From: Anaerolineales bacterium HSG24
Lineage (GTDB): Bacteria > Chloroflexota > Anaerolineae > 4572-78 > J111
Reading direction: 5' to 3'
Length of the DNA stretch: 64,000 nt
Assembly: GCA_030377895.1 (NCBI GenBank)
Contig: JAUCGB010000003.1
Location: forward strand, 1-64,000
Position 1 is the first letter of the stretch; each line of letters starts with the position of its first letter. Under the pieces are notes generated by a model, which searched no databases, was not told where the DNA came from, and saw nothing but the letters and a program-made list of their open reading frames with translations. This document shows positions 1-64,000 of the stretch, in pieces. The translations under genes were made by a program, and so were the position numbers.

Positions 1-88
1 GAACATATCTCCTGAATTAATGGTCACTAACTCTTTTAAAAATTTGACCGCTTTGATTGGTTCTTTCTTATGGCACGCGAAGAACTGT

Positions 89-196
89 GATGGTCATAGT
101 TTCGGCCAACACTCACCATGTCATTCTGAGCGCAGATTGCGAAGAATCCCTCCAAACCTACGGTTTCAGAGTGATATGGCCGAAACTATGACCATC
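89..196. repeat. Inverted-repeat element (MITE-like), 20-bp perfect arms
   Basis: GATGGTCATAGTTTCGGCCA at 89-108 is repeated exactly in inverse orientation at 177-196. The 68-bp centre carries a sequence (CATTCTGAGCG, GCGAAGAATCCCTCC) that recurs in diverged form near 25463-25521. It lies just upstream of the channel gene and may affect its promoter. I saw no target duplication. Confidence 0.7.
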
Positions 197-230
197 ATTT
201 ACAATCTTCCAAAAGCTACAAGGATATGTT

Positions 231-2870
231 ATGGCGGCTCAAACAAAGCGATCTCTAAAAACGAGAGAGTTCTTTATTACCAAAACCAATCAAGGGCAAA
301 GCTATTTTGACATGCCCCCAACCCCATTCCCAACCTTGTTGGATAATTTGATGAAACGGTGGATGATTTTGACTGGATTTTCATCATGGGCTGTTGCCAG
401 CATCACTTTGGCGGGGGTGTTTTACATAGTCTTTTTGATTTTAGCCATATTTGACGGCACAATAATGAAAATTGACGGCATGGAACATTGGAAGACCTTA
501 CTCTTCCCGGTCATGATTATCTATCTCCTTTTAGCCGCTCCCATATTACGTCAACTGCTCCATGATACCATCAAACTGTTCCGGCAACACAGTAGCCCCG
601 AGCAATGCTATCCGGCGGTACTCAACTCATACGCCTTGAATCGGCTTCAAGAAACGATTGCGGTTATATTAGGAATATTATTTTATGGCTATTTTGGCCC
701 AGTTTTGACCTTCTGGCATCTGCCTTCCGTCTCTGTAGCGTGGCAAATGGTGATTGGCAATATTTTGGTTGGGGGACTATTGGGTTGGCATATTTATAGT
801 TGGCTCATTCGCACCAAACATCTGGCTAAACTGTATGATGATACAATTGCCATCACCACCGAAACCAAACTGCTGGTCATCTTTAGACCGATTTTGCAAT
901 GGAACGTGGGTATTGGACTGTTTTTTTTGGGCATGCTAGGGATAAAACTAGCCTTTTTTAAGACGTTGTTTCTCGGTGATTTTGTAGTTTTTAGCTATCA
1001 ATTAATCATCTTAGCTCAACTTTTATTGCTTTGGAAATTTATTTCGGGCTATATTATACCCCATACTCAGCAGTATTTAGAAATGCCTCCAACTGTAGAC
1101 AATACCGTTTTAGACGATTTAATGAGAAAATGGCAGAATATTATAAGGATACAGTCATGGTTTACCGCGACGTTGGTTATTTCTGTGGCCACGTATAGCA
1201 TTGGAATTATTATTTCGGCATGGGATAGCACGGTTTATGATCACGCTTCGGGCTTTAGTTGGTGGAACAACCTGTTCTATCCGGTGCTGTTTGCCTATTT
1301 TATGATGGCTCCCGTCATCATTCGTCATCTGTTCAACAGCAGTATCGGAGCCTTTCGAAAAGCCGTACCGATGACGAACAGTCGGTTTCAACACATGCTT
1401 CACTCGACTGACCAAGTTAATCGTGGTTATGAACTGATTAGCATCGGTTTGGGTATAGTCATTTTCTTCCTCGCGGTGGGTATAACCTTCGATCAGGCTA
1501 AATACGCATCCTATGCGGCTTTTATATACGACACGGTCAGCGGTAGTATCATCTTTGGTTTGTTTGGCTGGCAAATCTACATTGGTCTCATCCGTTCCAA
1601 ACAGTTAGGTGAATTACATCATCAATTTACCAGGGTCAATATTTTAGGCCAACAAATTGCAGCAGAGCCGATTATGCGTTGGAATTTTGGCGTGGCTGGG
1701 GTGTTTATTGCAGGAATAGTTTTAAGCGCAATCTTTATCCCTAATCAAATCAATGCCAGCACCATGATGGTATATGGTCTGATTATTTCAACCATTATCT
1801 TGATTTTTGTCTTTAATAGAGTCCCGACCGCCTTATTACCGTGGTTTCGTGTATTTCGAATTCTTATTATTTTTATCATGGTGGCAGGCATTGGTACTAT
1901 CGGTTTTTATTACTTAGAGTCCGAGGCCCAAAGCGCAATAAATAATCCAATTGATGCCTTATACCTGACCATTATTACGATGACGACCATCGGTTATGGA
2001 GACCTCGCTCCAAAAACTCCCGAAGGTCGAGCGTTTACCATTTTGTTAAGTTTAGTGGCCGTCGGGATTAGTACTTACGCGATTTCGGCGTTAGCATCTT
2101 TTTTGGTTGAGGGAGATTTGAATGAACTTTTGTGGGGTAGAAGAATGAATAAAGATATATCGAAATTGCACAATCATATTATTTTGTGTGGTGGAGGGCG
2201 AATTGGTCTACAAATTGCGGCAGAGTTTTACAAAACAAACACCCCGTTTGTTATTGTCGAAAAGAATACCGAGGTGTTGGAGGATTTTCTACATTTGGGT
2301 AATATTCTTTATGTAGATGGGGATGCGACCAAAGATGAAATCCTCATGGCGGCAGGCATCCATCGGGCCAAAGGATTGATCACATCTCTTAGTGATGACA
2401 AAGATAATGCCTTTGTGGTGTTGACGGCGCGTTCTCTCAACGCCGACTCCAACTTCCGAATCATTGCCAGTTTGAGTGACGAAGATAATCGAGAAAAGTT
2501 GAAAAAGGTCGGAGCCAGCGAAATCGTCTCCCCGCAAGCTATTGGCGGATTACGCATGGCCTCGGTCATGATTCGCCCGTCAGTAGTCTCCTTTTTGGAC
2601 GGCATGCTCCGAGCCGAGCAGTTAACTGGGCAAGCGCTACGACTTGAGGAGCTAACCCTTGATGAACTAGACATGCCGAGTCTCATTGGTAAAAACAGCT
2701 TGTCGATTATTGATGTCGGGCAACATACCCAACTGCTGGTGGTGGCGATTAAGGCCCGTAATGGGGAGTATCAATATAAACCGGGCGGCAATACTGTCCT
2801 CCAAGATGGGGATGTGCTGATTGTCCTTGGTACGCCCGGTGAGTTGGCGCTGGCGCGGGGACTATCGTAA
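231..2870 (+). CDS. Potassium channel protein with RCK (TrkA-N/TrkA-C) domains and duplicated membrane module
   Basis: 879 residues. A K+ channel pore near residues 550-610 has the selectivity filter TTIGYGD at 585-591. A Rossmann RCK domain follows (HIILCGGGRIG, about 649-659) and then a TrkA-C domain at about 785-875. This is the standard order for ligand-gated K+ channels of the inner membrane. Unusually, about 510 residues of extra membrane sequence precede the pore, made of two homologous copies starting MPPT at residues 28 and 285, each with several transmembrane helices. The ATG at 231 has AAGGA 6 nt upstream; an ATG at 312 is the alternative start. The function of the duplicated region is unknown. 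Confidence 0.9.
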   Translation: MAAQTKRSLKTREFFITKTNQGQSYFDMPPTPFPTLLDNLMKRWMILTGFSSWAVASITLAGVFYIVFLILAIFDGTIMKIDGMEHWKTLLFPVMIIYLLLAAPILRQLLHDTIKLFRQHSSPEQCYPAVLNSYALNRLQETIAVILGILFYGYFGPVLTFWHLPSVSVAWQMVIGNILVGGLLGWHIYSWLIRTKHLAKLYDDTIAITTETKLLVIFRPILQWNVGIGLFFLGMLGIKLAFFKTLFLGDFVVFSYQLIILAQLLLLWKFISGYIIPHTQQYLEMPPTVDNTVLDDLMRKWQNIIRIQSWFTATLVISVATYSIGIIISAWDSTVYDHASGFSWWNNLFYPVLFAYFMMAPVIIRHLFNSSIGAFRKAVPMTNSRFQHMLHSTDQVNRGYELISIGLGIVIFFLAVGITFDQAKYASYAAFIYDTVSGSIIFGLFGWQIYIGLIRSKQLGELHHQFTRVNILGQQIAAEPIMRWNFGVAGVFIAGIVLSAIFIPNQINASTMMVYGLIISTIILIFVFNRVPTALLPWFRVFRILIIFIMVAGIGTIGFYYLESEAQSAINNPIDALYLTIITMTTIGYGDLAPKTPEGRAFTILLSLVAVGISTYAISALASFLVEGDLNELLWGRRMNKDISKLHNHIILCGGGRIGLQIAAEFYKTNTPFVIVEKNTEVLEDFLHLGNILYVDGDATKDEILMAAGIHRAKGLITSLSDDKDNAFVVLTARSLNADSNFRIIASLSDEDNREKLKKVGASEIVSPQAIGGLRMASVMIRPSVVSFLDGMLRAEQLTGQALRLEELTLDELDMPSLIGKNSLSIIDVGQHTQLLVVAIKARNGEYQYKPGGNTVLQDGDVLIVLGTPGELALARGLS

Positions 2871-2871
2871 A

Positions 2872-3010
2872 GTAATCATTCAGCCCCCTTGTTTCCAAAC
2901 TGGGTTTGGAAACACAATTGCTCAAGCAAACTCTGTTTGCGACTTGCAACATGCCAGAAACAGAGTTTCTATGGCAAATACGTTCCCAATCTGGAGATTG
3001 GGAACGAGGG
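2872..3010 (+). repeat. Dispersed repeat family D, copy 1 (four short palindromes)
   Basis: A string of hairpins: TTTCCAAACTGGGTTTGGAAA, GCAAACTCTGTTTGC, GAAACAGAGTTTC and GTTCCCAATCTGGAGATTGGGAAC, bounded by TAATCATTCAG and GAACGAGGG. The same order occurs at 8097-8228 (inverted) and 12410-12537. It begins directly after the channel stop codon and could also act as its terminator. Confidence 0.8.
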
Positions 3011-3102
3011 AAAATCGCCTACTACAAACGTTAAGTTGACACTGAATCAGATAAAAACGGCTGACATGCGTTGGAAGCAGTTATTTATTACCCAAATTAT
3101 TT

Positions 3103-4968
3103 ATGGTCACAGAAAAAATTCAACAACTTCTTAAAAATATACCGACCAACCCCGGAGTCTATCTGCACAAAAACGCAGAAGATACGATTATCTACATCGG
3201 GAAAGCGATTAATCTACGGAATCGGGTACGCTCCTATTTCCACAAATCGGCTAGTGAGAGCAGTCCCAAAACCCGCCGTTTGGTGTCCGAGATTGCCAAT
3301 ATCGAGTTTATCATCACCGGTAGTGAGTTGGAAGCACTCCTGCTCGAAAACACGCTCATCAAAAAGCACAAACCTCGCTACAACATCAGACTCAAAGATG
3401 ACAAGCGATACCCTTACATCAAAGTCCATTGGCAAAAAAATTACCCCAATGTGACCGTCACCCGTAGTTTTCGGAACGATGGGGCGCGCTACTATGGGCC
3501 GTATACTGCCTCGTGGGCGGCCTATCAAACGCTTGATTTGATACGCAAAATTTTCCCCTATTTAACCTGTACTCGTAGCATCAACGGGCAAGACGAGCGA
3601 GCTTGCCTCTATTACCATATTGGTCGCTGTGCCGGGCCATGTATCGGCACGGTAGACAAGACCCAATATCGAGCTATTATCGACCAATTATGTGCTTTTT
3701 TGGGTGGTGAGATAAAACCCATCGTCGATGATTTAGAGCGTCGCATGATGGCCGCGTCGGAGATGATGGATTATGAGAAGGCGGCTCAATTGCGAGACCA
3801 GATTCGGGCTATCGACCGCGTGGTCGAGAAGCAAAAAGTGGTCAGCAATGACACCGTCGATAAGGACGTGATTGCCTTTGCTCAGGCTGATGGGGATGCC
3901 TGTGTGCAGGTGTTCTTTATTCGAGGGGGGCGCATGGTCGGGCGAGATTACTTTATTCTCGAAAATAGTCATGATGAGGATAAAGAGGAGATCATGGCCT
4001 CGTTTTTGAAGCAATTTTATGACCAAGCGACGACCATTCCGCCGGAGATTGTTCTGCCCAAGGATGTGGACGAGTTGATGATTATTCGGGATTGGCTCAA
4101 GAGCAAACGGGGGGCGGATGTTCTGTTGGAGGTACCGAATCAAGGGGAACAGAAGGATCTGCTGGAGATGGCGACACAAAATGCCGCCGAAACGTTGACC
4201 TACATGCAAGCTCAATGGGCAGCTGATACCAACAAACAGACCGCCGCGCTGTCCGAACTGCAACAGTCCCTTGACCTGCCCGATCCGCCGAACCGGATTG
4301 AATGTTATGATATTAGCACCCTGCAAGGAACCAATACAGTCGGCTCGATGGTGGTGTTTGCCAAAGGCGCGCCCCGTAAAAGTGACTATCGGCGTTTTAA
4401 GATTAAGGAGGTCGAGGGTCAAGATGATTTTGCCAGCATGCAGGAGATGTTACGGCGACGGTTTGCCCGCGCCAAACAGATTCCTAAAGAGCCAGCCAAA
4501 TCGACCCCAGCTCAAGCAGAGAAGGAGAATAGTTGGCAGATATTGCCCGATTTGGTGGTAATTGATGGGGGTAAAGGCCAACTGAGCGCCGCCTTGGAAG
4601 TCTTAGACGAGTTTGATCTGCGGGATAGTGTGCCGATTGTGGGGTTAGCCAAGCGAGAGGAGGAGCTATTTTTACCCGGACGCTCTGAGCCGTTGATGTT
4701 GTCCCGCGACTCGCAGGGCCTCAAACTCCTGCAACGGGCTAGAGACGAGGCCCACCGCTTCGGCGTGACCTACCATCGCAAGTTGCGGAGTAAAGCCGCC
4801 CTCCGCTCTGGCTTGGATGATATCCCGGGCATCGGCCCAAAACGTCGCCAAGCCCTGTTACTAAAATTTGGCTCGGTCAAAAAAATCCGCACCGCTTCGG
4901 TAGAGGCGTTGGCCTCGGTGAAAGGCATGAATCGAAAGGTGGCCGAGCAGGTGAAGGCCAATCTATAG
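3103..4968 (+). CDS. uvrC: UvrC, excinuclease ABC subunit C
   Basis: 621 residues, normal for the family. UvrC makes both incisions around DNA lesions in nucleotide excision repair with UvrA and UvrB, in the cytoplasm. An N-terminal GIY-YIG nuclease is visible (GVYLHKN...IIYIGKA, about 17-35). A UVR motif for UvrB contact lies near 212-235 (DYEKAAQLRDQI). The RNase H-like C-terminal nuclease has CYDIS near 400 and VVIDGGKGQ near 485. Tandem helix-hairpin-helix motifs end the protein (LDDIPGIGPKRR). It appears monocistronic; no clear Shine-Dalgarno was seen before the ATG at 3103. Confidence 0.97.
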   Translation: MVTEKIQQLLKNIPTNPGVYLHKNAEDTIIYIGKAINLRNRVRSYFHKSASESSPKTRRLVSEIANIEFIITGSELEALLLENTLIKKHKPRYNIRLKDDKRYPYIKVHWQKNYPNVTVTRSFRNDGARYYGPYTASWAAYQTLDLIRKIFPYLTCTRSINGQDERACLYYHIGRCAGPCIGTVDKTQYRAIIDQLCAFLGGEIKPIVDDLERRMMAASEMMDYEKAAQLRDQIRAIDRVVEKQKVVSNDTVDKDVIAFAQADGDACVQVFFIRGGRMVGRDYFILENSHDEDKEEIMASFLKQFYDQATTIPPEIVLPKDVDELMIIRDWLKSKRGADVLLEVPNQGEQKDLLEMATQNAAETLTYMQAQWAADTNKQTAALSELQQSLDLPDPPNRIECYDISTLQGTNTVGSMVVFAKGAPRKSDYRRFKIKEVEGQDDFASMQEMLRRRFARAKQIPKEPAKSTPAQAEKENSWQILPDLVVIDGGKGQLSAALEVLDEFDLRDSVPIVGLAKREEELFLPGRSEPLMLSRDSQGLKLLQRARDEAHRFGVTYHRKLRSKAALRSGLDDIPGIGPKRRQALLLKFGSVKKIRTASVEALASVKGMNRKVAEQVKANL

Positions 4969-5171
4969 TAAATATCTAAATATCTCTCAACAGGCCGACT
5001 TCGCCGCATCAAAGCTCTTTTTTAAGAGAACGACACCCGACAGAATATTTAGCCTTCCCCAAATCAGTTTTTCACCTGACCCGTTATTCACCCATTTGCC
5101 CATTCCCTTAAACAAACTTATCATGCGAATCGGCCTCTCGTTGCCAAATCCCTATGCCATCACTGAAAATG

Positions 5172-5262
5172 GGTAGTCCTGCATAGGTAGTGGTCAGCTA
5201 CCCGCAAGTTCTAAACTTGCGGGTAGCTAACGGATCCGTATCACTACTTCTGCACCATTACC
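5172..5262 (+). repeat. Modular repeat family C, copy 1, with core A palindrome
   Basis: Outer arms GGTAGTCCTGCA and TGCACCATTACC enclose a long palindrome (CTACCCGCAAGTT...AACTTGCGGGTAG, 5198-5226). GAAAATG flanks it on both sides (5165-5171, 5263-5269), a probable target duplication. The rest of the 4969-5353 gap contains no gene that I can support. Confidence 0.8.
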
Positions 5263-5353
5263 GAAAATGAACAAGGAGTTACAGATTAACTATCTGAACG
5301 TGACGCGTGAGGTTCAGTTGTAGAATCATCACGCATCACGTTTCACGTTGACC

Positions 5354-6652
5354 ATGTTTGAAGAAATAATCCAAGATAATCTAACCATAGAACAACTGAA
5401 TCGCCTGTTAGCAACCGACATGTTGCGCCAATTGCTGGCCTTTGTCCTGATTTTGCTCTTAACCACCGTCGCCCAAAATCCACTGTTACGGATATTACGC
5501 CGTATCGAAAAACGAAGTGGGGCGCAAACCTTTATTAAAGGGCAAATGTTTTTTGTTTTGGGTCGCACCCTGTTGCCCTTAACCGCCCAAGTTATCGGTA
5601 ACTTTACCATCATCATCTTTCAAGAGTTGGAGTGGTCGAATAGTACTCTAAGTTGGTTAGTCTCATTTTTGACGATTTGGTTCCTTTACTGTTTAGCCGA
5701 CAGTTTAATTCGGGCCAATCTGCCGCCAATTCAAGCTACTTTTTGGAGTCGCAGTATCCTCCTGCCAGTCACGTTGATTGTAACCGCCCTCAGCAGTATT
5801 GGTTTGTTAGACAGTGTGTTGGCTCTGAGCATGACCGTCGGGCAGATGGGGATTCGCTTCACGCTGCGCTCGATGTTGGCCGGAATCGCCATTGTCATCG
5901 TCGCCATTGTGATTTCGCGCGGAGTACGGCAGGTGCTAAAAAATGATATTCTGCCTCGTGCAGGAGCGCAACCGGCCTTGTCACAAGCCTTATCCATGCT
6001 CGCCTCTTATGCGGTGATATTGGGCGGCGTGGCTGTTGGTCTGAGCGCGATTGGTATCGACCTGACCACCATCACCGTGATATTGGGGGGCTTGTCGGTG
6101 GGGTTAGGCTTTGGCTTGCAAGAGATTGTCAGCAATTTGGTCAGTGGTTTTATCCTGATGTTTGAGCAGGCGATTGCCCCCGGCGATGTGATTAAAATTG
6201 GAGATGCGGCCGGAGAAGTAACCGATGTGGGTGTCCGCTCTATCACCATTTTGACCAAAGATAATGTAGAGTTAATTGTCCCCAACAGCTATTTTTTGAC
6301 CGAAATTATTACTAGTTTAACTCGTACCACCGGTGAGGTACGAGTAGGGGTTAAAGTCGGGGTGAGCTATAATACCAGCCCCAAAGAGGCTGAGGCCGCC
6401 TTGCTCGAAGCGGCCAGTCGTCACTCAACCGCCCTCAAAACTCCCACCCCGCAAGCCGTTTTTCTTGACTTCGGATCCAGCAGTCTCGATTTTGAATTGC
6501 TTGTCTGGACGGATAAAGCGGATGAAATTCCCTTCTTTGCCAGCGAACTCCGCCACCATATATGGGATGCGCTGGCCGAGCAGAACATCGAGATTCCCTT
6601 CCCACAACAAGATTTGCATGTTCGGACTGTTCCGGTGAAGAGTGAAACGTGA
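5354..6652 (+). CDS. MscS-family mechanosensitive ion channel
   Basis: 432 residues from the ATG; an in-frame TTG 6 nt upstream is possible. Small-conductance mechanosensitive channels open under membrane tension to release solutes on hypo-osmotic shock. Several hydrophobic helices precede the conserved pore helix and beta domain: GLSVGLGFGLQEIVSNLVSG, then EQAIAPGDVIKIG and VELIVPNSYFL. A mixed alpha/beta C-terminal domain follows. It is followed by a strong hairpin terminator. Short related tracts of TTTCACG and CGTGAAA flank the gene on the two sides. Confidence 0.93.
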   Translation: MFEEIIQDNLTIEQLNRLLATDMLRQLLAFVLILLLTTVAQNPLLRILRRIEKRSGAQTFIKGQMFFVLGRTLLPLTAQVIGNFTIIIFQELEWSNSTLSWLVSFLTIWFLYCLADSLIRANLPPIQATFWSRSILLPVTLIVTALSSIGLLDSVLALSMTVGQMGIRFTLRSMLAGIAIVIVAIVISRGVRQVLKNDILPRAGAQPALSQALSMLASYAVILGGVAVGLSAIGIDLTTITVILGGLSVGLGFGLQEIVSNLVSGFILMFEQAIAPGDVIKIGDAAGEVTDVGVRSITILTKDNVELIVPNSYFLTEIITSLTRTTGEVRVGVKVGVSYNTSPKEAEAALLEAASRHSTALKTPTPQAVFLDFGSSSLDFELLVWTDKADEIPFFASELRHHIWDALAEQNIEIPFPQQDLHVRTVPVKSET

Positions 6653-6726
6653 GGAGTGAAATGTGAAACGTGAGGCCCTTTGATCCCAAATTGAGTTATT
6701 TATTGACCCAGTAGGCTTGAACTAAA

Positions 6727-6761
6727 CGCAGAGGCACAGAGAAAAACTCTGTGCCTCTGCG
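6727..6761. repeat. 15-bp stem inverted repeat
   Basis: CGCAGAGGCACAGAG and its exact inverse CTCTGTGCCTCTGCG are separated by 5 bases. It has no T-run of its own and precedes the terminator at 6777. The CACAGAG sequence recalls the interior of repeat family B. Confidence 0.6.
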
Positions 6762-6776
6762 GTGTAATCGCCCAAA

Positions 6777-6815
6777 AAACCCGATTTCTTTGAGAAATCG
6801 GGTTTCTGTTTTTTT
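6777..6815 (+). terminator. Rho-independent terminator after mscS
   Basis: AAACCCGATTTCT and AGAAATCGGGTTT form a stem, followed by a T-rich tail. A nearly identical hairpin follows the B3/B4 domain gene at 14167. It could also serve the convergent nuclease gene. Confidence 0.8.
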
Positions 6816-6848
6816 GATTTATCCACTCGCTACACGCTATATTTTCAT

Positions 6849-7643
6849 TTAATCATCGCTCTCGTCAAGGGTGGATCCCTCTTCTTCAACAGGTCGCCCT
6901 TCTGAGGATCCGTTGGCAGGCCTGGGTGTCGCGGTCGGTGGAATCGGGGTGGGTAACGGCGCGTCCATCCGAATCGTGGTGGCCGTCGGTATAGCTGTAG
7001 CCGTCGGCATAGCTGTGACCGTCGGCATAGCTGTGGCCGTAATATCCGCCTCATCCTCAGAGGTGGGATTCATCAACAAACTGGCTCCCACCAGCCCCAT
7101 AGCCAGTAACACCGCCCCGCCAATCCAATACCATGCTCGACTGGAGCTACCTGGCCCCTCAGTGACCCAATTGACCAAAATATACCCGTCCACCAGATGA
7201 ATCGGCTTGCCCTTGGCCCACTCCTGAGCCTGTTTGGTCACGGTGGCCGTGGTAACAAGATAGGCATCAGCCGCTTTGTTATGTTGCATCGTGCCGTACA
7301 GATCCCGAATTGTGGGCTGGCCGACACTGCCCCCATATCGCTTACACTGAATGACTGTTTTGCGGAAATTTTTGGTGGCTAACACATCAACCCCCTCATC
7401 ACCAGAGGTAACGGTAAGTTGGGTTCTGTAGCCTTTCCGTTCAAACAGGGCCGCAGTTAAATACTCAAATACAATCGGATCCATCGCCTTTAACTGGGAT
7501 AGGGCGCGGGTTTTGCTCAGGCGAGAAATCCGTTTTAGTTCGGCCTTGCCCTGCGCCCGTAACTTTTTGGTTTGCTGGTCACTCTTCTTTTTCTTCTCTT
7601 TCGGGGTTAATTTTTTGGCGGGTGATGATTTTCGTTTGGTCAT
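6849..7643 (-). CDS. Membrane-anchored Mrr-type restriction endonuclease domain protein
   Basis: 264 residues. A Lys-rich N-terminus is followed by an Mrr_cat-like PD-(D/E)xK domain, about residues 50-165. The putative metal-binding residues are in GDEGVDV (near 81-87) and the catalytic Gln/Lys pair in QCKRYGG (near 98-104). One transmembrane helix lies at about 170-191. The remaining Thr/Pro/Ala tail contains repeated MPTATA units, encoded by 18-bp repeats near 6975-7045, and ends acidic. Mrr domains cleave DNA, often methylated, but this one would be tethered to the membrane. No methyltransferase is nearby. The fold is confident; the biological role is not. Confidence 0.8.
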   Translation of the reverse strand: MTKRKSSPAKKLTPKEKKKKSDQQTKKLRAQGKAELKRISRLSKTRALSQLKAMDPIVFEYLTAALFERKGYRTQLTVTSGDEGVDVLATKNFRKTVIQCKRYGGSVGQPTIRDLYGTMQHNKAADAYLVTTATVTKQAQEWAKGKPIHLVDGYILVNWVTEGPGSSSRAWYWIGGAVLLAMGLVGASLLMNPTSEDEADITATAMPTVTAMPTATAIPTATTIRMDAPLPTPIPPTATPRPANGSSEGRPVEEEGSTLDESDD

Positions 7644-7665
7644 GGTTTTTAGGAATCGGGATTTA

Positions 7666-7732
7666 GTACCCGACAGAAAATTTAGTCTGAACTAATTAGC
7701 ACAGAGTTTGGGCTAACTTTTCTGTCGGGTAC
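7666..7732. repeat. Family B element, short 67-bp copy
   Basis: It starts GTACCCGACAGAAAATTTAG and ends with the inverse CTGTCGGGTAC; the CACAGAG interior is reduced to one unit. It lies in the promoter region of the Mrr-like gene. Confidence 0.65.
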
Positions 7733-7754
7733 TCTTATTTGTATTTAGTGTAAT

Positions 7755-8021
7755 TTAGATCAAAAACCCTAACCCAAATAAGATGGCGAACATGACCACC
7801 GAAATCGCCAAAATATTACGTATTTCGGTATAAACATAGTAATATTCAGTACCAAGGTCAATGGTCTTTGTATCGGACTGGGAGCTTTTGCTCCCGTCCA
7901 ACGTGGCCTTGGGAACGGAGGAAAATGCTGAGGAGGCGGCATAAGCCACTTCACTCGAAGTTTGTTGTCGTTTTTCTGTTTCTAACCGTCGATCTCGACG
8001 TGATTTTTTTGATTTAGCCAT
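7755..8021 (-). CDS. Small membrane protein of unknown function
   Basis: 88 residues. The first 20 are strongly basic (KSKKSRRDRRLETEKRQQ), the middle is Ser/Thr-rich, and a single hydrophobic helix (about 68-88) ends the protein, suggesting a tail-anchored or C-terminally anchored membrane protein. I do not recognise a family. It may form a unit with the downstream Mrr-like gene, although a family B repeat separates them. Confidence 0.5.
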   Translation of the reverse strand: MAKSKKSRRDRRLETEKRQQTSSEVAYAASSAFSSVPKATLDGSKSSQSDTKTIDLGTEYYYVYTEIRNILAISVVMFAILFGLGFLI

Positions 8022-8096
8022 GAGTAAATGTTTGATAATCCATAGCTCATCAACAAATCAAACATCTCTCGGCTCTGTTTATGGGTTACAGATTCA

Positions 8097-8228
8097 CCCT
8101 CGTTCTCCAGATTGGGAACGTATTTGCCATAGAAACTATGTTTCTGGCATGTTGCAAGTCGCAAACAGAGTTTGCTTGAGCAATTGTGTTCCCAATCTGA
8201 GTTTGGGAACAAGGGGCTGAATGATTAC
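8097..8228 (-). repeat. Dispersed repeat family D, copy 2 (inverted)
   Basis: Reverse-complement copy of the element at 2872-3010: CCCTCGTTC at one end, CTGAATGATTAC at the other, with the same hairpins in the same order. Confidence 0.8.
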
Positions 8229-8261
8229 TGAAAATTTGTTTATGAGTTACGGATTATAGAT

Positions 8262-8364
8262 GGCTATCAACGTAAGCCGAGACATGTAGCACATGCTTCA
8301 GCCTGTGCGGCACAGTCTAAAGACTGTGCTACGATATTATCTGTCGCACGTTAAGTTGATAGCC
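8262..8364. repeat. MITE family A, copy 1
   Basis: 103-bp element starting GGCTATCAACGTAAGCC and ending with the inverse GTTGATAGCC. It is flanked by a 12-bp direct repeat CGGATTATAGAT (8250-8261 and 8365-8376), the mark of a transposition event. It has no coding capacity. Confidence 0.9.
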
Positions 8365-8412
8365 CGGATTATAGATTGATAGAATAACCGACGGATTATA
8401 CCATTAAGACCG

Positions 8413-9411
8413 TTATTCAACCAATTCACCAATCACGACCAAACGGTGGGTGTCGATGAGGTAGGGGTAGCAGGTTTGCAAGGTGGCGACTGGCTCGGTG
8501 GTGGGGAGCATGACTTCCATCTCGGTCGGTTCGATGATCCGTTGCTCTTTGACCATGTACTCAAATTTTTGCTCACCGGCGTAAATGATGTAGGTATCCC
8601 CTGCCTCTAACTCCTCTAAATGGCGAAAAATCTCCCCGTAAATATCGTTGTGAGCGGCTAGATACAAGTTTCCGCGCTCACCCGGATTAGCACTGCCCGG
8701 CAGATGACCGACTCCCTTTTTCAAATCATCCCACGCCACCCCGTCTACAATAGGGGCATCGACATTAATTTTGGGGATCACCAATCGAGTAGGAGCTTGG
8801 GAACTGGTGACAATAGAGACTGGCGCAGGCGATGCGCTCTGCCCAGGTTGAACCCACTGTTGCAGATGTAACGGCACATCAGGCACGGCAGCTTGTCCCG
8901 CGGTGGGCGGAGAGTGTCCCCCGGGTAGTTGAGCTAAGGCAATCGGTGGGGCTGATGTCGGTTCTATGGCAATCTGTTGTTGAGTGACCACACTCTGTTG
9001 GGCCAAGGCTGCTTCGGTGTTTAGCTCCTGCAAACTGAAATAGGCCGAGCCAATCACCCCAATGAAGGTCAACAAGGCCGATAGTTCCACCACCAGCAGA
9101 ATTCGGTCGGTGAAGGTGGCTCGATTTTTCGGCTTGGGTTTTCGCTTCCAGCGGCTAAAGAGGCGTTGCTTAAATGTCGGCAGTGGCTGCATGACCGTCG
9201 CGGGCAGGCCAACGGTGGATCCGCCGCTAGAGGTTGCCTCTGTCGAAGCATAGGAGGTTTGTCGGTTGGGAGCCACCAATGCTCCAGTGACCGAATGTCC
9301 AGCCCCCGTTAACTGCTGAAACCGGTCTATTCGTGTCTCGCGCCGTTTAATACGGAGCATCTGCTCCAATTCTTCCACTGATAAATCATCAACATGACGT
9401 TTCCCAAACAT
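8413..9411 (-). CDS. Sortase (class D/E-like) with long cytoplasmic N-terminus
   Basis: 332 residues. Sortases are membrane cysteine transpeptidases that join secreted proteins to the cell surface or to each other. Residues 1-100 are soluble and basic, with an RRETRIDRF segment. A transmembrane helix lies near 104-127, then a linker, and the sortase beta-barrel fills about 205-332. The catalytic residues are visible: His254 in LAAHND, Cys314 in TLQTCYP and Arg323 in THRLVVIG. No obvious LPxTG-type substrate was seen in the window. The YLPLV-R tailed proteins at 62-64 kb are exported but carry no such motif. Confidence 0.9.
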   Translation of the reverse strand: MFGKRHVDDLSVEELEQMLRIKRRETRIDRFQQLTGAGHSVTGALVAPNRQTSYASTEATSSGGSTVGLPATVMQPLPTFKQRLFSRWKRKPKPKNRATFTDRILLVVELSALLTFIGVIGSAYFSLQELNTEAALAQQSVVTQQQIAIEPTSAPPIALAQLPGGHSPPTAGQAAVPDVPLHLQQWVQPGQSASPAPVSIVTSSQAPTRLVIPKINVDAPIVDGVAWDDLKKGVGHLPGSANPGERGNLYLAAHNDIYGEIFRHLEELEAGDTYIIYAGEQKFEYMVKEQRIIEPTEMEVMLPTTEPVATLQTCYPYLIDTHRLVVIGELVE

Positions 9412-9443
9412 ATTACATTACCTCTTTTGTGATTTTCATCTGA

Positions 9444-9576
9444 GTACAGGACAAAAAAAGATTGAACTTGTTACAGAAGAAAAAAGGGACACGGATTAAC
9501 ACGGATACACACAGATAAGCCTAAAAAATCCGTGTTTATCCGCGTTTATCCGTGTCCTAACTGTTTTGTCCGGTAC
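9444..9576. repeat. Inverted-repeat mobile element with flanking 10-bp direct repeat
   Basis: The ends GTACAGGACAAAA and TTTTGTCCGGTAC are inverse. The interior is made of CACGGAT/ATCCGTG repeats. GATTTTCATC occurs at 9431-9440 and 9581-9590, close to both ends, and may be a target duplication. It resembles family B in plan but not in sequence. Confidence 0.65.
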
Positions 9577-9709
9577 TTAGGATTTTCATCAAACTTCTGA
9601 ACGTAACATTATGTCTACTAGTTGCCGTCAAGGTATTGTAGTCTGAGCTACTATTTTGTCAAAAAGCATGGGCTAATATTATGTCAACTAGATGTGACCG
9701 CCGTCTTGC

Positions 9710-9814
9710 GGCTATCAACTTAACGTGCGACAGATAATATCGTAGCACAGTCTTTAGACTGTGTACGGCACAGGCTGAAGCATGTGCTACATGTCTCGGC
9801 TTACGTTGATAGCC
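9710..9814. repeat. MITE family A, copy 2, inserted at the edge of a family B element
   Basis: 105 bp, in the opposite orientation to copy 1. The 8-bp target duplication CGTCTTGC lies at 9702-9709 and 9815-9822. Its right copy forms the first bases (CTTGC) of the family B element that follows, so this insertion is the later one. Confidence 0.9.
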
Positions 9815-9817
9815 CGT

Positions 9818-9897
9818 CTTGCTACCCGACAAAGTGGTTTAGGGAAGGCTAAAACAGGAACACAGAGTTTTGGCTAACTTCTCTGTCGGGTACTGAG
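9818..9897. repeat. Family B element, 80-bp copy interrupted at its left edge
   Basis: Ends CTTGCTACCCGACAAAG and CTGTCGGGTACTGAG. If the family A insertion is removed, its own target duplication becomes visible: ACCGCCGT at 9697-9704 and ACCGTCGT at 9898-9905, one mismatch. Confidence 0.75.
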
Positions 9898-9968
9898 ACC
9901 GTCGTTTGGAAACGAGACGCTTCATCATCATCCATCAGGGGCATAGGGTCCATAACTCGGCAATCGTG

Positions 9969-10976
9969 TTACTCAAATTTCAGTAAGAATTTTGGATTGA
10001 TCACCTTAAAACTCAACCGTCCCAACTCAGAATCTTGGGCCTCGATAAGAGGTCGAATGACAATTCCTTCTCGATGTGTCTTAGAATTGACCACACTCTT
10101 CGCAGTCGAGAGGGCCACAAGGCCATTAACATCATCCTGTCCTAAACAGTAATCATCTGTCAAGATTGGCACGGTTTCCAGACCAATTTGGTCAATCAAT
10201 GAGACAAAGTCGGCATAGTTTAGGTAACGGTAATCATCAATCTCAACGACATTGAACACCAGCAGTTTGTGTTGAGGCAGTTTGTATTTATTGCCCTGAA
10301 CCCCCGGCCCGATAATCTCGCCTTGAATGGCGATGTTGCGACCCACCGAGCGCAGTTTGGTCTCAATATCAGCCTGCCGAGCGGCCATCCAATGGACATT
10401 TTTCTCAGTTTCGAGCAAATCCAAGTTACGAGAGCAGACCCCAAAATCATCCTCATTGAGGTAGTAGGTTGCGCTGGTTCCATCCACCTTTTCGGTGATG
10501 TAACACTGTTTTCCCTGATTGTCGGGGTTGGTCAGAATATCCGGCACAGATTGAATACGCGTTTCGTCTGTTTTCGGAATAAAGCCGGGGAAACTGCCTT
10601 TAACCTGCCCTTTCATGTTGATCGAAATGGGAGGTTCGTATTTTGTTACCCCAATTAGTTCGGTTACATCAGTCCCTTCCGCAAGGGACATCTGCTCATG
10701 ATTCTCGATAATCGTGAGCGGAAAGGCGATTCCCTGCGAAATTTGACCGCGCAGTTTCACGGTTTTGATACGAAAATGTCTAGGCCGGAGGAACTCAAAG
10801 GCTGGTTCTTCAGGCAAAATGCTGTCAATCTCACAATAGATACATGCATCACCCACCTGAAATTCACCTTTTTTAACCACCAATTGCCACCCTAAGACGG
10901 TTGCTTTTTCAATCATATCGGCCCCGACAATCGGTTGTATATCTTTAATTTTTTGAATTGAAGCTAGTTTTCGCAT
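9969..10976 (-). CDS. RNA ligase, Rnl5 / Deinococcus DRB0094-like
   Basis: 335 residues from the chosen start. ATP-dependent RNA ligases seal 3'-OH and 5'-phosphate RNA ends through a lysine-AMP intermediate. An N-terminal OB-type domain (about 1-115, like the EMAP/tRNA-binding fold) precedes the nucleotidyltransferase. Motif I is EKVDGTS with nucleophile Lys163; later motifs include CSRNLDLLE and IQGEIIGPGVQGNKY. An N-terminal OB domain plus this ligase core is the Rnl5 arrangement. The start was placed at 10976, because AAAGGAGG lies just upstream; a reading frame 15 codons longer lacks such a site. No RNA-repair partner gene is adjacent. Confidence 0.85.
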   Translation of the reverse strand: MRKLASIQKIKDIQPIVGADMIEKATVLGWQLVVKKGEFQVGDACIYCEIDSILPEEPAFEFLRPRHFRIKTVKLRGQISQGIAFPLTIIENHEQMSLAEGTDVTELIGVTKYEPPISINMKGQVKGSFPGFIPKTDETRIQSVPDILTNPDNQGKQCYITEKVDGTSATYYLNEDDFGVCSRNLDLLETEKNVHWMAARQADIETKLRSVGRNIAIQGEIIGPGVQGNKYKLPQHKLLVFNVVEIDDYRYLNYADFVSLIDQIGLETVPILTDDYCLGQDDVNGLVALSTAKSVVNSKTHREGIVIRPLIEAQDSELGRLSFKVINPKFLLKFE

Positions 10977-11185
10977 AATATATCCTCCTTTTCTTTGCAC
11001 TCGATATAAAGTTTTAGCCATTAGTCATCGGATGACTCAGTGGAACCGAGGGGAATTGAACGCTAAGGTATCACAAGTTGAGCCATTTGTCAACTCTCAA
11101 TTTTTGGGGAATTCTGGATTATAGACGCGAACTCCTCAACTATTTTCCAAAACACCCTCCGTTTTATAGCCAACTAGCACCACAT

Positions 11186-11218
11186 ACTTTTAAATTGACT
11201 TACTCCATGTTACAATGA
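11186..11218 (+). promoter_or_regulatory. Putative promoter of pdxT
   Basis: ACTTTTA, 12 bases, then CCATGTTACAATGA, with TACAAT (11211-11216) as the -10 box. The same arrangement and spacing is found before the CHAT genes at 40642-40674, and a variant -10 region before ald. The -35 match is weak, so the case rests on the recurrence. Confidence 0.45.
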
Positions 11219-11248
11219 CCCGAATATATCACGTTGAGAGTAGGAGCA

Positions 11249-11962
11249 ATGAATCAATCACCAAACAATTTAATATTTAAGTCATACAGCGCAGATCCAA
11301 AGGGAGTAAGTGGTGTAACGATAGGAATTTTGGCACTACAGGGCGCGTTTTTGGAGCATGCCAACATGCTCCGGCGATTTGGCGCAACACCGATGGAGGT
11401 TCGTCTGCCCGATGATTTAACGGGGCTAGACGGCTTAATCATTCCAGGCGGCGAGAGTACCACTATCGGCAAGTTGGCGATTCAGTTTGGTCTGGTCGAG
11501 CCGATACAGCAATTTATTCAAGCCAATAAGCCAGTGTGGGGAACTTGCGCGGGCATGATTTTTTTGGCTCAAGAGGTGGGCGCGACCGGCAGTGGTGGAC
11601 ATGTCATTCCGCCTCGCTTGGGGAGCATGGATATTACGGTAAATCGGAACGCTTTTGGTCGTCAGGTCGATAGTTTTGAGGTTGACTTAGAGCTATCGTT
11701 TGCCACCGGACAGCCGTTTCGAGCCGTGTTTATTCGAGCGCCTCGCATCGAGGCCAACGGTCAGGCGGTAGAGATTTTGGCTCGATTGAGTGATGGTACG
11801 CCAGTGGCGGTGCGGCAGAATAATCTGTTGGCGACCGCGTTTCATCCTGAATTAACCGATGATGATCGGCTTCATGATTACTTCTTAACGATGGTTAAGA
11901 GTTTTAGCATGGTGAAAACTTCGACCAACGCCATACAGGAGGGTTATCATGAGGCAAACTAA
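11249..11962 (+). CDS. pdxT: PdxT, glutaminase subunit of pyridoxal 5'-phosphate synthase
   Basis: 237 residues. PdxT hydrolyses glutamine and channels ammonia to PdxS for direct synthesis of vitamin B6. The class I amidotransferase triad is visible: the nucleophile Cys100 in WGTCAGM, and His-Glu in FHPEL near the C-terminus. IIPGGESTTIG and FIRAPRI are also typical. About 22 residues precede the usual start (GVTIGILALQG). The ATG at 11249 with GTAGGAG upstream is preferred over a TTG at 11234. pdxS, the usual neighbour, is absent from the window. Confidence 0.95.
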   Translation: MNQSPNNLIFKSYSADPKGVSGVTIGILALQGAFLEHANMLRRFGATPMEVRLPDDLTGLDGLIIPGGESTTIGKLAIQFGLVEPIQQFIQANKPVWGTCAGMIFLAQEVGATGSGGHVIPPRLGSMDITVNRNAFGRQVDSFEVDLELSFATGQPFRAVFIRAPRIEANGQAVEILARLSDGTPVAVRQNNLLATAFHPELTDDDRLHDYFLTMVKSFSMVKTSTNAIQEGYHEAN

Positions 11963-12407
11963 CCAGTTAAAAACAAAACGCCCCTACGCGGTTCGAGCTT
12001 TTATTGTACAGGATGGGTATATTTTGTTCATCCACCACATGTTAAAAAACCCTGCCATAAACGGAAAATGGACTCTACCGGGAGGTCGCCTTGACCCACA
12101 TGAAAAACATGCCTTAGAAGCCCTACACCGTGAGGTTCAAGAAGAGTTATCACTCGAAATCGAAGTGATTGACGAGTTAGGCTGTTTTTATAGCCGCTCT
12201 GGGCTGGAGTACAGAATCTTTGTGGCTCGCAAAAAAGGGGAAATCGGCCCACTCAACAAAAATGAGGTCAGCGAGTTTGCTTGGCTCATGCCAGCCGATG
12301 TGTATGAGTATCACTCCAAAAATAAGCTCCAATTTGGCTTTGAGATGGATGTAGTGTTGGAGTATCTCAAACGATTTGGGCAAAGTGAATATGGCCTTAG
12401 GCGATAG
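11949..12407 (+). CDS. Nudix hydrolase
   Basis: 152 residues, overlapping the end of pdxT by 14 nt, with GGAGG before the ATG, so the two are co-translated. Nudix enzymes cleave nucleoside diphosphates linked to another group. The Nudix box runs from GGRLDPHE to HREVQEEL near residues 45-67. It has one extra residue between the first Glu and REV compared with the consensus, and Ser replaces the Gly after EE. The substrate cannot be told from sequence. Confidence 0.88.
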   Translation: MRQTNQLKTKRPYAVRAFIVQDGYILFIHHMLKNPAINGKWTLPGGRLDPHEKHALEALHREVQEELSLEIEVIDELGCFYSRSGLEYRIFVARKKGEIGPLNKNEVSEFAWLMPADVYEYHSKNKLQFGFEMDVVLEYLKRFGQSEYGLRR

Positions 12408-12409
12408 TT

Positions 12410-12537
12410 GTAATCATTCAGTCCCTTGTTCCCAAATCCAGTTTGGGAACACAATTGCTCTGTTTGCGACTTGCAACATGCCAGAAACAGAGTTTCTATG
12501 GCAAATACATTCCCAATCTCCAGATTGGGAACGAGGG
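12410..12537 (+). repeat. Dispersed repeat family D, copy 3
   Basis: Same chain of palindromes as at 2872-3010, here lacking the bases around AGCAAACT. It follows the Nudix stop codon at once. Confidence 0.8.
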
Positions 12538-12539
12538 TG

Positions 12540-12600
12540 AACATGCCAGAAACAGAGTTTCTATGACAAATACATTCCCAATCTGGAGATTGGGAACGAG
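12540..12600 (+). repeat. Family D, partial tandem copy
   Basis: Repeats only the right half of copy 3 (from AACATGCCAGAAACAG to GGGAACGAG). It suggests local duplication inside the element. Confidence 0.75.
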
Positions 12601-12657
12601 AGAGGGTAAATGATCAAGAGTTTGTCATTCACTGAATATTTAAGGCTGTTCAGATCA

Positions 12658-12698
12658 AGTTGACATAATCGTGTTGTTTTAGTATGATTATGTCAACT
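12658..12698. promoter_or_regulatory. 13-bp perfect inverted repeat upstream of the FtsB-like gene
   Basis: AGTTGACATAATC (12658-12670) and GATTATGTCAACT (12686-12698) with a 15-base loop. It sits 22 bp before the next ATG. It could be an operator or a weak terminator for the Nudix gene; no T-run follows. Confidence 0.45.
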
Positions 12699-12720
12699 AA
12701 TCCTTGCCCAAGGCCATACG

Positions 12721-13245
12721 ATGATGACAGCAAAAACGAAGAATAATAATACAGCTAGCAAAAAGAGTAATCAAAAGACAAAAGCCGCCACAAAAAAATC
12801 AGAGAAGAAGCCCCGTAAAATTTCGGTATTTCAGGTGGTGGTGGTCTTAATTTTAGCCATTGTCCTCTTTTTAGTAGTCGATTTAGGTCGCCAAGCCGCG
12901 GCTAACTATCAGGTTCAGCGAGAGGCGGAACTATTAAGTCAACAACTGATGTTAGCCAAAGAGCATCAAAACGAACTGTTATCTCGGCGCAGTTATGTAG
13001 CCAGTGACCTGTTCGTGGAGCAAGTGGCTCGGAAGGAGCTAAAATGGGCCAAAAATGGCGAGACCGTTTTGGTCATTTTGCCCCATGCCGAAGAGAGTAA
13101 GCTTTTTATGAAAACAGAAACAGCCACTATGCAAACCGTCAACACCTCTCAAACGCCACCTCAAGCATGGTGGACGGTGTTTTTCGGTGATACGGAGCAG
13201 ACGGTGTTGAAGAATGAAGAACGAAGAATGAAGAACGAAGAATGA
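12721..13245 (+). CDS. Septum formation initiator family protein (FtsB/DivIC-like)
   Basis: 174 residues. A Lys/Thr-rich cytoplasmic tail (1-36) leads into one transmembrane helix (about 38-60) and a coiled coil (about 65-95). Next comes the family's EQVARKELKWAKNGETVLVI segment. FtsB/DivIC proteins link early and late divisome proteins in the periplasmic or external space. The last ~50 residues are not conserved in the family, and the C-terminal EERRMKNEE comes from a short direct repeat of GAATGAAGAAC-type sequence. Two ATG codons in tandem make the exact start uncertain by one codon. Confidence 0.85.
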   Translation: MMTAKTKNNNTASKKSNQKTKAATKKSEKKPRKISVFQVVVVLILAIVLFLVVDLGRQAAANYQVQREAELLSQQLMLAKEHQNELLSRRSYVASDLFVEQVARKELKWAKNGETVLVILPHAEESKLFMKTETATMQTVNTSQTPPQAWWTVFFGDTEQTVLKNEERRMKNEE

Positions 13246-13263
13246 AAAGTTTGTAAGGCGTTA

Positions 13264-13412
13264 GTCTTCGTTTGGGCCAAAGAGACCTTCAATACCCATT
13301 CGGGCACATAGGAACTTCGCACCTTGAAGGACGCTGGTTATCTCCTACGAGGTGTGTTTTTCTCCCACATGCCAGTCTCACCGGTATCGTAGGTGTTGGC
13401 CGAAACGAAGAC
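13264..13412. repeat. Inverted-repeat element
   Basis: GTCTTCGTTTGGGCC (13264-13278) and GGCCGAAACGAAGAC (13398-13412) are inverse with one mismatch. They enclose 119 bp without coding potential. It resembles the 89-196 element in the GGCC-GAAAC end sequence. Confidence 0.55.
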
Positions 13413-13446
13413 CATAACCCGATAAATATCTTCTCCAAATATAACC

Positions 13447-14160
13447 ATGTATTTTCAACATTCCCCCCAAATATGGGAGCAGTTTCCCCAACTTTCAGCC
13501 GGAGTTTTGATTCTGTCCGGCATCCACCCTAATGTAACGGTTGAGTTAGAACCCTATTTTCAGCAAGCCAGAGACCGTCTGCAACAGTACGGCGCGGAGG
13601 CGAAGATGCCTTCCATCTCGGCATGGCGACGAACTTACCGTCAGATGGGTTTCAAGCCGACCAAATACCGCTCGGCGGCAGAGGCATTACTGCGCCGTTT
13701 CAAAAAGGAGGATGACCTGCCCCGACTCCATCCCTTGGTCGATCTGTGTAATGCCATCTCCTTGGCCTACGCCTTGCCCGTAGCCGTTTATGACTTGGCG
13801 CAGGTCGATTCGTTCTTGGAGGTGCGTCATGCCACTGGCACGGAGATCCATACCGCCTTTAATGGCACGACTGAACATCCCGTCCCCAATGAAGTCATCT
13901 TCGCCGATGCCAGCAACCATGCTCACGCCCGACGCTGGACTTTCCGGCAAAGTCGGCAATCAACCATCCGGCCCGAAAGTTGCCAGATTCTGATTGTCAG
14001 TGAAGGGTTGCATGAGAACGCCGCCACCGACATTGAATCTCTCATCAACAGTATTGCTACGGTGGTCAGCGAGGTATGGTCGCCACCCATCAGCCAAGCC
14101 ATGTTGACGGTGGAATCGCCTCGGGCTGAGGTGATTTATGGGAAAGGTTCAGTAAAGTAG
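13447..14160 (+). CDS. B3/B4 tRNA-binding domain protein (COG3382-like)
   Basis: 237 residues. The protein consists of the B3/B4 domain otherwise found in the beta subunit of phenylalanyl-tRNA synthetase. Recognisable segments are SAWRRTYRQMGFKPTKYR, LVDLCNAISLAYALPVAVYD and WTFRQSRQS. Free-standing versions are thought to edit or bind aminoacyl compounds, but the exact function is unproven. It stands alone, with a terminator directly after its stop. Confidence 0.85.
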   Translation: MYFQHSPQIWEQFPQLSAGVLILSGIHPNVTVELEPYFQQARDRLQQYGAEAKMPSISAWRRTYRQMGFKPTKYRSAAEALLRRFKKEDDLPRLHPLVDLCNAISLAYALPVAVYDLAQVDSFLEVRHATGTEIHTAFNGTTEHPVPNEVIFADASNHAHARRWTFRQSRQSTIRPESCQILIVSEGLHENAATDIESLINSIATVVSEVWSPPISQAMLTVESPRAEVIYGKGSVK

Positions 14161-14166
14161 CCTAGG

Positions 14167-14196
14167 AACCCGATTTCTCAAAGAAATCGGGTTTTT
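14167..14196 (+). terminator. Rho-independent terminator after the B3/B4 gene
   Basis: AACCCGATTTCT and AGAAATCGGGTT form a stem followed by TTT. It closely resembles the hairpin at 6777. Confidence 0.75.
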
Positions 14197-14253
14197 GATG
14201 CTCTTTCTGGCGAGTTCGCTGAATATTTACGGTTTGTGCGCCCGAGTAGAGAA

Positions 14254-15258
14254 TTATAAAGCCTCTTCAAAATACATGGTCAACTCGGTCAAATCATTCT
14301 GAAACGGTAGCCATGCCTTATCAAACATGTGTTTTTCAATTAATCTAATAACTGTATCACGGGTAATGGTGGTGGCTACCGCCCCTTTTTGAATCGTGGC
14401 TAATCCACCAAAGGCATTGCCCAGCGCTACTGATGCTCCCCAACTTAAGCCAATCAGCCGACCTAATAAGACTCCGGCATTACAGCTATCCCCCGCGCCG
14501 GTCGTGTCTTTGGCATCAACATTAAAGGCCGGTAGGTGCATGCGCTTATTACCAACCGCCAACATGCTCCCTTTTGAACCATGTTTCGCCACGACTGCGT
14601 TCGCATTTTGTTCCTCTAATAAATAGCTTAATGCCTCATCAGGGGCGCGTCCGTCAGCCAATATGGCTAGTTCGATTTCGTTAGGGAATATAATATCAAT
14701 CCGAGGGAGAAGTTCTAAAATTTGGGGTTTAGCTTGGGTGGCCGGTTCGGTGCCGATGTCTAAACTGACTCGGGTGTAGCGAGAGTTTTCGGCTAGATCC
14801 AAGGCCAGTTTTAAGGTTTGATATTGATGGTAGGATAGGAACGAATAACCAGATAGATGAATCCAGCGACAATTGGCAAAATATTGTTTATCAAGCTCTT
14901 TGGCATCGGTAAAAGCGTTTGCTCCTCTAGCGCTGAACATGGTGCGTTCGCTATCTTCGCTAACCGCGATAAAAATCAAGCCAGTACTGACCTTCGGGTC
15001 AACCTGAATCTGAGAGCAATCCACGCCTGATTTTTCCAAATCAGCCAATATTTGTTTCGCTAGTGTATCCTCCCCAATCCGTCCTATAAAGCCGACATCC
15101 ATGTCCATGTTGGCCAAGGCTATCGCCGTATTAACTGCTGACCCACCAGTGTGCATCTGTACGGCAGAGGCAACCGCCTCACTACCCGGTATAGGATACC
15201 CGGATACTGAGAAAATAACGTCTATATTTATATCTCCAATTACAATTATATCAGGCAT
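14254..15258 (-). CDS. PfkB-family carbohydrate kinase
   Basis: 334 residues, usual for the family. It phosphorylates a sugar or nucleoside with ATP. The N-terminal signature GDINIDVIFSV and a GGSAVNTAIALA segment match PfkB. The catalytic motif is DTTGAGDSCNAG with Asp257 as base. The substrate (ribose, fructose phosphate, adenosine or other) cannot be decided. It lies 33 bp downstream of the histidine kinase gene on the same strand and may be co-transcribed. Confidence 0.93.
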   Translation of the reverse strand: MPDIIVIGDINIDVIFSVSGYPIPGSEAVASAVQMHTGGSAVNTAIALANMDMDVGFIGRIGEDTLAKQILADLEKSGVDCSQIQVDPKVSTGLIFIAVSEDSERTMFSARGANAFTDAKELDKQYFANCRWIHLSGYSFLSYHQYQTLKLALDLAENSRYTRVSLDIGTEPATQAKPQILELLPRIDIIFPNEIELAILADGRAPDEALSYLLEEQNANAVVAKHGSKGSMLAVGNKRMHLPAFNVDAKDTTGAGDSCNAGVLLGRLIGLSWGASVALGNAFGGLATIQKGAVATTITRDTVIRLIEKHMFDKAWLPFQNDLTELTMYFEEAL

Positions 15259-15291
15259 GATGCGGTTACGTAATTTATTAGATTACGCCCT

Positions 15292-16785
15292 TTATTTTTC
15301 TGGTGCGCTTGGTATAACAACATTAAAGTTACTCCCCTTACCAACAACACTTTGTACCCAAATCCGTCCTTGATGAACTTCGACCATGCCCTTAGCAATG
15401 GATAGCCCTAGTCCTATTCCTTGATATTTACGAGTCAATGACGGTTCGACTTGATGGAACTGGTCAAAGATGCGCTCATAATCACCTTCGGCAATACCAA
15501 TACCTGTATCAATAACATTAATATGGTATTTATATCCTTTTAACTGGATATTGATATGAATACGCCCTTTCTCTCCCGTAAATTTGACTGCGTTGGAAAT
15601 TAAGTTAGCAAATACGAGATAGATTTTTTTGCGATCACCATCAATATTAAGTGGGTCATCTGCTGGAGCGAATTTTTTGGTCAGAGATTGCCCTTTTCCT
15701 TTAATTAGGTCAGAGAACTCTTCCATAACATCTAAAATAAGTTGGCGGAGGGAGAATACCGAGCGGTCTAGGAGTACTTTGTTGGTTTGAATATGATGTA
15801 AGTTGACCATGTCACCAATCAAGGTTCGGAGGTGCATGGCGCTATCTACCACAATTTCAAGCTGTTCACTGGCTTGCCCATGCACACTCTCACGCAAAAA
15901 ATTGGCATAGCCTAGGATAACGGCCAAGGGAGTTCTAAGTTCATGGGCGGCTATGTTGACAAAATCACTCTTAATTTGGTCGAGTTCCGATAAATTACGG
16001 TATGCAATCTGGAGTTCATCCAGTAAACGGGCATTTTCTAAGGCTACTGCGGCTTGAGATGCTAGTGTGGTGGCGATTTGAATATCATCCTGAGTAAACC
16101 CTTCCTCAGAGCGTTTGTTGACCACTTCCAACGCCCCAATCACTTGGTCACGAACCTTAAGAGGGACACCTAAAATCGACTTGGTTTCAAAATCAATGGC
16201 TTGGTCTATTTGGTTATGCCAACGAGGGTCATTTCGGACATCACGGATTAAAAACGGTTTATTGGTACGAACTATCAACCCGGCGATGCTACTATCAAGC
16301 GGAATCGATAAATTTCGCAAGGCTTCCGTCACGCCACCTGTTACTTCAGCAAATCGTAACTCCCCCGAATTTTTGTCCATCAACATAATCGAACAGGCAT
16401 CGGTGTTAATCAACTCCGTTGCAGCTTGGATTATAATTTGTAACAGCGGCTCTAGGGTCAGCGTTGAGTTTAGAATTTGGCTAACCTTAACGATGCGCTC
16501 TAAATAGGTGATGCGCTGTTCGGCACGGGCCAACTTTTGATGGACGACACTCAACTCTTCATTGCTTGATGCGGGTTCTCTGGCCTGTTCGAGGCCTCTC
16601 GGCAACGCATCATCCGATACAGGAGCGTGAGCCTCTTCCATTGGAGACAATTCTTCCATTGGAGACAATTCTTCCATTGGAGGAGCTTCTTCCATTGGAG
16701 GAGCTTCTTCTAAGGCTGATGGCGCGGCAGGTTTAGCCTCAGTCGTATTAGAATCTTCAGGCGTATTTCCAAGATATTTTAACAT
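15292..16785 (-). CDS. GAF-domain sensor histidine kinase
   Basis: 497 residues with no transmembrane segment, so probably a cytosolic sensor. The first 60 residues are acidic, with repeated PMEE units (about 27-52) encoded by tandem repeats at 16640-16710. A coiled coil leads to a GAF domain (about 107-255). The HisKA box has AAHELRTPL with phospho-acceptor His281. The HATPase_c domain shows NLISNAVKF, DTGIGI and GIGLGLSIAKGM. No response regulator is adjacent. It may share a transcript with the PfkB kinase. Confidence 0.93.
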   Translation of the reverse strand: MLKYLGNTPEDSNTTEAKPAAPSALEEAPPMEEAPPMEELSPMEELSPMEEAHAPVSDDALPRGLEQAREPASSNEELSVVHQKLARAEQRITYLERIVKVSQILNSTLTLEPLLQIIIQAATELINTDACSIMLMDKNSGELRFAEVTGGVTEALRNLSIPLDSSIAGLIVRTNKPFLIRDVRNDPRWHNQIDQAIDFETKSILGVPLKVRDQVIGALEVVNKRSEEGFTQDDIQIATTLASQAAVALENARLLDELQIAYRNLSELDQIKSDFVNIAAHELRTPLAVILGYANFLRESVHGQASEQLEIVVDSAMHLRTLIGDMVNLHHIQTNKVLLDRSVFSLRQLILDVMEEFSDLIKGKGQSLTKKFAPADDPLNIDGDRKKIYLVFANLISNAVKFTGEKGRIHINIQLKGYKYHINVIDTGIGIAEGDYERIFDQFHQVEPSLTRKYQGIGLGLSIAKGMVEVHQGRIWVQSVVGKGSNFNVVIPSAPEK

Positions 16786-16914
16786 AAGGGTCCCTAATTT
16801 GACTCATATCTCATAATACAAAATGAATGTGTTGAGGTGTTTAACTGACAATTTCTATTATCATCTTTTTTTGCTGAAACGTCAATTTTTTAGGCTGTGA
16901 AAATCAACCTACCG

Positions 16915-17712
16915 TTATGTTTCTTGCGGGCTGATTTGGTTCAAGCAGTTCTCAATAGTTTGGTTCAGATTAATCTTCGCCTGACCAGTATGCCACCCCA
17001 TGTAAATCAGAAACTCGTAATTTCCAGTCATGCCCGTAATCGGCGACACCATTAACCCAACTACCGTAAACGCTTGTTGATGGGCATAGCTGGCGACCTG
17101 TTCCAAAACCTGTTCATGCACATGTCGTTGGCGAACAATGCCTCCTTTACCGACCTGCTTTTTACTGGCTTCAAACTGAGGTTTGATTAAGGCCACAACT
17201 GCCGCCGGTTGGGCGAGCCATTTTTTCACTGCCGGTAAAATCAGTCTTAATGAAATGAAGGAAGCATCAATTACCGCCAACTCTATCGGCTCTGGCAACG
17301 CCGACAGATGACGAGCGTTCGTCCTCTCCATGACCACCACGCGTTCATCCTGACGCAACGTCCAAGCTAACTGACCATACCCCACATCAATCGCATAGAC
17401 CCGCCGCGCTTGTCGTTGTAGCAGAACATCGGTAAAGCCGCCCGTCGACGCGCCCACATCGGCACAACATAATCCTTGTGGATTAACCTCAAACTGGTCT
17501 AACGCTCCGGCTAGTTTGAGGCCGCCGCGACTCACATAAGGCAACGGTTGCTCGACGGTAATTGACCGATCAATCGCAATCGCCATGCCCGATTTTGTGA
17601 CAACCTGCTCTCCTACTCTAACCTTGCCTGCCATAATCAAGGCTTGGGCGCGGCCTCTGGTTTCAACCAATCCCTTTTCTACCAGTAAAATATCCAGTCT
17701 CGATTTTTTCAT
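16915..17712 (-). CDS. tlyA: TlyA-family rRNA 2'-O-methyltransferase
   Basis: 265 residues. An N-terminal S4 RNA-binding domain (RLDILLVEKGLVETRGRAQ, 4-60) is joined to an FtsJ-like SAM methyltransferase (DVGASTGGFTDVLL; AVIDASFISL; ALIKPQFE). TlyA proteins methylate 16S and 23S rRNA cytidines, and their loss gives capreomycin resistance in mycobacteria. The C-terminal 25 residues after YEFLIYMGWH are extra. The gene is monocistronic. Confidence 0.95.
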   Translation of the reverse strand: MKKSRLDILLVEKGLVETRGRAQALIMAGKVRVGEQVVTKSGMAIAIDRSITVEQPLPYVSRGGLKLAGALDQFEVNPQGLCCADVGASTGGFTDVLLQRQARRVYAIDVGYGQLAWTLRQDERVVVMERTNARHLSALPEPIELAVIDASFISLRLILPAVKKWLAQPAAVVALIKPQFEASKKQVGKGGIVRQRHVHEQVLEQVASYAHQQAFTVVGLMVSPITGMTGNYEFLIYMGWHTGQAKINLNQTIENCLNQISPQET

Positions 17713-17770
17713 GGCTACTACAATCCATTTGCCAAACCAATTTGTTTAAGATACCATACTCGTTCAGTGT

Positions 17771-17954
17771 CTTAGTACCCGACAGAAAATTTAATCTGAA
17801 CTAATTAACACAGAGTTTCACAGAGGAACACGGAGATTCACAGAGAAAAAACGATTTATTTTTCTTTTGTATTACTCTGTGTCACTCTGTGCTTCTCTGT
17901 GAAACTCTGTGTTCCTGTTTTAGTCTTCCCTAATCCACTTTGTCGGGTAGCAAG
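17771..17954. repeat. MITE family B, full-length copy 1 (184 bp)
   Basis: The ends CTTAGTACCCGACA and TGTCGGGTAGCAAG are inverse. The interior is made of CACAGAG-rich units in both orientations. The 8-bp target duplication is TTCAGTGT at 17763-17770 and 17955-17962. Confidence 0.9.
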
Positions 17955-17985
17955 TTCAGTGTAACCATTTCTAGGAGAATCGCAG

Positions 17986-18855
17986 TTGCTAACAGCTATC
18001 TTCAAAAGTTTACGTCCCAAACAGTGGACAAAAAACGGGCTGATTTTTACCGCCCTTGTATTTGATCTAAAAATATTTCAACCCATACCGTTTATCAAAA
18101 TCTGTATCGGGTTCGTCCTGCTCTGCCTAATTTCAGGCACGGTGTATCTGATTAACGATATTGTGGATGTGGAGAAAGATCGCCAACATCCAACCAAGAA
18201 AAATCGGCCCATTGCCGCGGGGATGGTATCGGTAAAAGCGGCGATGATTGCTATGTTTGTGTTGGCTATCATCTCAATATCGGCCAGTCTTCTGCTGAAT
18301 ATCTACTTTGGTGTTATCGTGGTTGCCTACCTACTATTGCAGATTGCCTACTCGTTTAAGTTAAAAAACATTGTGATTATTGACGTGTTGACGATTGCGG
18401 CTGGTTTTGTTTTACGGGTTGCCGGAGGTGTAGTTTTGGTGGAGACGGCAAGATTTTCTCCTTGGCTATACGTCTTTACCGTTTTTGGTGCGCTGTTTTT
18501 AGGTTTAGGCAAACGTCGCCAAGAACTCGCCATGCTAAAAGGAAAAGCACCCAGCACCCGATCAATCCTCAATGAGTATAACCTGCCCCTACTCGACGAG
18601 ATGATGGCAATCGTGACCGCTGGAACGGTCATGACCTACGCCTTCTACACCTTTTCTGCGCCCAATCTGCCCGATAACCATGCCATGATGCTGACTATCC
18701 CCTTTGTGGTTTATGGCATATTTCGTTATCTATATGTGATTCATGTACAGGGTAATGGTGGTGCGCCGGATGAGGTTTTTTTAACCGACAGGCCCTTACA
18801 AACCAGTATTGTTTTGTTTGGCCTAGCTGTCGTGACGATTTTGTACAGTTTTTAG
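17986..18855 (+). CDS. UbiA-family prenyltransferase, decaprenyl-phosphate phosphoribosyltransferase-like
   Basis: 289 residues with about eight hydrophobic helices. The first Asp-rich motif, NDIVDVEKDRQHPTKKNRP (about 57-75), and the start LRPKQWTKN closely follow the Rv3806c (DPPR synthase) type, which moves phosphoribose onto a polyprenyl phosphate in the membrane. The start is a TTG with AGGAG 8 nt upstream; no ATG fits. A family B MITE ends 31 bp before the start codon, so the promoter may lie within it. The substrate is inferred from similarity only. Confidence 0.85.
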   Translation: MLTAIFKSLRPKQWTKNGLIFTALVFDLKIFQPIPFIKICIGFVLLCLISGTVYLINDIVDVEKDRQHPTKKNRPIAAGMVSVKAAMIAMFVLAIISISASLLLNIYFGVIVVAYLLLQIAYSFKLKNIVIIDVLTIAAGFVLRVAGGVVLVETARFSPWLYVFTVFGALFLGLGKRRQELAMLKGKAPSTRSILNEYNLPLLDEMMAIVTAGTVMTYAFYTFSAPNLPDNHAMMLTIPFVVYGIFRYLYVIHVQGNGGAPDEVFLTDRPLQTSIVLFGLAVVTILYSF

Positions 18856-18966
18856 CACAAAAGTTCAACCAGCTAATCGGTTCTTGGTAGCTTTATATTT
18901 TGCAATGGCTCTCTTTTTTGAGCAAATCTTGCTAATCATCATGACTATCCGCGATACCAAATTTTC

Positions 18967-19815
18967 ATGCGATACCTAACGACTCAGCTACTCATCTTAA
19001 TCAGCCTATTACTAATCTGCGATTTATTCGTGGTTACACCGTTACCACAACCAACTTTTTCCTCTCCAGAAACGGCTCTTTCCACCATGACCCCTGTCCC
19101 CTCGCCTACCACAGAACCGGACACGGGCTGGATATTGCTCCAGCCCGGCCTAGAGCAACGTCACCTCAATCTTGTTGACGAGGTAGGGCGAGGTTTAGAC
19201 GACCTCTATTTGATTCGCATCGATCCAAATCTGTATCGGTTTGATGTGGCCTACCACGCCACCGAGCCGTTGACACTCGAAGACTGGCTGACCAAAACCG
19301 GCGCGCTGTTGGCGGTCAATGGTGGCTATTTCAGCATTGACGCGGAGAAATATTACCCCACAGGTTTAACGGTGGTTGATGGGCAACCGATGGGGGTGAA
19401 CTACGGCGATTTTGCTGGCATGCTGGCTGTCACCCAATATGAAACAGAGTTGCGCTGGCTGGCCCAGCAACCTTATCAACATGATGAACTGCTTTTGGCT
19501 GGATTACAATCCTTTCCGTTGCTGGTCAAACCCGGTGGTGAGCTTGGTTTTCCAGCCGAGCATGAAGACAATAAACGAGCCAGACGCACTGTCATCGGGC
19601 AAGACAAACATGGCCGATTTATCTTGCTGGTTGCGGCTCGCAAATATTTTACGCTCCATCAACTCAGCTGTTTCCTAACCGACTCCGATTTGGAGTTGGA
19701 TATTGCCCTCAATTTGGATGGTGGGCAATCGAGTGGGTTGTTACTCGCTAACACCGCAGACGGTGTTTCGGCTCAATCAAAATTGCCAATTGTGATTGTG
19801 GTTTATCCTAAATAA
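18967..19815 (+). CDS. Secreted phosphodiester glycosidase-like protein (NAGPA family)
   Basis: 282 residues. A hydrophobic N-terminus (2-24) is a signal peptide or anchor, followed by a Pro/Thr-rich linker. The NAGPA/DUF2233 domain is marked by ALLAVNGGYF (about 116-125), FAGMLAV, RRTVIGQD and NLDGGQSSGLLL (about 249-260). Relatives act on sugar phosphodiesters or take part in exopolysaccharide metabolism. It follows the UbiA-like gene by 111 bp on the same strand, which could mean shared work on envelope glycans (inference). Confidence 0.85.
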   Translation: MRYLTTQLLILISLLLICDLFVVTPLPQPTFSSPETALSTMTPVPSPTTEPDTGWILLQPGLEQRHLNLVDEVGRGLDDLYLIRIDPNLYRFDVAYHATEPLTLEDWLTKTGALLAVNGGYFSIDAEKYYPTGLTVVDGQPMGVNYGDFAGMLAVTQYETELRWLAQQPYQHDELLLAGLQSFPLLVKPGGELGFPAEHEDNKRARRTVIGQDKHGRFILLVAARKYFTLHQLSCFLTDSDLELDIALNLDGGQSSGLLLANTADGVSAQSKLPIVIVVYPK

Positions 19816-19856
19816 TTCACTTTCCCAATTCGATGTACTGCCTGTCTTTATCGTCT

Positions 19857-21299
19857 TTATCCCTGCAACTGCTCTCGCAAGACTTGCTCGGCTAACTGTG
19901 GATTGGCTTTGCCTCGGGTGTGGCGCATGATTTGGCCGACCAAAAACTTGATAGTCGCCTGCTTACCGGCCTTAAACTGAGCCACAGGTTTGGGATTATC
20001 GGCAATCACTTGGCTGGCGATTCCGACGAGTGCGCTGGTATCGCTAATCTGCTGTAGACCCAACTCTTCGACAATATCTTTAGGAGCGCGGCCTGTTTCA
20101 AACATGACGGCGAAGGTCTGTTTGGCTCCTGGCTGGTTGATGGTTTTCCCGTTGACTAGGGCAATCAAGGCCACCAAATCAGCTGGTTTGATGGGCATCT
20201 CGCTGATGTCGTTGCCGCTCTCGCCTAACAGCCGGAACAGTTCGCCCGTCACCCAGTTGCTAATCTGCTTGGGAGTCACCCCATCGGTAGCGACCGCGAC
20301 TACCTCATCAAAATAGGTAGCTACGGCTTGATCCTCGACCAAAATATTGGCATCTTTGGTACTGAGCTTATACTCATCAAGATACCGAGCCAACTTGCTT
20401 TCCGGTAATTCGGGTAGATTACGTTGCAACTCCTCAATCCAAGCGGCCTCAAGATAAAGTGGCGGTAAATCCGGTTCAGGGAAATACCGATAGCCAGTGT
20501 CCCCCTCTTTGACCCTCTGTCTCAGGGTTATACCTCGACTCTCATCCCAGCCCATCGTCACCTGCTCAATTGAGCCACCCGATTCTAAGACCTCGGTTTG
20601 ACGCTCAATCTCATAGGCAATCGCATTTCGCACGGTACGGAAGGAGTTTAGGTTTTTGACCTCCACCTTCGTCCCCCATTCACCCGTTTCTGGATCGGTC
20701 AGCGACAGATTGACTTCACATCGCATAGCCCCTTTCTCCATGTCGCCGGTTCCAATACCTAAATAACGTACCAATTGCCGTAACTTGGTCACATACTGGT
20801 ATGCCTCATCCGCAGAGTTGATATCAGCTTCGGTGACAATCTCCATGAGCGGCACCCCGGCTCGATTCAAATCGACCAAACTGTTTTTACCCACATGGGT
20901 CAGTTTGCCTGTATCCTCCTCCAAATGGATTCGCTTGACCCGAATTCGCTTGGGTTCTGCTCCGGAGGGAGCAACATCGACATACCCATTCAAGCACAAC
21001 GGCAACTCATATTGAGAGATTTGATACCCTTTGGGCAGGTCAGGGTAGAAATAGTTTTTTCGAGCAAATACATTATGGGGCTGAATCTCGCAATTGATGG
21101 CATGGCCCAACATAATTGTATAGGCGATGGCCTGTTTATTCATGACCGGAAGCGCGCCGGGCAGGGCTAAACAAACGGGGCAGGTGTTGACATTCGGGTC
21201 AGCACCAAAAAACTCGGCGCTACAACCGCAAAACATTTTACTTTTGGTACTCAGTTCGACATGGACTTCCATGCCAATCACAGGTTGATATTTCATCAT
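19857..21299 (-). CDS. gatB: GatB, Asp-tRNA(Asn)/Glu-tRNA(Gln) amidotransferase subunit B
   Basis: 480 residues. With GatA and GatC it converts mischarged Glu-tRNA(Gln) and Asp-tRNA(Asn) to the correct amino acids. It shows [13 protein letters not shown] at the start, the zinc-site cysteines (MFCGC and NTCPVCL), HLEEDTGK, and the C-terminal YqeY-like domain. The ATG at 21299 was chosen because GAGG lies 6 nt before it; a TTG 12 nt further upstream overlaps that site. A family A MITE is inserted only 15 bp upstream of the start, with its target duplication overlapping the GAGG. gatA and gatC are not in the window. Confidence 0.97.
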
Positions 21300-21314
21300 G
21301 GGTATCCTCAATTA

Positions 21315-21417
21315 GGCTATCAACGTAAGCCGAGACATGTAGCACATGCTTCAGCCTGTGCCGCACAGTCTAAAGACTGTGTTACGATATTATCTGTCGC
21401 ACGTTAAGTTGATAGCC
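21315..21417. repeat. MITE family A, copy 3, in the gatB leader
   Basis: 103 bp with GGCTATCAAC and GTTGATAGCC ends. The 8-bp target duplication CTCAATTA lies at 21307-21314 and 21418-21425. Confidence 0.9.
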
Positions 21418-21442
21418 CTCAATTATCAGGCTTAGATTTTCA

Positions 21443-21644
21443 GGTAGTCCTGCACAAGTAGTGGCTATCAACGTAAGCCGAGACATGTAGCACATGCTTC
21501 AGCCTGTGCGGCACAGTCTAAAGACTGTGCTACGATATTATCTGTCGCACGTTAAGTTGATAGCCCAAGTAGTGATGGGGTGTTCCGGAGTGCAAGGCTT
21601 GCCTTGCATGCAAAGCAAGCTTTGCACTCCGGAACACCACTATC
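21443..21644. repeat. Composite repeat: family C element (core B) with a nested family A MITE
   Basis: The outer family C element starts GGTAGTCCTGCA and ends CACTATC. Its 8-bp target duplication is GATTTTCA (21435-21442 and 21645-21652). Its core B is a long palindrome, GGAGTGCAAGG...CTTTGCACTCC (about 21588-21630). A family A MITE (next entry) is inserted into its left arm. Confidence 0.85.
21463..21565. repeat. MITE family A, copy 4, nested in a family C element
   Basis: 103 bp, almost identical to the copy 46 bp away at 21315-21417 and in the same orientation. The target duplication CAAGTAGT lies at 21455-21462 and 21566-21573. Confidence 0.92.
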
Positions 21645-21702
21645 GATTTTCATTCTCAATTGTAACGCGTGTCAGCATATCAGCAAATTGATATGCTATT
21701 CC

Positions 21703-21770
21703 TTAGTACCCGACAGAACATTTAGCCTGAACTAATTAACACAGACGCTACGCGCAGAGCAAGCTTTGGG
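21703..21770. repeat. Family B element, truncated
   Basis: One end (CTTAGTACCCGACAGAACATTTAG) and part of the interior are present; the other inverted end is missing. Confidence 0.6.
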
Positions 21771-21799
21771 TTAAAAATCCAAAAATCATCGTTTCACGA

Positions 21800-21827
21800 T
21801 TGCTTTCGGATAGGGAAATAGTATAAT
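21800..21827 (+). promoter_or_regulatory. Sigma-70-type promoter of the GT2 gene
   Basis: TTGCTT (21800-21805), 16-bp spacer, TATAAT (21822-21827). The next gene on this strand is the glycosyltransferase at 21940. Confidence 0.65.
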
Positions 21828-21858
21828 AAAGCCATGAAGTTACTCATTAACCAAGAAT

Positions 21859-21920
21859 GAAAAGGAGTGCAAAAACTTGCTTTGCCAAACATGCAAAGCA
21901 AGCTTTGCTCTCCTTTTTAC
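21859..21920 (+). promoter_or_regulatory. Long hairpin in the GT2 5' leader
   Basis: AAAAGGAG...CTTGCTTTGC and GCAAAGCAAG...CTCCTTTT pair around a short loop. The sequence matches the core B palindrome of repeat family C. It lies between the promoter and the start codon, so it could act as an attenuator or simply be an inserted repeat. Confidence 0.45.
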
Positions 21921-21939
21921 AGATTTACAGAGAAACACC

Positions 21940-22710
21940 ATGAAACTATCTATTATTATCCCATGCTATAACGAAATTGAGACGATTGATACCATCATTA
22001 AAGCAGTATTAGCGGCTGATATTCCGCTTGACCGAGAACTGGTTATTGTTGACGATTGCTCAACCGATGGCACGCGCGACTATCTTAATCAGGTAACTCA
22101 GGACAACATCAAGGTAATTTTCCAAGATGTTAATAAGGGAAAAGGCGCGGCCTTACATACCGGTTTTGCCAACGCCACCGGCGACATAATTATTATTCAA
22201 GATGCCGATTTAGAGTATGATCCGAATGAATACGGTCTGTTGCTCAAACCGATTCTTGATAATAAAGCAGATATTGTCTACGGCTCTCGTTTTATTGGGG
22301 GTGGCTCTCATCGAGTGCTGTATTTTTGGCATTCCGTTGGCAACCGTTTCTTGACCTTGCTCTCCAACATGTTTACCAATCTGAACTTGACCGACATGGA
22401 GGTCTGTTATAAGGTGTTCCGGCGTAAAATTCTGGACGAAATCGAACTGACCGAAGAACGTTTTGGTTTTGAGCCAGAGTTTACGGCCAAAGTAGCTCGG
22501 CTCGGATATCCGATTTACGAGACTGGCATCTCTTACTACGGTCGAACCTACGACGAGGGCAAGAAAATAAATTGGAAAGATGGGGTGCGAGCCATCTATG
22601 TTATCCTCAAATATGGTCACCATGACCCGCCCATAGCTACCAAAGGACTGTTCATCGGACTGGGGATTCTTCTCCTGTTACTGCCACGTATTTTGTTCAG
22701 ACGGCGGTAG
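21940..22710 (+). CDS. Family 2 glycosyltransferase (DPM1-like)
   Basis: 256 residues from the chosen ATG; a longer frame starting at 21877 would begin inside the upstream palindrome and was rejected. The GT-A core is complete: SIIIPCYNE, VIVDDCSTDGT (about 36-46), the metal-binding DAD at 88-90, and YGSRF. One transmembrane helix (about 230-248) and an RRR end anchor it to the membrane. Relatives transfer a sugar from a nucleotide sugar to a polyprenyl phosphate. A terminator follows the stop. Confidence 0.9.
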   Translation: MKLSIIIPCYNEIETIDTIIKAVLAADIPLDRELVIVDDCSTDGTRDYLNQVTQDNIKVIFQDVNKGKGAALHTGFANATGDIIIIQDADLEYDPNEYGLLLKPILDNKADIVYGSRFIGGGSHRVLYFWHSVGNRFLTLLSNMFTNLNLTDMEVCYKVFRRKILDEIELTEERFGFEPEFTAKVARLGYPIYETGISYYGRTYDEGKKINWKDGVRAIYVILKYGHHDPPIATKGLFIGLGILLLLLPRILFRRR

Positions 22711-22723
22711 CGTTCTCCCCTAG

Positions 22724-22754
22724 AATGGTTCAATAATTAGGATTGAACCATTTT
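22724..22754 (+). terminator. Terminator after the GT2 gene
   Basis: AATGGTTCAAT and ATTGAACCATT form an 11-bp stem followed by TTTT. Confidence 0.75.
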
Positions 22755-22777
22755 AATTCTCCATGACAAACAACAAT

Positions 22778-22961
22778 CTTGCTACCCGACAAAGTAGTTT
22801 AGGAAAGACTAAAACAGGAACACAGAGTTTCACAGAGAAGCACAGAGTGACACAGAGTAATACAAAAGAAAAGTAAATCGTTTTTTCTCTGTGAATCTCT
22901 GTGAATCTCTGTGAAACTCTGTGTTAATTAGTTCAGATTAAATTTTCTGTCGGGTACTAAG
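22778..22961. repeat. MITE family B, full-length copy 2 (184 bp), inserted in a terminator-like hairpin
   Basis: Ends CTTGCTACCCGAC and GTCGGGTACTAAG. The target duplication ACAACAAT lies at 22770-22777 and 22962-22969. Its right copy forms the left arm of the hairpin at 22962-23004. Confidence 0.9.
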
Positions 22962-23004
22962 ACAACAATCCCCGATTCTATACAAGATCAGGGATTGTTG
23001 TTTT
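22962..23004 (+). terminator. Terminator-like hairpin
   Basis: ACAACAATCCC and GGGATTGTTGTT pair around about 18 bases, followed by TTG-rich sequence. The family B insertion lies directly at its left arm. Confidence 0.5.
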
Positions 23005-23144
23005 GTTGTTATCACCATGCCTTTGCAAGAACTACCACTTGCCATTATCATCCTGATATGTCACAATAGTCGCTCAGTTTGGTACGCTTTCTTTGTCATG
23101 TTTTTTTGTGTAAACCTCGCTAAAGAAGGGAGAATTGCTCCGCT

Positions 23145-23564
23145 ATGTTTAACCCTAGTATTACTCTTGACCAACTTAACGCCATGTCGAAAAACACCCT
23201 CGTCGAGCATGTGGGCATCAGATTTATTGAAAAGGGAACTGAATTTCTCAAAGCCAGCATGCCCGTTGATGCTCGCACCAATCAGCCCTACGGTTTACTG
23301 CATGGCGGGGCATCGGTGGTGTTGGCCGAAACATTAGGCAGTATCGCCTCCTATTGTACAGTTGACTCGGCGCAACAATATGTCTTTGGTCTGGAAATTA
23401 ACGCCAACCATGTCCGTCCGGTGCGGGACGGACATGTCTATGGCACTGTAACGCCGCTCCATGTGGGGCGACAAACTCATATATGGCATATTATTATCGT
23501 CAACGAAGAAGATAAATTGGTTTGTGTTAGTCGGCTGACGGTGATTATCAAAGATAAGGAATAA
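23145..23564 (+). CDS. Hotdog-fold thioesterase (YdiI/MenI/EntH-like)
   Basis: 139 residues. The catalytic segment [17 protein letters not shown] (about 46-62) carries the Gly-rich helix and catalytic Glu of the E. coli YdiI/EntH group, which hydrolyses aromatic acyl-CoA thioesters such as 1,4-dihydroxy-2-naphthoyl-CoA. It lies 2 nt before avtA and is surely co-transcribed with it. No menaquinone gene is nearby, so the substrate remains open. An internal ATG at 23184 is an unlikely alternative start. Confidence 0.88.
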
Positions 23565-23566
23565 CG

Positions 23567-24820
23567 ATGCAACTATCAAAATTTGGTGAAAAATTCACTG
23601 CAAATACCGGTATTTTACAATTGATGGATGATTTGGGGAGCGCGCTCAGTAGTGGTGAAGATGTGTTGATGTTGGGTGGCGGCAATCCAAGCTACATCCC
23701 TAAAGTGCAGGCTTGTTTTCGAGAGAAGATGACCCAACTGCTCGACGACGGAAATCGCTTTGAGCAGATGATTGGTGACTATGCCTCGCCTGCGGGAAAT
23801 CGCTCCTTTGCTGAGGCGATTGCAAAATTACTCCAACAAAAATTGGGCTGGAATATCACGGCTGACAATATCGCCCTGACCAATGGCAGTCAAACCGCGT
23901 TTTTCTGTCTGCTCAACATGTTCGCGGGAAAGTTTGCTAATAGTCAAGACAAAAAGATACTATTGCCTCTAGCTCCTGAATATATTGGCTATGCCGATGT
24001 GGGCGTGGACGGTGACCTGTTTGTGAGCTATAAACCAGAGTTTGAGTATATTGATGAGCATACCTTCAAATATCATGTTAATTTTGATGATTTGACCGTA
24101 ACAGACGAGATTGGGGCAATTTGTGTCTCCCGTCCGACCAACCCAACAGGTAATGTCCTGACCGATGAGGAGATTCAGAAACTGTCTGATTTGGCCCTAA
24201 AACATGACATTCCCTTCATTATAGATAACGCCTACGGTACACCGTTTCCTAACATTATCTTTACTGAAGCCACTCCCGTTTGGAACGACCATATCATCTT
24301 ATGCATGAGCCTCTCGAAGCTAGGCTTACCCGGTACTCGAACTGGCATCATCATTGCTGACGAGGCGATCATCCAAGCGATTAGCGCACTCAACGCCATT
24401 ATGAGTTTGGCTCCAACCAATGTTGGCGCGGCCCTCGCCTTCGATTTGGTGCGGAGTGGCGAAATCATCAACCTGAGCGAGAATATCATTCAGCCCTACT
24501 ATCAGCAAAAGGCTGACCAAGCGGTCATTTGGCTGAATGAGGCTCTAGCAGGTACACCGTTTTACATCCATAAACCCGAAGGAGCGTTTTTCCTGTGGCT
24601 GTGGTTTAAGGATATTCCGATTAATAGTCAAGAACTGTATGAACGACTCAAACAACGAAACGTGGTGATTGTGCCGGGGCATTATTTCTTCCCCGGTTTG
24701 GATAATGAAGCATGGCCTCACAAACAAGAATGTCTACGCATGAGCTACGCCCAAGACACAGTCACAGTTGAGGCCGGAATCCGAATTATCGGTGAAGAGG
24801 TGAAACGGGCTTATGGGTGA
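23567..24820 (+). CDS. avtA: AvtA, valine--pyruvate aminotransferase
   Basis: 417 residues, end to end like the enterobacterial enzyme. It swaps amino groups between valine and pyruvate using PLP. Strongly conserved blocks are [45 protein letters not shown], and the PLP lysine Lys251 in [10 protein letters not shown]. Later come [15 protein letters not shown] and [11 protein letters not shown]. Such close likeness to a gammaproteobacterial protein in this genome may reflect horizontal transfer. A terminator follows within 10 bp. Confidence 0.95.
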
Positions 24821-24828
24821 TGGTAAAC

Positions 24829-24865
24829 AAAAAGCCCACTACCATTTTAGTAGCGGGCTTTTTTG
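24829..24865 (+). terminator. Strong terminator after avtA
   Basis: AAAAAGCCCACTAC and GTAGCGGGCTTTTTT form a near-perfect stem with an uninterrupted T-run. Confidence 0.88.
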
Positions 24866-24931
24866 ATCTAGCTGTCCAACTTTCCTCGAAGTTCAAAACT
24901 TCAAGGAAGGGCATGATTTGTCTCATTTTAT

Positions 24932-25134
24932 CTTAGTACCCGACAGAAATTTATTCTGAACTAATTAACACAGAGTTTCACAGAGGAACACGGAGATTCA
25001 CAGAGAAAAAACGATTTATTTTTCTTTTGTATTACTCTGTGTCACTCTGTGAATCTCTGTGAAACTCTGTGAAACTCTGTGAAACTCTGTGAAACTGTTT
25101 TAGCTTTCCCTAAACTACTTTGTCGGGTAGCAAG
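24932..25134. repeat. MITE family B, full-length copy 3 (203 bp)
   Basis: Ends CTTAGTACCCGAC and GTCGGGTAGCAAG. The 9-bp target duplication TCATTTTAT lies at 24923-24931 and 25135-25143. It is longer than other copies because of extra GTGAAACTCT units in the right half. Confidence 0.9.
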
Positions 25135-25154
25135 TCATTTTATATGCCTATCGC

Positions 25155-25373
25155 TCAGTCTACATCAAAAACAAGCTCGATTTTCGCGGCTTTAAAGTTA
25201 ATACCTTTGTGCCCTCCATCGCAGAAGGGCATGTTTGCGGAAGCACCGCAACGGCAAATAGCAACCATTTTGCCTTGTGTTTCCTGCTCATTACCATCTG
25301 CATCAGTATATTTTGCGATACCGGGTACTAAGTAAGGCCCATTTTCATTTGCAGTGATTGTAACTTTAGCCAT
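25155..25373 (-). CDS. CDGSH iron-sulfur domain protein
   Basis: 72 residues. The motif CRCGASANMPFCDGGH (about 42-57) provides the three-Cys, one-His ligands of a [2Fe-2S] cluster, as in mitoNEET-type proteins. No transmembrane segment is present, so it is cytosolic. GGAG precedes the ATG by 5 nt. Roles in redox or Fe-S transfer are known for the family; here nothing more can be said. Confidence 0.93.
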   Translation of the reverse strand: MAKVTITANENGPYLVPGIAKYTDADGNEQETQGKMVAICRCGASANMPFCDGGHKGINFKAAKIELVFDVD

Positions 25374-25390
25374 GTTATCTCCGTATGTAA

Positions 25391-25541
25391 TTAATGGTCA
25401 AAATTTTGGCCTTCGTTTGAGCCATGTCGCTCTGAATGTAATGAAGTGAAGTGAAGTGAAAAGTCCTCCATGATGTAGGTTCGGAGGGATTCTTCGCAAA
25501 TTACGCTCAGAATGATATAGTGAATGGTCAAAACCATAGCC
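25391..25541. repeat. Repeat region with direct ends and a GAAGT microsatellite
   Basis: TAATGGTCAAAATTTTGGCC (25391) and GAATGGTCAAAACCATAGCC (25522) are direct repeats. They enclose GAAGT units (25443-25459) and a sequence related to the centre of the 89-196 element (25463-25521, inverted). Confidence 0.45.
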
Positions 25542-25624
25542 AACAAATCGACAAACTTCTGAATGTTAGCTGATTTTAACTCAACATGTTGGCTACGTCA
25601 AATTTTAGATAACGAGAAGCTTGT

Positions 25625-25653
25625 TTGCCTTATCAACAAATCTATACTATAAT
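25625..25653 (+). promoter_or_regulatory. Promoter of the cmr operon
   Basis: TTGCCT (25625-25630), a 17-bp spacer and a perfect TATAAT (25648-25653), 49 bp before the cmr1 ATG. It is the best consensus promoter I found in the window. Confidence 0.75.
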
Positions 25654-25701
25654 GCGTGCCTTCTGTCCTACCTATCTTTTCTCTTGAGGTGACAAGTAAC
25701 T

Positions 25702-26577
25702 ATGGATGAACATATTGTAACGCTTCGGTCAATCACGCCAGTTTGGACGGCAGGGCTTGACCGAGACGGTGATGTACCCCGCGAGGTCGGCCTAATGGGG
25801 TCGATACGCTGGTGGTATGAAGTTTTAGTACGAGGACTGGGTGGTTTCGCCTGTGACCCGACAGATAACGATCGGTGTGCGTTTGATGATGCTGGGTATA
25901 AAGTTAGTGGTGTAGACGACGGGTTACGTACCGTTTGCCCCACTTGTCGGCTATTTGGTTGTGGAGGATGGGCCAGTAAAGTTCGTCTGTTAGCAACCGA
26001 TGCCAAAGGCAATTCCACTTTCTCGCTAGAGAAAGCCGGAACCGAATTTCAGCTCCATTTTTGGATCAACAAGCCGTTACTAGTTGTGGAAACATGGCTT
26101 CTTCATCAGACCTTCCATCTTATTGACCAATACGGCGCACTGGGTGGACGTACAACCCTCAAACCACCTAAACAACCTGACTATGGACAAGTTCGCGTCC
26201 TCAAAAACATCCCTTTATCTAAAAAAATTGAACGAAGTGATGTTACAGCGTGGCTGGTTAAAATGACTCAAAACTCATCGAGTATGCAGTCACGACAGGC
26301 CCATCAATCATCAGAGATTCCCCAGCTTGGCCTATTCTTTTTCAAGAATAACCAATGGCTTGACCGGCGACAGATGAACGATATTGTTAAGACTGACCGG
26401 AGCGGATTTATGGCCGGTAAACGAGGCATTAGCAAAAAGATTTTCTCATCAAACGGTGGTAATCGATTTTGGGGATATGCCAAAGATCAACGTATGTTAG
26501 ATAGCATGTTAAGAACGCTAGATGGTTTACGAATCAGCGGGGTAAAAACCGGACAGGAGGTTCTTCATGGCCTATAA
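25702..26577 (+). CDS. cmr1: Cmr1-like type III-B CRISPR RAMP protein
   Basis: 291 residues. Cmr1 caps the target-distal end of the Cmr effector and binds RNA. The RAMP signature is REVGLMGSIRWWYEVLVRGL (about 27-46), with the Trp-Trp and VRG features of Cmr1. A cysteine cluster, CPTCRLFGCGGW (about 81-92), resembles the zinc-binding loop of Cas7-type RAMPs. GAGGTGA lies upstream of the ATG. It is first of four tightly packed genes; the next overlaps it by 11 nt. No Cas10/Cmr2 gene follows, as would be usual. Confidence 0.82.
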   Translation: MDEHIVTLRSITPVWTAGLDRDGDVPREVGLMGSIRWWYEVLVRGLGGFACDPTDNDRCAFDDAGYKVSGVDDGLRTVCPTCRLFGCGGWASKVRLLATDAKGNSTFSLEKAGTEFQLHFWINKPLLVVETWLLHQTFHLIDQYGALGGRTTLKPPKQPDYGQVRVLKNIPLSKKIERSDVTAWLVKMTQNSSSMQSRQAHQSSEIPQLGLFFFKNNQWLDRRQMNDIVKTDRSGFMAGKRGISKKIFSSNGGNRFWGYAKDQRMLDSMLRTLDGLRISGVKTGQEVLHGL

Positions 26578-27691
26578 TCAAGACCGTTCTCGTGGCGGTG
26601 GTGGACGTGGTGACCAACGTGGTAGCCGCGGACGTGGCGGAGACCGCGGCGGAGACCGTCAACGCACTCCATCGCGACAAACTTTGCCCGAAAGTTACGA
26701 CTTATATGTCCGATATCCCACCGAAACAGAAGATGATGTCCGACGTATCATTGGGAACCATCCCAAAGCCTACAATGAACTCGAATCAACTCATACTCGG
26801 ATATCTTTGTTAGCCACCTCATTGGTTGAACGAACCAAAGAGTTTTCCAAAAGTGGGCATCGCAAATTTGGCGGTGGATACCCGAATTTATTGCACAACA
26901 AACGAGGTGTGAACGAATACACCAAAACCATCATTCAGCCTGCCCTAGAGCAGCTGAAAATGCTTGAGATGTATCCGCCCAAGGTTGATGTGAACACCTT
27001 GCCGCTCCTCTCCTTTTTTATTCAGTTTCGATTTACCCTAACCCGTCCGTTTTATAGTCGAGACGATGACCAGTTTTACATTCACGAAAATCCTGTAATG
27101 AAGGAAAATGTGTTTAAAGTACCGATGGTGCGTCCTAGCAGTTGGAAAGGCACGTTGCGGGGTACGGCGACAAAAGTGGCCGCTAAATACCCTAAACTGG
27201 TTAATGAACTGTTTGGTTATGCTCGAGGAGATGACGACAGTGAGGACCCCGGTCAACGAAGTCGATTGATTTTTTACCCGACCTTTTTTGATGCGATTGA
27301 TTTGGACATGATCAACCCTCATAGCCGCCGCACCAAAGCCGGAACCGTGCCAATTACTTTGGAAGTTGTTCCGCCCGGTGCGACAGGTTATTTCACTTTA
27401 GTATACGTTCCCTTTAATTTAATTGGCCTTGGTGAGAAGGTCATTCGAACTCGGCTGGCCGGAGATATGCTGATAACCGTACAGACGATTGAACGGACGA
27501 TGTGTCGCTACGGCTTTTCTGCCAAGCGCAATCGAGGCTATGGACTAGTAGACCAACAACTGCCCGCCCGAACCAAATCGGAGCCAAGCGGACAGCTTCA
27601 CTTAAAGGGTGAGCCGTTACATACCTTCCGTTCTTTTAGCGAACTTAATAAAATTGCAGGCCAATTAATCAAAAAAATATCACGCCAATGA
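26567..27691 (+). CDS. Cmr6-like RAMP protein with N-terminal RGG-rich tail
   Basis: 374 residues. Residues 6-36 are almost only Arg, Gly and Asp (RGGGGRGDQRG, RGRGGDRGGD), an RGG box as in RNA-binding proteins. The body has RAMP features: VPMVRPSSWKGTLRG (about 185-199), DLDMINPHSRR (Cmr6-type NPH) and a Gly-rich RNRGYGLV loop near the end. Cmr6 joins the Cmr4 backbone to Cmr1. AGGAGG lies 6 nt before the ATG, inside the end of cmr1. The RAMP assignment is firm; Cmr6 rather than another Cas7-like subunit is probable. Confidence 0.75.
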   Translation: MAYNQDRSRGGGGRGDQRGSRGRGGDRGGDRQRTPSRQTLPESYDLYVRYPTETEDDVRRIIGNHPKAYNELESTHTRISLLATSLVERTKEFSKSGHRKFGGGYPNLLHNKRGVNEYTKTIIQPALEQLKMLEMYPPKVDVNTLPLLSFFIQFRFTLTRPFYSRDDDQFYIHENPVMKENVFKVPMVRPSSWKGTLRGTATKVAAKYPKLVNELFGYARGDDDSEDPGQRSRLIFYPTFFDAIDLDMINPHSRRTKAGTVPITLEVVPPGATGYFTLVYVPFNLIGLGEKVIRTRLAGDMLITVQTIERTMCRYGFSAKRNRGYGLVDQQLPARTKSEPSGQLHLKGEPLHTFRSFSELNKIAGQLIKKISRQ

Positions 27692-27701
27692 GGATATTAT
27701 A

Positions 27702-28691
27702 GTGAGTAAACCTTATTTAACCCAATTATATTATATAATGACCTTGGAGCCACTTCATGTCGGCACCAAAGAGATGGCCTTGGGCCGAGTTGATAATACG
27801 ATTATCCGAGACCAAGCTAGCGGTTTGCCAAAAATACCGGCCACATCCTTGTCCGGGGCAACTCGTGGTGCTACGGCCCTCCATTACCCAGAAAAGTTTA
27901 TGTATCCCGTCACCAATGAAGCGGGTGAAACCGTGTATGCCAGTTGCTCAGGACGAGGCTCTCACGATGTGGAAGATACCTGCGGTCAGCGAGACTGCCC
28001 CGTATGTGTCTGTTATGGTTTTAAGAATAGTGATGAACGTTCTTTGACGAGCATGGTACAGTTCCAAGATAGTCATATCCTGTTTTATCCGGTTGCGACT
28101 ATGGCTGGCCCTGTTTGGATTGTTTCGCTCAGTACGTTACGCATGTTTTTGGAGAGCGATTTTTTACCCAAAGATGGCCTAGATTTACAGATTTCTGAAA
28201 ACTCCTACCAGATTCAAACGTCCATAGGCGCATCGGGCAAACTGAACATGGGCTGGGTATTACTAGACATTGCCAACAAAAAACCACCTATTACCCCTGC
28301 TGGACAAAAAATATTGAGCCAGTTTGGTATAAGTAACGAGATATTAAGACGAACTGTGGCTGTGCCAACCTCACTGTTTGGACAACTGGTCAACAATAAC
28401 CTAGAGGTTCGCACCTCCAACGCTATCGACAAAATCACCGGTACAGTGATGCAGGGCGCGTTATTTACCTATGAGGCGGTACCACGTGGTACGATTTTCT
28501 GGACGCAAGTTGTCTATAAAGACCCTAGCCACTTTAGCCTAGATAACAAACCATTGGAACAGGGCCTATTGTGGGTGCAACAACAGGTCGAACTCGGTCT
28601 GCGTACTCTTAACCCGATGGGGTTAGGTGGCAAAGTTACCCGTGGTATGGGGCGAGTAAAACTACTCAATTTGATAACAGAGGGGATATAA
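27702..28691 (+). CDS. cmr4: Cmr4-like backbone RAMP nuclease
   Basis: 329 residues; GTG start with GAGG 8 nt before it. Cmr4 forms the crRNA-binding filament of type III-B complexes and cuts target RNA every six nucleotides. Visible are LEPLHVGTKE, the segment GRVDNTIIRD with the Asp (about residue 30) that matches the catalytic Asp of Cmr4, and PATSLSGATRG. A Cys cluster (CGQRDCPVCVCYG) may bind zinc. DSHILFYPVATMAGPVWIV and a Gly-rich GLGGKVTRGMG end are also typical. The nuclease therefore looks intact. Confidence 0.87.
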   Translation: MSKPYLTQLYYIMTLEPLHVGTKEMALGRVDNTIIRDQASGLPKIPATSLSGATRGATALHYPEKFMYPVTNEAGETVYASCSGRGSHDVEDTCGQRDCPVCVCYGFKNSDERSLTSMVQFQDSHILFYPVATMAGPVWIVSLSTLRMFLESDFLPKDGLDLQISENSYQIQTSIGASGKLNMGWVLLDIANKKPPITPAGQKILSQFGISNEILRRTVAVPTSLFGQLVNNNLEVRTSNAIDKITGTVMQGALFTYEAVPRGTIFWTQVVYKDPSHFSLDNKPLEQGLLWVQQQVELGLRTLNPMGLGGKVTRGMGRVKLLNLITEGI

Positions 28692-28695
28692 ACAG

Positions 28696-29112
28696 ATGAC
28701 GATCCAAAACCTTGATTTTTACTGTGTTGATTTTGCCCAGCATATTGCTGATACGTTATTAAAAGAAGACAATCCTGTTTCTGGTGATGACGTGGCTCAA
28801 TTTGCAACCCGTTTTCTGGGTATTTTACACGCTAACGGTTTGTATGCAACATTGCTTTATACGGTTTGGAAGCGATATAATGGCACAAAACGAGAACGAA
28901 GAGTTGCCGCCGCGGTGGACGAACAGCTTGTTGGCAAACCGGGTCAGCAGAGTTTACTTCGTTTAGATGCCATGCAATTCTCCTTAAACGAATCACAAGA
29001 TGCCTTGGCCGTTGGGCGGACGCTTTCCCAAAATTTGGAGAATATCTTCTTAGCCAAAGATTTGCTTAATCGTACCATGACTTATGTACGGTATCATGGT
29101 AAAACAGGGTAA
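28696..29112 (+). CDS. cmr5: Cmr5-like small subunit
   Basis: 138 residues, predicted all-helical. The segment LGILHANGLYATLLYTVWKR (about 41-60) and the end LLNRTMTYVRYH match Cmr5, which lines the minor filament next to Cmr4. It starts 4 nt after cmr4, with GAGGGGA before the ATG. It ends the operon: the next 385 bp hold hairpins, a terminator and a family C repeat, but no gene and no CRISPR repeats. Confidence 0.8.
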   Translation: MTIQNLDFYCVDFAQHIADTLLKEDNPVSGDDVAQFATRFLGILHANGLYATLLYTVWKRYNGTKRERRVAAAVDEQLVGKPGQQSLLRLDAMQFSLNESQDALAVGRTLSQNLENIFLAKDLLNRTMTYVRYHGKTG

Positions 29113-29314
29113 CACCTCAACCTTTGAGGCATCCTCATGTGTTGTAAAACCGTGAGGTTTTGCCTCATACACGAGCAAATTGCATGTGATTTTGTACTAC
29201 CCCTTGTTTTACTAATCATCAACCCTAAGTCTGCAAATATTTGTTCTTACCATCGAACAATGGGATATTGTTTGTTATCCTATGCATGTATATTCAATGA
29301 TACTGGCCAATGAT

Positions 29315-29360
29315 GCCTCCCGAATAATTCGGTTTAGCCGAACGGGAGGCTTTTATTTTT
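29315..29360 (+). terminator. Terminator in the cmr-GT4 gap
   Basis: GCCTCCCG...CGGTT and AACGGGAGGC pair and are followed by TTTTATTTTT. Confidence 0.7.
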
Positions 29361-29461
29361 GGTAGTCCTGCATATGTAGTGATGGGGAAATCCGGAGTGC
29401 AAGGCTTGCCTTGCATGCAAAGCAAGCTTTGCACTCCTATCACTACTTCTGCATCACTACC
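29361..29461. repeat. Modular repeat family C, copy with core B
   Basis: The same outer arms as copy 1 (GGTAGTCCTGCA; TGCATCACTACC) but with core B (GGAGTGCAAGG...TTTGCACTCC) in place of core A. Probable target duplication TTATTTTT/TTCTTTTT with one mismatch, placed in the T-run of the preceding terminator. Confidence 0.8.
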
Positions 29462-29497
29462 TTCTTTTTATCAAAAAATTGAGGTGAATAACGATTT

Positions 29498-30607
29498 ATG
29501 CAAATAGGGATTGATGCAAGGTTAGTGTTCTATAATCACGCCGGAATTGGTCAATATATTATAAGACTTATTGAATCTCTGGCGAGAAAACACTCTGATG
29601 AGGATAAGTTTGTTATTTTGCAAAGCCGCAAAGATAAGGCCAATAGTATTCAAGCTAATGGATTTGATCGTAAATCATTGTGGACCCCTAGTCATAATCG
29701 TTTTGAACAGTTTGCCCTTAGCTTTGAGGTTTCTCGTCTCGGTCTTGATTTGCTTCATAGCCCCGATTTTATCCCTCCTTTTAGGCGTAACTGTAAATCG
29801 GTCATCACCGTTCACGATTTGGCTTTTTTACTATACCCCCATTTTTTAACCAAAGAGAGCGCGCGTTACTACGGTCAAATCGACCATGCTTGGCGAAACA
29901 CCGACCATATTATAGCGGTTTCGGAAGCGACCAAACAGGATAGCATTAAAATGTTGGGCGTACCCGAAAGTAAAATAACCGTGATTCATGAAGCCGCTAA
30001 CCCCATCTATAAACCGCTTCCAACTGATGAGGCCAAACAGTACGTCAAAAAACGGTATAAACTGGACAGGGACTTTATCCTGTTTGTGAGTACCATTGAA
30101 CCCCGCAAAAATCTACCCGGCCTGCTTCAAGCCTATCGCTGTTTGCTCGACGATTATAAGCGCAATGAGATGCTTGTCCTCGCCGGAGGGAATGGCTGGT
30201 TATGGGAAGAGGTCTATGAAACGGTTGACCGACTTAACTTAAATTCACACGTTTCCTTTTTAGGGCATGTTCCCTCCGAGGATTTAGTCTATATCTACAA
30301 CGCGGCCAATTTATTTGTCCATCCCGCCTTTTACGAAGGCTTCGGTCTGCCCCCACTTGAGGCCATGAGCTGTGGTGTACCCGTCATTGTCTCGAATACC
30401 TCCGCCTTTCCCGAAGTAGTCGGTGATGCGGGGATCATGATTAACCCGCATGATCTGGATGGCCTGACTGTCGCCATGTGGCGAATTTTAACCGAGCCAG
30501 AGCTAAGTGAGAAGTTGGTTAAAAAAGGGTTCAAACGAGCCAAAAGCTTCTCTTGGGATCGGGCAGCAGAAGAGACTTTAGCCGTTTATCACCAAGTTTG
30601 TGACTAG
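29498..30607 (+). CDS. Family 4 glycosyltransferase (first of a pair)
   Basis: 369 residues. GT-B fold with GIDARLVFYNHAGIGQYI at the start and the nucleotide-sugar site EPRKNLPGLLQAY, then FYEGFGLPPLEAMSCGVPVI carrying the E-x7-E motif. This group includes mannosyl- and rhamnosyltransferases of cell-surface polysaccharides. GAGGTGA precedes the ATG. It ends in TAG, and the next glycosyltransferase continues in the same frame. Confidence 0.93.
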   Translation: MQIGIDARLVFYNHAGIGQYIIRLIESLARKHSDEDKFVILQSRKDKANSIQANGFDRKSLWTPSHNRFEQFALSFEVSRLGLDLLHSPDFIPPFRRNCKSVITVHDLAFLLYPHFLTKESARYYGQIDHAWRNTDHIIAVSEATKQDSIKMLGVPESKITVIHEAANPIYKPLPTDEAKQYVKKRYKLDRDFILFVSTIEPRKNLPGLLQAYRCLLDDYKRNEMLVLAGGNGWLWEEVYETVDRLNLNSHVSFLGHVPSEDLVYIYNAANLFVHPAFYEGFGLPPLEAMSCGVPVIVSNTSAFPEVVGDAGIMINPHDLDGLTVAMWRILTEPELSEKLVKKGFKRAKSFSWDRAAEETLAVYHQVCD

Positions 30608-30619
30608 GGCGAATTCGCT

Positions 30620-31822
30620 ATTCATATATTACTGCTAACCCCTCAACGTCCCTACCCGCCTCATCAAGGGACCACACTCCGTAACTTTAACCTAATTAAA
30701 GAGTTGGTTAAACGCCACACTGTTTGTGTATTAACTTTTCTTGAACCGGATCAAAATCCAGTCGATTCTGGCCCCTTGGTCGAATGGTGCGACTGGGTCG
30801 AGACGCTTCCTGTTCCTCAACGTTCCACCGCCTTGCGATTGCGTCAAATGGTGACGACCAAGCGTCCAGATATGAGTTGGCGTTTATGGTCGCCCGACTT
30901 TGCCAATCGTTTGCAAATCATTTTGAGCGAACAGTCGTTTGATGTCGTAGAAATCGAAGGCATCGAAATGGCCCCTTATCTACCTTTTATTGAGCAAGCC
31001 ATCCCCAAACCCCTAATTATTTACGATGCTCATAACGCCGAGTGGATTTTGCAATATCGGGCTTGGCTGGCTGACCGTAAAAATCCACGGCGCTGGCCTG
31101 CCGCGCTCTACAGTGCGATACAGTGGCGACGGTTGTGGCGGTACGAAGCCGACTTATTGAATCGAGTTGACCATACCATTGCCATGTCCGAGCCGGATCA
31201 GAACGCCTTACAAAAAGTTGCCGCTTACGCGCCTATGACGATTGTGCCAAACGGCGTTGACCTCGTGAGCTACGGACAGTTTGCTGGTCAGCCGATCTCG
31301 TATGATTTGTTATTTACTGGCAAGATGGATTTTCGACCCAACATTGATGCCGTCCTCTGGTTTTCCGAGTATGTGTTACCCCTGATTCATGCTCAACGCC
31401 CCGAAACCACACTGGCAATTGTCGGTCAACGTCCACACCCACGACTTGATAGGATACGCTCGATACCGAATGTAACTGTCACTGGTTTTGTGGATGATGT
31501 GCGTCCTTATTTGGCTGGAGCAACCGTTTATGTCGCCCCGTTGCGAGTGGGCGGTGGGACTCGTCTCAAACTTATGGAAGCCATGGCCATCGGCTGTCCG
31601 ATTGTCTCTACCACCGTTGGGGCAGAGGGATTTCCGGCTCGCCATAATCAAGAACTACTCCTCGCCGACCAACCCGCTGAGTTCGCCAAGGCGGTCTTAG
31701 CCTTACTCAACCAACCTCAGCGCCGGGCCGAGCTAGGCCAAATGGGAAGAATCTTCGCCTACACCCATTATGGATGGGATCGGTTAGTGCCTCAGTTGGA
31801 GCAGATATACCATTTTCCTTGA
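30620..31822 (+). CDS. Family 4 glycosyltransferase (second of a pair), probable ATT start
   Basis: About 400 residues. The conserved family N-terminus (IHILLLTPQRPYPPHQGTT, then LRNFNLIKELV) begins at the ATT at 30620. No ATG, GTG or TTG lies between the preceding in-frame TAG (30605-30607) and this block, so ATT is the likely start, with AGGG about 10 nt upstream; a TTG at 30704 would cut off the first Rossmann strand. The C-terminal half has LLFTGKMDFRPNIDAVLWF, VTGFVDDVRPYLAGA and KLMEAMAIGCPIVST. It surely functions with the gene before it in surface glycan assembly (inference). Confidence 0.88.
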   Translation: MHILLLTPQRPYPPHQGTTLRNFNLIKELVKRHTVCVLTFLEPDQNPVDSGPLVEWCDWVETLPVPQRSTALRLRQMVTTKRPDMSWRLWSPDFANRLQIILSEQSFDVVEIEGIEMAPYLPFIEQAIPKPLIIYDAHNAEWILQYRAWLADRKNPRRWPAALYSAIQWRRLWRYEADLLNRVDHTIAMSEPDQNALQKVAAYAPMTIVPNGVDLVSYGQFAGQPISYDLLFTGKMDFRPNIDAVLWFSEYVLPLIHAQRPETTLAIVGQRPHPRLDRIRSIPNVTVTGFVDDVRPYLAGATVYVAPLRVGGGTRLKLMEAMAIGCPIVSTTVGAEGFPARHNQELLLADQPAEFAKAVLALLNQPQRRAELGQMGRIFAYTHYGWDRLVPQLEQIYHFP

Positions 31823-31866
31823 ATATCAAAATATCAAAAGGCCTAACGGCCATGTTGACTGCTGGA

Positions 31867-32051
31867 CTTGCTACCCGATAAAGTGGCTTAGGGAAGACTA
31901 AAACAGGAACACAGAGTATTCACAGAGAAGCACAGAGTGACACAGAGTAATACAAAGGAAAAATAAATCGTTTTTTCTCTGTGAATCTCCGTGTTCCTCT
32001 GTGAAACTCTGTGTTAATTAGTTCAGATTAAATTTTCTGTCGGGTACTAAG
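31867..32051. repeat. MITE family B, full-length copy 4 (185 bp)
   Basis: Ends CTTGCTACCCGATA and GTCGGGTACTAAG. The 9-bp target duplication ACTGCTGGA lies at 31858-31866 and 32052-32060. The rest of this gap holds only a short GAATCCC/GGAATGAC repeat near 32090. Confidence 0.9.
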
Positions 32052-32160
32052 ACTGCTGGAGAAAAAAGTTCCTCAAACTCATATCAGTCGGGGGATTCCT
32101 CGCCTTCGGCTCGGAATGACATGGGAAGTGCATCAGTCAACGGGGCATCACCTTGTCAAG

Positions 32161-34230
32161 CTACTCTCGCTTCAAAAGCATCAATGTTACATCATCACAT
32201 TGGTGCGATTCTTCAGAGAACTGGTCAACCCAAGTCAAGATAGAATCCTGAATGACCTGAATTGGAGACTCTGAATTGGCCTGAGCCGCTACCAAGAGAC
32301 GTTGGTCGCCAAATAATTCATCCTGTTGGTTGGGAGTTTCGGTGATACCATCAGTATACAAAATCAACATGTCACTTGGAGCTAGTTCAACCGTTTTCGC
32401 TTCCCAACTGGCTTCCTCCAATATTCCTAATGGCATTCCAGTATTTCGTAATCCTTGCGACTTAGGCAAACTCTGTAGCTTGCTTGGGGGTTGAGCTTTC
32501 AAAAGATAGGGGGGGTTATGACCAGCGTTGGCGTAAACCAATCGCCCGGTGGCAGGATCAAGGATACCATAAAAAACGGTGACAAACATCTTGTTACGGG
32601 TATCGGTCAAGATACGTCGGTTGGTCGCGGCCAGAACTAGGTCTGGCCGAGTCAGGTATTCACGGGCATAGGTCCGAATCAGGGTTTGACTCAAAGCCAT
32701 AAATAGAGCCGCGCCCATACCTTTATCGGTAACATCAGCAATAACCAAACCCAAGTAGCTATTAGGTAACTGTATTACGTCGTAGAAATCGCCCGATGTT
32801 TCTTTGCACGGTTTCAAAATAGCAGTCAGTTGCCACCCTTCAATTTTGGGTAAGGTTTCGGGTATGAAGCTGGCTTGAACTTGCCAAGCAAGGGCTAATT
32901 CTTGGGTCAATTTTTGATGTTCTAGGGTTTGCCGATACACCTCGGCTCGGTGCAAAGCAGAGGCTATTTGCTCGGACAGAACCTGCAAAGCTGGTCGCAA
33001 ATCTGTTACAACATCCTCAAAATGTATGCTTTCCAGAACTAAACAGATGCCTCCCAAAGATTTAGCCTCTTGGGTGGATAGAATGGGGGTAAGAACCACA
33101 GGGTATATGGTTGGCTCTCTAGTCCAAGGTAACTTGCACCCGGGTACAAAATGAATAGGTTGAGGGTCAGGAATCCACCAAGTCCAGATGTCTTCGCTTA
33201 TCAAGGGCATATCTTGGGGTAATTGGAGTAAAATCTGGCCGGAAAAGAGGCGAATCTCGACCTGGCGATACTGAAACATTTTAGGAACATAAATCTCCAA
33301 TAATCGAGGCAAACAGGAAGTATCGGCTGGAAGGGCCGCAAAAATCGCTCGACCTAACTGTTCTAACTGAGCCAATTCGCGGGAGCGTTGTTGGCTTAAC
33401 ACCAATGTTTGACTCAATCGTCGAGCCAACAGGCTGGCCAAAAGAATGCCTCCCATCAAAAAAAGATAGGCTCCCAGACCCATTTGAGTGTATAGGGCTG
33501 CCGCTAAAATGCCAAAGAATATCGGAATATTAGATACAAGTAGAAATTTGATGATTTGCCGATTTAATTCTGCTAGATTATCTTGAAGTAATTGAGAGAT
33601 AAGTTGAAAATAAATTCGAAAGGCCCACATAGACCAGAAAAAAAGTTCATTGAGCAAAACAAAAATTAGAACAGCCAAAAGAGCCGGCCAAAGTACAGTC
33701 AGTGTCAGGTTTTGTAGAGGAAAATGTCCTCCCAACCACTGATACGCCCTCAAACTTAACAAGAAACTTACTGTTTCTATCCCCATGTTAGCTATCAAAT
33801 TACGGATCCAATTCCACCATTGATATCTTGAGGCAAATCGAGGCCATTTAGTGCCATAAGTTCCCAATATATTCAGGACATGCAACCATATAGCCGTTGG
33901 GCCAAACAGCAATGTAGCAGATACAATCACAATTGCTTCTAGGTCATTGCCCTCATAACTATAGCTACCAGCTCGATTGCCAGTGATTTGAAAGAATGAT
34001 AGCCGGCTGAATATAAAACTTAACCCTAGTAGAAGCAACAATATCGGCCATTGTCTGTACACTAAGTCCAGATTGGTTTCCCTCATCAACCAGCCGAGGC
34101 CAACAATAACAAAAGGCAAGGTGTAGAGCGTTCCAAATAATTCACCCAACAGTGAGACGCGATCGGGTTCGGCCAGTGTATCAACGTCGGGCCATAGTTT
34201 TTTGGCAAGAAGCGTTAAAAATTTCTTCAT
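32161..34230 (-). CDS. Membrane SpoIIE/RsbU-type serine phosphatase with GAF-like domain
   Basis: 689 residues. About seven transmembrane helices fill residues 25-270. A GAF-like sensory domain spans about 290-440, then a coiled coil. The PP2C-type phosphatase (about 470-689) shows ETSGDFYDV, VIADVTDKGMGAALFMA, YANAGHNPPYLL and YTDGITET. Such enzymes dephosphorylate STAS proteins in partner switching. The ATG overlaps the stop of the RsbW-like gene (ATGA), so the two are translationally coupled. Confidence 0.92.
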   Translation of the reverse strand: MKKFLTLLAKKLWPDVDTLAEPDRVSLLGELFGTLYTLPFVIVGLGWLMRETNLDLVYRQWPILLLLLGLSFIFSRLSFFQITGNRAGSYSYEGNDLEAIVIVSATLLFGPTAIWLHVLNILGTYGTKWPRFASRYQWWNWIRNLIANMGIETVSFLLSLRAYQWLGGHFPLQNLTLTVLWPALLAVLIFVLLNELFFWSMWAFRIYFQLISQLLQDNLAELNRQIIKFLLVSNIPIFFGILAAALYTQMGLGAYLFLMGGILLASLLARRLSQTLVLSQQRSRELAQLEQLGRAIFAALPADTSCLPRLLEIYVPKMFQYRQVEIRLFSGQILLQLPQDMPLISEDIWTWWIPDPQPIHFVPGCKLPWTREPTIYPVVLTPILSTQEAKSLGGICLVLESIHFEDVVTDLRPALQVLSEQIASALHRAEVYRQTLEHQKLTQELALAWQVQASFIPETLPKIEGWQLTAILKPCKETSGDFYDVIQLPNSYLGLVIADVTDKGMGAALFMALSQTLIRTYAREYLTRPDLVLAATNRRILTDTRNKMFVTVFYGILDPATGRLVYANAGHNPPYLLKAQPPSKLQSLPKSQGLRNTGMPLGILEEASWEAKTVELAPSDMLILYTDGITETPNQQDELFGDQRLLVAAQANSESPIQVIQDSILTWVDQFSEESHQCDDVTLMLLKRE

Positions 34231-34649
34231 AGACGGTGCTTGAATAGAATCAACTGGTTGCCTTCGGGCGTACCAAATTTGAACTCAATACTATCGACCA
34301 ATTTGCGGATACAGAACACCCCCATACCCCGCGATGATCGTTCCGGCAAAGGAGCCTGGGTGTCTAGTTCGGTAACTTGGGAAGGGTCAAATGGCATGCC
34401 TTGATCATAAATAATGACCTGCAAGCCATCTTTTTGGAGGTGATAAGTCAGATGAATTTGTCCTCGACCTTCACCGCCATAGGCATGTTCTATAATATTG
34501 GTGCAGGCTTCGTCTACGGCCATTTGTACGGCATAAGTGGCCCGGTCGTCTAACCCTGCCTGAACGGCGGCCTGATTGATAAAACCATCTATTTTGGCTA
34601 AATTTTCAAAATGACCTGAAACCGTGAGTTGATTTTCGGAAATTGTCAT
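34227..34649 (-). CDS. RsbW-like serine kinase / anti-sigma factor
   Basis: 140 residues. GHKL ATPase domain: N box VDEACTNIIEHAYGG, G1 IYDQGMPFDP and G2 SSRGMGVFCIRKLVD. RsbW-type proteins phosphorylate a STAS antagonist and, when free, bind a sigma factor or other target. It lies between the STAS gene and the phosphatase gene, forming a complete switch. No sigma factor gene is in the window. Confidence 0.92.
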   Translation of the reverse strand: MTISENQLTVSGHFENLAKIDGFINQAAVQAGLDDRATYAVQMAVDEACTNIIEHAYGGEGRGQIHLTYHLQKDGLQVIIYDQGMPFDPSQVTELDTQAPLPERSSRGMGVFCIRKLVDSIEFKFGTPEGNQLILFKHRL

Positions 34650-34658
34650 AGGATTCGG

Positions 34659-34701
34659 AATTAAATAAGTTGTGTATTAGTTTTACACAACTTATTTAAT
34701 T
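34659..34701. promoter_or_regulatory. 18-bp perfect inverted repeat upstream of the RsbW-like gene
   Basis: AATTAAATAAGTTGTGTA (34659-34676) and its exact inverse (34684-34701), 7-base loop, only 10 bp before the ATG. Operator, or mRNA hairpin that covers the start; I cannot decide between them. Confidence 0.5.
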
Positions 34702-34713
34702 TACCTATGACAC

Positions 34714-34763
34714 CAAAAAAAGCCGTCACTCTGGCTAAAAAGCAGATAGGGATGGCTTTTTTT
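34714..34763 (-). terminator. Terminator after the STAS gene
   Basis: On the minus strand AAAAAAGCCATCC pairs with the distal GACGGCTTTTTTT. It separates the STAS gene from the RsbW-like gene. Confidence 0.6.
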
Positions 34764-34804
34764 GATGTCGTTAAAGTGAATAGAAGTAAAAATAGAAGCT
34801 ACTA

Positions 34805-35140
34805 CTAGAAGCTACCCACTGCCTCAATGTCGTTATCGAATATTTTGAATAGAGGTTTTAACCCGGTTAGGTCCAGAACCTCCTCTATCTTGAGCGGGAG
34901 TTCAGCCAAAACTAGTTCACCCCGTTTCAAATATCTGCAAGTTTTCTGGGTATCAACTAATTCTCCCAACCCAGCGCTAGAAATGAAGGTAACATCTTTC
35001 ATGTTTAAAACAATTTTATAGCGACCTGCATCCTTAATTGAGGCCAGAGTTTGGGCCAAGATTTTTACAGTTGAACTATCTATTCTACCTTCAGCGATGA
35101 CGACATCGCATCGACGTAAATTTTTTGTCGTAACTTTCAT
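34805..35140 (-). CDS. STAS-domain anti-sigma factor antagonist
   Basis: 111 residues, the size of a lone STAS domain. The conserved segment FISSAGLGELVD (about 53-64) contains the Ser that RsbW-type kinases phosphorylate. AGGAGGGG before the ATG predicts strong translation. With the kinase and phosphatase genes downstream it completes a partner-switching cassette. Confidence 0.92.
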   Translation of the reverse strand: MKVTTKNLRRCDVVIAEGRIDSSTVKILAQTLASIKDAGRYKIVLNMKDVTFISSAGLGELVDTQKTCRYLKRGELVLAELPLKIEEVLDLTGLKPLFKIFDNDIEAVGSF

Positions 35141-35287
35141 TATCCCCTCCTAAGCAAAGTGAGATTATTCAAAAATTTATCGTTTCTCAAAAAAACAAAA
35201 TTCTGGAAACGGATTGCGTCGCGCTCAGTTTTTTCGTGTTAATTCTATCCTAAAAAGCTATACAGCCCTTCAGAAAAAGATTTTCAC

Positions 35288-35340
35288 GTGACGCTACAAG
35301 CGTCACCTACGATAATTGGAGGTCACGCTTGTAGCGTGAC
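35288..35340. repeat. Palindromic repeat in the STAS-der gap
   Basis: GTGACGCTACAAGCGTCACC and GGTCACGCTTGTAGCGTGAC are inverse to each other, and each also folds on itself. Nothing else was recognised in 35141-35528. Confidence 0.65.
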
Positions 35341-35528
35341 AATAACCTGAAAAAGATTATCTGAAAGACTATAGCTTGATGAATCGACAAACTTTTGATT
35401 ATTAAGTAATGTAACAACGGATTATACTGTCACCAAGAAAATAGAGCAAGCAAAAACTCAATTGCTATCTTGGGTAACGCTCAGTGACATGGCCCAAACG
35501 AAGACACTCTTTTGCTTCACTCATTATT

Positions 35529-36941
35529 CTACAAATCCCTCTCATTACGATTTCGGAAAATAAGGCGTAAGGGAGTGCCTAAAAAATCGTAGCTGGCCCG
35601 AATCTGATTCTCCAAATATCGCTGATAGGTAAAATGAACCAGAGACCTATCGTTGACAAAAAAGACGAAGGTCGGTGGATCGACTCCGGCTTGGGTAACA
35701 TAAAAGAATTTGAGACGATAGCGTTGCCCACCTTTGGGAGGATGTTTCGCTACAGCTTCTCGCAATAAGCGATTTAGCTGTCCGGTAGAGATACGCCGTA
35801 GCCGCTCTTCTTGTACTCGCAGAGCCAAGTCCAAAACTTTATCGACTCGTTGTCCGGTTAAAGCAGAGATGAACAAAATTGGCACGTAGTCCATAAACTG
35901 TAGCTCGGCTCGAAGCAGCTTGGTAAATTCGTTGATGGTGTAGGTGTCTTTATCGTCGATGGTATCCCATTTATTAACGATAACTACTACACTTTTGTTC
36001 TCCTCCAAAATATATCCAGCAATATGGGCATCTTGGGCGGCGACCATCTCTCCGGCATCAACAAGCAACAAGCAGACCTCGGTGCGATTAACGGCTTTAA
36101 CTGTTCGCAAGAAACTATGTTTTTCCACGCCCGGCTCGATTTTACCGCGCCGCCGAATTCCGGCGGTGTCGATAAGGGTTAGATCGAATCCTTTGTACTT
36201 AATATGGGTATCAATCGCATCGCGGGTGGTGCCAGCCACATCCGACACAATGACCCGCTCCTCACCGAGCAGTTTGTTCAACAACGACGACTTGCCGACG
36301 TTAGGCCGCCCCAAAATGGCAATTTTTATATCTTCCTCTTCTTCCTCTTCTTCCTCGCTCATGGGGAACGATTCAACCACCATGTCTAACAGATCGCCGG
36401 TTCCTGTGCCATGCATGGCCGATATTGGAATTGGGTCATCTAAGCCGACAGCATAAAACTCGACTGCATTTTCGCGGCGTTGTTTGTTGTCGGCTTTGTT
36501 GACCGCGAGGATGACCGGCTTTTTGGTGCGACGTAGATGTTCGGCCACATCCTCGTCGGTATTGGTCAGGCCAGTTTCGCCATCAACCAAAAAGACAATC
36601 ACATCAGCCTCATTAATGGCGATGAGAATCTGCTCTCGAATCTCGGTTAAAAAAAGACGGCTTTCTGACCCAGCTTGAAAGCCGACCTTGTTGGTTGGTT
36701 TAGATTTGCCTCGTTCTCGATGCCGTTTTTCTTGGGCTGAGTTGTCAAATTCCAAGCCACCAGTATCAATCAGGATAAAATCTCGTCCACCCCAGTCGGC
36801 GTTGCCGTATAGCCGGTCTCGAGTTGTACCGGCTAAATCTTCAACAATTGCTTTACGTTGTCCAACCATGCGGTTAAATAGGGTCGATTTACCGACGTTG
36901 GGTCGCCCAACTAGAGCGACAACAGGTTTTTGTTTACTCAT
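35529..36941 (-). CDS. der: Der (EngA), tandem-GTPase ribosome assembly factor
   Basis: 470 residues. Two Era-type GTPase domains (each with GRPNVGKS) and a C-terminal KH-like domain are needed for 50S subunit maturation. The first G domain has an insert of about 20 residues (QEKRHRERGKSK and on) after its DTGG motif. The linker before the second domain is a run of nine Glu residues, encoded by a CTT/CTC repeat near 36340-36357. Both are unusual but probably harmless. Confidence 0.96.
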   Translation of the reverse strand: MSKQKPVVALVGRPNVGKSTLFNRMVGQRKAIVEDLAGTTRDRLYGNADWGGRDFILIDTGGLEFDNSAQEKRHRERGKSKPTNKVGFQAGSESRLFLTEIREQILIAINEADVIVFLVDGETGLTNTDEDVAEHLRRTKKPVILAVNKADNKQRRENAVEFYAVGLDDPIPISAMHGTGTGDLLDMVVESFPMSEEEEEEEEDIKIAILGRPNVGKSSLLNKLLGEERVIVSDVAGTTRDAIDTHIKYKGFDLTLIDTAGIRRRGKIEPGVEKHSFLRTVKAVNRTEVCLLLVDAGEMVAAQDAHIAGYILEENKSVVVIVNKWDTIDDKDTYTINEFTKLLRAELQFMDYVPILFISALTGQRVDKVLDLALRVQEERLRRISTGQLNRLLREAVAKHPPKGGQRYRLKFFYVTQAGVDPPTFVFFVNDRSLVHFTYQRYLENQIRASYDFLGTPLRLIFRNRNERDL

Positions 36942-36971
36942 AAAATTACTGAACCTTTTTTAGTAGGTGTT

Positions 36972-36996
36972 GCCTTCGACAAATCTTGTCGAAGGC
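36972..36996. repeat. Short perfect inverted repeat
   Basis: GCCTTCGACAA and TTGTCGAAGGC around a 3-base centre. The same arms, widely spaced, flank a longer structure at 57956-58030. A partial family B end (TTTGTCGGGTAGC) lies at about 37060-37075. Confidence 0.6.
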
Positions 36997-37078
36997 GGAA
37001 CACGCAAATTATTTAATTCCGTGTACTTAGCCAAAACTCTGTGTTTATGCCTAAATCACTTTGTCGGGTAGCCATTGC

Positions 37079-38437
37079 TTATGGTTTAATTTTTGCAATC
37101 AGTTGCCAAACGAGTACACTCACCACCATGACGCTCAGGCTGATGGTGGTGATACCGAGCAATTGGGCTTGCAGTTGACCTAACCATGCCCCACCGACCA
37201 GCAGACCACTGACCGCAGGTTCGGTGGCGGACAGGTCGAGACTGTTCCAGCCCTGTCCTGATTGCCCATTTGCCAATAGGGGGATGAGCAGGAGGCCGAG
37301 CAGACCGCTCAGGCCGTAGGTGGCGATAATGCCCGATGTGTCGGTCAGCATGAGTCGATGCTCAAACAGGTAGATGGTCGGTGGTAACAGCAGGCCAAGG
37401 AGTAGCCCGCTGATCACCACCACCCACGGCGACAGAAACGGCGCGCCGGCCAGAGTCAGCACTAGTCCCGCTCCAAAGCCACGCCCGACCATGAGCGGGT
37501 TGAGTTGATTGGTGGTCAGCCAGCTATATAAGGCCACCGTTAGCATGGTCGAAAACGCGCCCAACATCCCATTGACTGCGGCTTGGGGTGGTGAGATGTT
37601 GACCGCAGTAGGAGTGTGAACGCCCGCGCTCATACCAAACCAGCCAACCAGCATCAGCCCCGCACCGAGCAGACTTAATATCGGCAGATAGGCGGAGGGC
37701 ATAGGCGGTGAGAGCGGTTCGACCTCGTCTGACTGTTCAGTCGGCGAATCGGGGAACAGTTGCGGTCGGATAGGGTAGCTGATGAGGCCAGTCAGGGTGA
37801 TGAGGCTACCAGTCAAGAAGATGAGACTGGCTCCACCAAAATCGACCATGCCCTGTCCTAGATTAAGGCTCAGTCCCAATTGCGATAACCAACCGCCTCC
37901 CCATACCCAATTACCGAGAATCGGATAAACGATGGCTCCAATCAACAGAGCCATGATCATGTATGCCAGCCAGTTCGGCCTTTTCAGGGAGGATACCGTA
38001 TCGTCAGCAATCATGATTTGGCGATGGAGTAAACCGGCCACTGGCAACATGGCAACGAGACCGACCAACGCGGCATGGCTCAAAAACAGTTGGAGCGCGC
38101 CCAGCGTGTTGGCCTCGCCGGTCAAAAACCAGCCTTGTAATGCGACCAAGCCCCACGCGCGGGCCTGCTCCATCGGCATAGAATCGGGGACTGGATACCA
38201 TTCCCAATAGAGGCCATGCAGGTCGGGATGTGGGGTCACTTGGGCGATGCCGCCAAACTGAAAGGCGAATCCGACGGCGAAGTAGGCCAGCAGAGCTACA
38301 CCCCAACTCATCAACAACGTGACGAAACCATCGGGGGCATGTTTTTCGGGCAGGCTACTGGCGAGGAGCAACATCAACCCAAGCGGTAGGCACAGGGTCA
38401 ACGCGGCGGGGAGTAGATTGGTTATGTCAGGAGTCAT
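37079..38437 (-). CDS. Divergent ammonium transporter (Amt/Rh) homologue without the pore histidines
   Basis: 452 residues with about 11 hydrophobic helices, as in Amt proteins. Family landmarks are PILGNWVWGGGWLSQLG, VDFGGASLIFLTGS and DTSGIIATYGLSGLLG. In true Amt channels the last two segments carry the twin pore histidines (VVH and VHG). Here they are Phe207 and Tyr374. The NH3/NH4+ conduction pathway is therefore altered, and the protein may be a sensor or carry something else. No glnK (PII) gene is adjacent. The start at 38437 fits the family; an ATG 23 codons upstream is possible. Confidence 0.78.
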   Translation of the reverse strand: MTPDITNLLPAALTLCLPLGLMLLLASSLPEKHAPDGFVTLLMSWGVALLAYFAVGFAFQFGGIAQVTPHPDLHGLYWEWYPVPDSMPMEQARAWGLVALQGWFLTGEANTLGALQLFLSHAALVGLVAMLPVAGLLHRQIMIADDTVSSLKRPNWLAYMIMALLIGAIVYPILGNWVWGGGWLSQLGLSLNLGQGMVDFGGASLIFLTGSLITLTGLISYPIRPQLFPDSPTEQSDEVEPLSPPMPSAYLPILSLLGAGLMLVGWFGMSAGVHTPTAVNISPPQAAVNGMLGAFSTMLTVALYSWLTTNQLNPLMVGRGFGAGLVLTLAGAPFLSPWVVVISGLLLGLLLPPTIYLFEHRLMLTDTSGIIATYGLSGLLGLLLIPLLANGQSGQGWNSLDLSATEPAVSGLLVGGAWLGQLQAQLLGITTISLSVMVVSVLVWQLIAKIKP

Positions 38438-38523
38438 GGTAAAATCATCTGGACGCAGAGCGATGGGAACAAGGTCATTCCGATGTCGAAGGCGAACTAT
38501 CAGCATGCATAAGTTAATTAATG

Positions 38524-38619
38524 GGTAGTCTAGTCCTGCATAGGTAGTGGTCAGCTACCCGCAAGTTTAGAACTTGCGGGTAGCTAACGGATCCGGATCA
38601 CTACTTCTGCACCATTACC
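38524..38619 (+). repeat. Modular repeat family C, copy with core A
   Basis: Same arms and palindrome as 5172-5262. Perfect 8-bp target duplication AATTAATG at 38516-38523 and 38620-38627. The palindrome core is 38555-38583. Confidence 0.9.
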
Positions 38620-38649
38620 AATTAATGTTCATTCTAAGGTTTTATCATC

Positions 38650-40275
38650 ATGAAAAATACGCAATTATTCTTACTGATTATTATGATTAGTATTCTAAAA
38701 TTACGCTATTTGCCCGATGCCAGCGCACAAACTCATCATGAGTTTAGCAGTGATCGCTTCGGCTTGACTCTCGACTATCCGGCGACGTGGCAGGTGTCGG
38801 AGAATCTGGGTCTGCTCGATTTTATCAATCCGGCCCATGTCAGCAATACTATCGAAGGGCCGATGATGGCGACCATCTCCATCAAGATGTTCGACAATCG
38901 AGAGCAACTATCGCTGGATGAGGCGGCTCAAGTGCTGTATCAGCAGGCCGCGTCGGTCAGCACGAGGCCCAATCAACTGGCGGTGGAGTCGTTATCACTG
39001 ACCAACCCGAATATCGATCAGGCGGTGGTTGTGCGAGGCATCCCCTCGGCGAACAGTGACTATTTTACTTTGATTGGCCTGAATGACAAACTCTATCTCT
39101 TGAGCCTGAATCTGGGCGATTTTGCTGAGGTGGAGGCGCAACAAACGGCCTACAACAAAACTCTGCTGGAGATGATTGAATCGCTCAGGTATCATCCAGC
39201 TAATTGGGGCGGGTATCCGCTTGATGAGCCGGTCTCGATTGCAGCCACCCGCATCGCCCACGAGTTTGTCTATCCCTTGGGCGACCCGCTTAAAACCAGT
39301 TGGCGACTGTTACGGGGATTTGATCATTTTTTTGATGATCCTCGCTATAACAGCTATCATGCCGCCGAGGATTGGTCTAATCCGAATGGCACGGCTGGTG
39401 AGCCAGTCTATGCGGTGGCCGACGGGGTGGTACGATATGCCACCTTTGCCAACTATCCGGGCGATGTGGTCATCGTCGAGCATCTTCTGCCGGATGAACG
39501 GATCTGGTTTTCTATGTATGGACACTTGGGTAGTCATGAGGTTAATCAAGGGGATGCGGTGGCACGAGGACAACGAATTGGTACAATCTATGATTGGCCT
39601 GATAATTCACACCTCCATTTTGAGATTCGTCAGTTTTTTATAGAAGATGAGATCAACGGGGAAAACTCGGCCTTGAGTCGGCATCGCCACTATCCGCCCG
39701 GGCCAGGATATTGGCCTGTTGGCACGTTCCGAGACAGTGACGAGCGTCCGCCGGATCGGGGGTGGGTCGAGCCTCGTGCCTTTATTATTGACCATAAACG
39801 GCCTGAGCCAATTACGACGACGGCCATGGTCGGGCAGGTGCGCCTGCAAGGTTTGAACAGTTATAGCGGCACGCTCGTCTCGTTGTATGATCAACCATGC
39901 GCCGAATTGGATGACCTCGTACTGACGACCAATCTTATCACCAGTACTGGTATCATCAGCAACAGGGCCGGTTTTTTTGAGCTATTACCACCACCGGACA
40001 TGACGGTCGGCTGTGTGCGAGTGCTTAAAAAGAATTTCTTGCACGGTGAAATTAATGCTCCCCCGAATGGGGATTTAGGCACGATTACTCTGTTGAATGG
40101 CGATTTGAACGGGGATAATATCATCAATATTTTCGACTTGGCCCTGATTTCAACCTATTACAAGACCGAGGAGATTACCTGCGACCTGAACAGCGATGGA
40201 CTGGTTAATCTGCTGGATGTGGTGTTGGTGGCGGGCAATTATCAGAAATCCGGGCCGATTCAGGTATGGGAATGA
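38650..40275 (+). CDS. Secreted M23 (LytM-type) metallopeptidase with dockerin-like C-terminus
   Basis: 541 residues. A signal peptide (1-26) is followed by a PsbP-like domain (FGLTLDYPATWQV). The M23 peptidase domain has zinc ligands His237 and Asp241 in YHAAEDW and the HLH motif at 321-323. It would cut peptidoglycan cross-links or other Gly-rich peptides. Residues about 390-470 form a small beta domain. The end carries two Ca-binding dockerin type I loops (GDLNGDNIINIFDLALI and DLNSDGLVNLLDVVLV). No cohesin was seen in the window. The metal-binding residues are intact. Confidence 0.88.
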   Translation: MKNTQLFLLIIMISILKLRYLPDASAQTHHEFSSDRFGLTLDYPATWQVSENLGLLDFINPAHVSNTIEGPMMATISIKMFDNREQLSLDEAAQVLYQQAASVSTRPNQLAVESLSLTNPNIDQAVVVRGIPSANSDYFTLIGLNDKLYLLSLNLGDFAEVEAQQTAYNKTLLEMIESLRYHPANWGGYPLDEPVSIAATRIAHEFVYPLGDPLKTSWRLLRGFDHFFDDPRYNSYHAAEDWSNPNGTAGEPVYAVADGVVRYATFANYPGDVVIVEHLLPDERIWFSMYGHLGSHEVNQGDAVARGQRIGTIYDWPDNSHLHFEIRQFFIEDEINGENSALSRHRHYPPGPGYWPVGTFRDSDERPPDRGWVEPRAFIIDHKRPEPITTTAMVGQVRLQGLNSYSGTLVSLYDQPCAELDDLVLTTNLITSTGIISNRAGFFELLPPPDMTVGCVRVLKKNFLHGEINAPPNGDLGTITLLNGDLNGDNIINIFDLALISTYYKTEEITCDLNSDGLVNLLDVVLVAGNYQKSGPIQVWE

Positions 40276-40379
40276 GGTGCGCTCAAATGCTTCGCTCTTT
40301 TTTGCAAAGACGGCCTCATTTGGAGTAAAATCACTGACCCTACCTTTTTCTTTGGTTATACATATTTAGCTCAAAATCG

Positions 40380-40406
40380 TTAGCACTCGATGGGTGAGAG
40401 TGCTAA
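40380..40406. promoter_or_regulatory. CIRCE element 1 (HrcA operator), exact consensus
   Basis: TTAGCACTC, nine bases, GAGTGCTAA: identical to the CIRCE consensus that the heat-shock repressor HrcA binds upstream of groESL and dnaK. No chaperone gene is in the window; the next genes on the + strand are the nuclease fragment and the CHAT proteins. Confidence 0.75.
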
Positions 40407-40507
40407 AAATAGTCTTTGGTGAAAATAATTTTACCAATTACATTAAATTTGCAGTAAATTCTTGCGATAAAATTACTTCCAGCATGTTATTTGGATTGCT
40501 TTTGATG

Positions 40508-40534
40508 TTAGTACTCTCGAAGTTAGAGTGCTGA
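40508..40534. promoter_or_regulatory. CIRCE element 2, one mismatch per arm
   Basis: TTAGTACTC, nine bases, GAGTGCTGA, 128 bp after the first site. The spacing arm to arm is that of CIRCE. Confidence 0.6.
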
Positions 40535-40641
40535 ATTAGAAAACCAAAGAAAGCGGTAGGGTCAGAAAAATTGCCATGTCAATTTAGACGAGGTAGTTTT
40601 TATTTTTTATAGCAAACTACACGGTATTTTTTATCATTAAA

Positions 40642-40674
40642 ACTTTTAGCTTTACCAAAACCATGTTACAATGA
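40642..40674 (+). promoter_or_regulatory. Putative promoter of the CHAT operon
   Basis: ACTTTTA, 12 bases, CCATGTTACAATGA, the same pattern as upstream of pdxT. It lies about 110 bp downstream of the second CIRCE site, so repression there would not be by simple overlap. Confidence 0.45.
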
Positions 40675-40756
40675 GAGCAATAAAATAAGACATCTGTATT
40701 GAGGTTGCCATAGCCGACTAATTTACGGGTGTTTTAGCTGAACCAAAAGGATAACC

Positions 40757-40978
40757 ATGCAAACTGTAACCCAAATCAACATTCTATCCGTTCAGGAGCA
40801 GGCCACCATCTACATCGACGGCCCCGACCACGATTCGATACAGGCCCGCGATGCCGACATAACCGAATGTTTGGAGAATCAGGGGTATTCATGTTTGCGT
40901 TTTAGCTACCGCAACCAAACCGACTGGCCGAACCTGTGTCGGGCGCATAGCTATCTGTTTGGGGAGGGGCGATCATGA
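40757..40978 (+). CDS. Small orphan PD-(D/E)xK/DUF559-like C-terminal fragment
   Basis: 73 residues. ATIYIDGPDHDSIQARDADI followed by LENQGYSCLRFSYR resembles the last part of VSR/DUF559-type nuclease domains as found at the end of some helicases, but the N-terminal half of the fold is missing. AAGGAT precedes the ATG, and the stop overlaps the CHAT start (ATGA), so it is probably translated and coupled. It is either a domain remnant or a small partner protein. Confidence 0.5.
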   Translation: MQTVTQINILSVQEQATIYIDGPDHDSIQARDADITECLENQGYSCLRFSYRNQTDWPNLCRAHSYLFGEGRS

Positions 40979-43900
40979 GAGTGGTTTGGCTGATTCTGCT
41001 GGTGTTTCTGGTGGGTGGGCAATCTGTTTTGGCCGCGCCAGTGGGGCAGGAGGATTGTGATGCACTGGAACAAAAAGCGGAAAATTTTTTTAATGAAGGC
41101 CTATTGACGGAGATGGTGGAGTATTTGCAAATCACTTTAATATGTTACCAAGAAATGAATGACCGCAGAAGTGAAGGAAGAATTCTCAATAATATGGGGG
41201 TGGTGTACTATCAACAAGAACTTTATGAAGAAGCTTTAGAGTTTTATCAGCAGGCCTTAGCCATTAGGCAAAAAGTGGGGGATAGAGAAGGAGAAGGTGA
41301 TACCCTGAACAATATTGGTGGAGTGTATATCTATCAAGAACATTATGAAAAAGCATTAGAGTCTTATAAGCAAACCTTAGCCATTAGACAGGAAGTGGAA
41401 GATAGGGTTGGAGAAGGAGATGCTCTTAATAATATCGGAGTGATATATCATAATCAGAAGTACTATAGAGAAGCATTAGAGCTTTATCAACAAGCATTGA
41501 CAATTAGTCAGGAGGTTGGGGATAGAGATGGTGATATTCTTTATTTTTATAACATCGGAAAGATACATTTTGCTCAAAAAAAACATATATTGGCTTTAGA
41601 AATGTATGAACAAGCTCTAGAAATTAGTCAGGAAGTTGGGGATAGAGTTAGAGAAGGAGATATACTCAACAACATCGGCACAGTCTATTTTGAACAAAAC
41701 AACTATGAGTTATCCTTAGAGTTTTATCAACAAGCCTTAGCAATTAGGCAAAAGGTGAAAGATAGAAATGGTGAAGATAGCACTCTTAACAATATTGGTG
41801 GGGTGTACTTTCATCAAGGACGTTACGAAGATGCCCTAGAACTTTATCAGCAGGTTTTAGGGGTTAGGCAAGAGATAGGGGATAAAGAAGGTGAAGGTAG
41901 TACCCTTAACAACATTGGTGGAGTATATCATCGTCAAGGTCGTTATGAGGATGCCTTGAGCGCTTTTCAGCAAGCCTTAGCCATTAGTCAGGAAGTTGGG
42001 GATAGAGAAGGTGAAGGTAGTACCCTTAACAACATTGGTGGAGTATATCATCGTCAAGGTCGTTATGAGGATGCCTTGAGCGCTTTTCAGCAAGCCTTAG
42101 CCACTAGGCAGGAAGTTGGGGATAGAGAAGGTGAAGGTAGAAGTCTCCATAGCATTGGAGCAATATATTATCTTCAGGAACAGTACAGAGAATCTTTAGG
42201 AAAATTTCAGAAAGCCCTAGTTATTAATCGTGAGGGAGGGGATAAAGCTGGGGAAGCCACAAACCTCACCCATATTGGATGGGTGTATCTTAAACAAGAA
42301 GATTATGAGTTAGCTTTAAAAAGTATTCAACAAAGCATCAATCTGTTTGATGAGATACGATCCACTGCTGGCAATGACCAAGCTCGTTCCAGTTACATTG
42401 CCCAATACGCTGATTTATACGACAGTACCGTTTTCATTTACCACCTACTCAACCAACCCGACCAAGCCTTCTTCACCAGCGAACAAAACCGCGCCCGTTC
42501 CTTTATGGATGCCCTGGCTACTGGTCATGTCCAACTTGATGACAACGACATGGTTGACCTCTACAACCAAGAACAAAGCCTCTACAGCCAACGGCAGGCG
42601 GTGCAGGATAATCTGGCAAAAGCCAAAGCGAGAGAGGATACCGACCTTATCAGCGAGCTAGAAAGCCAACTAGCCGAGTTAGAGGAACAATATTCAGCCA
42701 TCCAAGCCGACATTCAAGCCAGAGACGACCAACTGAGCGACCTTGTGCCCGGACGCACCTCCGATAATCTGTTGACCGTGGAAAAGGTGCAACCCTATCT
42801 CTCCACCGACAGTACCTTGGTGATGTACCATGTGTTGGAGGAAAACGTGCTGGTCTTCCTGCTGACCCCAACCAGTTTTGAGACGGTTCTGCTGGAGGTC
42901 AGCCCCGACGACCTAAAACAAACCATCCAACAATTCCGCGAATTCAACGATGTTGAAGCCTCACTGGTGCAACTGCATAAGTGGCTGATTGTCCCTCTGA
43001 AAGATAAGTTGACCACACCCCACCTAACCATCATTCCCCATCAAACCTTACATTATCTGCCCTTCGCCGCTCTAACTGATGGCGAGAAATATCTGATCGA
43101 TGAATATACCCTAACCACCTTGCCGAGTGCCAGTGTGTTGCCTTACGTGCTCGATTCAGCGAAGAATCTACCCGCAAGTTCAGAACTTGCGGGTAGCTCG
43201 GTGTTAGTTTTGGGCAACCCGACCACTGGCGATTATGATGGCTTGGGGTCGCTCCCCTACGCCGAGGCGGAAGCCCAAACCATCGCCGATTTGTACGGTA
43301 TTGAACCATTGCTCAACGAGCAGGCCACCGAAACCGCCCTCCGTGAGCGGGCTGAACAGGCCAGCATCATCCATCTGGCCGCGCATGGCAAATACAATCC
43401 GGTGGCTCCGCTCAGTTCCCTCATCGCCCTCGCTCCCGATGAGCAGAACGACGGCTGGCTGACCGTCGGTGAAGTGTTCGGTCTGCCCCTCGGCCAAACC
43501 GAGTTGGTCGTCCTCAGTGCTTGCGAATCCCATGTCGGTCAGGCCGGACTCCGCACTGGCTTGGGAGTCTCGGCGGGGGATGATATTGTGGGGCTAAATC
43601 GGGCCTTCATCTTTGCCGGTGCGCCCAGCATCATGTCCAGCCTATGGCCGGTGGAGGATGAAGCCACCAGTCAGCTCATGACCGAGTTTTACAGTAACCT
43701 CCGCAACGGCCTGGGCAAAGCGGAATCGCTACGCCAAGCGCAACTGACCATGCGAGAGGCGTACCCCAATCCCTACTACTGGGCCGCTTTCGTGCTGGCC
43801 GGAGATGGGGGGGAGTCGGCTGAACAGCCTATCGCTACAGCTACTTTGCAAAAGAGTACCTCAACCCCGGCTCCAGTTGCTCAAGCTACACCAAAAACAG

Positions 43901-44046
43901 AAGCTCCGACCATCACCACCCCACCTATCGAGGCGGATAACTCTGGCGGGTGGTTGTGGTACTGCTGTTGTTTGGGCTGTCTGTGGCCGGCCTCGCTGAT
44001 GGGGGTGTTTATCGCATGGCAACGGGTGATGATGGGAGGTGTGTGA
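40975..44046 (+). CDS. Exported TPR-CHAT protein 1
   Basis: 1023 residues. The signal peptide (1-21, FLVGGQSVLAAP) is followed by about ten TPR repeats of 40 residues (kinesin light chain type), residues 40-450, and a linker coiled coil. The CHAT caspase-like protease domain (about 680-935) has His804 in HLAAHGKY and Cys850 in LSACESH. A Thr/Pro linker and a transmembrane helix end the protein, so it is probably membrane-anchored outside the cytoplasm. Two neighbouring TPR units near 41887-42105 are almost identical at the DNA level. A REP-like palindrome is translated at 43168-43196 (residues about 732-741). The TPR part is AT-richer than the CHAT part. Confidence 0.92.
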   Translation: MRVVWLILLVFLVGGQSVLAAPVGQEDCDALEQKAENFFNEGLLTEMVEYLQITLICYQEMNDRRSEGRILNNMGVVYYQQELYEEALEFYQQALAIRQKVGDREGEGDTLNNIGGVYIYQEHYEKALESYKQTLAIRQEVEDRVGEGDALNNIGVIYHNQKYYREALELYQQALTISQEVGDRDGDILYFYNIGKIHFAQKKHILALEMYEQALEISQEVGDRVREGDILNNIGTVYFEQNNYELSLEFYQQALAIRQKVKDRNGEDSTLNNIGGVYFHQGRYEDALELYQQVLGVRQEIGDKEGEGSTLNNIGGVYHRQGRYEDALSAFQQALAISQEVGDREGEGSTLNNIGGVYHRQGRYEDALSAFQQALATRQEVGDREGEGRSLHSIGAIYYLQEQYRESLGKFQKALVINREGGDKAGEATNLTHIGWVYLKQEDYELALKSIQQSINLFDEIRSTAGNDQARSSYIAQYADLYDSTVFIYHLLNQPDQAFFTSEQNRARSFMDALATGHVQLDDNDMVDLYNQEQSLYSQRQAVQDNLAKAKAREDTDLISELESQLAELEEQYSAIQADIQARDDQLSDLVPGRTSDNLLTVEKVQPYLSTDSTLVMYHVLEENVLVFLLTPTSFETVLLEVSPDDLKQTIQQFREFNDVEASLVQLHKWLIVPLKDKLTTPHLTIIPHQTLHYLPFAALTDGEKYLIDEYTLTTLPSASVLPYVLDSAKNLPASSELAGSSVLVLGNPTTGDYDGLGSLPYAEAEAQTIADLYGIEPLLNEQATETALRERAEQASIIHLAAHGKYNPVAPLSSLIALAPDEQNDGWLTVGEVFGLPLGQTELVVLSACESHVGQAGLRTGLGVSAGDDIVGLNRAFIFAGAPSIMSSLWPVEDEATSQLMTEFYSNLRNGLGKAESLRQAQLTMREAYPNPYYWAAFVLAGDGGESAEQPIATATLQKSTSTPAPVAQATPKTEAPTITTPPIEADNSGGWLWYCCCLGCLWPASLMGVFIAWQRVMMGGV
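43168..43196 (+). repeat. REP-like palindrome (core A) inside TPR-CHAT 1
   Basis: CTACCCGCAAGTTC and its inverse GAACTTGCGGGTAG. The same sequence forms the core of intergenic family C elements (5198, 38555, 59672). Here it is read through as NLPASSELAGSS. Confidence 0.9.
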
Positions 44047-47000
44047 TGACAATTCGTTTGGTTTTGTGGGTGGTGTTGGTGTTTCTGGTGGGTGGGCAAT
44101 CTGTTTTGGCCGCGCCAGTGGGGCAGGAGGATGATCCAGCGGAGTTGTGTGCTGAGGGGGTTGAGTTGTTTGATAAGGGGCAATATGAAGAGGCGTTGCC
44201 TTTGTTAGAGGCAGGCTTTAAGGGGAGAGAAAATGGTAATTTTGTCCATTCTGACGATGAGGCAGTATGTGCAGTGATTTTGGGGTCACTATATCATCTC
44301 AATAATAATTTAACAGATGCACTGAAGGCTTATCAAGTCGCCCTAAAAATTTTTCAAACTGGTAACAACCAAGAAATCCAAATGTTAATTTTTACCCATA
44401 TTGGAAGGATATATTACCAACAAGGACGTTATGAAAATGCATTAGGTACTTTTCAACAAGCCCTAGAAATTAGCCTTAAGATAAATAATCGAATTGAAGA
44501 GATAGAAATCCTTACTTATATTGGGAGGATATATCATCACCAAGAGCATTATGGAAATGCCTTAGATAGCTTTCAGCAAGCCTTAGAGGTTAGTCTTGAG
44601 GTGAACAATCGAACTGGAGAGGGTGAAATTTTTTACTATATTGGAGCAGTATATAAGAATCAGAAACAATATAATGTGGCTTTGTATAACTATAAAAAAT
44701 CTTTGGTAATTATGCAGGAGACAGGAAATTTAGCTGGTGAAGGTGATACCCTCTATGATATGGGTGTGGTGTATGAAAGCCAAGGACAATATGAAGAAGC
44801 GTTAGATAAGTATTATCAAGCCTTAGTCATTACACAAGAGATGGGGCATCAAACTGGTCAAGGCATAATTCTGAACAATATCGGATTGGTGTATGAAAAT
44901 CAAGAACGATATGACGAGGCATTGGAGAAATATCAACAAGTCTTACTTATTAAGCGAGAAGTAGGGGATTTAGCTGGAGAGGAAAGAACACTCGACAATA
45001 TCGGAAGAATATATTTTACTCAGGGACGTTATGAAAATGCTTTGGATAGCTTTCAAAAAGCTCTATTGATTACATGGGAAACGGAGAATCAAACAAGAGA
45101 AGGAGATATCCTTAATAATATTGGCGTACTATATGAGGCTCAGGAATTTTATGAAGATGCCTTAGAGATGTTTAAACAGGCATTAGAGATTAGACGAAAA
45201 TTGGGTAATCAAATCAGTGAGGCAGAAACTCTCTACAATATCGGTGTACTGTATGAGGCTCAAGAACTTTATGAGGATGCCTTAAAAAATTATCAACAAG
45301 CCCTATCAATTAGGCGAGAAGTGGGAGACCGAACTGAAGAAGGAAAAACTCTCGGCAATATTGGTACTATATATTATGTTCAAGGACAATACCAAGAAGC
45401 CTTAGAGAGCTATCAACAAGCCCTATCAATTAGGCGAGAAGTGGGAGACCGAATAGGAGAAGGAGAAACTCTTGGCAATATTGGCACTGTGTATCATTCT
45501 CAAAGTCGCTATGAGTTAGCCTTAGAGAGCTATCAACAAGCCCTATCAGTTATACGGGATGCAGGAGATCGAATAGGAGAAGGGAAAACCCTCGGCAATA
45601 TCGGTACTGTATATTACCATCAAGGTCATTACGATGAAGCTATAAAATACTACGAAAAAATTTTAGTGATTAATCAAGAAACATCAGATAAAAGCGGAGA
45701 GGCGTTTTTTTATAATAATATTGGGGTGATGTATGAACATCAGGGGCGTTATAAAGAATCCTTAGAAAATTTTCAAAAAGCCTTAATAATTAGTCAAAAG
45801 ATAGGAGATAAAATTGGTGAAGCAAAAACTCTCAATAATATAGGTACGTCATATCATTCTCAAGGTCATTATGAAGAAGCCTTAGAAATGTATCAACAAG
45901 CCTTAGTGATTAACAAAAAAACAGGAAATCAAAGCGGAAAAAGTTATACTTTCCACAATATAGGTACAGTGCATCATTCTCAAAGTCGTTATGAGGAAGC
46001 CTTAAAAATGTATCGACAGGCCCTAATGATTACACAAGAAATTGGTGATCGATATAAAGAAGGTGTGATTATTGGTAATATTGGTAGGGTATATTTTGAT
46101 CAACATCGTTATCAAGAGGCATTAGACAAGTATGAGCAAGCATTAAAAATTATAAGAGAAATCGGTAATCGGTTTTCTGAAGGTAATATGTTACATGGTA
46201 TTGGGTTAGTGTATTTTGTTCAAGGTCGTTATGATGAAGCATTAGAGATGTATCAACAAGCTTTAATAATTATACAGGAAGCAGAAAATCAAGTTGGCGA
46301 GGGTGAGATTCTCAACGACATAGGTTTTGTGTATTGGAAATTGAAACAGTACGATAATGCTTTGAATAACTTACAACAAGCCTTAACTCTTGGGGAAAAC
46401 ACAGTTGATTTAAGTGATACATTGAATAATATTGGGCTAGTGTATTCTGATCAGGGACGTTATAAAGAGGCTTTAGAGAGCTTTCAGATAGCTTTAAAAA
46501 TTGGACGAGAGATAGAAAACCCACTTAACGAAAGTTATGCACTCAACAACATTGGAAGAGTGTTTTATTTGCAAGGTCATGATGAAGAAGCTTTGGAACA
46601 TTATCAAAAAGCCCTAGTAATTCATTTAGAAATTGGGGATATTCATCGTCAAGGGGAAACACTCTACAATATTGGAGTGATATATTATGGGCAAGGTCGT
46701 TATAAAGACGTTTTAGGGTATAATCAACAAGTCTTAACTCTGTTTGATAAGATACGAACCACAATGGGCAATGATCTAGCTCGTTCCAGTTTCATTGCCC
46801 AATATGTTTCTATATATAACCTATCCATCACCCTCCACCACCAACTCAATCAGCCAAAGGAAGCCTTCTTCACCAGCGAACAAAGCCGTGCCCGTTCCTT
46901 TATGGATGCCCTCGCCACCGGCCATGTCCAACTGGATGACAGCGACATGGTTGCCCTCTATAACCAAGAACAGTCCCTCTACAGCCAACGGCAGGCGGCG

Positions 47001-48401
47001 CAGGATAATCTGGCTCAGGCCAAAGCCAGAGAAGATACTGACCTCATCAGTAACCTTGAAACTCAACTGGCCGAGTTAGAGGAGCAATACACAGCCATCC
47101 AAGCCGACATCCAAGCCAGAGGCGACCAACTGAGCGACCTCATGCCCGGACGCACCTCCGATAATCTGCTAACAGTGGAAAAAGTCCAACCCTACCTCTC
47201 CGCCGACAGTACCTTGGTGATGTACCATGTGTTGGAAGAAAACCTGCTGGTCTTCCTGTTGACCCCGACCAGCTTTGAGACGGTTCTGCTAGAGGTCAGC
47301 CCCGACGACCTCAAACAAACCATCCAACAATTCCGCGACTTCGCCGATGTGGATGCCCCGCATCCGGCTCCGTTGGTTCAACTCCATGAGTGGTTGATAA
47401 ACCCGCTCAAAGATAAACTGACCACGCCCCACCTAACCATCATTCCCCACCAAACCCTGCATTACCTGCCCTTCGCCGCCCTGACCGATGGGGAAAAATA
47501 TCTGGTCGATGAGTACACCCTAACCACGCTACCGAGTGCCAGTGTATTGCCCTACGTGCTCGATTCGGCGAAGAACCTACCCGCAAGTTCTGAACTTGCG
47601 GGTAGCTCCATGCTCATTTTGGGCAACCCGACCACCGGCGATTATGATGCCACCGCCTCCCTCGCCACCAATCGAGATGGCTTGGGGTCGCTCCCCTTCG
47701 CCGAGGCCGAAGCCCAAACCATCGCCGATTTGTATGGCATTGAACCGCTACTCAAGGAGCAAGCCACCGAAACCGCCCTCCGTGAGCAGGCTGAACAGGC
47801 CAGCATCATCCATCTGGCCGCGCATGGCAAATACAATCCGGTGGCTCCGCTCAGTTCCCTCATCGCCCTCGCTCCCGATGAGCAGAACGACGGCTGGCTA
47901 ACCGTCGGCGAGGTGTTCGGTTTACCCCTCGACCAGACCCAGTTGGTCGTCCTCAGTGCCTGCGAATCCCATGTCGGTCAGGCCGGACTCCGCACCGGCT
48001 TGGGGGTCTCTGCCGGGGATGACATTGTGGGGCTAAATCGGGCCTTCATCTTTGCTGGTGCGCCCAGCATCATGTCCAGCCTATGGCCGGTGGAGGATGA
48101 AGCCACCAGCCAACTGATGACTGAGTTCTACAGTAACCTCCGCAACGGCATGGGCAAAGCGGAGGCTCTGCGCCAAGCGCAACTCACCGTGCGGGAGGAA
48201 TATCCCAATCCCTACTACTGGGCCGCGTTCGTGCTGGCCGGAGATGGGGGGGAGTCGGCTGAGGTTACGCCACAAACGGAGGCCCCAGCTATTACCACGC
48301 CACCGATTGAGGGGGATAACTCTGGCGGGTGGTGTTTATGGCCTGCTTTGTTGATGATGGGGCTGGTTGTGGTATGGCAACGGAGGATGATGGGGGAATG
48401 A
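44046..48401 (+). CDS. Exported TPR-CHAT protein 2
   Basis: 1451 residues. It starts one base into the stop of the previous gene (TGATG). Signal peptide and next residues (VFLVGGQSVLAAPVGQED) are the same as in TPR-CHAT 1, showing duplication. About 21 TPR units of 40 residues (120 bp) span 44220-46740. The CHAT domain has His1260 and Cys1306 in the same contexts, and the REP-like palindrome is present at 47577-47605. The C-terminus has a transmembrane helix. A longer frame from 43950 was rejected because it begins inside the previous gene, before the signal peptide. Likely role: scaffold plus protease at the cell envelope (inference). Confidence 0.92.
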   Translation: MTIRLVLWVVLVFLVGGQSVLAAPVGQEDDPAELCAEGVELFDKGQYEEALPLLEAGFKGRENGNFVHSDDEAVCAVILGSLYHLNNNLTDALKAYQVALKIFQTGNNQEIQMLIFTHIGRIYYQQGRYENALGTFQQALEISLKINNRIEEIEILTYIGRIYHHQEHYGNALDSFQQALEVSLEVNNRTGEGEIFYYIGAVYKNQKQYNVALYNYKKSLVIMQETGNLAGEGDTLYDMGVVYESQGQYEEALDKYYQALVITQEMGHQTGQGIILNNIGLVYENQERYDEALEKYQQVLLIKREVGDLAGEERTLDNIGRIYFTQGRYENALDSFQKALLITWETENQTREGDILNNIGVLYEAQEFYEDALEMFKQALEIRRKLGNQISEAETLYNIGVLYEAQELYEDALKNYQQALSIRREVGDRTEEGKTLGNIGTIYYVQGQYQEALESYQQALSIRREVGDRIGEGETLGNIGTVYHSQSRYELALESYQQALSVIRDAGDRIGEGKTLGNIGTVYYHQGHYDEAIKYYEKILVINQETSDKSGEAFFYNNIGVMYEHQGRYKESLENFQKALIISQKIGDKIGEAKTLNNIGTSYHSQGHYEEALEMYQQALVINKKTGNQSGKSYTFHNIGTVHHSQSRYEEALKMYRQALMITQEIGDRYKEGVIIGNIGRVYFDQHRYQEALDKYEQALKIIREIGNRFSEGNMLHGIGLVYFVQGRYDEALEMYQQALIIIQEAENQVGEGEILNDIGFVYWKLKQYDNALNNLQQALTLGENTVDLSDTLNNIGLVYSDQGRYKEALESFQIALKIGREIENPLNESYALNNIGRVFYLQGHDEEALEHYQKALVIHLEIGDIHRQGETLYNIGVIYYGQGRYKDVLGYNQQVLTLFDKIRTTMGNDLARSSFIAQYVSIYNLSITLHHQLNQPKEAFFTSEQSRARSFMDALATGHVQLDDSDMVALYNQEQSLYSQRQAAQDNLAQAKAREDTDLISNLETQLAELEEQYTAIQADIQARGDQLSDLMPGRTSDNLLTVEKVQPYLSADSTLVMYHVLEENLLVFLLTPTSFETVLLEVSPDDLKQTIQQFRDFADVDAPHPAPLVQLHEWLINPLKDKLTTPHLTIIPHQTLHYLPFAALTDGEKYLVDEYTLTTLPSASVLPYVLDSAKNLPASSELAGSSMLILGNPTTGDYDATASLATNRDGLGSLPFAEAEAQTIADLYGIEPLLKEQATETALREQAEQASIIHLAAHGKYNPVAPLSSLIALAPDEQNDGWLTVGEVFGLPLDQTQLVVLSACESHVGQAGLRTGLGVSAGDDIVGLNRAFIFAGAPSIMSSLWPVEDEATSQLMTEFYSNLRNGMGKAEALRQAQLTVREEYPNPYYWAAFVLAGDGGESAEVTPQTEAPAITTPPIEGDNSGGWCLWPALLMMGLVVVWQRRMMGE
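47577..47605 (+). repeat. REP-like palindrome (core A) inside TPR-CHAT 2
   Basis: Same position in the protein as in paralogue 1, differing at one loop base (CTGAAC for CAGAAC). Confidence 0.9.
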
Positions 48402-48403
48402 CT

Positions 48404-48793
48404 CTAAATCATCTCCATAAATTCAGTCATTGCAGACGGGCCGTCCAACATAATCTTGAAGCGATTTAAGACAAACCGGCCAATAACGATTTCATCGGTA
48501 CGATGATCTTCTAAAACTTGTAAGGTTGAAATTTGGAGATCATGCAAGGCAAAAGAGACCATATATATCCCGACAGTACGGGTATCGCCCCAAATACTAC
48601 GAGCTTGTCCACGACTAATTCGTTTGGCTTGGATTTGGCGCAAATAGGTGGTGGGGATAATCGTCATGTCAGAGCCAGTATCGAGTAAGGCCGGTAATGG
48701 GCCAATCGTGGCAGGTTGACCAGCTCGCCCCAGATAAATTTCACACACCGGAGCCGCGGGGTGATAACCAGAGCTATATTCAAAGACACTCAT
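48404..48793 (-). CDS. Retropepsin-like clan AA aspartic protease
   Basis: 129 residues. The catalytic motif LLDTGSDMTIIP (Asp38 nucleophile) and the later EIVIGRFVLNRFKIMLDG match single-domain retropepsin-like proteases, which act as dimers. Its ATG overlaps the stop of the upstream gene (ATGA), so both are coupled. It converges on TPR-CHAT 2 with only 2 bp between stops. The substrate is unknown. Confidence 0.82.
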   Translation of the reverse strand: MSVFEYSSGYHPAAPVCEIYLGRAGQPATIGPLPALLDTGSDMTIIPTTYLRQIQAKRISRGQARSIWGDTRTVGIYMVSFALHDLQISTLQVLEDHRTDEIVIGRFVLNRFKIMLDGPSAMTEFMEMI

Positions 48794-49158
48794 TCGGCAC
48801 GCTCCATCCGCACCCCATGAAAGTTGTAAATCTCATCCGGTGTCTCTTTAACTTGACGAATTAAAATCGTCACATCACCATATTTTTTTTCGACCCGCAG
48901 AAATAGGTTTCCACAATCGGTATCGGTGTCAATCAATTGACCTTGATGGATGGCGACATAGTGTCCCAAATATTTCTGCTTTAACTGTGGATGTAGCTTT
49001 TCATAGGCCGAGATTTCGGTATCCAGTTTGCGGTCGCTCAAATAATCCAAATAACGACTAAGGGCTTGGTTAATAATCTCCTCAACCGATTGGTCAACCA
49101 GTTGGGCAAACTGCTCTAATTTAGTTTCGACCGTTGGTTCGATGGTTATCTGTAACAT
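48790..49158 (-). CDS. Ribbon-helix-helix-like/DUF5678-like protein, partner of the aspartic protease
   Basis: 122 residues. The start (ITIEPTVETKLEQFAQLV, EEIINQALSRYL) resembles a ribbon-helix-helix or antitoxin-type module. The segment YLGHYVAIHQGQLIDTDTD (about 65-83) resembles DUF5678. It is translationally coupled to the protease gene. The layout resembles an antitoxin-toxin pair, but no toxin activity is known for such proteases, so this is only a suggestion. Confidence 0.65.
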   Translation of the reverse strand: MLQITIEPTVETKLEQFAQLVDQSVEEIINQALSRYLDYLSDRKLDTEISAYEKLHPQLKQKYLGHYVAIHQGQLIDTDTDCGNLFLRVEKKYGDVTILIRQVKETPDEIYNFHGVRMERAE

Positions 49159-49230
49159 AATTGTACCCTACCTTTTTACGATAATCTATCGTAAGTATAA
49201 TTCAAGCCACGCGCATGACAAAACTACCCA

Positions 49231-50466
49231 ATGGATAATCGCATGCCCAACTCAGATTCGTTGCCCCAACTGGCGATACAATATCAAACATTAACCGAAA
49301 CCTTGCATCAAGCGGGGGACAATCTGTCCGCGGAGACGGTGCTAGAAACGCTACTGATCCGCGACCAGATTGCCGCCCAACTGGTCGAAGAAGGCGTACC
49401 CCGCGCCAATTTAGCCCAACGTATCAGCAGTGGCGACCAACATCTCAATGAAATCGGGGAGCGGGTAGCCGCCTTGCCAAGCTATGCTCAATGGCGAACC
49501 AGCCTCAAGCCGCCAGAAACAGCCTGGTGGTGGCAGTTTCAGCCCGCAAAACCGTCGCCCACATTTACAGAGCAGTATGATTGGCTGTGGACGGGGCTGG
49601 CTATCACCTGTTTAACCATTTCGCTGAGTGTGGTGGCGGATATAACCCCTCGTTTTCTGACTGGTGGCTCAGATGCTTTTTCGGCGTTGGCAGTCATGGC
49701 TCAAGCGGTGTTAACCTTGCTCACGACCAGCAGTATTTTGACCAAAACAGGTCAAGAGGCGATTCGTCGCATGCTAAATAGTGTGACCATTATCCCCAAA
49801 CGTTGGTGGCACGAACTCGGCTTGGGGGCTTCGATCCTATTTTTGGTGGTGATGATCCTGTTTCGTTTCTCGCTACCGACTATCGCCCTGTCATATAACG
49901 ATAGGGGGTATGATGATTATGAGCAGGGGCAACTGACCTCGGCCCAATATAACTATGAACGGGCACTCAAACTGAACCCCGACTTAATCGTCACCCATTA
50001 CAACTTGGCCTTAATTTACGAAGATTTGAACGATTTGGAAACGGCTCAAGCTGAGTATGAGATTGCCATGCAGGGCAATTTGGACACGGCCTACAACAAT
50101 CTGGCTCGGCTTTATATTTTGCAAGGTCAGCCGGATAAAGCGCCACCCTTATTATGGCAACAGCTCAAAAAACCCAATTTTAACCAGCTAGAGCGTAGTG
50201 TACAATACAACATCCATAAAAATCTGGGTTGGGCCAGATTAGAGCAAGGTCGCCATGATGAAGCCACCACTGCCCTAAACGATGCCCTAATTCTCGAACC
50301 CAACCAAGCCCCGGCCCACTGCTTAATGGCTCAACTGTTGATGGCTCAAGAGGCTGAGACCGCTCAGATTGAAACGCATTGGGAAGCCTGCCTACAAGAT
50401 GCCGACCCGACTTATCCCGATGAGGATATGTGGATGGGGCTGGCGCGTGAGTTTTATGGGGAGTAG
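49231..50466 (+). CDS. TPR membrane protein
   Basis: 411 residues. The N-terminal 110 residues contain an EAD-like helical region (LAIQYQTLTETLHQA). At least two transmembrane helices lie near 110-130 and 195-215. TPR repeats fill the remainder (YNYERALKLNPDLIVTHYNL; AYNNLARLYILQGQ). The first ATG is at 49231; one four codons later is also possible. It is divergent from the DUF5678-like gene, 72 bp apart. Confidence 0.8.
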   Translation: MDNRMPNSDSLPQLAIQYQTLTETLHQAGDNLSAETVLETLLIRDQIAAQLVEEGVPRANLAQRISSGDQHLNEIGERVAALPSYAQWRTSLKPPETAWWWQFQPAKPSPTFTEQYDWLWTGLAITCLTISLSVVADITPRFLTGGSDAFSALAVMAQAVLTLLTTSSILTKTGQEAIRRMLNSVTIIPKRWWHELGLGASILFLVVMILFRFSLPTIALSYNDRGYDDYEQGQLTSAQYNYERALKLNPDLIVTHYNLALIYEDLNDLETAQAEYEIAMQGNLDTAYNNLARLYILQGQPDKAPPLLWQQLKKPNFNQLERSVQYNIHKNLGWARLEQGRHDEATTALNDALILEPNQAPAHCLMAQLLMAQEAETAQIETHWEACLQDADPTYPDEDMWMGLAREFYGE

Positions 50467-50482
50467 GAAGTAGGGAGTTGTC

Positions 50483-50575
50483 CTCCTCCGAGGTACGAAG
50501 TTCCTTGGAGGTGTTAAGCCAGTGAGCATAAACCCTGCGGAACACCTCCGAGGAAAACTGCATACCTCGGAGGAG
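50483..50575. repeat. Nested palindromic repeat
   Basis: CTCCTCCGAGGTA / TACCTCGGAGGAG outside, and CCTTGGAGGTGTT / AACACCTCCGAGG inside, folding into one long stem between two genes. Confidence 0.7.
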
Positions 50576-50621
50576 ATAAACTTGTTTTCATTCAGCACGC
50601 CTTTATTTTAGGAGTTTTATC

Positions 50622-51737
50622 ATGCGCTACAATATTTTAATAACCTGTTTTCTGCTCATCATTCCCTTGCTGGCTTGTGGAGGGAATCCAACCCCAACAA
50701 CGTCCCCACGCGCAATAGCTACGCCAACCAACACCCCTATTTCAACGCCCATCACCGAACTCGCGCCGGGGGTTAATCTGCTAGTAAACCTAACGGGTGA
50801 GGCCACCCTAAAACGGGCTGGTTGGTCAGATTACCACCCGACTGGTTTTGGCATGGTCTTAGAGAGGGGCGATCTGCTAAAACTATCGAGTGGGGCTGAG
50901 GCTCAGGTTTTGTGTGATGAGCTGACCCTGTGGTCTGTACCATCCGGCGCACCGGCGGGATTGAACAACGGTTGCCCCCAACCTCCAGAACCAGCTCTTA
51001 TTCGTTTTGGCGGTAAAATCGGTGGTACGCGAGGGGGTGACGAGAGTATCCCCTACATCATCAGCCCTCGTAATACCACCATTTTGGATGAAAAACCTTT
51101 GCTTCAATGGTATCCGCATGACCCCAATGCTACCTATACCATACGCATAAGTGGTATTAAAGATTGGAAGAAAGAAGGGGTGACAGGTAACCAACTCCAG
51201 TATGATGGGCCAATCTTAAAAGCGGGTCAATCCTATTTGCTGATTGTAGAGACAGATGATCGTGTGATTTCCTCGCAGGATGAAGGAGGTATAGAACGTA
51301 ACTTTAAGCTAATTACTGAAACAAAACGACTTGAACTACAAAGTCAGGTCAATGAAATTCGCACCTTAAAACTCACTTCTCCAGCGGAAGCGTTGATTCT
51401 GGCTCATCTCTACGCTGGACATGATGTGTTTAGTGAGGCGATAGATATGCTTGAAACTGCGATTACAAATGGGCAAACAGATCCAATTTTTTATTACACC
51501 TTGGCCGAACTGTATCGAGAGAGTGGCTTGTATCTGTTGGCTCTCCCCCATTATGAAACGACCTTGCAACTAGCTCAGGATAATCTTGAGTTGAGGGCTG
51601 AGGCTCATGCAGGGTTGGGGGAGGTTTATATTGCTTTGGGGGATGGGGCTATGGCGAAGGAACAACTTACCAAAGCATGTGAGGGGTATGAGGTGTTGGG
51701 AGATGTTGAGATATTGGGAAAGTTGAATTGTCCGTAA
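50622..51737 (+). CDS. Lipoprotein with FecR-like and TPR domains
   Basis: 371 residues. Lipobox LLAC at 17-20 after a hydrophobic signal, then a Thr/Pro linker. A FecR-like segment follows (TGEATLKRAGWSDYHPTGFG, then LERGDLL, about 60-95), then an Ig-like domain (about 140-210), and TPR-like helices at about 250-370. AGGAG lies 8 nt before the ATG. It would sit on the outer face of the membrane, near the CHAT proteins. Confidence 0.82.
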   Translation: MRYNILITCFLLIIPLLACGGNPTPTTSPRAIATPTNTPISTPITELAPGVNLLVNLTGEATLKRAGWSDYHPTGFGMVLERGDLLKLSSGAEAQVLCDELTLWSVPSGAPAGLNNGCPQPPEPALIRFGGKIGGTRGGDESIPYIISPRNTTILDEKPLLQWYPHDPNATYTIRISGIKDWKKEGVTGNQLQYDGPILKAGQSYLLIVETDDRVISSQDEGGIERNFKLITETKRLELQSQVNEIRTLKLTSPAEALILAHLYAGHDVFSEAIDMLETAITNGQTDPIFYYTLAELYRESGLYLLALPHYETTLQLAQDNLELRAEAHAGLGEVYIALGDGAMAKEQLTKACEGYEVLGDVEILGKLNCP

Positions 51738-51788
51738 TACAAAAACTTGTTTTTATGTTTGTCTTTTTTAGGTCAAAAGGGGTTTGTT

Positions 51789-51920
51789 ATGTACCAGAAA
51801 ATAACGAGTTATCAGGAAATCCCCTCTGTTAAAACCGAAATTGAACAGCTACAACGACATGGGTTTTGGGCCAGTGATGCATTAATCGTGTCGATTTTAC
51901 GCATTGCTGGAGAGTTATAG
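51789..51920 (+). pseudogene. Remnant of a PIN-like toxin (DUF3368 C-terminus)
   Basis: A 43-residue open frame, YQEIPSVKTEIEQLQRHGFW and then ASDALIVSILRIAGEL, resembles only the last 35 residues of DUF3368 PIN-domain toxins. No catalytic part and no antitoxin gene remain, so this is most likely a fragment left by deletion. Confidence 0.5.
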
Positions 51921-51962
51921 ATTTCTTAAACCCTGTAGTTCATCATTTTAAGGAAAAACAAC

Positions 51963-54092
51963 ATGCATGAAACTCTAAAACGGTATGATATTATAGAAAA
52001 GATCGGTCAAGGCGGTTTTGCTACCGTCTATCTGGCCAAGGACACCCAACTGAATCGGCTGGTAGCCTTAAAGGTACTCAAATCGACCCTGTTCGATAAT
52101 ACGGAGCGGGTCAAAAGTTTCCGTCGGGAAGCGCGCACTATAGCCCATTTAGACCATCCCCACATTGTGCCGATTTACGATGTGGTGGAGGTCGAAACAG
52201 AGTTATTTTTGGTGATGCGCTTGGTCGATGGGGCGGGCTTAGACGTGGTGATTGAGAAACAGGGTCAGATTCCATGGTCAGAAGCGGTCTCCATTATCCA
52301 AACGGTGACACAGGGTCTGGAGTATGCCCATGATAAAGGAGTGTTACATCGGGATTTGAAGCCCAGTAACATCCTCATCGACGCGGAACGTGGCCCCATG
52401 TTGAGCGATTTTGGCTTGGCGAAATTGGCGGGCGAATATAGCATGAGTGTCACCTCCCAAGGAGGGGTAGTCGGCACGCCGCACTACATCGCCCCCGAGG
52501 TGTGGGAGGCCCAAGGCACCACCCGCCAATCCGACATCTACGCGCTAGGCTGTATTTTGTATGAGATGCTGACCGGCAAAAAGCTGTTTAACGGCAAAAC
52601 ACCGCCCGAAGTGATGATGGCTCATTTTAAGACGATACAACTACCCGATTCATGGCCGGCTGGTGTGCCAAACGGCGTGTCCGATGTGCTACAGGTAGCT
52701 CTAGCCATGAATCCGGTGGAGCGGTATAGCACCGCCACCGAGATGGTCGAGGCGTTGGCGGGACTGTCGAGTGCCTCATCAGATATATCAAATCAAGACG
52801 AGCCAATCGAGTCGATGCTCAAGAAATCGCCACAGAGACCACCTCAAATCAACCCCGCCCCGCCGATTAAACCATTTGCTCCCGCTGAACCGCCCTTCCC
52901 AGAATCGCCAAGTTTACTGAAAGAGGACCCGCCCCAAGTCTCGATTGATGCAGGTCGTTATGACCATTTAGTTTCCCAATCAAACCTTGATTCGTTTGAT
53001 GCGGATAAGAAAGATGAAGATAAAAATGAAGATGAAAATGAAGATGAGTTTGATTTCGCGGCCATGTCAGCCGAGGAGATTGCTAGAAAACGGTCTAAAA
53101 AACGACGTGGATTCATAGCTCATCTAGGCCCGTACCTGATTGTGAATACTGGCTTGTTTTGTATGAATGTCGTGGGCCCAATCGAAGAGCCGTGGTTTAT
53201 GTGGGTTACGGTGATGTGGGGCGTGGGGCTTGCCTTTCATCTGTTAAACGTGGGATTGTTTGATCTAAAGACGATGTCTTTTAGTAAAAAATGGCTAGCA
53301 TTTGGTGAGCATCTCGGTGCGTACAGTATCATTATCACCATGCTCTTTTTTATCAACATGTTGACCGGGAATGACCCGTGGTTTTTATGGCCGGCTTTTG
53401 GCTGGGGCATCGCTGTTGCCATCCATTTTTGGCAAACGCTTTTTGCGACTAAAGAAGAAACCGACGAACAAGCGATGAGTAAAACAGACCAAGTGACACA
53501 TAAAGTTCGTCAACGCCTCCGCAAAACCAGTGGCTCTCGCTCGGTTCAAGCCAATGTGACCGATTCACCGACTCAAGCCTATTCGGATCAGGCCCACACC
53601 TATCGCCAACAGATCGAAAAGTTGATTAAAAGCACCTCTAATCCGCATAACAAGGCGAGATTGCAGGAGTTAGCGGTACAAATGAAGGATTGGGTGGCTT
53701 CGATTGAGGCGCTGGGCAAACGAATTGAACGGTTTGAGGAGAATGAGGTGATTCGTCAAGATTTGGTCACAGTTCCGCGGGCGATTCAAAAGTTGGAGGC
53801 GCAACAGGCCGACGAAACCGACCCGACCACACGAGCCGAAATCGAGCGTACCCTGACCAATCGCCGAAACCAGTTGGCGGCCCTAGAGCATCTAAAAAAT
53901 ACCATGCGCCGAGCCGAAATCAAAATAGAAAGCACCCTCTCTGCCTTGGGGACGATATATTCGCAGATTTTGACCAGTCAATCGACCAACCATGTGGCCG
54001 ATTATGGTCGTCTGTCGGCAAATATGGATGAAGAGGTGCGTACCCTGCATGACCATCTGGAGGCGTTGGAAGAGGTCAAGTTTGGTGGGTGA
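51963..54092 (+). CDS. Membrane Ser/Thr protein kinase with 2TM repeats and coiled coil
   Basis: 709 residues. The Hanks-type kinase is complete: GQGGFATVY at 15-23, Lys37, HRDLKPSN with Asp131, DFGLAK and YIAPEVW. A Pro-rich, acidic linker (DEDKNEDENEDEFD) leads to two homologous 2TM segments (RGFIAHLGPYLIVNTGLFCM and LAFGEHLGAYSIIITMLFF, about 378-495). The C-terminal 180 residues are a long coiled coil, predicted to return to the cytoplasm. The input signal is unknown. It may control the CHAT/TPR proteins upstream (inference from position). Confidence 0.92.
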   Translation: MHETLKRYDIIEKIGQGGFATVYLAKDTQLNRLVALKVLKSTLFDNTERVKSFRREARTIAHLDHPHIVPIYDVVEVETELFLVMRLVDGAGLDVVIEKQGQIPWSEAVSIIQTVTQGLEYAHDKGVLHRDLKPSNILIDAERGPMLSDFGLAKLAGEYSMSVTSQGGVVGTPHYIAPEVWEAQGTTRQSDIYALGCILYEMLTGKKLFNGKTPPEVMMAHFKTIQLPDSWPAGVPNGVSDVLQVALAMNPVERYSTATEMVEALAGLSSASSDISNQDEPIESMLKKSPQRPPQINPAPPIKPFAPAEPPFPESPSLLKEDPPQVSIDAGRYDHLVSQSNLDSFDADKKDEDKNEDENEDEFDFAAMSAEEIARKRSKKRRGFIAHLGPYLIVNTGLFCMNVVGPIEEPWFMWVTVMWGVGLAFHLLNVGLFDLKTMSFSKKWLAFGEHLGAYSIIITMLFFINMLTGNDPWFLWPAFGWGIAVAIHFWQTLFATKEETDEQAMSKTDQVTHKVRQRLRKTSGSRSVQANVTDSPTQAYSDQAHTYRQQIEKLIKSTSNPHNKARLQELAVQMKDWVASIEALGKRIERFEENEVIRQDLVTVPRAIQKLEAQQADETDPTTRAEIERTLTNRRNQLAALEHLKNTMRRAEIKIESTLSALGTIYSQILTSQSTNHVADYGRLSANMDEEVRTLHDHLEALEEVKFGG

Positions 54093-54167
54093 CGGTTCAG
54101 CCGTTCAGCCCCTAAGTCTCTTGCTGGCTAATGCTAGACACCATCACCTGAGCCTAAATTATAGACT

Positions 54168-54686
54168 ATGACGATTAGACGAATTATTTATGCCAATGAT
54201 AAGCGACTAAAACAAAAATCTGATAAGGTGACACGATTTGATGCAGCCCTAAAGCAGTTGGCTAATGACATGCATGAAACCATGCAGAGTTTTAACGGGG
54301 TGGGGATTGCTGGCCCTCAAATTGGGGTAATGCAACGAATCTTTGTGGCCGAAATCCCCCCTAATCGTGATGGGGATGACGAGCCATCGCATCCACAGAG
54401 CGGCCAAACCTATATCCTCGTCAACCCGCAAATTGTTCGGGTTGCGAAAAAACGGGTTGAAGGACGAGAAGGCTGTTTATCCATTCCTACTTGGTTTGGG
54501 TATGTTGAGCGACCAGAATGGGTGGAGTTGATAGCCCAAGATTTGAATGGAGAACAAATCACGCTTAAGACTGACGACTTGTTAGGACGTATTTTTCAGC
54601 ATGAGATTGATCACTTAAACGGTGTGCTTTATCCAGAACATATCTCAGACCCAACCAAATTTTGGCAAGAGTTGCCGAGTGACTGA
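54168..54686 (+). CDS. def: Def, peptide deformylase
   Basis: 172 residues. It removes the formyl group from new proteins with a metal ion. All three motifs are present: GVGIAGPQIG (Gly instead of the second Ala), EGCLSIP and FQHEIDHLNG, supplying the Cys and two His ligands. About 12 residues are inserted after VAEIPPN. Not linked to fmt here. Confidence 0.96.
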   Translation: MTIRRIIYANDKRLKQKSDKVTRFDAALKQLANDMHETMQSFNGVGIAGPQIGVMQRIFVAEIPPNRDGDDEPSHPQSGQTYILVNPQIVRVAKKRVEGREGCLSIPTWFGYVERPEWVELIAQDLNGEQITLKTDDLLGRIFQHEIDHLNGVLYPEHISDPTKFWQELPSD

Positions 54687-54703
54687 GGAATCTTATCGCG
54701 CCG

Positions 54704-54844
54704 CTTGCTACCCGACAAAGTGGTTTAGGGAAGGCTGAAACAGTATCACAGAGTTTCACAGAGTTTCACAGAGAAGCACAGAGGGACACAGAGAAAAAAT
54801 TTGCTTTTTCTCTGCTAATTAGTTCAGGTTGTCGGGTACTAAGT
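54704..54844. repeat. MITE family B, shorter copy (141 bp)
   Basis: Ends CTTGCTACCCGACAAAG and GTCGGGTACTAAG, with a CACAGAG-rich interior of which the right part is deleted. No clear target duplication. In the remainder of 54687-55292 I see only short direct repeats of AATTTACCATTCAC type. Confidence 0.8.
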
Positions 54845-55163
54845 CGGTATTCTAAATGATTTTTCACCTCCTTAAAGGCGAAGATTTACGTTATTTGAAT
54901 TATGTACAAACAAAACCAAATTATAAATGGTGAATGGTGAATTATAAATGGTAAATGAATATAAGCGGCATTATGAATGAATGTGACCAACTATATCGTG
55001 TTTTCAGGGCCAGTATCCAAATATCCCAACCGCTCTTGGCGACAAAACGTAATTTACCATTCACTGTTCACCATTTACCATTTATAATTTCATTTCACCC
55101 TGCATAATTCTTATGACGCACTTTGGGGACAAAAAATCATTTATGGGTATTCTAAATCCAAGC

Positions 55164-55202
55164 AAAAAACCTCCTTGACCGTGTATAATCAGGAGGTTTT
55201 TT
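55164..55202. terminator. Terminator downstream of the receiver-roadblock gene
   Basis: AAAAAACCTCC and GGAGGTTTTTT around 17 bases; symmetric, so usable in both directions. Confidence 0.75.
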
Positions 55203-55207
55203 GATGT

Positions 55208-55293
55208 GGCTATCAACTTAAAGCCGAGACATGTAGCACGGGACAGGCTAAAGCCTATCCTACGGGACTGTTGCACCTTAAGTTGGTAAAGCC
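55208..55293. repeat. Diverged family A copy abutting a stop codon
   Basis: GGCTATCAACTTAAAGCCGAG at one end and GGTAAAGCC at the other, with a different centre (CAGGCTAAAGCCT). Its last base is the final G of the TAG stop of the next gene. Confidence 0.65.
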
Positions 55294-56231
55294 TAAATAA
55301 TAAATCGAGACAGATGCTCGGCAGTTTGCCGACACTGATGCCGAATCATGCCCAGAGGGACATTCAGGCTGAGGGCTAAAGATAGGCTAATTCCTTCGCC
55401 CAAACTGAGCGAATAAAGCCGATATTCCGAGCCTTCATGCAAGCTTTGAGCAAATCGTTTATCTGGTTCACCCAAAAACGTAGCTGCTTCTGCGGCCGCT
55501 TGAGAACTGTGGGCCATCAGAGTAGTTAATTTTTTGCATTGTTCGCGACTGAGAATACCTGCTTGAGCCATTAGCTCCTGACCAGCAATCAACAGAATCG
55601 CTTCCGCCCGAACTTCTCGGTTTAAGTCATCGAGAATCCGCAAAATTTCAGTTTCGTTGGAACGCAGATAACTGACGGTTTTCTGAGGGACGGTGACAAT
55701 TTGAGGAGAAAAATGTTTTTCATCCGGGGGCGGGGTATCATCGTCAGTCTCTTTGTCCGCATCTTTATCATCCACTTGGTCAGCTTTAGCCGAGGCGGTA
55801 CTCGTTTTCGGCTCACTTTTTTTTGTTTCTGCTGGAGTTGGCACAACGGGGGCGCGTTCGGTCCGAGGACGGCCTAACGCGTCATCAATCAAATCCGGTA
55901 GATCGCCAACAAAGAATGGCTTGCTTAAAATGCCATTCGGGTTCAATTTTTTCAACTTGTCTGGAAGGTCTTGCCCAAAGAAAGGTATGAGCATAATCTT
56001 CACATTCTTTCTAAAATGGCGAATACCTAAAATCAGTTTATAGGGTGACATATCGGAAACGCCAATATCAACGATAGTCAGGTCAAAATTGGTAGTCCGA
56101 ATAGCTTTAATCGCGTCTTTACCATTGTCAACCCAAGTTACATGATAGTAACCAGTACCTTCCAAACCTTCTTTCAGCATAGTGCCGAAGCCTTCATCGG
56201 GGTCAATCACAAGAATATTAGGGAGTGTCAT
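55293..56231 (-). CDS. Response regulator with receiver and roadblock-like domains
   Basis: 312 residues. The receiver domain (1-125) has the phospho-acceptor Asp55 in TIVDIGVSD and Lys in LSKPF, though the usual Thr/Ser position reads LIPFF. An acidic, low-complexity linker (about 130-185) follows. The C-terminal ~115 residues (VRAEAILLIAGQELMAQAG; RLYSLSLGEGISLSL) look like a Roadblock/LC7 fold, the type that partners small GTPases. Instead of binding DNA it may control polarity or motility. No GTPase is adjacent. Confidence 0.8.
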   Translation of the reverse strand: MTLPNILVIDPDEGFGTMLKEGLEGTGYYHVTWVDNGKDAIKAIRTTNFDLTIVDIGVSDMSPYKLILGIRHFRKNVKIMLIPFFGQDLPDKLKKLNPNGILSKPFFVGDLPDLIDDALGRPRTERAPVVPTPAETKKSEPKTSTASAKADQVDDKDADKETDDDTPPPDEKHFSPQIVTVPQKTVSYLRSNETEILRILDDLNREVRAEAILLIAGQELMAQAGILSREQCKKLTTLMAHSSQAAAEAATFLGEPDKRFAQSLHEGSEYRLYSLSLGEGISLSLALSLNVPLGMIRHQCRQTAEHLSRFII

Positions 56232-56382
56232 ATTTTATCCGTCATAACCTGCCATAAGCGATAAGATTCCTGCATCAATTGTAACGTTATTTCAGCTAAA
56301 TGTCAACCAAGTTATTAACAATCGGCATCTCTTCAATTTGTTCTTCAATTTGTATAGATGTGCGGTTTACTTTCGACAAAAA

Positions 56383-56487
56383 GGCTATCAACTTAACGTG
56401 CGACAGATAATATCGTAGCACAGTCTTTAGACTGTGTACGGCACAGGCTGAAGACTGTGCTACATGTCTCGGCTTACGTTGATAGCC
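56383..56487. repeat. MITE family A, copy 5
   Basis: 105 bp, same orientation as the copy at 9710. The 8-bp target duplication GACAAAAA lies at 56375-56382 and 56488-56495. Confidence 0.92.
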
Positions 56488-56594
56488 GACAAAAACAGGT
56501 CTTGAAACGATGCCTAAAAACTTAGAAAATGTTAGCTGTCACCTGAATGATGTTTGAGTGTTCATCGTTCATCGAAAAATATTAATCAACAAAA

Positions 56595-56625
56595 TTGTAG
56601 CCCCTATCAACCCATGTTAGAATAG
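56595..56625 (+). promoter_or_regulatory. Promoter of ald
   Basis: TTGTAG, a 17-bp spacer, TAGAAT (56618-56623). The -10 region CCATGTTAGAATAG resembles those before pdxT and the CHAT operon. Confidence 0.55.
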
Positions 56626-56670
56626 CGACCTAAAGTATGTAGCTCCAACAATAAGGAGGCTGGTTTTGGC

Positions 56671-56728
56671 AAATCTAGCAGTCATCCATATCTAAACCTT
56701 GGTGATTATGGTTACAACTAGATTTTTT
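56671..56728 (+). promoter_or_regulatory. Possible attenuator hairpin in the ald leader
   Basis: AAATCTAG and CTAGATTTTTT enclose a 39-base loop that has its own small AACC/GGTT stem. It lies between promoter and start codon, and the T-run suggests regulated termination. No known riboswitch was recognised. Confidence 0.35.
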
Positions 56729-56767
56729 GGAAACAGCTTCCTAAAAATATTAACGAGGTGATCGACG

Positions 56768-57877
56768 ATGATCATAGCTGTTCCAAAAGAAATCAAAGAT
56801 AATGAGTATCGAGTCTCCATGACCCCGGCGGGGGTTCAGGCATTAGTGACAGCCGGACATACCGTTTTGGTTGAGGACGGCGCAGGCGCGGGTAGCTTTT
56901 TTTCCAACGAAGAGTACCAAGAAGCTGGAGCAAAAATTCGCTCGGTGGATGAAGTTTGGAGCCAAGCGAACATGGTGGTTAAGGTTAAAGAGCCGTTACC
57001 CTCCGAGTATCAATATCTGCGGCCTGACTTAATCTTGTTTACCTACCTCCATTTGGCCGCAGAAGAGGACTTAACCAAGGCCATGATGGAAAGTGGCGTG
57101 ACTGGGGTGGCCTACGAAACGGTTGAACTGCCCAATGGCTCACTTCCACTATTAACCCCCATGAGCGAGGTGGCCGGACGCATGTCGATTCAGATTGCGG
57201 CCCGTTACCTAGAACGAAGCCAAGGCGGACGAGGTAAACTGATGGGCGGAATTCCGGGGGTACGTCCGGCGAATGTGGTGGTTTTAGGTGGTGGTGTGGC
57301 CGGAACCAACGCGGCTCAAATGGCGTTAGGGCTAGGGGCAAGCGTCACTCTGTTAGATATTAACATTGATCGGTTGCGTATCCTGAGCGAAATCTTATCA
57401 GGTAACTTTATCACCTGGGCCTCCAACAGCTTTAATATCGAGCGGGCCATTCGTCGGGCTGATGTGGTCATTGGCGCGGTCTTGCTCAAGGGTGGGAAAG
57501 CGCCCAAACTGGTCACTCGTGACATGATAACTCAGATGAACATCGGCACGGTCATTATTGACATTGCCGTTGACCAAGGCGGCTGTATCGAAACCACCCG
57601 CGTCACCACTCACTCTGAGCCAACCTTTATTGTTGATGGCGTGGTGCATTATTGCGTGGCTAACATGCCCGGAGCCGTTCCTCGAACTAGTACTCACGGC
57701 TTATCAAATGTTACTTTACCCTATATTCTCAAATTCGCCAACTTGGGCTTTGAGCAAGCGATTCAATCTGATCCCGCGTTGGCTTTGGGAGTAAACAGTT
57801 ATCAAGGGAACATTACCTACCAAGCTGTATCTGAAGCGTTTGATTTACCCTATACTGAATTGTCAATTAGTAATTAG
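56768..57877 (+). CDS. ald: Ald, alanine dehydrogenase
   Basis: 369 residues, full length. It interconverts L-alanine and pyruvate plus ammonia with NAD. Typical segments: VPKEIKDNEYRVSMTPAGV, VKVKEPLPSEY, TYLHLAAE, VVLGGGVAGTNAAQMALGLG (NAD site) and DIAVDQGGC. GAGGTG lies about 8 nt before the ATG. It may work with the aminotransferase 0.5 kb downstream in alanine metabolism, but repeats lie between them and they are likely separate transcripts. Confidence 0.96.
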   Translation: MIIAVPKEIKDNEYRVSMTPAGVQALVTAGHTVLVEDGAGAGSFFSNEEYQEAGAKIRSVDEVWSQANMVVKVKEPLPSEYQYLRPDLILFTYLHLAAEEDLTKAMMESGVTGVAYETVELPNGSLPLLTPMSEVAGRMSIQIAARYLERSQGGRGKLMGGIPGVRPANVVVLGGGVAGTNAAQMALGLGASVTLLDINIDRLRILSEILSGNFITWASNSFNIERAIRRADVVIGAVLLKGGKAPKLVTRDMITQMNIGTVIIDIAVDQGGCIETTRVTTHSEPTFIVDGVVHYCVANMPGAVPRTSTHGLSNVTLPYILKFANLGFEQAIQSDPALALGVNSYQGNITYQAVSEAFDLPYTELSISN

Positions 57878-57908
57878 TCAGACCGATGTTGTTAAGTTAA
57901 ATCATTCA

Positions 57909-57939
57909 GACCCTAAAGGTTTTCAAAACCTTTAGGGTC
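57909..57939. repeat. 15-bp-arm perfect palindrome after ald
   Basis: GACCCTAAAGGTTTT and AAAACCTTTAGGGTC around one base, preceded by ATCATTCA as in family D. It could end the ald transcript but lacks a T-run. Confidence 0.65.
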
Positions 57940-57955
57940 TAAGGAATCGCGTTTC

Positions 57956-58030
57956 GCCTTCGACAAGCTCAGGCGGCGAGGCGTAGCCTGAGCGTTCGAC
58001 TGAGCTACACGCTGAAGTCTTGTCGAAGGC
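57956..58030. repeat. Inverted repeat, GCCTTCGACAAG arms
   Basis: Arms at 57956-57967 and 58019-58030. The next 22 bases share CTATCAGCATGCATAAGTTA with 38496-38517. A third palindrome (CTTCCCGCAAGTT...AACTTGCGGGAAG) lies at 58091-58119. The rest of 57878-58383 is AT-rich and holds no gene. Confidence 0.65.
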
Positions 58031-58383
58031 GGGCTATCAGCATGCATAAGTTACAGTTTTTCAGATAATGGTTTTCAATTCAAGACCAACCTTCCCGCAA
58101 GTTCTAAACTTGCGGGAAGGTAACGGCTGAAAATGTTTATCTGAACATCTATAATTAATGCTCATTCCTAATCAAATTGGTAACTTAATAATATTGTTTG
58201 TCTACAACATTAGATCAGATAATACCTAGATGCAAAGTTTGTCGATTCATCGAACTATAAATTTTTTGGACACAGAATAACGACTTAAAATAACCATTAG
58301 ATGCTCGTCAGGTTAAATAGTTTGTTTTTCTTTATTCTATCTGCTATAACCTTAACCTAATTACTAATTTCATAAATTTAACC

Positions 58384-59544
58384 ATGCGTTCATTTATATC
58401 TAATCGAGTTCAACAGATTCCACCATCGGGTATCCGCCGTTTTTTTGATATTGCGGCGACGATGGATGATGTCATCTCACTTGGCATCGGAGAGCCGGAT
58501 TTTATCACCCCTCAAGTGGTGGTCGAGGCAGGGATAAACTCGCTCAAAGCGGGACATACCCATTATACCTCTAACAACGGCATGATTGAGTTGCGGTCAG
58601 CCATCTCCAAACATCTGCAACGGTTGTACGAGGTCGAATATGACCCCGCGTTGGAGGTTTTGGCAACCGTCGGCGTGTCCGAGGCCATGTATTTGGCCCT
58701 GACCGCGATTCTGAATCCGGGGGATGAGGTGATTGTACCTCAGCCATGTTTTGTCTCCTACGCCGCCGAGGTCAGTTTGGCCGGAGGCACGCCAGTGCCG
58801 ATTGCCACTCGGGTCGAGAATAACTTTCAGGTCACGGCGGATGAAATCGAAGCCGCCATCACCCGTCACACCAAAGCCTTGCTGATTGGGTATCCGAACA
58901 ACCCCACTGGCGCGGTGTTGGAACGTGAAACATTAGAAGAAATTGCCAAGGTAGCTCAAAAACATGATATTTTGGTTATTTCTGATGAAATTTACGATCG
59001 TTTAGTTTACAATATTGAGCATGTTTGTTTTGCGTCGTTACCGAGCATGTGGGATCGCACGATTCTGTTAGGCGGATTCTCGAAAGCCTACGCCATGACC
59101 GGCTGGCGGTTGGGGTATACCGCCGCTCCGACTGAAATCTTGGGGGCGATGAAGAAAATCCATCAGTATACGATTATGTCAGCCCCTACCACGGCCCAAG
59201 AAGCGGCTCTAACCGCCATCGAGCAAGGTGAAGAGGCGGTTGAGATGATGCGACAGAAATATGACCGCCGTCGCCGACTCATTGTAGATGGTTTAAACAG
59301 CATTGGTTTACGTTGTTTTGAACCACGCGGTGCATTTTATGCCTTTCCCTCGGTGCGTGGTTCGGGTATGGATGATGCGGAGTTTGCCGAGCGCCTGCTT
59401 GATGAGGAGCGGGTGGCGGTTATTCCTGGACGCGCCTTTGGCATTGGCGGCGCGGGCTATGTCCGCTGTTCCTATGCCACCAGCTACGAGAAAATCGAAC
59501 GGGCACTCGAAGGAATCGCCAAGTTTGTGCAGCACCACGGTTAG
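58384..59544 (+). CDS. PLP-dependent aminotransferase, class I (aspartate/aromatic type)
   Basis: 386 residues. Fold-type I enzyme with ISLGIGEPDFITP, YTSNNGMIELR, IGYPNNPTGA, SDEIYDRLVY, the PLP lysine Lys234 in GGFSKAYAMTGWRLGY, and the substrate-binding Arg in YVRCSYA. Close to archaeal and bacterial aspartate or alanine aminotransferases; the amino acid used cannot be fixed from sequence. Confidence 0.92.
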   Translation: MRSFISNRVQQIPPSGIRRFFDIAATMDDVISLGIGEPDFITPQVVVEAGINSLKAGHTHYTSNNGMIELRSAISKHLQRLYEVEYDPALEVLATVGVSEAMYLALTAILNPGDEVIVPQPCFVSYAAEVSLAGGTPVPIATRVENNFQVTADEIEAAITRHTKALLIGYPNNPTGAVLERETLEEIAKVAQKHDILVISDEIYDRLVYNIEHVCFASLPSMWDRTILLGGFSKAYAMTGWRLGYTAAPTEILGAMKKIHQYTIMSAPTTAQEAALTAIEQGEEAVEMMRQKYDRRRRLIVDGLNSIGLRCFEPRGAFYAFPSVRGSGMDDAEFAERLLDEERVAVIPGRAFGIGGAGYVRCSYATSYEKIERALEGIAKFVQHHG

Positions 59545-59635
59545 ATTATAGTAAAAAGGGAGTAGGAAGCAAGTAATCCTACTTTCGTGGAATTTGTAAA
59601 GGTTATTCAAGACAACAGCGAATATTGAAAAAAAT

Positions 59636-59726
59636 GGTAATGGTGCAGAAGTAGTGATCCGGATCCGTTAGCTACCCGCAAGTTCTAAACTTGCGGGTAG
59701 CTGACCACTACCTTTGCAGGACTACC
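59636..59726 (-). repeat. Modular repeat family C, inverted copy with core A
   Basis: GGTAATGGTGCA...TGCAGGACTACC with the palindrome at 59672-59700. Flanked by runs of seven A, a possible target duplication. The rest of the 59545-59896 gap shows nothing further. Confidence 0.85.
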
Positions 59727-59896
59727 AAAAAAACGAATAAAAACGTCTGCACAAAGTAAATTTCAACTTATTTTGAGGGTTATGTTTCTTCGGAAAAGCC
59801 ATATTCGCTGTATTCTAAATTTGTTGTAGTGTTGTGTTAGACATCCCACAAAAAACGTTAGCATCAGCAAAATCATAAGTAAACAGGAGCTTTATT

Positions 59897-62032
59897 TTGA
59901 ATCTAAAAAATTTACCACTATCAACCCTTTTGGCCATGATGTTAGTCATGGCCCTGTTAGTTACTCCTAGTTTGGCCCAAGAGCCAGATGAGGAAAGAGA
60001 AGAGTTAGAAAGTGCCTCGTATGAGTTTACCGAAGATATGACCGCGCGTAACATTGGAGCCTTGGCCGCTCCTGCCGCTGAAGTTCTGCCGATTCAGGGG
60101 CAGTTGACCGATAGTGCCGGAACCCCAATTACGGGTAATCGAAGCGTCACCTTTAGTGTGTATGAGGTAGCGACCGGAGGAACGGCTAAATGCTCAAGCA
60201 CCCAAACAGTCACCATTACTGAGGGCTTTTTTAGCACCGAGATAACAGGTTGTGATACGGGTGATATTCGGGGCTTTCAAATGTATATGGGCATCAAAGT
60301 CGGAAGCGATGCTGAAATGACTCCCCGACAGCCGTTACGAGCCGTGCCGTATGCTTACAGCTTGTTGCCGGGGGCTGACCTGCAAGGCAATAATGCGGGG
60401 AGTTCCATGCTGTTTGTGGTCAACTTTAGCTCTGAAAAGGATACCAGTGCAGTGCGTGCCCTGACCAATGCTACCGGCGGGCGAACTTATGCCGTATACG
60501 GACGTAATCTTTCCACGGGCGGGCGAGCGGTTTATGGGATTACGGAAGCCCTGACCGGCACAACTTATGGCATGTACGGGGTTAGCCAATCCGACGAAGG
60601 GCAAGGGGTGCGAGGATGGGCCGAAAACTCAACCGGAAATACTGTGGGGGTCTTTGGGCGTAGTAGCTCTAATCAAGGAACTGGCGTACATGGGGTAGCC
60701 ACTTCTGTTGAAGGCACGACCTACGGTGTGTATGGCGAAAGTAGATCTGACAATGGGTATGGGATTTATGGATATGCCAGCGCAAAAAACCCGCTAGATA
60801 CCACCTATGGCGTTTATGGGCGTAGCGAAGGGCCAACTGGCTATGGAGTGTATGGCATCGGACTAGATGTGGGAACGGCTGGCCTCGTCACCGCCACCAC
60901 AACCGGACAGACGACTGGGCTATACGGCTTGAGCGCCTCCGACGAAGGGCGTGGCGTGTATGGGGTGGCAACGGCAATAAGTGGCACAACCTACGGGGTG
61001 TACGGGCAAACTACTGCTCTAACTGGCACCACCTACGGCCTGTACGGACACAATAGCTCTCAAAATGGTTACGGCAGTTTCGGCTATGTCAGCGCCTTAA
61101 CTGGCACGACTTACGGAACTTATGGTCAAAGTGATGCCGATAACGGCTACGGCGTTTATGGGCATACCACAGCTCTGACTGGCACGACTTACGGAACTTA
61201 TGGTCAAAGTGATGCCAATAACGGCTACGGCGTTTACGGGCATACCACAGCCCTGACCGGCACGACTTACGGAACTTATGGTCAAAGTGATGCCGATAAC
61301 GGCTACGGTGTTTATGGGCATACCACCGCCCTGACTGGCACGACTTATGGCGTTTACGGTGAGAGTCAATCAACCCAAGGGGCTGGCGTACAGGGTTCGC
61401 ATCTAGGCGCAGGCGTAGGGGTTATGGCCCACAGCAACAGCGGCAACCCCATCGAAGCGTATGGCTCAGTGGCAACCAATACTGTCTTCAAAGTCTCCAA
61501 TGATGGGGATGTTTACGCCGACGGGAGTTACCATTGTGGCGGATCTATCACCGAAACAACCACGACGATTACTGGTACAACTGTGGTGACGAGCATTATC
61601 CGAAGCGGACTGAATCCCTGTTTGCAAGACCAAAGTGAGGCCGATTTTGCCGAGATGTTGCCGACCAGTCAAAACGCACTGGAAGCGGGCGACGTACTGG
61701 TCATCAACATGGATGGTGAGTTAGCCAAAAGTGATACAGCCTTCCAACCGACGGTAGTCGGCGTTTATTCAACCAAGCCGAGTTACTTGGGCAATAGCCG
61801 TAATTGGGGACAAGATGGGTACGCGCCGCTGGCCTTAGTCGGGATTGTGCCGGTTAAAGTCAGCACCGAAAACGGAACGATTCAACCGGGCGACTTACTG
61901 GTCGCCTCAGACACCCCCGGACACGCCATGCGAGCTGGCGACAACTCAGCCAACGGCACGGTGATTGGTAAGGCGTTGATGGGCTTTGAAGATGGAACTG
62001 GATTCATCCGTATGTTGGTGATGTTGCAGTAG
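59897..62032 (+). CDS. Secreted YG-repeat protein with 78-bp tandem repeats
   Basis: 711 residues; TTG start with AGGAG 7 nt upstream. Signal peptide (1-27, ending SLAQ). An N-terminal beta domain (IQGQLTDSAGTPITGNRSV to PLRAVPYAYSLLPGA) is shared with the protein at 62522. Residues about 190-500 are irregular repeats of TYG(V/T)YG. Three units near 61094-61327 are exactly 26 residues and nearly identical in DNA. The C-terminal domain (ADFAEMLP, GDVLVI, VVGVYSTKPSYLG) resembles C-terminal domains of tail-fibre-like and surface proteins. Probably an extracellular fibre; the function is unknown. Confidence 0.82.
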   Translation: MNLKNLPLSTLLAMMLVMALLVTPSLAQEPDEEREELESASYEFTEDMTARNIGALAAPAAEVLPIQGQLTDSAGTPITGNRSVTFSVYEVATGGTAKCSSTQTVTITEGFFSTEITGCDTGDIRGFQMYMGIKVGSDAEMTPRQPLRAVPYAYSLLPGADLQGNNAGSSMLFVVNFSSEKDTSAVRALTNATGGRTYAVYGRNLSTGGRAVYGITEALTGTTYGMYGVSQSDEGQGVRGWAENSTGNTVGVFGRSSSNQGTGVHGVATSVEGTTYGVYGESRSDNGYGIYGYASAKNPLDTTYGVYGRSEGPTGYGVYGIGLDVGTAGLVTATTTGQTTGLYGLSASDEGRGVYGVATAISGTTYGVYGQTTALTGTTYGLYGHNSSQNGYGSFGYVSALTGTTYGTYGQSDADNGYGVYGHTTALTGTTYGTYGQSDANNGYGVYGHTTALTGTTYGTYGQSDADNGYGVYGHTTALTGTTYGVYGESQSTQGAGVQGSHLGAGVGVMAHSNSGNPIEAYGSVATNTVFKVSNDGDVYADGSYHCGGSITETTTTITGTTVVTSIIRSGLNPCLQDQSEADFAEMLPTSQNALEAGDVLVINMDGELAKSDTAFQPTVVGVYSTKPSYLGNSRNWGQDGYAPLALVGIVPVKVSTENGTIQPGDLLVASDTPGHAMRAGDNSANGTVIGKALMGFEDGTGFIRMLVMLQ
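61094..61327 (+). repeat. Tandem 78-bp coding repeats
   Basis: Units begin at 61094, 61172 and 61250, and a partial fourth at 61328, each encoding ALTGTTYGTYGQSDA followed by NNGYGVYGHTT or a close variant. Confidence 0.95.
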
Positions 62033-62066
62033 CGTAAATTCTACGGTAGACTCTAAGGAACATACA

Positions 62067-62399
62067 ATGCAAACAATCAAAAACTATGCTGTAACTATAA
62101 AACAAGCCAACATGGGCCGGACGGTACTGCTGGCGGTAGTTCTCACGCTGTTGCTGAGTGGAATCGCTCTCGCCGCCGCTAGTTCGGCCAATCATAACAT
62201 TCCATCCATGACTGTCTACGGAACCGGCAGTAGTGTCTCATCAGCCAATCACCAAACCAACTACAACGTTGGTCAAACCGCCAGCCAAAGTAGTGTCAGT
62301 AGCAATTACCGAGCCAACATGGGATTTTGGGCGACCTCGAACATTGTGGTCGTACCCACATCGTCTGGTGTTTACCTACCTCTTGTTATTCGGCGATAA
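62067..62399 (+). CDS. Small secreted protein with YLPLV-R tail (1)
   Basis: 110 residues. A basic start, hydrophobic signal (18-37, ending ALAAA), a Ser-rich body with YNVGQTASQSSVSSNYRANM and GFW, and the C-terminus VYLPLVIRR. The body pattern (VGQ...S..Y...GFW) occurs in other bacterial secreted proteins. The tail recurs in the last gene of the window. Confidence 0.75.
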   Translation: MQTIKNYAVTIKQANMGRTVLLAVVLTLLLSGIALAAASSANHNIPSMTVYGTGSSVSSANHQTNYNVGQTASQSSVSSNYRANMGFWATSNIVVVPTSSGVYLPLVIRR

Positions 62400-62422
62400 T
62401 CCATGATGGATGACTGAATAAG

Positions 62423-62448
62423 CCCGACGCATCAACGCGTCGGGTTTT
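62423..62448 (+). terminator. Terminator after the small secreted protein
   Basis: CCCGACGC and GCGTCGGG with TTTT. Confidence 0.75.
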
Positions 62449-62521
62449 GTGTCATAATTTCTGATGCGTAAAAAACCGTTCTCTTCACCATTTGTTGTTA
62501 TCACTCCAAAGAGCAAACTCT

Positions 62522-63619
62522 ATGAATCTGAAATCAATCATTAAACCCATCGGCCTAACCAGTTTGTTTTGGCTGATGTTGTGGGTGGCCGGAACAGTGT
62601 TCGGTCAGGGCCAGTTCACCAACATGCAGTCGAGCCAAATCAACCCCACCGCGGCCCAACCAGCATATCAGATGAACTATCAGGGTTATTTGACCGACGG
62701 GCAAAGTCAACCATTAAATGGGCTTTACAATTTGGAGTTTTGGCTCTATGATGCCGAAACGGGCGGAGTTCCCTTGTGGGGGCCAGAAACTCATTTAGAG
62801 GTGCCGATTCAAAAGGGACTGTTTAGTGTCGTGTTGGGTGAATTATTACGACTGCCGCCACAAGCCTTTAAGCAGACCGCTTTTTTACGGATCAGTGTCG
62901 ATGGGGTATCATTAGCCTCACAACAGGTGCGAGGAGTGCCATACTCCTTTAGCCTGCTCCCCGGTGCAACAATTGAGGGTGATCCGGTGGGGACGGTCTA
63001 TGGGTTGAGCGTCATTAACACCGATATTGGCGATCAAAGCCAAGGACGGGGTATCTGGGCGCAGGGGTATCAATATGGCCTCGTGGCACAGGAGACTGGG
63101 CCGGGTGATGTGGCCCTTCTTTCGACCAGTTTTGTCGAAGCGGAGGGGTATAAAAGCCACGAACCGTCCTACCTTTGGATTCCCGGTATCCGTATTATCC
63201 AAGGCGACCCCGGCTTACTAGAGATAGAGCTAACCGCCTCTGGAACCGTCATCTTAAGCCGAAATAGCTTGGGGACAGAGACGTTTTATCTCCCGATTGA
63301 CATCGTCTCGCAGTTGTACGGACAAGAGGTCGCGGTCAGCGAGGTGACGCTTCAATACTACGTCAACCATGCTGATACCTATATCTTTCGGACGCGTTTA
63401 GAAAAAATGATCGGCACCAACGAATCGGAATCTATCTTGGATAGTCAAGATCAGCTCAACCAAACGAGTGATACTGCCCACTCGTTCCTAACGACTGGCA
63501 ACTACACCCTGACCACCACCTCCGGCCCGTTGAATCTAGCCGTGACCGCCAACTTTTCCGATCCGGGGAAAAAGCTCTATTTGGGTGGGGTGCGGTTGCG
63601 TTTGGAGCATCATGATTAA
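62522..63619 (+). CDS. Secreted beta-domain protein related to the YG-repeat protein
   Basis: 365 residues from the ATG at 62522, which begins a standard signal peptide (MNLKSIIKPIGLTSLFWL); a frame 10 codons longer is less likely. Residues about 45-150 (MNYQGYLTDGQSQPLNGLYN, RGVPYSFSLLPGA) match the N-terminal domain of the 711-residue protein. The remainder, with VYGLSV and a beta-rich C-terminal part, has no repeats. Likely a surface protein of the same system. Confidence 0.75.
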   Translation: MNLKSIIKPIGLTSLFWLMLWVAGTVFGQGQFTNMQSSQINPTAAQPAYQMNYQGYLTDGQSQPLNGLYNLEFWLYDAETGGVPLWGPETHLEVPIQKGLFSVVLGELLRLPPQAFKQTAFLRISVDGVSLASQQVRGVPYSFSLLPGATIEGDPVGTVYGLSVINTDIGDQSQGRGIWAQGYQYGLVAQETGPGDVALLSTSFVEAEGYKSHEPSYLWIPGIRIIQGDPGLLEIELTASGTVILSRNSLGTETFYLPIDIVSQLYGQEVAVSEVTLQYYVNHADTYIFRTRLEKMIGTNESESILDSQDQLNQTSDTAHSFLTTGNYTLTTTSGPLNLAVTANFSDPGKKLYLGGVRLRLEHHD

Positions 63620-63899
63620 ACGGGGTCAATGGTGGTTACTCATAATATTACTTTGGAGTATCATGACTGGCGGCATTTTGGCTCAAGATAGCGAGCCACT
63701 ACTCCAGCGCAGTTTGTGGAGCGCAACCAGCGGGCTAGTTGCTGATACGGATAATCAATTCTTGTTATCAGGCTCGTTGGGTGAGCCGATTGTGGGACGA
63801 GCAATGGTAACGGGCAGTTATCATCTACAAACTGGCTACTGGTCAGAGGGTGTAAGGCATGAGACTATGTTTTATTTGCCTCTGGTAGTGAGAAAGTAG
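63612..63899 (+). CDS. Small secreted protein with YLPLV-R tail (2)
   Basis: 95 residues; the ATG overlaps the end of the preceding gene by 8 nt, so the two are coupled. Signal peptide (IKRGQWWLLIILLWSIM, ending ILAQ). The body SGSLGEPIVGRAMVTGSYHL followed by GYW and the C-terminus FYLPLVVRK match the plan of the protein at 62067. The last 100 bases of the window hold no gene I can support. Confidence 0.75.
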   Translation: MIKRGQWWLLIILLWSIMTGGILAQDSEPLLQRSLWSATSGLVADTDNQFLLSGSLGEPIVGRAMVTGSYHLQTGYWSEGVRHETMFYLPLVVRK

Positions 63900-64000
63900 A
63901 GCATGCCAGATGACTGGAAGCCGCGCACAATGCGGGGTTTCTAACTAGAAGCCAATAGGCATCAGGTTAGCATGCGGCAGACTAGAAGCCTGCACTTCCA

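Follow-up and report, generated by a model that had tools for sequence, protein, structure and literature searches.

A dispersed MITE-like repeat carrying two CIRCE operators may bring new targets to HrcA in an Anaerolineales bacterium

Results

The window, the whole 64,000-nt stretch of DNA that was analysed, contains a 232-bp MITE-like repeat with a CIRCE operator near each end. The repeat is present in at least six dispersed copies in its own genome, which also encodes the repressor HrcA. Judged from its sequence, this mobile element may hand HrcA new targets. What is new is that a dispersed repeat family bears operators belonging to a repressor dedicated to stress; the regulatory effect of this family is putative. 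The features of the region are as follows.

38650..40275, + strand: gene upstream of the element, with an 80% identical relative in the sister species G011
40334..40565, + strand: whole MITE-like element, 232 bp; the homology of six dispersed copies ends here
40334..40357, + strand: left TIR CTGACCCTACCTTTTTCTTTGGTT, an inverted repeat; the same TIR is found in other copies
40380..40406, no strand: CIRCE 1, HrcA operator without mismatches, separated from the left TIR by 22 bp
40407..40507, no strand: spacer between the operators, its centre variable among copies; no promoter beating shuffles on either strand
40508..40534, no strand: CIRCE 2, each arm with one mismatch, separated from the right TIR by 7 bp
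40542..40565, - strand: right TIR, reading CTGACCCTACCGCTTTCTTTGGTT on the - strand, 22/24 identical to the TIR on contig C37
40757..40978, + strand: 73-aa DUF559 fragment, first ORF past the element, neighbour of the window copy (C139)
40975..44046, + strand: TPR-CHAT protein gene (PF12770, E 2.4e-69), an incidental neighbour of the C139 copy

By their sequence, both CIRCE operators are genuine. CIRCE 1 (40380-40406) fits TTAGCACTC-N9-GAGTGCTAA at 18 of 18 arm positions with 0 mismatches and CIRCE 2 (40508-40534) at 16 of 18, its 2 mismatches falling one in each arm, which is how the earlier note had read the two palindromes. At up to 3 mismatches only 0.03 matches are expected per window, and two matches occurred in none of 100 shuffles. 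A perfect CIRCE is thus far above chance expectation, and chance palindromes are ruled out. The window contains no further CIRCE at up to 3 mismatches, nor at up to 5. The operators had been described as lying inside an inverted repeat with 23-bp arms; the inverted repeat is there, but its arms (40334-40357 and 40542-40565, 92% complementary) are 24 nt each, with one more outer base on either side. As a single-stranded RNA, the 232-base element folds with a z of -9.4 (+ strand) or -8.2 (- strand) against shuffles, a strong fold that mostly restates the inverted repeats and palindromes.

A search of the element's own assembly (4.04 Mb, 206 contigs, 75% complete, 0.3% contaminated) for further copies of the structure returned six, which are 92-98% identical. 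Three are full (C139, the window copy; C100; C173), and three are partial, C106 being without the left end and C22 and C53 without the right end. In the alignment, homology among the six stops exactly at the TIR ends and the flanks are unrelated. The suggestion that the operator pair may have travelled as a unit is borne out by these copies, and their dispersal rules out that the pair is a native CHAT operon promoter present once in the genome. CIRCE 1 is retained in 6/6 copies, with one arm change in C22; CIRCE 2 is present in four, and in C106 it fits at 17/18 arm positions. The element is absent from all 11 other genomes of its family of 12 and was not found in plasmids, and the two-CIRCE geometry was not found in viral contigs.

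Several properties of a MITE are seen in this element: it is short (232 bp), is without an ORF, has 24-bp TIRs and is dispersed in six copies whose ends coincide sharply with the TIRs. An 8-bp target-site duplication is not among them, as 5, 2 and 3 of 8 bases match at the three full copies, and because of these missing duplications we call the element MITE-like rather than a MITE. The C100 copy cuts short a two-component-propeller-like gene, which does not resume beyond the copy. The C53 copy abuts what look like the final codons left over from an upstream gene copy that was lost, and the sequence of this junction suggests that a third AAA_35-domain gene copy was lost by deletion. As read from such junctions, element copies tend to be found where DNA has been rearranged; at these copies, a recent and clean transposition is unsupported. 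We do not claim a recent clean insertion, because the full copies are without duplications and several copies lie at rearrangements. An exchange of flanks between copies was considered as the reason why duplications are missing; on inspection by eye, the left flank of no copy fits the right flank of another. An empty site was also sought in G011, where the relative of the upstream gene precedes a different gene, so that the junction is unreadable. The neighbour of the C173 copy has no clear orthologue in G011. On C53, two AAA_35-domain genes stand in tandem and are nearly identical (L076:1557-4866).

The TIR of the element differs at 2-3 positions from the TIRs of a larger MITE group. Related TIRs, defined by a degenerate pattern with no more than 2 mismatches, number 64 in this genome and 32 in G011, and none was found in the remaining genomes of the family of 12. 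Most of those that were read bound a MITE of ~190 bp. Where both ends of the related MITEs were found, 13/19 carry perfect 8-bp flanking duplications, and for this reason the TIR type is taken to mark transposing DNA. The CIRCE element is like these CTGATGCTAAC / CTCACCCTAAC MITEs of the genus in its 24-bp TIRs and in length (232 versus ~190 bp); they have a different interior, no CIRCE and mostly 8-bp duplications, whereas the CIRCE element is without duplications. The TIRs of the larger group read CTGATGCTAAC / CTCACCCTAAC...TCTTTGGTT, and dozens of copies per species are present in the two sister species. Inverted repeats (ACACTACAACGGATACTT) lie just inside these TIRs (L036-L050 in this genome; L059-L071 in G011).

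A candidate for the source of transposase lies at a contig end. A 357-aa ORF on C37 (L028:1502-2575) has its stop codon inside a TIR, the one that resembles the right TIR of the CIRCE element; the other end of the C37 unit is unassembled. The ORF gives weak matches to IS256, IS1249 and MULE transposase models. This divergent IS256/MULE-like transposase ORF is likely part of an autonomous partner. An 8-bp duplication would fit an IS256-like transposase.

Classical CIRCE/HrcA sites stand before hrcA-grpE-dnaK-dnaJ and groESL. The genome has one hrcA (PF01628, E 4e-43), the first gene of hrcA-grpE-dnaK-dnaJ (the latter three named from their sequences), with TTGACT-17-TATCAT and a perfect CIRCE preceding the hrcA start codon. 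The lack of an hrcA gene, which the earlier note had named as evidence against its reading, is therefore not the case, and orphan operators without a repressor are ruled out. That CIRCE, on C108, is the sole one in the genome outside the element copies at up to 3 mismatches, so that about ten element-borne sites compare with one at hrcA; no CIRCE-bearing groESL was seen in the 75% complete assembly. Near-perfect CIRCE (up to 1 mismatch) number eight in this genome, the highest count among 396 genomes of the class, in which the runner-up has 5 and most have 0-3, and the count of eight is due to the element copies. Derivation of the element from the hrcA promoter is unsupported, as the CIRCE spacers differ. 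As the repressor is present, and judged from sequence identity with CIRCE, HrcA very likely binds the CIRCE sites of the element.

In the window, the genes next to the operators had been read as TPR-CHAT genes. CHAT genes do follow, with the second TPR-CHAT gene beginning at 43950, but the 73-aa DUF559 fragment comes immediately next. The two adjacent TPR-CHAT genes (40975-48401) have nearly identical signal-like starts (FLVGGQSVLAAPVGQED), and from their sequences they are apparently a tandem duplication. The other copies have quite different surroundings. At C100, a response-regulator histidine kinase gene starts ~105 nt beyond CIRCE 1. The C173 copy lies between divergent genes: a response-regulator/kinase/LuxR protein starts 26 bp beyond one end of the copy, and past the opposite end is a small ORF. 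The C106 copy lies two bases past the stop of a P-type-ATPase-like gene and precedes an AMP-ligase-like gene, both named from sequence without a family search. At C53, an AAA_35-domain gene starts 33 bp past the element end, and near C22 is a transposase-like ORF that has no Pfam match. No chaperone gene adjoins the element at any of the six copies.

The idea of the CHAT genes as a special target is not upheld: the genes beside the remaining five copies are unrelated to them, and the CHAT cluster is just one of the six unrelated settings in which the element occurs. A dedicated role of the operator pair in heat-shock control of the CHAT operon draws on the distance of 191 bp from the element end to the first ORF of that cluster. 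We consider it highly improbable in view of the five further copies, of G011, where the relative of the upstream gene is followed by a kinase gene and by neither the element nor CHAT genes, and of the stretch between the element and the CHAT operon, in which no promoter scored above shuffles. Of the circumstances that the earlier note had counted against itself, many copies at unrelated sites without a heat response, one half is found: the copies do sit at unrelated sites.

Variation among the copies is confined to the central 74 bp, and the end regions, including the CIRCE sites, are conserved. Of the non-CIRCE interior columns 27/130 vary, 25 of these at 40412-40479. Compared with this whole remaining interior, the CIRCE columns (3/54 variable) give a Fisher p of 0.007. 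The signal vanishes when only the other end-proximal interior (2/56 variable) is used, and selection on CIRCE was rejected on this basis; the operators are no better conserved than their end-proximal neighbours. The conserved ends and variable centre fit regulation of neighbouring genes or gating of transposition, without telling the two apart. With gating, HrcA near both ends would mask the TIRs or hold the ends inactive, and the element would transpose only when stress frees HrcA. The placement of the operators close to the left and right TIRs (22 and 7 bp away), the conservation of the CIRCE-bearing end regions and the inverted repeats that related MITEs likewise have just inside their TIRs all speak for it. 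However, the related MITE groups transpose without CIRCE, no autonomous element carrying CIRCE was found in our search, and the full CIRCE copies are without target duplications. We hold gating to be improbable and place it third.

Discussion

Bacterial regulons are usually pictured as growing one site at a time. If a repeat brought along ready-made operators for a dedicated repressor, its transposition would enlarge the regulon, and HrcA makes a clean case since its regulon normally comprises few chaperone operons, as reflected in the 0-3 near-perfect CIRCE of most class genomes. The reading that we place first, and to which we give an even chance, is that the element is a short, non-autonomous MITE-like repeat whose CIRCE near each end adds its neighbours to HrcA control. 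In unstressed cells, HrcA would occupy the CIRCE sites of the element, and heat or protein misfolding would free it from them, just as it does from ordinary CIRCE. If a gene follows closely on a copy, transcription that begins within the element or runs through it would be reduced by the bound HrcA. The gene beside the copy would thereby join the heat-shock regulon passively, with no host benefit implied.

Regulation of neighbours is plausible where gene starts are close, and the element ends at C173 and C53, 26 and 33 bp before start codons, count in favour of this first reading, together with the perfect CIRCE, the six sharp-ended copies, the TIR type shared with transposing MITEs and with the C37 transposase ORF, the hrcA operon and its CIRCE, the high CIRCE count, the retention of the operators and the native htpG/clpB region of like spacing. 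Copies close to gene starts are expected of intergenic insertions, and position alone is no proof of regulation. Two observations argue against the function: no promoter in the element, on either strand, or before the CHAT operon beats shuffles, and the CIRCE columns are no more conserved than the other end-proximal interior. The missing 8-bp duplications at the three full copies also weigh against the first reading. The same shortage of promoters close to the CIRCE sites favours a second reading, which treats the operators as cargo or a decoy: HrcA would bind them without any response from a neighbour, and at most free HrcA would fall, leaving the chaperones slightly derepressed. The neighbours of the copies, which share no theme and include no chaperone, and the ratio of about ten element-borne sites to one at hrcA agree with it. 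CIRCE is intact in nearly all copies despite the diverged centre, and two gene starts lie less than 35 bp from an element end, both of which count against it. We judge cargo or decoy unlikely, behind neighbour regulation and ahead of transposition gating. A wider proposal, that a mobile element rewires the heat-shock regulon or is itself gated by HrcA, with HrcA near both ends keeping the element and its neighbours silent until stress frees them together, is tentative and in our view rather doubtful.

With the classical sites the element shares the 9-N9-9 palindrome, perfect at site 1, and a genome in which hrcA is itself preceded by a CIRCE. Unlike them, its operators are on a dispersed repeat, two per element, away from chaperone genes and without a clear promoter; a classical CIRCE would lie after or over a chaperone promoter, and here no promoter scores above shuffles and no chaperone gene adjoins. 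IHF is a general DNA-bending protein. The Correia elements of Neisseria offer a functional analogy, both being short TIR-bounded repeats with the binding site of a host protein. Correia elements have an IHF site and outward promoters, whereas the present element has dedicated stress-repressor sites, other TIRs and no promoters that were recognised. Their IHF site is the known precedent for a MITE-borne protein-binding site, and one Correia copy has been shown to affect mtrCDE (PMC10969869; PMC2229807). A 2024 review of prokaryotic MITEs was found to mention, for DNA-binding proteins, IHF sites alone (PMC10969869). No paper combining CIRCE, HrcA and MITE was found in the open literature searched.

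A divergent heat-shock promoter caught between TIRs may be the ancestor of the operator pair. A scan of ~85,000 species, from which the organism's own records were possibly left out, gave one match to the two-CIRCE spacing, in an uncultured Clostridia (CALWZE010000040.1, 2230-2376 of L101), where two perfect CIRCE lie between divergent genes reading as htpG and clpB. The spacing is nearly equal, 120 there versus 128 here from start to start; the htpG/clpB region is a single native locus between chaperone genes, with no TIRs seen. By analogy, it could serve as a model for how the operator pair arose.

CIRCE away from chaperone genes are found in both sister species, given the copies in this genome and two sites in G011. 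On C131 of G011 (L080:870-1106), a perfect and a 4-mismatch CIRCE lie inside a different inverted repeat (22 nt, two mismatches, ~236 bp overall), which has no homology to the element beyond CIRCE and its immediate borders; mobility of this structure is unsupported, as it is single copy. On C119 of G011 (L091:2644-2671), a truncated copy of the common MITE type lies ~70 bp from a lone perfect CIRCE, which no chaperone gene adjoins.
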